From assembly GCA_021785115.1 (NCBI GenBank), contig JAJYGO010000461.1, positions 1 through 9,688 of the forward strand: a stretch of DNA of 9,688 nt. The letters are read 5' to 3'. Both the position numbers and the translations under genes were made by a program. Origin of the DNA: Chloroflexota bacterium (lineage in GTDB: Bacteria > Chloroflexota > Limnocylindria > Limnocylindrales > CSP1-4). Below are positions 1-9,688 of the stretch, in pieces. Under the pieces are notes generated by a model. The model saw only the letters and a program-made list of their open reading frames with translations, was not told the origin of the DNA and did not search any database. The first letter of the stretch is position 1. Each line of letters starts with the position of its first letter.

Positions 1-45
1 AGCGAGCTCATGGCTCGGCCGAGGGTGCCAGCGAACCTGGTCAGG

Positions 46-98
46 GGTGCTCAGGTTTCGACCGGCGGAAGGTGCTCAGTTTTCACCCGGCGTCGACA
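46..98. mobile_element. Probable insertion-sequence end (tandem terminal repeats)
   Basis: Two imperfect direct repeats of 22 nt lie at 46-67 and 71-92. They share GGTGCTCAG, a run of T, and CCGGCG, and match at 19 of 22 positions. The second runs into GTCGACA, ending at 98. Tandem short repeats just inside a terminus ending in ...ACA resemble the multiple terminal repeats of IS21-family elements, which is recalled family knowledge and not a database match. No transposase reading frame is recognisable in the 45 bases to the left, so this would be only an edge or a remnant. The E1 gene ends 36 bases to the right, at 134. Confidence 0.35.
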
Positions 99-133
99 AC
101 AGATCGTCAAGTTGGCGGTGGGCACGAGGTTCC

Positions 134-1582
134 CTACCGAGGCGAGGTGCGAGTGGGCAGGCGTGCGGTATCGCCTCGGGCACGCCGGCTTCGGTCGCCT
201 AGTCCGCACTCCGTGCAGGCGGGGTCGATACGGGGCTGATCAAGGCGCACGTCGCGGACTGTCGGTCGAAAGCGCATATAGGCGCTCGTTGTGCCCGCCT
301 CCGTGAGGCCTGTGACCGCGAACAGGAAGTCGTTGGCCGCGTGGGAAGCGGCAGTGGCGTTGAGGGTGATGACCGACGGGGCGGCAATTCCGGGCTCATC
401 CACGTAGCGTTGCGCCCGCCGCTCGCCGACTGAGAGCGACTCCTCAGCCAGCCGCGCGGGCGAGATCAGGCCGTTGCACCGGAGGCAGCCGGACTCGGGC
501 CACACAGGTCGCACCACGGAATGGACATCGACCACTGCTCCGGTCGCTGAGTCCACGCGAACCTTCGAGCCAATCTGGACGCCCGGGATCAGATACTGAT
601 GTACCAGGGCGTTGAAGACGAGACGTGCGCCGTCCCCGTCGGCAGCCAGGAACAGATAGTCGGAGTCGATGAACCTCTGGGCCACCTCCGGGTCTCGGAT
701 GTCGCCCATGATCGCCTCCACCCGTGTGGTTGGGCTCGCCTCGGACGCCACCCGCTCCGCCAGGGAGACCTTCGGTGTGGCACGCCGCATGCCCAGGCGC
801 CGAAGCGCCGCCGGCCATCGAGGATCCGCGAGCCAGACCCGGGCATCGCCACGGCGGGCACCGGGCAATCGGGGCAAGTTCGTGACGTCCACTCGTTCCG
901 GGTCGGCGACGACGATCTCCCCAACGCCGAGCCGCGACAGGTACTCGACAAGGAGCATGCCAACGCCCCCCGCCCCGATGATGCCAACTCGCAGACTGCG
1001 AAGGATCGCCTGCCCAGCGTCGCCGAACATGCGGGCCTGGCGATCGTATCGGGCGCCGCTCCTCCGCGGCTGAGGCAACTCGGCAGGGTACATTCGACGG
1101 ATCGACTGGCCTACCACCGTGAGGGAGGAGAGCGCACTGCGGCTTCCTCCAGTCCACCAGATGTCGCCCGCGACCGCGTCGCGGGCGAAGACCAGCGCCC
1201 CGACAGGCTGGCCGCGCATGATGTCGAGGAGCGCGGGGTATCCCAGCTGATGAGACGCAAGGTCCACCGATGAGAACCTCACTACGCCGACGCCGCCGTG
1301 GTTGTGTACGGCGACGTACGCCAGCTTCTGGTCTCGCGCGTGGATGGCGCGGTCGCGGACGAACTCGGCCCTCAGGGCGCGGTATCCGCGTGTGCCAGGC
1401 ACGTAGTCGAGATTGTCATGCGCCAAGATCACGTCTCGCACAAGGAGACGGACGCCGCGGGTCGTGACGCTGACCCCTGCTTCCAGGACTGCGCCATGCT
1501 CGTCTTCGTCGCCAGGGAAAAGGTGCGCTGCTAGGCGGGCGTATACGCCCGCAGGGATACGGATCGTGACGGGCTCCTTCAT
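134..1582 (-). CDS. JAB/JAMM peptidase - E1 (ThiF-type) adenylyltransferase fusion
   Basis: A two-domain enzyme of about 482 residues. The N-terminal JAB/JAMM metallopeptidase shows H93-N-H95, eight residues, then S104-x-x-D107, with a candidate catalytic glutamate at E28; the family removes or matures Ubl proteins. The E1 domain follows: the conserved RYDRQ segment near 178-182, the nucleotide loop GAGGVG (203-208), then D227, D232, N235 and R238, which match the ATP/Mg pocket of ThiF/MoeB/E1 enzymes that adenylate a Ubl C-terminus. Two zinc CxxC motifs lie at 366/369 and 456/459. These are its only cysteines, so no free catalytic cysteine remains, unlike canonical E1s. The chosen ATG (1582) overlaps the E2 stop as ATGA; a GTG at 1600 would add six residues. 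It is the last gene of the Ubl-E2-E1 operon. The basic tail after C459 (about 23 residues) could be a read-through created by the nearby IS end. Recognition of both domains is firm; the target is unknown. Confidence 0.93.
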   Translation of the reverse strand: MKEPVTIRIPAGVYARLAAHLFPGDEDEHGAVLEAGVSVTTRGVRLLVRDVILAHDNLDYVPGTRGYRALRAEFVRDRAIHARDQKLAYVAVHNHGGVGVVRFSSVDLASHQLGYPALLDIMRGQPVGALVFARDAVAGDIWWTGGSRSALSSLTVVGQSIRRMYPAELPQPRRSGARYDRQARMFGDAGQAILRSLRVGIIGAGGVGMLLVEYLSRLGVGEIVVADPERVDVTNLPRLPGARRGDARVWLADPRWPAALRRLGMRRATPKVSLAERVASEASPTTRVEAIMGDIRDPEVAQRFIDSDYLFLAADGDGARLVFNALVHQYLIPGVQIGSKVRVDSATGAVVDVHSVVRPVWPESGCLRCNGLISPARLAEESLSVGERRAQRYVDEPGIAAPSVITLNATAASHAANDFLFAVTGLTEAGTTSAYMRFRPTVRDVRLDQPRIDPACTECGLGDRSRRARGDTARLPTRTSPR

Positions 1583-1968
1583 GGTCTCGACTGGATCCAC
1601 GCCAGCACCTTCATGAGCTTGAGCAGCGCTGTCTCGATCGCCGGATCCCGACGGTTGCTTCGCCTAGAGATCTGGATCGCGCTCCGCCCCTCGAACGACG
1701 TGGGCGTTAGCGCCTCGCCAAGCGGGCCGCCCTCTGCCCTGGAGAGGTCCCCGCGGACGAAGTGGGGATAGACGTCGGCGTACGGGTAGCTGAAGGCAAT
1801 CCGAAAGCCGATCCACGTCGAGGGTTGGGCCCAGGGGCCACCCAGCGGCACGTCCTCGATGATGACGATGGCTCCTCCTTCGCCATCCTCGCGCACGACG
1901 AACGTCGCGTCCGGCAGGCCGCGGCGGAGGTCCTCCACCGCGGCCTGGACATCGGGTGTCAGCGCCAT
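1579..1968 (-). CDS. E2-like protein of a bacterial ubiquitin-like conjugation system
   Basis: A 129-residue protein between the Ubl and E1 genes, the usual place for the prokaryotic E2 partner that accepts a Ubl from E1. An E2-like core is suggested by strands around IGFRIAF (53-59), the aromatic/proline stretch YPYADVYPHF (61-70), which recalls the FPxxYPxxxP element of E2 folds, and a C-terminal helix ALLKLMKVLAWI (114-125). There is no cysteine anywhere, so a normal E2 thioester is impossible. The conserved-looking AIQISRRSN segment (97-105) near the expected active-site region offers S101 and S104 as possible nucleophiles; this is inference. The gene starts 2 nt after the Ubl stop without a visible Shine-Dalgarno site, and its TGA overlaps the E1 ATG, implying translational coupling. 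The E2 assignment rests on context plus weak motif similarity and needs a profile search. Confidence 0.72.
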   Translation of the reverse strand: MALTPDVQAAVEDLRRGLPDATFVVREDGEGGAIVIIEDVPLGGPWAQPSTWIGFRIAFSYPYADVYPHFVRGDLSRAEGGPLGEALTPTSFEGRSAIQISRRSNRRDPAIETALLKLMKVLAWIQSRP

Positions 1969-1970
1969 CG

Positions 1971-2249
1971 CTAAGAGTTGTCGTCCGGCGCGACCGCGTC
2001 GAATCGCGAGTGCTTCGTGACCGTGACCTCATCACGGTCTCCGACGATCTTCGTGCGACCGTGCTCAAGTTCCTCGCTGAGCACGAAGTCCAACGCGATC
2101 GATACCCCCTGGGCGATCGCCGCCTCCTTGATGTGGAGCCCGGTCAGGCGTGGGCCTTCGACGGTTACCGGTCGCTCGTTGACCGTGATCTCCACGGCGT
2201 GGTGCCCCGGCTCCGGCCGGCTGGGCTCGACTGCCTCGATGGTGTTCAT
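1971..2249 (-). CDS. Ubiquitin-like protein (single multiubiquitin-type domain)
   Basis: A 92-residue protein with the pattern of the bacterial multiubiquitin (Ubl) domain: a first strand VEITVNERPVTVEG (19-32), LTGLHIKEAAIAQGVSI in the helix region, a DFVLSEE turn, then IVGDRDEVTVTKHSRFDAV and a C-terminal DDNS. It is the presumed modifier activated by the E1 two genes downstream. It has no cysteine. It also has no C-terminal GlyGly; the last glycine is G70, so either the native end (S92) is adenylated or the tail is processed. An N-terminal extension of about 17 residues precedes the fold. It is the first gene of the operon, with a strong Shine-Dalgarno site (AAGGAG, reading 2259 to 2254) 4 nt before the ATG, the best in the operon, which suits a modifier needed in excess. 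Many relatives carry several Ubl repeats; this one has a single copy. Confidence 0.83.
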   Translation of the reverse strand: MNTIEAVEPSRPEPGHHAVEITVNERPVTVEGPRLTGLHIKEAAIAQGVSIALDFVLSEELEHGRTKIVGDRDEVTVTKHSRFDAVAPDDNS

Positions 2250-2361
2250 TTCGCTCCTTGCGCAAGCGGAGTCCGATTGCTACTCTGCAACCGCGACGAT
2301 CCGCATGATTCCACATACGGCTGAGCGTTGCAAGAGTCGAATCTGGAGGGACAGACCCAGC
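2250..2361. promoter_or_regulatory. Divergent control region between the Ubl operon and the HTH/ImmA genes
   Basis: This 112-bp spacer separates two divergent start codons (2249 minus, 2362 plus), so it must hold both promoters. For the Ubl operon a candidate promoter on the minus strand is TTGCAA (2333-2328), a 17-nt spacer, then AATCAT (2310-2305, four of six matches to TATAAT), which would leave a leader of about 50 nt. No equally good pair was found for the plus strand. The two arms of an imperfect inverted repeat, annotated separately, lie at 2275-2291 and 2327-2343; the second covers the candidate -35 box, a position suited to repression. The promoter call is inference from motif spacing alone. 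Confidence 0.5.
2275..2343. repeat. Imperfect inverted repeat, candidate HTH operator pair
   Basis: The left arm at 2275-2291 reads GATTGCTACTCTGCAAC. The right arm at 2327-2343, read on the minus strand, is GATTCGACTCTTGCAAC. They share GATT, ACTCT and GCAAC, differing by a two-or-three-base change and one inserted T. The arms are separated by 35 nt (2292-2326). Paired sites flanking a divergent promoter, directly upstream of an HTH gene, are typical of autoregulatory operators. The sequence similarity is directly visible; the binding role is inferred. Confidence 0.45.
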
Positions 2362-2763
2362 ATGGCGAAGGGGACGTTCGACGTCCAGGCCTTCTTCGCC
2401 GCCCTAGATGCGGCGCGACGAGAGCGGAATAGCAACTGGAAACAGGTGGCCGACGCGGCGCACGTCTCGGCCTCGACGTTGACGCGAATCGCACAAGGGC
2501 ACAAACCGGATGTGGACGGGCTCGCGAGCCTACTGACCTGGTCCGGCCTGCAGGCCGAGGACTTCATCCGCGAACCATCGCGCGAGCAGCCACCGACGCT
2601 AGCGCGGATCTCGACCTATCTCCGCGCTGACCCGAAGCTCGACCGGAAGAGCGCGGCGGCCCTGGAGCGGATTATCGAGGCAGCCTACCAACAGATGAGC
2701 GGGGAGTCAGGCGATGCCGCTGCGTCGCGGATTCAAGAGCGAAGCGCACGCGATCGCGCGTGA
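2362..2763 (+). CDS. Small helix-turn-helix (XRE-like) transcriptional regulator
   Basis: About 133 residues. Residues 25-63 (NWKQVADAAHVSASTLTRIA, then a GHKPDVDGLASLL-type helix) give the classic XRE/Cro-like helix-turn-helix with the STLTRIAQG recognition helix. The rest, about residues 64-133, is a charged, probably helical tail that could dimerise or be the cleavage region. The ATG at 2362 was chosen because the HTH fold begins soon after it and GGAGGG (2345-2350) lies 11 nt upstream; the frame stays open upstream but that part runs through the Ubl gene on the other strand. Its last 50 nt overlap the protease gene. HTH plus ImmA pairs are known from ICEBs1-like elements, where the protease cleaves the repressor. 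Here it probably represses itself and the divergent Ubl operon; that target is inference. Confidence 0.85.
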   Translation: MAKGTFDVQAFFAALDAARRERNSNWKQVADAAHVSASTLTRIAQGHKPDVDGLASLLTWSGLQAEDFIREPSREQPPTLARISTYLRADPKLDRKSAAALERIIEAAYQQMSGESGDAAASRIQERSARDRA

Positions 2764-3277
2764 GGTGCGGGCGGAGCTCGGCCTCCGTTCGGCCGACCCG
2801 CTCGACCCGCGTGCCCTGGCCTCACACCTGGACGTGCCGGTCTTCGGGATCAGCCTGCTGCGGGGGACAGTCCCCGACGCGGTCAGGCACTTCATGACCG
2901 TCGACTCGTCCGTCTTTTCGGCGGTCACGATCTTCCGGGGATCGGCACGCACCATTTGGTGCAACGATGCTCACGCGCCGGGACGCCAGACGAGCGACAT
3001 CGCGCACGAGTTGGCGCATGCGTTGCTTCTCCATGAACCGGGCGCCGCGCTGACAGCAGACGGCGCGCGAGCATGGGACAGCGTCGCGGAGGAAGAGGCA
3101 CAGTGGCTGGGAGCCGCACTCCTCATCTCGGACGAAGCTGCGTTCGCGATCGCTGCGTCCGGAGGCGATCTCGATGCCGCCGCGCTGCGGTACGGCGTCT
3201 CGAGGTCGCTGTTGGACTTCCGGTTGAACGTCACCGGCGCCGCGTTGCGGGTGGCGCGTGCGAGACGGCTCACGTAA
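2714..3277 (+). CDS. ImmA/IrrE-family zinc metallopeptidase (HExxH)
   Basis: A 187-residue protein with the zinc motif H98-E-L-A-H102 in the context SDIAHELAHALLLHE. Downstream, EEEAQWLGAALL (126-137) corresponds to the EExAxxFAxxLL helix that supplies the third zinc ligand in the ImmA/IrrE family. The N-terminal helix (about residues 9-24) and PLDPRALASHLDVPV resemble the usual family entry region; the C-terminal AALRYGVSRSLLDFRLNVTG segment matches the family's typical post-protease helix. GGGGAG (2701-2706) sits 7 nt before the ATG, supporting this start although it lies inside the HTH gene. Relatives cleave a partner HTH repressor after a cellular signal. The neighbouring HTH is the obvious substrate, and the divergent Ubl operon a plausible output. 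It ends one base before the convergent recombinase remnant's stop codon. Confidence 0.9.
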   Translation: MPLRRGFKSEAHAIAREVRAELGLRSADPLDPRALASHLDVPVFGISLLRGTVPDAVRHFMTVDSSVFSAVTIFRGSARTIWCNDAHAPGRQTSDIAHELAHALLLHEPGAALTADGARAWDSVAEEEAQWLGAALLISDEAAFAIAASGGDLDAAALRYGVSRSLLDFRLNVTGAALRVARARRLT

Positions 3278-4460
3278 CTAACTGGCCGCAGCCCGCCACC
3301 GCGATGACATGGTTACCGTCGCCGCTACTCCGAACTCCTCCGGCAGCACGTCTGCTAGCCCGTGGCGCACCGCGTGATCAGACAGGTGCGCCGTCGCCTC
3401 GCGCAGGCCGAGGACCTCGATCCGATCGAACAGGGCATCCGCCACGAGCTGGCGGCCCGTTCCGCCGCGCGCCTTGGCCCACGTCACGGGCAGTTCCTGG
3501 AGGTACGCAACCGCGCGGTCGGCGGGCACTCCGTCGTCCTCGCGCACCTGGCGGGCGCGTGCCTCGTCGGCGTCGAGGCGCCGCATGGTCGCGTCGAGGG
3601 CCGCCGTGTCGCGGTCGCGGAGGTAGCGGTTCATGGCCCCCTCTCGATCACGGGCGATGCGCGCCAGTGCGGCGTCGTCTGGGCGAGCGGTGGAGGGGAC
3701 CACGGCGCCCACCACTGCGGTGAGGGTCTGGGCTCCGAGGGCGGCCTCGCCCAAGATCCCCTCGACCACCTGCCCGTACAGCTCCGTGGGGTACGCGTGG
3801 CCGGCGGAGCGGCCGCGGCCAGGCCGCGCGTCAGATGGGCGGGCCGCCGCGAACGCCGGGCAGACGTTGCGATGGCGGTAGTAGCCCGTATCGCCGGTCA
3901 GCCGGGTTCCACACGCCGCGCAGTGGAGTCTCGTCAGGGCGTAGGGCCAGCGAGGATCGGCAGGGCGGCCGGTGTCGGTGGCCCGCCGCGCGCGGGCGGC
4001 CTGAGCCTGCTCCCAGGTCGACTCGTTGATGAGCGGCGACCAGTGCGCCGACGCGCCGTCCCGCAGCCGGCCGACGTACAGCGGGGAGGTGAGCACGCCC
4101 CGGACCGTGAAGAGCGGGAGCCGCACGGCGGCCGCCACCTGCGCATCGGTGGCGCCGGCAGCTGCGAGCGCGAAGATCCGCTCAACGGTGTTGCGCTTCT
4201 CTGGGTCGGGCTCCAGCAGCTTCGCGGCGTCCCGGCGAAAGCCGAAGGGCGGATGGCCGCCGGGATCCCGCTGGGTGGCGCGCTTCGAGGCGTAGCCCTC
4301 ACTGATCCGCCGCGACAGCCGGCGGCTATACCGCTCAGCGTCCTTGGCCTCCTCCACCAGCTGGTCCCGGTGGCGCTCGCACGTAGACAGGATCTCCTCG
4401 TCGCAGAAGTAGACCGGGCCGCGTCCGTCAAGGTGGCGTATGAGCACCGCTTCATCCGCC
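3278..4460 (-). pseudogene. Large serine recombinase, N-terminally truncated remnant
   Basis: The reading frame encodes the C-terminal two thirds of a large serine recombinase. Visible parts, in order, are an AERYSRRLSRRISEGYASKR helix following the resolvase core, GGHPPFGFRRD, a recombinase-type DNA-binding domain (VERIFALAAAGATDAQVAAA, then FTVRGVLTSPLYVGRLRDG), a zinc ribbon (CAACGTRL with a later C in RNVCPAF), and a helical, Arg/Asp-rich coiled-coil-like tail. The catalytic resolvase domain of about 130-150 residues with its active serine is absent. Before about 4460 the frame continues only as unrelated low-complexity sequence antisense to the next gene, and no good start codon or ribosome site was found. 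It should therefore be inactive for recombination, a relic of an integrative element. The left end of the remnant is approximate. Confidence 0.8.
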
Positions 4461-4462
4461 TG

Positions 4463-5181
4463 ATGAGCGACTATCCAGCAGCCGCCAGCACGGGCATCAC
4501 CTCCTCGCTGTGGTCGGTCGCGAGGACCTCGAGGCGGGCCTTCGCCAGCGACTCCGCGCTCGTCGCGGGAATGGCCGCTTTGCAACTGGTGCCTGTCGTG
4601 GGTGGGGCCATCGCGACCTTCATCTCGGAGTACGTGCCTCGGAAGAAACAGGAACGCCTCGTCGGCTTCGTGCAGGACCTAGCCCGCGAGTTGACGGCGG
4701 AGCGTGAGCGCATCGACACCGAGTTCGCCACACGAAGGACTTCGACCGCATGGTTGAGGACGTACTCGACCGCGTGCAGACGGTCAGGAATGAGGAGAAG
4801 CTCGGGTACTGGGCTGTGCTCCTGGCTGGTGTTGCAGCCATCGACCGGCCAGGCCCGACCGACCGCCAGCGGATGATCCAGACGCTCGACGATCTCGGAC
4901 GGGAGCACCTGCGCCTCCTCCATGTCATCGCCACGACGACCGAGGCACGGCCGGGCCTGTACATGGGCGGCGTGAGCGATACCCTCAGCTGGAAGATGCC
5001 GTTGGTGTCCCACGACGACGCGCGGCGGCTGTGGGGTGAGCTCGCCCGAACTGGCGTCGTCCAGGACTACCCCTCGGGGATGATGTCGAGGGAGGGTGCT
5101 GGCAATCTTTCCGTCCGGCTTACCTCGTACGGACGCGAGTTCGTTCGCCTCCTTCGGCTGGAGGCGGGCTACTCCGACTGA
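4463..5181 (+). pseudogene. Gene of unknown function interrupted by a frameshift
   Basis: Two plus-strand frames join into one protein of about 238 residues. The first half (from ATG 4463) has an N-terminal region, a hydrophobic stretch ALVAGMAALQLVPVVGGAIA (about residues 32-51), then YVPRKKQERLVGFVQDLARE and a charged helix. The second half (to TGA 5181) continues with KDFDRMVEDVLDRVQ, EEKLGYWAVLLAGVAAI and a C-terminal part with LTSYGREFVRLL, which looks like a small winged-helix-type end. The switch lies at 4730-4731, where an extra AC in GCCACACGAAG breaks the frame; removing it gives EFA-TKDF. No Shine-Dalgarno site precedes 4463, which falls at the recombinase junction, so the native 5' end may also be lost. 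The pattern recalls a family of unknown proteins seen in accessory regions. No function is assigned. A sequencing error is an alternative to a true mutation. Confidence 0.62.
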
Positions 5182-5257
5182 CCCCGGTTTCGCGGATACG
5201 ACCACGCGGACGCACGACCCAAGTCACCTGGCTGGAGTCTTCGTCGTCCGGAAGCCC

Positions 5258-5286
5258 ACGGGGGTGTGTCCGAAGAGGACCCCCGT
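5258..5286. terminator. Hairpin between convergent genes, likely bidirectional terminator
   Basis: ACGGGGGT (5258-5265) pairs perfectly with ACCCCCGT (5279-5286). An alternative fold extends inward, with GTCC (5268-5271) pairing to GGAC (5277-5280) around a GAAGA loop. It lies between the stop of the plus-strand gene (5181) and the stop of the minus-strand gene (5322), where a shared terminator is expected. There is no U-tract on either side, as is common in GC-rich bacteria. The stem is visible; the terminator role is inferred. Confidence 0.5.
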
Positions 5287-5321
5287 CTGGCGTAGGGGCT
5301 CGAAACGGCGCGTTGTGGGCC

Positions 5322-5900
5322 CTACACGCAGGTGACGGAGACTCGGCCGTCGAAGGGGCGCGCCGGCGGCAAACCAGCTCGGATCGCATCGCTCAGAGGG
5401 CGAACGCCCGACAACACAACATGGGCAATCGGAACCATGGCAACGAGTCCTAGTGGCCGGCCGCCGTGTTCGATCTTGAGCGGTGCGTCCCGGAGGGCCC
5501 GATGCACGTCGGAGGATGCGTCGCCGTGGTGAACGCCGCCGAGGACGTTGGCGCCATAGGTGATCAGGTCTCGGACGCTAAACGCCATCGAGGCTGAGAA
5601 CACCAAGTTCTGCGCAAGGAGTTGGGACACGGTCAGGGACTTGATGGGACCGCCGTCGGCCGGCTCCTCCGGGTCGATCCCGAGCCAGAACAGGAGGCCA
5701 GGCGTGGACGGCGGTGTCCGAACCTGATACCGCAGGCGGAGTCGGTGCTCACGGTTCGCCTGTTCTACCAGCGGCTTCGGATCTACGAGAAGCTCCCGCA
5801 GCAGCGCTGAGGCGCGGAGGAGTGCGTACTCCGAAGCATCCCAGGTGGCACGGCTCTGAAGGTCGTCGAGCGTGTCGACGAAGAACCGATCAACGTCCAT
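5322..5900 (-). CDS. Conserved-looking protein of unknown function
   Basis: About 192 residues. The function is not recognised. It begins MDVDRFFVDTLDDLQSRATW, continues with an alpha-helical region rich in Leu and Arg (YALLRASALLRELLVDPKPL), then a middle segment with PSTPGLLFWLGIDPEEPAD, a TVSQLLAQN stretch, and FSVRDLITYGANVLGGVHHG, which looks like a compact helical pocket. There is no transmembrane span and no clear catalytic motif. The start at 5900 was preferred over an ATG nine bases upstream (5909), because the ribosome site GGAGGG directly abuts that upstream ATG but stands 9 nt before 5900. It is divergent from the gene at 6058 and convergent with the frameshifted gene, so it is a single-gene unit. 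One cysteine lies near the C-terminus. The reading frame, codon use and ribosome site support a real gene. Confidence 0.75.
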   Translation of the reverse strand: MDVDRFFVDTLDDLQSRATWDASEYALLRASALLRELLVDPKPLVEQANREHRLRLRYQVRTPPSTPGLLFWLGIDPEEPADGGPIKSLTVSQLLAQNLVFSASMAFSVRDLITYGANVLGGVHHGDASSDVHRALRDAPLKIEHGGRPLGLVAMVPIAHVVLSGVRPLSDAIRAGLPPARPFDGRVSVTCV

Positions 5901-6057
5901 ACGGGGCATCCCTCCACGCGTCGGCCCGCTCTGCCCGCCCTCGTCGCCTACGTTGCCCGAACGGGCCTCGTTTCGGTGCAGGCTACGTGCGTCCGTCGCT
6001 GGGCACGAGCGGACTGGTCATCGCGAGCCCCCTCTTGGCGAGTTCGGAGGATCGGCT
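5901..6057. promoter_or_regulatory. Divergent intergenic region between two genes of unknown function
   Basis: This 157-bp spacer separates the start of the minus-strand gene (5900) from the GTG start of the plus-strand gene (6058) and must carry their promoters. A short dyad, GCCCG-AA-CGGGC (5955-5966), lies near the middle. The plus-strand ribosome site GGAGG (6046-6050) stands 7 nt before GTG, and the minus-strand GGAGGG occupies 5915-5910. No convincing -35/-10 pair was seen. Confidence 0.35.
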
Positions 6058-6900
6058 GTGCACGACGAAGATCGGATCTTCCTGAGGGAATTCACCAGCA
6101 AGACGTGCCTGACGCACCCCGCGATCGCGCTCGCTCTCCATCGTTCCGCGGTCGATGCGGACGAAGTCGGCGTCATCGTGGAGAGCCTCATGAACGTCGT
6201 CGAACGAAGTCAGGCAGCGGCCGTCGCGGAGCGCGCCAGAACGGGGGCCCTCGTCCAGACCTACGTCGTCGCCCGGCTCCTCGCGCAGCTCGCGGCCGCC
6301 GTTGAGGACTGTGCATCGCTTGGGCATGCGATCCGCTTTCGCGACCGGGGCGGCCTATTTGCCCGATACCTGAACTCGATGGGAGGCGCCGCAGGAGACT
6401 TCTTCGACGAGGTTAGGCAGGGCCGCTCGCTCCCCGAGCTGCTGGCGATACCAGAGCTGGACACGCTCGCAGTCGAAGGTGAGGACGGGGACTTCCTGGC
6501 GCACGACTACGCGAGTCTGCCGGGCACTCTGCGTCAGATCGCCGACTTCTATCGCGAGGCAGCGGCGCCCCTCACATGGCCGGACATCGGAGTGAGCGAC
6601 GTTGACAGGGAGCCGGACGTCGTGAAGATCGTCATCGATCTGGTCCCGATCGGCTCGCCAGTCCCGCCGGTGACCCTCCTCGAGGCCTACAACAAGATCA
6701 AACATCGCTTCGCCGTCTTCGACGAGATCGCCACCCTGGGCGCAGCCGCGCGGGCTACGGACAAGTCGGTCGTCTTCGCGACGTATCCTCGCCACCCTGA
6801 TCACGCTGAACGTCTAGTGCTCAACACCGTCGCGGTTGCTCAGGCGTCCGGTGAGATGGCTGCCCTGCCACTCAAGCTCGACGAGCTGGGCGTCGCGTAG
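6058..6900 (+). CDS. Protein of unknown function, GTG start
   Basis: About 280 residues. The family is not recognised. A GTG start at 6058 is preferred to the ATG at 5872 because GGAGG sits 7 nt upstream, and because the longer version would read through the divergent gene's start and promoter with low-quality Pro/Arg-rich sequence. The mature N-terminus reads VHDEDRIFLREFTSKTCLTH. Most of the protein is predicted helical: a helix with SLMNVVERSQAAAVAERART, an AAVEDCASLGHAIRFRDRGG segment, and LLEAYNKIKHRFAVFDEIA near residues 200-220, where NKIKHRF resembles the conserved basic helix of several helical nucleic-acid or nucleotide-binding folds. That resemblance is too weak for a call. No signal peptide or transmembrane span is seen. 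It is divergently paired with the gene at 5322-5900 and may share regulation with it. Confidence 0.78.
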   Translation: MHDEDRIFLREFTSKTCLTHPAIALALHRSAVDADEVGVIVESLMNVVERSQAAAVAERARTGALVQTYVVARLLAQLAAAVEDCASLGHAIRFRDRGGLFARYLNSMGGAAGDFFDEVRQGRSLPELLAIPELDTLAVEGEDGDFLAHDYASLPGTLRQIADFYREAAAPLTWPDIGVSDVDREPDVVKIVIDLVPIGSPVPPVTLLEAYNKIKHRFAVFDEIATLGAAARATDKSVVFATYPRHPDHAERLVLNTVAVAQASGEMAALPLKLDELGVA

Positions 6901-6947
6901 CGCCCAACTCTCTGATAGTTGACTTGCCGCCGGCCTGACTCAGGACG

Positions 6948-6979
6948 GTGCGACCGTCGGTCGGCCGACCGCTCCGCAC
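6948..6979. terminator. Palindrome and flanking stem between convergent genes
   Basis: CGGTCGGCCGACCG (6958-6971) is a perfect 14-bp palindrome. It is flanked by a further complementary pair, GTGCG (6948-6952) with CGCAC (6975-6979), so the whole segment can fold as a stem with a small internal loop. It lies between the stops of convergent genes at 6900 (plus) and 7002 (minus), so a bidirectional terminator is the simplest reading. A shorter stem (CAACT/AGTTG) occurs at about 6905-6921. A protein-binding palindrome is the alternative. Confidence 0.45.
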
Positions 6980-7001
6980 GATACCGGCGGGCGCCTCTTC
7001 C

Positions 7002-7622
7002 TTAGCTCGAAGCCCGGGAGTACAGGCATTCATCGAACCCCAGGCGTGGCGAGCAGAGCTGATCGAACTTCACGCGCGGCTGCCTGACCTTCCTGTCCTC
7101 CCACGGCACGACGCCGAGCTTCTGCCGGGCGTCTCGCAGAGCCTCGTAGCCGGCCCATACCTCATCCGCGCCTCCCCACCCGCAGCGGACCATGGCGACC
7201 ATGAGGTCGACGGTGCGCATCACACACACCTGCTCCGCGGTGCGTGCCGCCGCATAGCCGACGCTGTCCTCGCAGACAAGCCGCCAGCCCCGTTTCTTGG
7301 CGACCACGATCGAGGCAGCTTCTCCTTTGTCGCGACCGGGCGCCGATCCCCAGCGCTGTCGTAGCCGAGCAACCTCACGCAAGTGCGTAGTCGCGTCTAG
7401 CACGACCTCCCCGAACCAGGACGAGCTGCGGACAATCGGTCCCGTGGGGCCTTTATCCAGCTCAACCAGCACTTCCTGAACGAGGTGGGTGCGCCCGCGG
7501 AACTCGCGCATGACCGTGTCGAGAAGGCCTGCCATCCGGAGGTTGATCAGCGAGCTGCTATCGAACATCCACACACCCTCGCGTGGGTCGTGGATGTCGC
7601 CGCTAAGTCGCCCCAGCGTCAT
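7002..7622 (-). CDS. PIN-domain nuclease, likely toxin of an HTH-ImmA-PIN module
   Basis: A 206-residue protein with a PIN-like fold. The first acidic residue follows a strand in MFDSSSLINL (D21). Further acids lie in LVQEVLVELDKG (E50/E54), in the DKGEAASIVVAKKRGW segment (D98, E101), and in LVCEDSVGYAAA (E118, D119). This D-E-E-D spacing and the KGEAAS...A...G(W) element are characteristic of PIN RNases, which cleave RNA using two metal ions. The chosen ATG (7622) gives about 18 residues before the first strand; an inner ATG (7568) at MFDSSS is possible. The gene overlaps the 3' end of the protease gene by 20 nt, and its own ribosome site is weak, pointing to translational coupling. The region past about residue 150 (GWGGADEVWAGYEALRDARQ) is an extra helical tail. 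Its RNA target is unknown. In a toxin-antitoxin reading the HTH/protease pair would control it. Confidence 0.8.
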   Translation of the reverse strand: MTLGRLSGDIHDPREGVWMFDSSSLINLRMAGLLDTVMREFRGRTHLVQEVLVELDKGPTGPIVRSSSWFGEVVLDATTHLREVARLRQRWGSAPGRDKGEAASIVVAKKRGWRLVCEDSVGYAAARTAEQVCVMRTVDLMVAMVRCGWGGADEVWAGYEALRDARQKLGVVPWEDRKVRQPRVKFDQLCSPRLGFDECLYSRASS

Positions 7623-8346
7623 AGTCCGCCTGCACGGCCCCCTTCAGGCGACGCTGCAGCCGTGCTTCCGGAATCTCGAGCAACTCGGCGAGCCGCTCGA
7701 ACGTGATTTCCCCGGCCACGTGAGCGGCGATTGCATCCCGGACGAATTCCGGCGGAAACACCGTCTCCTTGGGCGACTGTGGCATGTCCAGCGCCTCAGC
7801 GACAACCGAGCGCGACGCAGCCTTCAGCTCGTCGCGCTGTTCAGCGCCCCGTGGCAGGAGCCTGCAGTTGTGCAGCCGGTAGACGAGGGTGTTGTAGCTG
7901 ACGCCGTATTCGACGGCGACATCGAAGACCCAGTCAGGGGTGATGGCTCCGGCCTTGCGCAGCCGTTCATGGAGAGCGCCCCGCGGAACGAGGAAGCTGG
8001 CAGCAAAGGTGTTCGCCTCCTCCTCTTGGGCACGCCCCTTCACGTCGAGTACGTTCTCGTCGACGGCCGCCTGGTGACCGAGGACGTGATGGCCGAGCTC
8101 GTGGGCTGCCGTGAACCGTTGGCGCGGCAGGTACATGTCGCTGTTGAGGAGGACGAAGCCGATGCCGCCGCGGCGAACGTACATGCCATCCGGTCCGCCC
8201 AGACCGAGGCGCCGTTGGACAAGCTTTACGCCGGCGGAGCGGAGCGTTGCCGCGATGTCGACAACAGGCCCGTTCCCGAGGCCCAGCTGTAGGCGAAGTT
8301 CGTCAGCGCGGCGGGCGATGGCGTCGTGATCGACGGCGCCGCTCAT
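7603..8346 (-). CDS. ImmA/IrrE-family zinc metallopeptidase with C-terminal extension
   Basis: A 247-residue protein. The N-terminal entry helix DAIARRADELRLQLGLGNGP and PVVDIAATLRSAGVKLVQRR are typical of ImmA/IrrE proteins. The zinc motif is H82-E-L-G-H86 in RFTAAHELGHHVLGH, with EEEANTFAASFLVP (from residue 108) supplying the third ligand. After it come the WVFDVAVEYGVSYNTLVYRL helix-turn-helix-like motif seen in many family members, and an extra C-terminal helical region (FPPEFVRDAIAAHVAGEITF... to the end) that is longer than in the protease at 2714-3277. The two proteases differ in zinc motif (HELGH against HELAH) and in length, so they look like distinct lineages rather than a recent duplication. 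The start overlaps the HTH stop as ATGA and the 3' end overlaps the PIN gene. Its likely substrate is the adjacent HTH protein; that link is inference. Confidence 0.92.
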   Translation of the reverse strand: MSGAVDHDAIARRADELRLQLGLGNGPVVDIAATLRSAGVKLVQRRLGLGGPDGMYVRRGGIGFVLLNSDMYLPRQRFTAAHELGHHVLGHQAAVDENVLDVKGRAQEEEANTFAASFLVPRGALHERLRKAGAITPDWVFDVAVEYGVSYNTLVYRLHNCRLLPRGAEQRDELKAASRSVVAEALDMPQSPKETVFPPEFVRDAIAAHVAGEITFERLAELLEIPEARLQRRLKGAVQADYDAGAT

Positions 8347-8702
8347 TCGCCTAGAGAGGCCACGAACTCGTAGCGTTGGATGAACTGCTCAAACCAGTCG
8401 ATCGCTGCACGAGTCCTCGTGCCGGCGCCATCCTCGGCGCGCAGAAGAGCGCTGACCGGCTCCTCGTCGGCAGCCGCGAGGAAGAACTCGATGCTCTGGC
8501 GCGTTGCCTCCGCAATGCGCTCCAGGCGATAGGTCGAGATGCGGCCGTCCTCCTCGGCAGCCCGCAGCTCTGCAGCACTCATTCCGCCGAGAGCAGCCAC
8601 CTCCTCAAGGGGCAGGCGTGCTCGTTCGCGGGCTTCTCGGATGCGAGCGGCCAGTCGGCTGGCAGTTCCCACACTTGTCGACGAAAGCTGAGCGGTGGTC
8701 AT
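8343..8702 (-). CDS. XRE-family helix-turn-helix regulator
   Basis: About 119 residues from the ATG at 8702 (a GTG at 8726 would add eight). GTGAGG lies 5 nt upstream of the ATG and favours the shorter form. Residues 14-66 form an XRE-type HTH (ASRLAARIREARERARLPLE, then MSAAELRAAEEDGRISTYRL), with EVAALGGMSAAELRAAE as the turn. The C-terminal half, about residues 75-119, has an acidic segment and a final helix (WFEQFIQRYEFVASL). It is the first gene of a three-gene operon: its TGA overlaps the protease ATG (ATGA), and the protease gene overlaps the PIN gene. By analogy with repressor-ImmA pairs it probably represses the operon and is removed by the protease. The promoter is expected in the spacer to 9028. 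It shows no close resemblance to the HTH at 2362-2763. Confidence 0.87.
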   Translation of the reverse strand: MTTAQLSSTSVGTASRLAARIREARERARLPLEEVAALGGMSAAELRAAEEDGRISTYRLERIAEATRQSIEFFLAAADEEPVSALLRAEDGAGTRTRAAIDWFEQFIQRYEFVASLGE

Positions 8703-8857
8703 CGGCGCCTCACGTTTTCCATTCACGCTCGCTTGTCAACTCTACAGACATGGTACCGCTCAGTCGGCGGCTGCGACACGCCGCCACCGCGGCGACGCCG
8801 CGATCCGGACGACCACTCGTAAAGGCCCGGCCCTACTCCTCTCGCCCCGACCACACC

Positions 8858-8889
8858 ATCGCCTCGCGGCTGGCGAAGCGCGAGGCGAT
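8858..8889. repeat. 11-bp perfect inverted repeat (hairpin)
   Basis: ATCGCCTCGCG (8858-8868) and CGCGAGGCGAT (8879-8889) are perfectly complementary around a 10-nt loop. The stem is unusually long and exact. It does not separate two genes' ends, so an ordinary terminator role is not expected; it may be a structured leader for the plus-strand gene at 9029 or a relic of an inserted element. Confidence 0.6.
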
Positions 8890-8900
8890 CTGCATCCAGA

Positions 8901-8940
8901 CCGACCACGCCCCGAGCCGCGACTCGACCCGGGGCGTCGG
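8901..8940. repeat. Nested inverted repeat (hairpin with bulges)
   Basis: ACGCCCC (8907-8913) pairs with GGGGCGT (8931-8937). Inside it, GAG (8914-8916) can pair with CTC (8923-8925) around CCGCGA. Outside it, CCG (8901-8903) pairs with CGG (8938-8940) with an ACC bulge. The pairing is visible by eye, but the folded stability was not computed. Confidence 0.45.
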
Positions 8941-8990
8941 CGGACTCGGGCTTCCACGGTTCCTTGACAGCAGCCGCTGCCCGACCAGCT

Positions 8991-9018
8991 TCCCTGCGTG
9001 CACGGGAGCACGCAGGGA
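8991..9018 (+). promoter_or_regulatory. Hairpin covering the ribosome binding site of the 9029 gene
   Basis: TCCCTGCGTG (8991-9000) is perfectly complementary to CACGCAGGGA (9009-9018), a 10-bp stem around CACGGGAG. The right arm contains most of AGGGAG (9014-9019), the best Shine-Dalgarno site for the ATG at 9029, 9 nt away. Folding would hide the ribosome site, so this may be a translational control hairpin. The loop also has GGGAG, a possible alternative site. The structure is observed; the regulatory role is inferred. Confidence 0.5.
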
Positions 9019-9028
9019 GCCCAGGACG

Positions 9029-9688
9029 ATGGAGCAGGACGCGCCGCGGCGGGACGCGAGCACGGCCCCCCGGTTCGAGTGGCCCGGCGAGCCGGCGGCA
9101 TCGGACCGAGCGGCCGATGGTGCGCGGCTCGCCGCCGGACCCGCCCAGAGTGGCTGGGCTGCTTACGACGCGCAGCGGCGCAGCCCCCACCGCGGACGCC
9201 GGGTGCTGCTCGCGCTCGCCGTGCTGGCGGCGCTGGTCTGGGCCATCGGCCGCTGCAGCGTGCCGCCGCCGCGCCTCGCGCTGAGCGTGACCGCGACGGG
9301 GCCACTGGCGTCGCCCGACAACGTGGTGCACGCTGGTCAATCCCTGGGACCGCAGGCGCTCGTCGTGGCCAACTCGGGCACCCTGCCAGCCTGTTGGTGG
9401 CTGAGCGTGAGCGCGGACAACCCCGCCTTCGCACCCTACCTGCGACTCACCCTCAGCGACGCGGCCGGCCACGTCCTCTACGCGGGGCCGCTCCCCACCG
9501 CCGCTGACCCGCTCGCCGGCTCGGCCTGCGCCCATCCGCCCATTGGCGTCGCCGCCGGGTCGGAGGCCGTGCTCGCGCCGGGCGGACAGGTCACCCTCAC
9601 CGTCCGCGGGTCGGTGGGCGCGCTGCCGGCGACCCTGAACGGCCAGCAGCTCGTCCTGGCCTGGACACCCCTGGGCGCGCCGGCCGAT
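9029..9688 (+). CDS. Membrane-anchored extracytoplasmic protein, 3' end outside the window
   Basis: The frame is open from ATG 9029 to the last base (220 codons), so the C-terminus is missing. A Pro/Ala/Arg-rich, probably disordered cytoplasmic region (about residues 1-58) ends in positive charges (RRSPHRGRR), followed by one hydrophobic helix VLLALAVLAALVWAIG (59-74). The rest reads like an exported beta-rich domain, with alternating LALSVTATG, QALVVANSGTLPACWWLSVS, YLRLTLSD and GQVTLTVRGSVG strands. Cysteines lie at 77, 122 and 167; the latter two are on the outside and may pair. Positive-inside charge suggests a single-span, C-outside anchor without a cleavage site. The architecture loosely recalls envelope beta-sandwich proteins such as the TasA/CalY type, but this is not a firm match. 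AGGGAG (9014-9019) is the ribosome site. It probably marks the edge of the neighbouring chromosomal region. Confidence 0.72.
   Translation, partial: MEQDAPRRDASTAPRFEWPGEPAASDRAADGARLAAGPAQSGWAAYDAQRRSPHRGRRVLLALAVLAALVWAIGRCSVPPPRLALSVTATGPLASPDNVVHAGQSLGPQALVVANSGTLPACWWLSVSADNPAFAPYLRLTLSDAAGHVLYAGPLPTAADPLAGSACAHPPIGVAAGSEAVLAPGGQVTLTVRGSVGALPATLNGQQLVLAWTPLGAPAD

Follow-up and report, generated by a model that had tools for sequence, protein, structure and literature searches.

The window, a stretch of 9,688 nucleotides covering contig JAJYGO010000461.1, carries three genes on its minus strand, each overlapping or adjoining the next, which encode a ubiquitin-like protein (Ubl), an E2-like protein and a protein joining a JAB domain to an E1 domain. 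The catalytic cysteines that a canonical E1-E2 thioester cascade (Bil, Cap2 or eukaryotic) has in its E1 and E2 are not present. How could such a system pass on its modifier, and to which family does it belong? The initial annotation proposed either an acceptor other than cysteine, for example a serine in an oxyester, or adenylation of the Ubl only, and suggested a member or a compact variant of the bacterial Bub operons. Bub operons with oxyester intermediates have reportedly been described; the part of the literature searched for this point held no statement on oxyester chemistry in Bub. Taking the explanation as a whole, we consider it probable that the locus is a Bub operon of a separate branch, in which the Ubl would be relayed through Tyr393 of the E1 and Ser101 of the E2 to a substrate amine.

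Gene layout and loci compared

The features of the operon and of the divergent gene pair beside it are as follows.

1971..2249, minus strand: BubA-like Ubl, 92 aa, one Multi_ubiq domain (Pfam PF14452, E = 1.4e-11)
1974-1976, minus strand: codon of terminal Ser92 in the Ubl tail -APDDNS, a glycine-free end
1579..1968, minus strand: BubB-like E2, 129 aa, cysteine-free
1666..1668, minus strand: codon of E2 Ser101, predicted nucleophile by conservation, motif QISRRS
134..1582, minus strand: BubCD-like protein, 482 aa from ATG, N-terminal JAB/JAMM and C-terminal ThiF/E1
404..406, minus strand: codon of E1 Tyr393 (ATG numbering; 399 in the 488-aa frame), predicted acceptor by conservation
2250..2361, no strand: intergenic region, expected from the gene layout to hold the promoters of both divergent genes
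2362..2763, plus strand: divergent HTH regulator, CapH-like, 133 aa (HTH_3 0.00055, under the Pfam curated cut-off)
2714..3277, plus strand: M78/ImmA-IrrE zinc peptidase, CapP-like, 187 aa (Peptidase_M78 6.1e-15; PADLOC capP 2.1e-5)

The mechanical ORF of the JAB-E1 gene (134-1600) gives 488 aa from a GTG, and 482 aa from the ATG at 1582. Two observations suggest that the ATG is the start: the homologue P0121 is also 482 aa long and is 100% identical over 99%, and at the ATG the gene forms an ATGA overlap with the stop codon of the E2 gene. The E1 part matches ThiF in Pfam (2.2e-26).

Homology, folds, residue conservation, branching and gene layout were computed here. Eighty genome loci from many phyla (by record titles) were fetched with the E1 alignment of the window's branch; one 24-bit E1 match in L030 was dropped. 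The gene trio is complete in 74 of them. Of the remaining six, five have the E1 gene at a contig end, and in the sixth (L027) neither a Ubl nor an E2 was found. A further 19 plasmid loci, close and distant, were hand-picked from 169 matching records; L083, L098 and L099 belong to the window's branch and 16 do not. None of 50,697 phage records matched the E1 over its full length, the one match having a coverage of 16%.

Cysteines in the three proteins

Our recount agreed with the initial annotation: there is no cysteine in the 92 residues of the Ubl or the 129 residues of the E2-like protein, and the JAB-E1 protein has four, all in two CxxC pairs. The positions given for these pairs, 366/369 and 456/459, are right with the ATG start and become 372/375 and 462/465 in the 488-aa GTG frame. 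The absence of cysteine from the window pair proves little by itself, as by rough arithmetic 221 cysteine-free residues would occur in about 1 case in 10 at a cysteine content of about 1%; it is the family-wide columns that carry the argument. A conserved cysteine in close homologues would have spoken against a non-cysteine acceptor, and no E2 column showed one: among the window and the best 120 of 1281 homologues, cysteine occurs in at most 13 of 121 rows at any column. In the E1 (the window and the best 120 of 3442 homologues), the only near-universal cysteines are those of the CxxC pairs, with 121, 121, 121 and 109 of 121 rows. Two other E1 cysteines are common among relatives (108/121 and 104/121); since they are alanine and serine in the window protein, they cannot be needed for catalysis there.

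It is very improbable that the E1 forms a thioester on free cysteines of the CxxC pairs. All four are kept in the 80 E1s of the genome loci, as this role would require. Against it, paired CxxC motifs of this kind make up the structural zinc site in ThiF/MoeB, 7 of the 19 plasmid Bub E1s, including both from Citrobacter, have other residues at the first pair, and the E2 has no cysteine that could receive the Ubl.

Relation to Citrobacter Bub and the predicted E1 acceptor

Membership in Bub, as first suggested, gained support from the comparison with the Citrobacter system (BubA, BubB and BubCD; PDB 9ea4, 9ea5, 9ea8, 9eae and 9eav), with which the window shares the folds of the E2 and JAB-E1 proteins. 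The JAB-E1 fusion is homologous to BubCD over its length, the E2 has the BubB fold with a conserved serine and no catalytic cysteine, and a Multi_ubiq Ubl is encoded beside the E1. The motif serine of the E2 and the tyrosine of the E1 (Citrobacter Y370, here Y393) are also common to both. The Citrobacter plasmid relatives (L081 and L082) differ from the window in several respects: they have Ubl repeats fused to the E2 with glycine at the junction, DUF6527, no CxxC and the E2 motif S-R-H, whereas in the window Ubl and E2 are separate proteins, the Ubl ends in serine, the E1 has CxxC and the E2 motif is S-R-R, and DUF6527 was not detected in the window's branch. The junction glycine of L082 is residue 229, which in L082 numbering would be the last residue of the crystallised BubA(155-229).

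No E1 acceptor had been named in the initial annotation; the alignments now point to Tyr393. This residue is tyrosine in all 121 rows of the E1 alignment, in 80/80 genome loci and in 19/19 plasmid relatives, and its counterpart in the Citrobacter braakii protein is residue 370. Of the BubCD chains aligned from the PDB, two have tyrosine opposite it and a third (9eav) has phenylalanine; the title of 9eav reads BubCD(D104A/Y370F)-BubB-BubA(155-229). Tyr393 is thus the likely E1 acceptor, equal to Tyr370 of Citrobacter BubCD, as far as sequence comparison can tell. Pro408 and Asn414 (GTG numbering) are likewise invariant in 80/80 genome loci. In the 19 plasmid relatives the adenylation residues are identical throughout, and the JAB metal residues are kept. 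Two other E1 residues were rejected as acceptors: Ser403, which is alanine in 14 of these 19 relatives, and Thr406, whose position varies among them. The loop that holds Tyr393 (387-400) has a pLDDT under 50 in the model, which we count against our explanation; low confidence of this kind would suit a moving acceptor loop.

The E2-like protein and Ser101

The label of the middle gene as E2-like was confirmed by homologues carrying PF14462 and by fold matches led by BubB. PF14462 was found in 3 of the 120 listed E2 homologues, one of which bears the name 'Prokaryotic E2 family E' in its source annotation. The window protein itself had no Pfam match, and PDB sequence searches with the E2 alone or the Ubl alone returned nothing credible.

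Ser101, Arg102, Gln99 and Lys117 are present in all 121 rows of the E2 alignment, and Ser104 in 120. Across the wider set of genome loci, after pieces under 60 bits had been dropped (two of L045 and one of two of L055), Ser101 and Lys117 occur in 76/76 E2s; position 104 is serine in only 52 and otherwise asparagine (16), glutamine (5) or threonine (3). Of the two candidate nucleophiles put forward earlier, S101 therefore stood and S104 was rejected. The serine of the S-[RW]-[HRK] motif, equal to Ser101, is found in 19/19 plasmid relatives, a count that includes L091, read in frame 3564-4001, and three rows (Dein, Meso and Brad) in which the alignment was two columns off and the serine was matched by eye on S-[RW]-H. 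Ser101 is the predicted E2 nucleophile on the strength of these alignments.

The E2-like protein may instead be an inactive RWD-like binding module, with the E1 only adenylating the Ubl or transferring it directly to the substrate, a reading that we regard as unlikely. After BubB, the top fold matches include UEV domains, which are without the catalytic cysteine. Iyer 2006 (PMC1779556) calls the cysteine-less E2-like domain of type 6e operons probably inactive. The invariance of Ser101 in both E2 sets and of its counterpart in the plasmid relatives speaks against this, as do the equally invariant Tyr393 and the fact that depositors have solved a BubCD-BubB-BubA complex. Because Ser101 and Tyr393 never vary, adenylation alone, one of the two options raised at the outset, becomes less likely, while the inference of a non-cysteine acceptor is supported by the homologues and the solved structures. 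The E2 active site of the window, S-R-R as against S-R-H in Citrobacter BubB, is a point against the Tyr393-Ser101 relay that we prefer.

The Ubl tail

All 119 listed homologues of the Ubl besides the query (of 170) end in DDNS. In the genome loci, 73 of 74 Ubls end in serine and 65 exactly in DDNS; in five tandem-Ubl proteins compared, two of them identical, the last copy alone has the DDNS tail. By visual inspection, the Ubls of the remaining 16 plasmid loci have a terminal or near-terminal glycine, or one where the Ubl joins the E2 (in L091 from frame 3263-3598). Compared with them, the window Ubl has no C-terminal or junction glycine and has serine instead. That glycine marks Bub Ubls is our own observation from these loci and not a known published defining feature, so the serine end is no bar to Bub membership.

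The tail also bears on whether the locus might serve a sulfur-carrier or other adenylation pathway of the ThiS/MoaD kind, without protein conjugation. A ThiF-family domain is present, as such a pathway would have, but the Ubl without a C-terminal glycine, the fused JAB, the partner with an E2 fold and the near full-length match to BubCD make this reading scarcely credible.

Cyclisation of the Ubl tail through Asn-Ser was rejected, since 5 of 74 loci have D or H in place of the penultimate asparagine. The sole non-serine end among the 74 Ubls, DDTSWR in L052 (4830-5594), is perhaps a two-residue tail for trimming by JAB. In P0116, Ubl and E2 appear to be fused, with the E2 following directly on DDNS, which looks like loss of the Ubl stop codon.

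A separate branch within Bub

In a quick tree of 98 E1s, 77 rows with a serine end and 14 with glycine fall on opposite sides of one branch (SH-aLRT 100), and 7 unlabelled rows fall on the serine side. The tree was midpoint-rooted, so that 'branch' means one side of the split, and L088 and L097, with incomplete annotated E1s, were left out. Sampling was uneven, as the genome loci were sought with the branch's own E1 and the glycine rows come from plasmids only.

A profile of DUF6527 was built from 8 proteins; leave-one-out searches regained 8/8 seeds, the weakest at 6.5e-25. DUF6527 was found in 16/16 glycine-type plasmid loci, eight of which are the profile seeds covered by leave-one-out, and in 0/83 loci of the window's branch (best E 0.31), where at least 600 bases downstream of the E1 are available in 76 of the 80 genome loci and the window itself ends 133 bases past the E1 stop. 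The suggestion of a compact variant is borne out to this extent.

The E2 motif in the branch (77 rows with the window) is S-R-R in 66, S-R-K in 5, S-R-S in 3, S-R-A in 2 and S-L-R in 1, as against S-R-H or S-W-H in 16/16 other plasmid loci. Eighteen E1 positions are fixed differently between the serine branch and the glycine rows. Among them, Gln336 (83/84) is opposed to Asp (14/14), His111 (84/84) to Asp or Glu (14/14), Asp140 (80/84) to Arg (14/14), and Arg358 (83/84) to T, H, D, Q or S. These four changes may fit the acidic Ubl tail.

The kind of system is already known as Bub, and what distinguishes the window's branch is the Ser-terminated Ubl and DUF6527 not being detected. We tentatively put forward, short of holding it probable, a deep and widespread Bub branch with an all-oxyester Tyr-to-Ser relay without DUF6527. 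Its modifier, with a near-invariant acidic tail closed by serine, would be activated at this C-terminal serine rather than at glycine, S-R-R/K would replace S-x-H in the E2, and the JAB would then be only a deconjugase or esterase. The part of the literature on Bub-type systems covered by our search held no description of a Ser-terminated, DUF6527-less branch.

We searched the 80 genome loci for a conserved fourth gene that might stand in for DUF6527; the clusters ranked first were those of HTH proteins (in 31 loci), of an unclassified protein (in 22) and of M78 peptidases. The unclassified protein, mostly 500-570 aa, lies beside the branch operon (for example L054, 7419-9140, minus strand), with 13 ORFs downstream and convergent and 10 upstream on the same strand. 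Its representatives had no match in Pfam, PADLOC or NCBIfam, and one searched in the PDB had none there. In the Bub operon of a Celeribacter plasmid (L096), an IS256 transposase gene (2214-3485) stands between E2 and E1.

Divergent gene pair and other genes of the window

An HTH and M78 peptidase pair adjoining the operon is common to the window and the CapH+CapP arrangement. A phmmer search of the 80 loci found HTH homologues in 40, of which 37 have the gene upstream and divergent, and M78 peptidase homologues in 17. The capP score of the window is weak, its HTH protein had no capH model match in the PADLOC search, and no strong palindrome was found between the Ubl and HTH genes, only 6-base inverted repeats. 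The weak matches of the HTH gene to its families count against our explanation.

Farther along, the minus-strand group at 7002-8726 comprises an HTH gene (8343-8726), an ImmA/IrrE peptidase gene (7603-8346, M78 2e-21) and an ORF with weak PIN-type matches (7002-7622), and resembles a toxin-antitoxin module. The serine-recombinase-type ORF at 3278-4585 (minus strand; Recombinase domain PF07508, 1.9e-4), without a resolvase catalytic domain match in Pfam, is perhaps a mobile-element remnant. The ORFs at 5322-5909 (minus) and 5872-6900 (plus) had no match in Pfam, PADLOC or NCBIfam.

Discussion

We infer the following chemistry, with a lysine as target. The E1 domain of the BubCD-like protein would adenylate the Ubl at the carboxylate of its last residue, Ser92. 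From the adenylate, the acyl group would pass to Tyr393 in its mobile loop as a phenolic oxyester, and then to Ser101 of the E2 as a serine oxyester, from which the Ubl would be transferred to a substrate amine, probably of lysine. The JAB domain would take the tag off; maturation would not require it, as the Ubl is encoded with -DDNS as its end and has no extension to trim. The operon is probably kept repressed by the divergent HTH and M78 pair until DNA damage lifts the repression, and a role in phage defence or stress may be supposed in the same conditional sense.

Bil (BilABCD) and CBASS Cap2 likewise carry out conjugation in bacteria with parts of the E1 and E2 types. Both pathways use cysteines, whereas the window system has no conserved catalytic cysteine. 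BilD carries a conserved cysteine, according to PMC11354881. The type 6e operons have the same content and order as the window, with a cysteine-less E2-like gene between the (poly)Ubl and JAB-E1 genes; in Iyer 2006 (PMC1779556) they are said to encode a metal-binding protein too, whereas none like DUF6527 was found in the window's branch.

In conclusion, these results suggest that a cysteine-free ubiquitin-like relay is conserved across many phyla, as judged from record titles. Tyr393 of the E1, Ser101 of the E2 and the unusual Ser-terminated Ubl tail make its proposed ester chemistry directly testable with only three proteins and no DUF6527.
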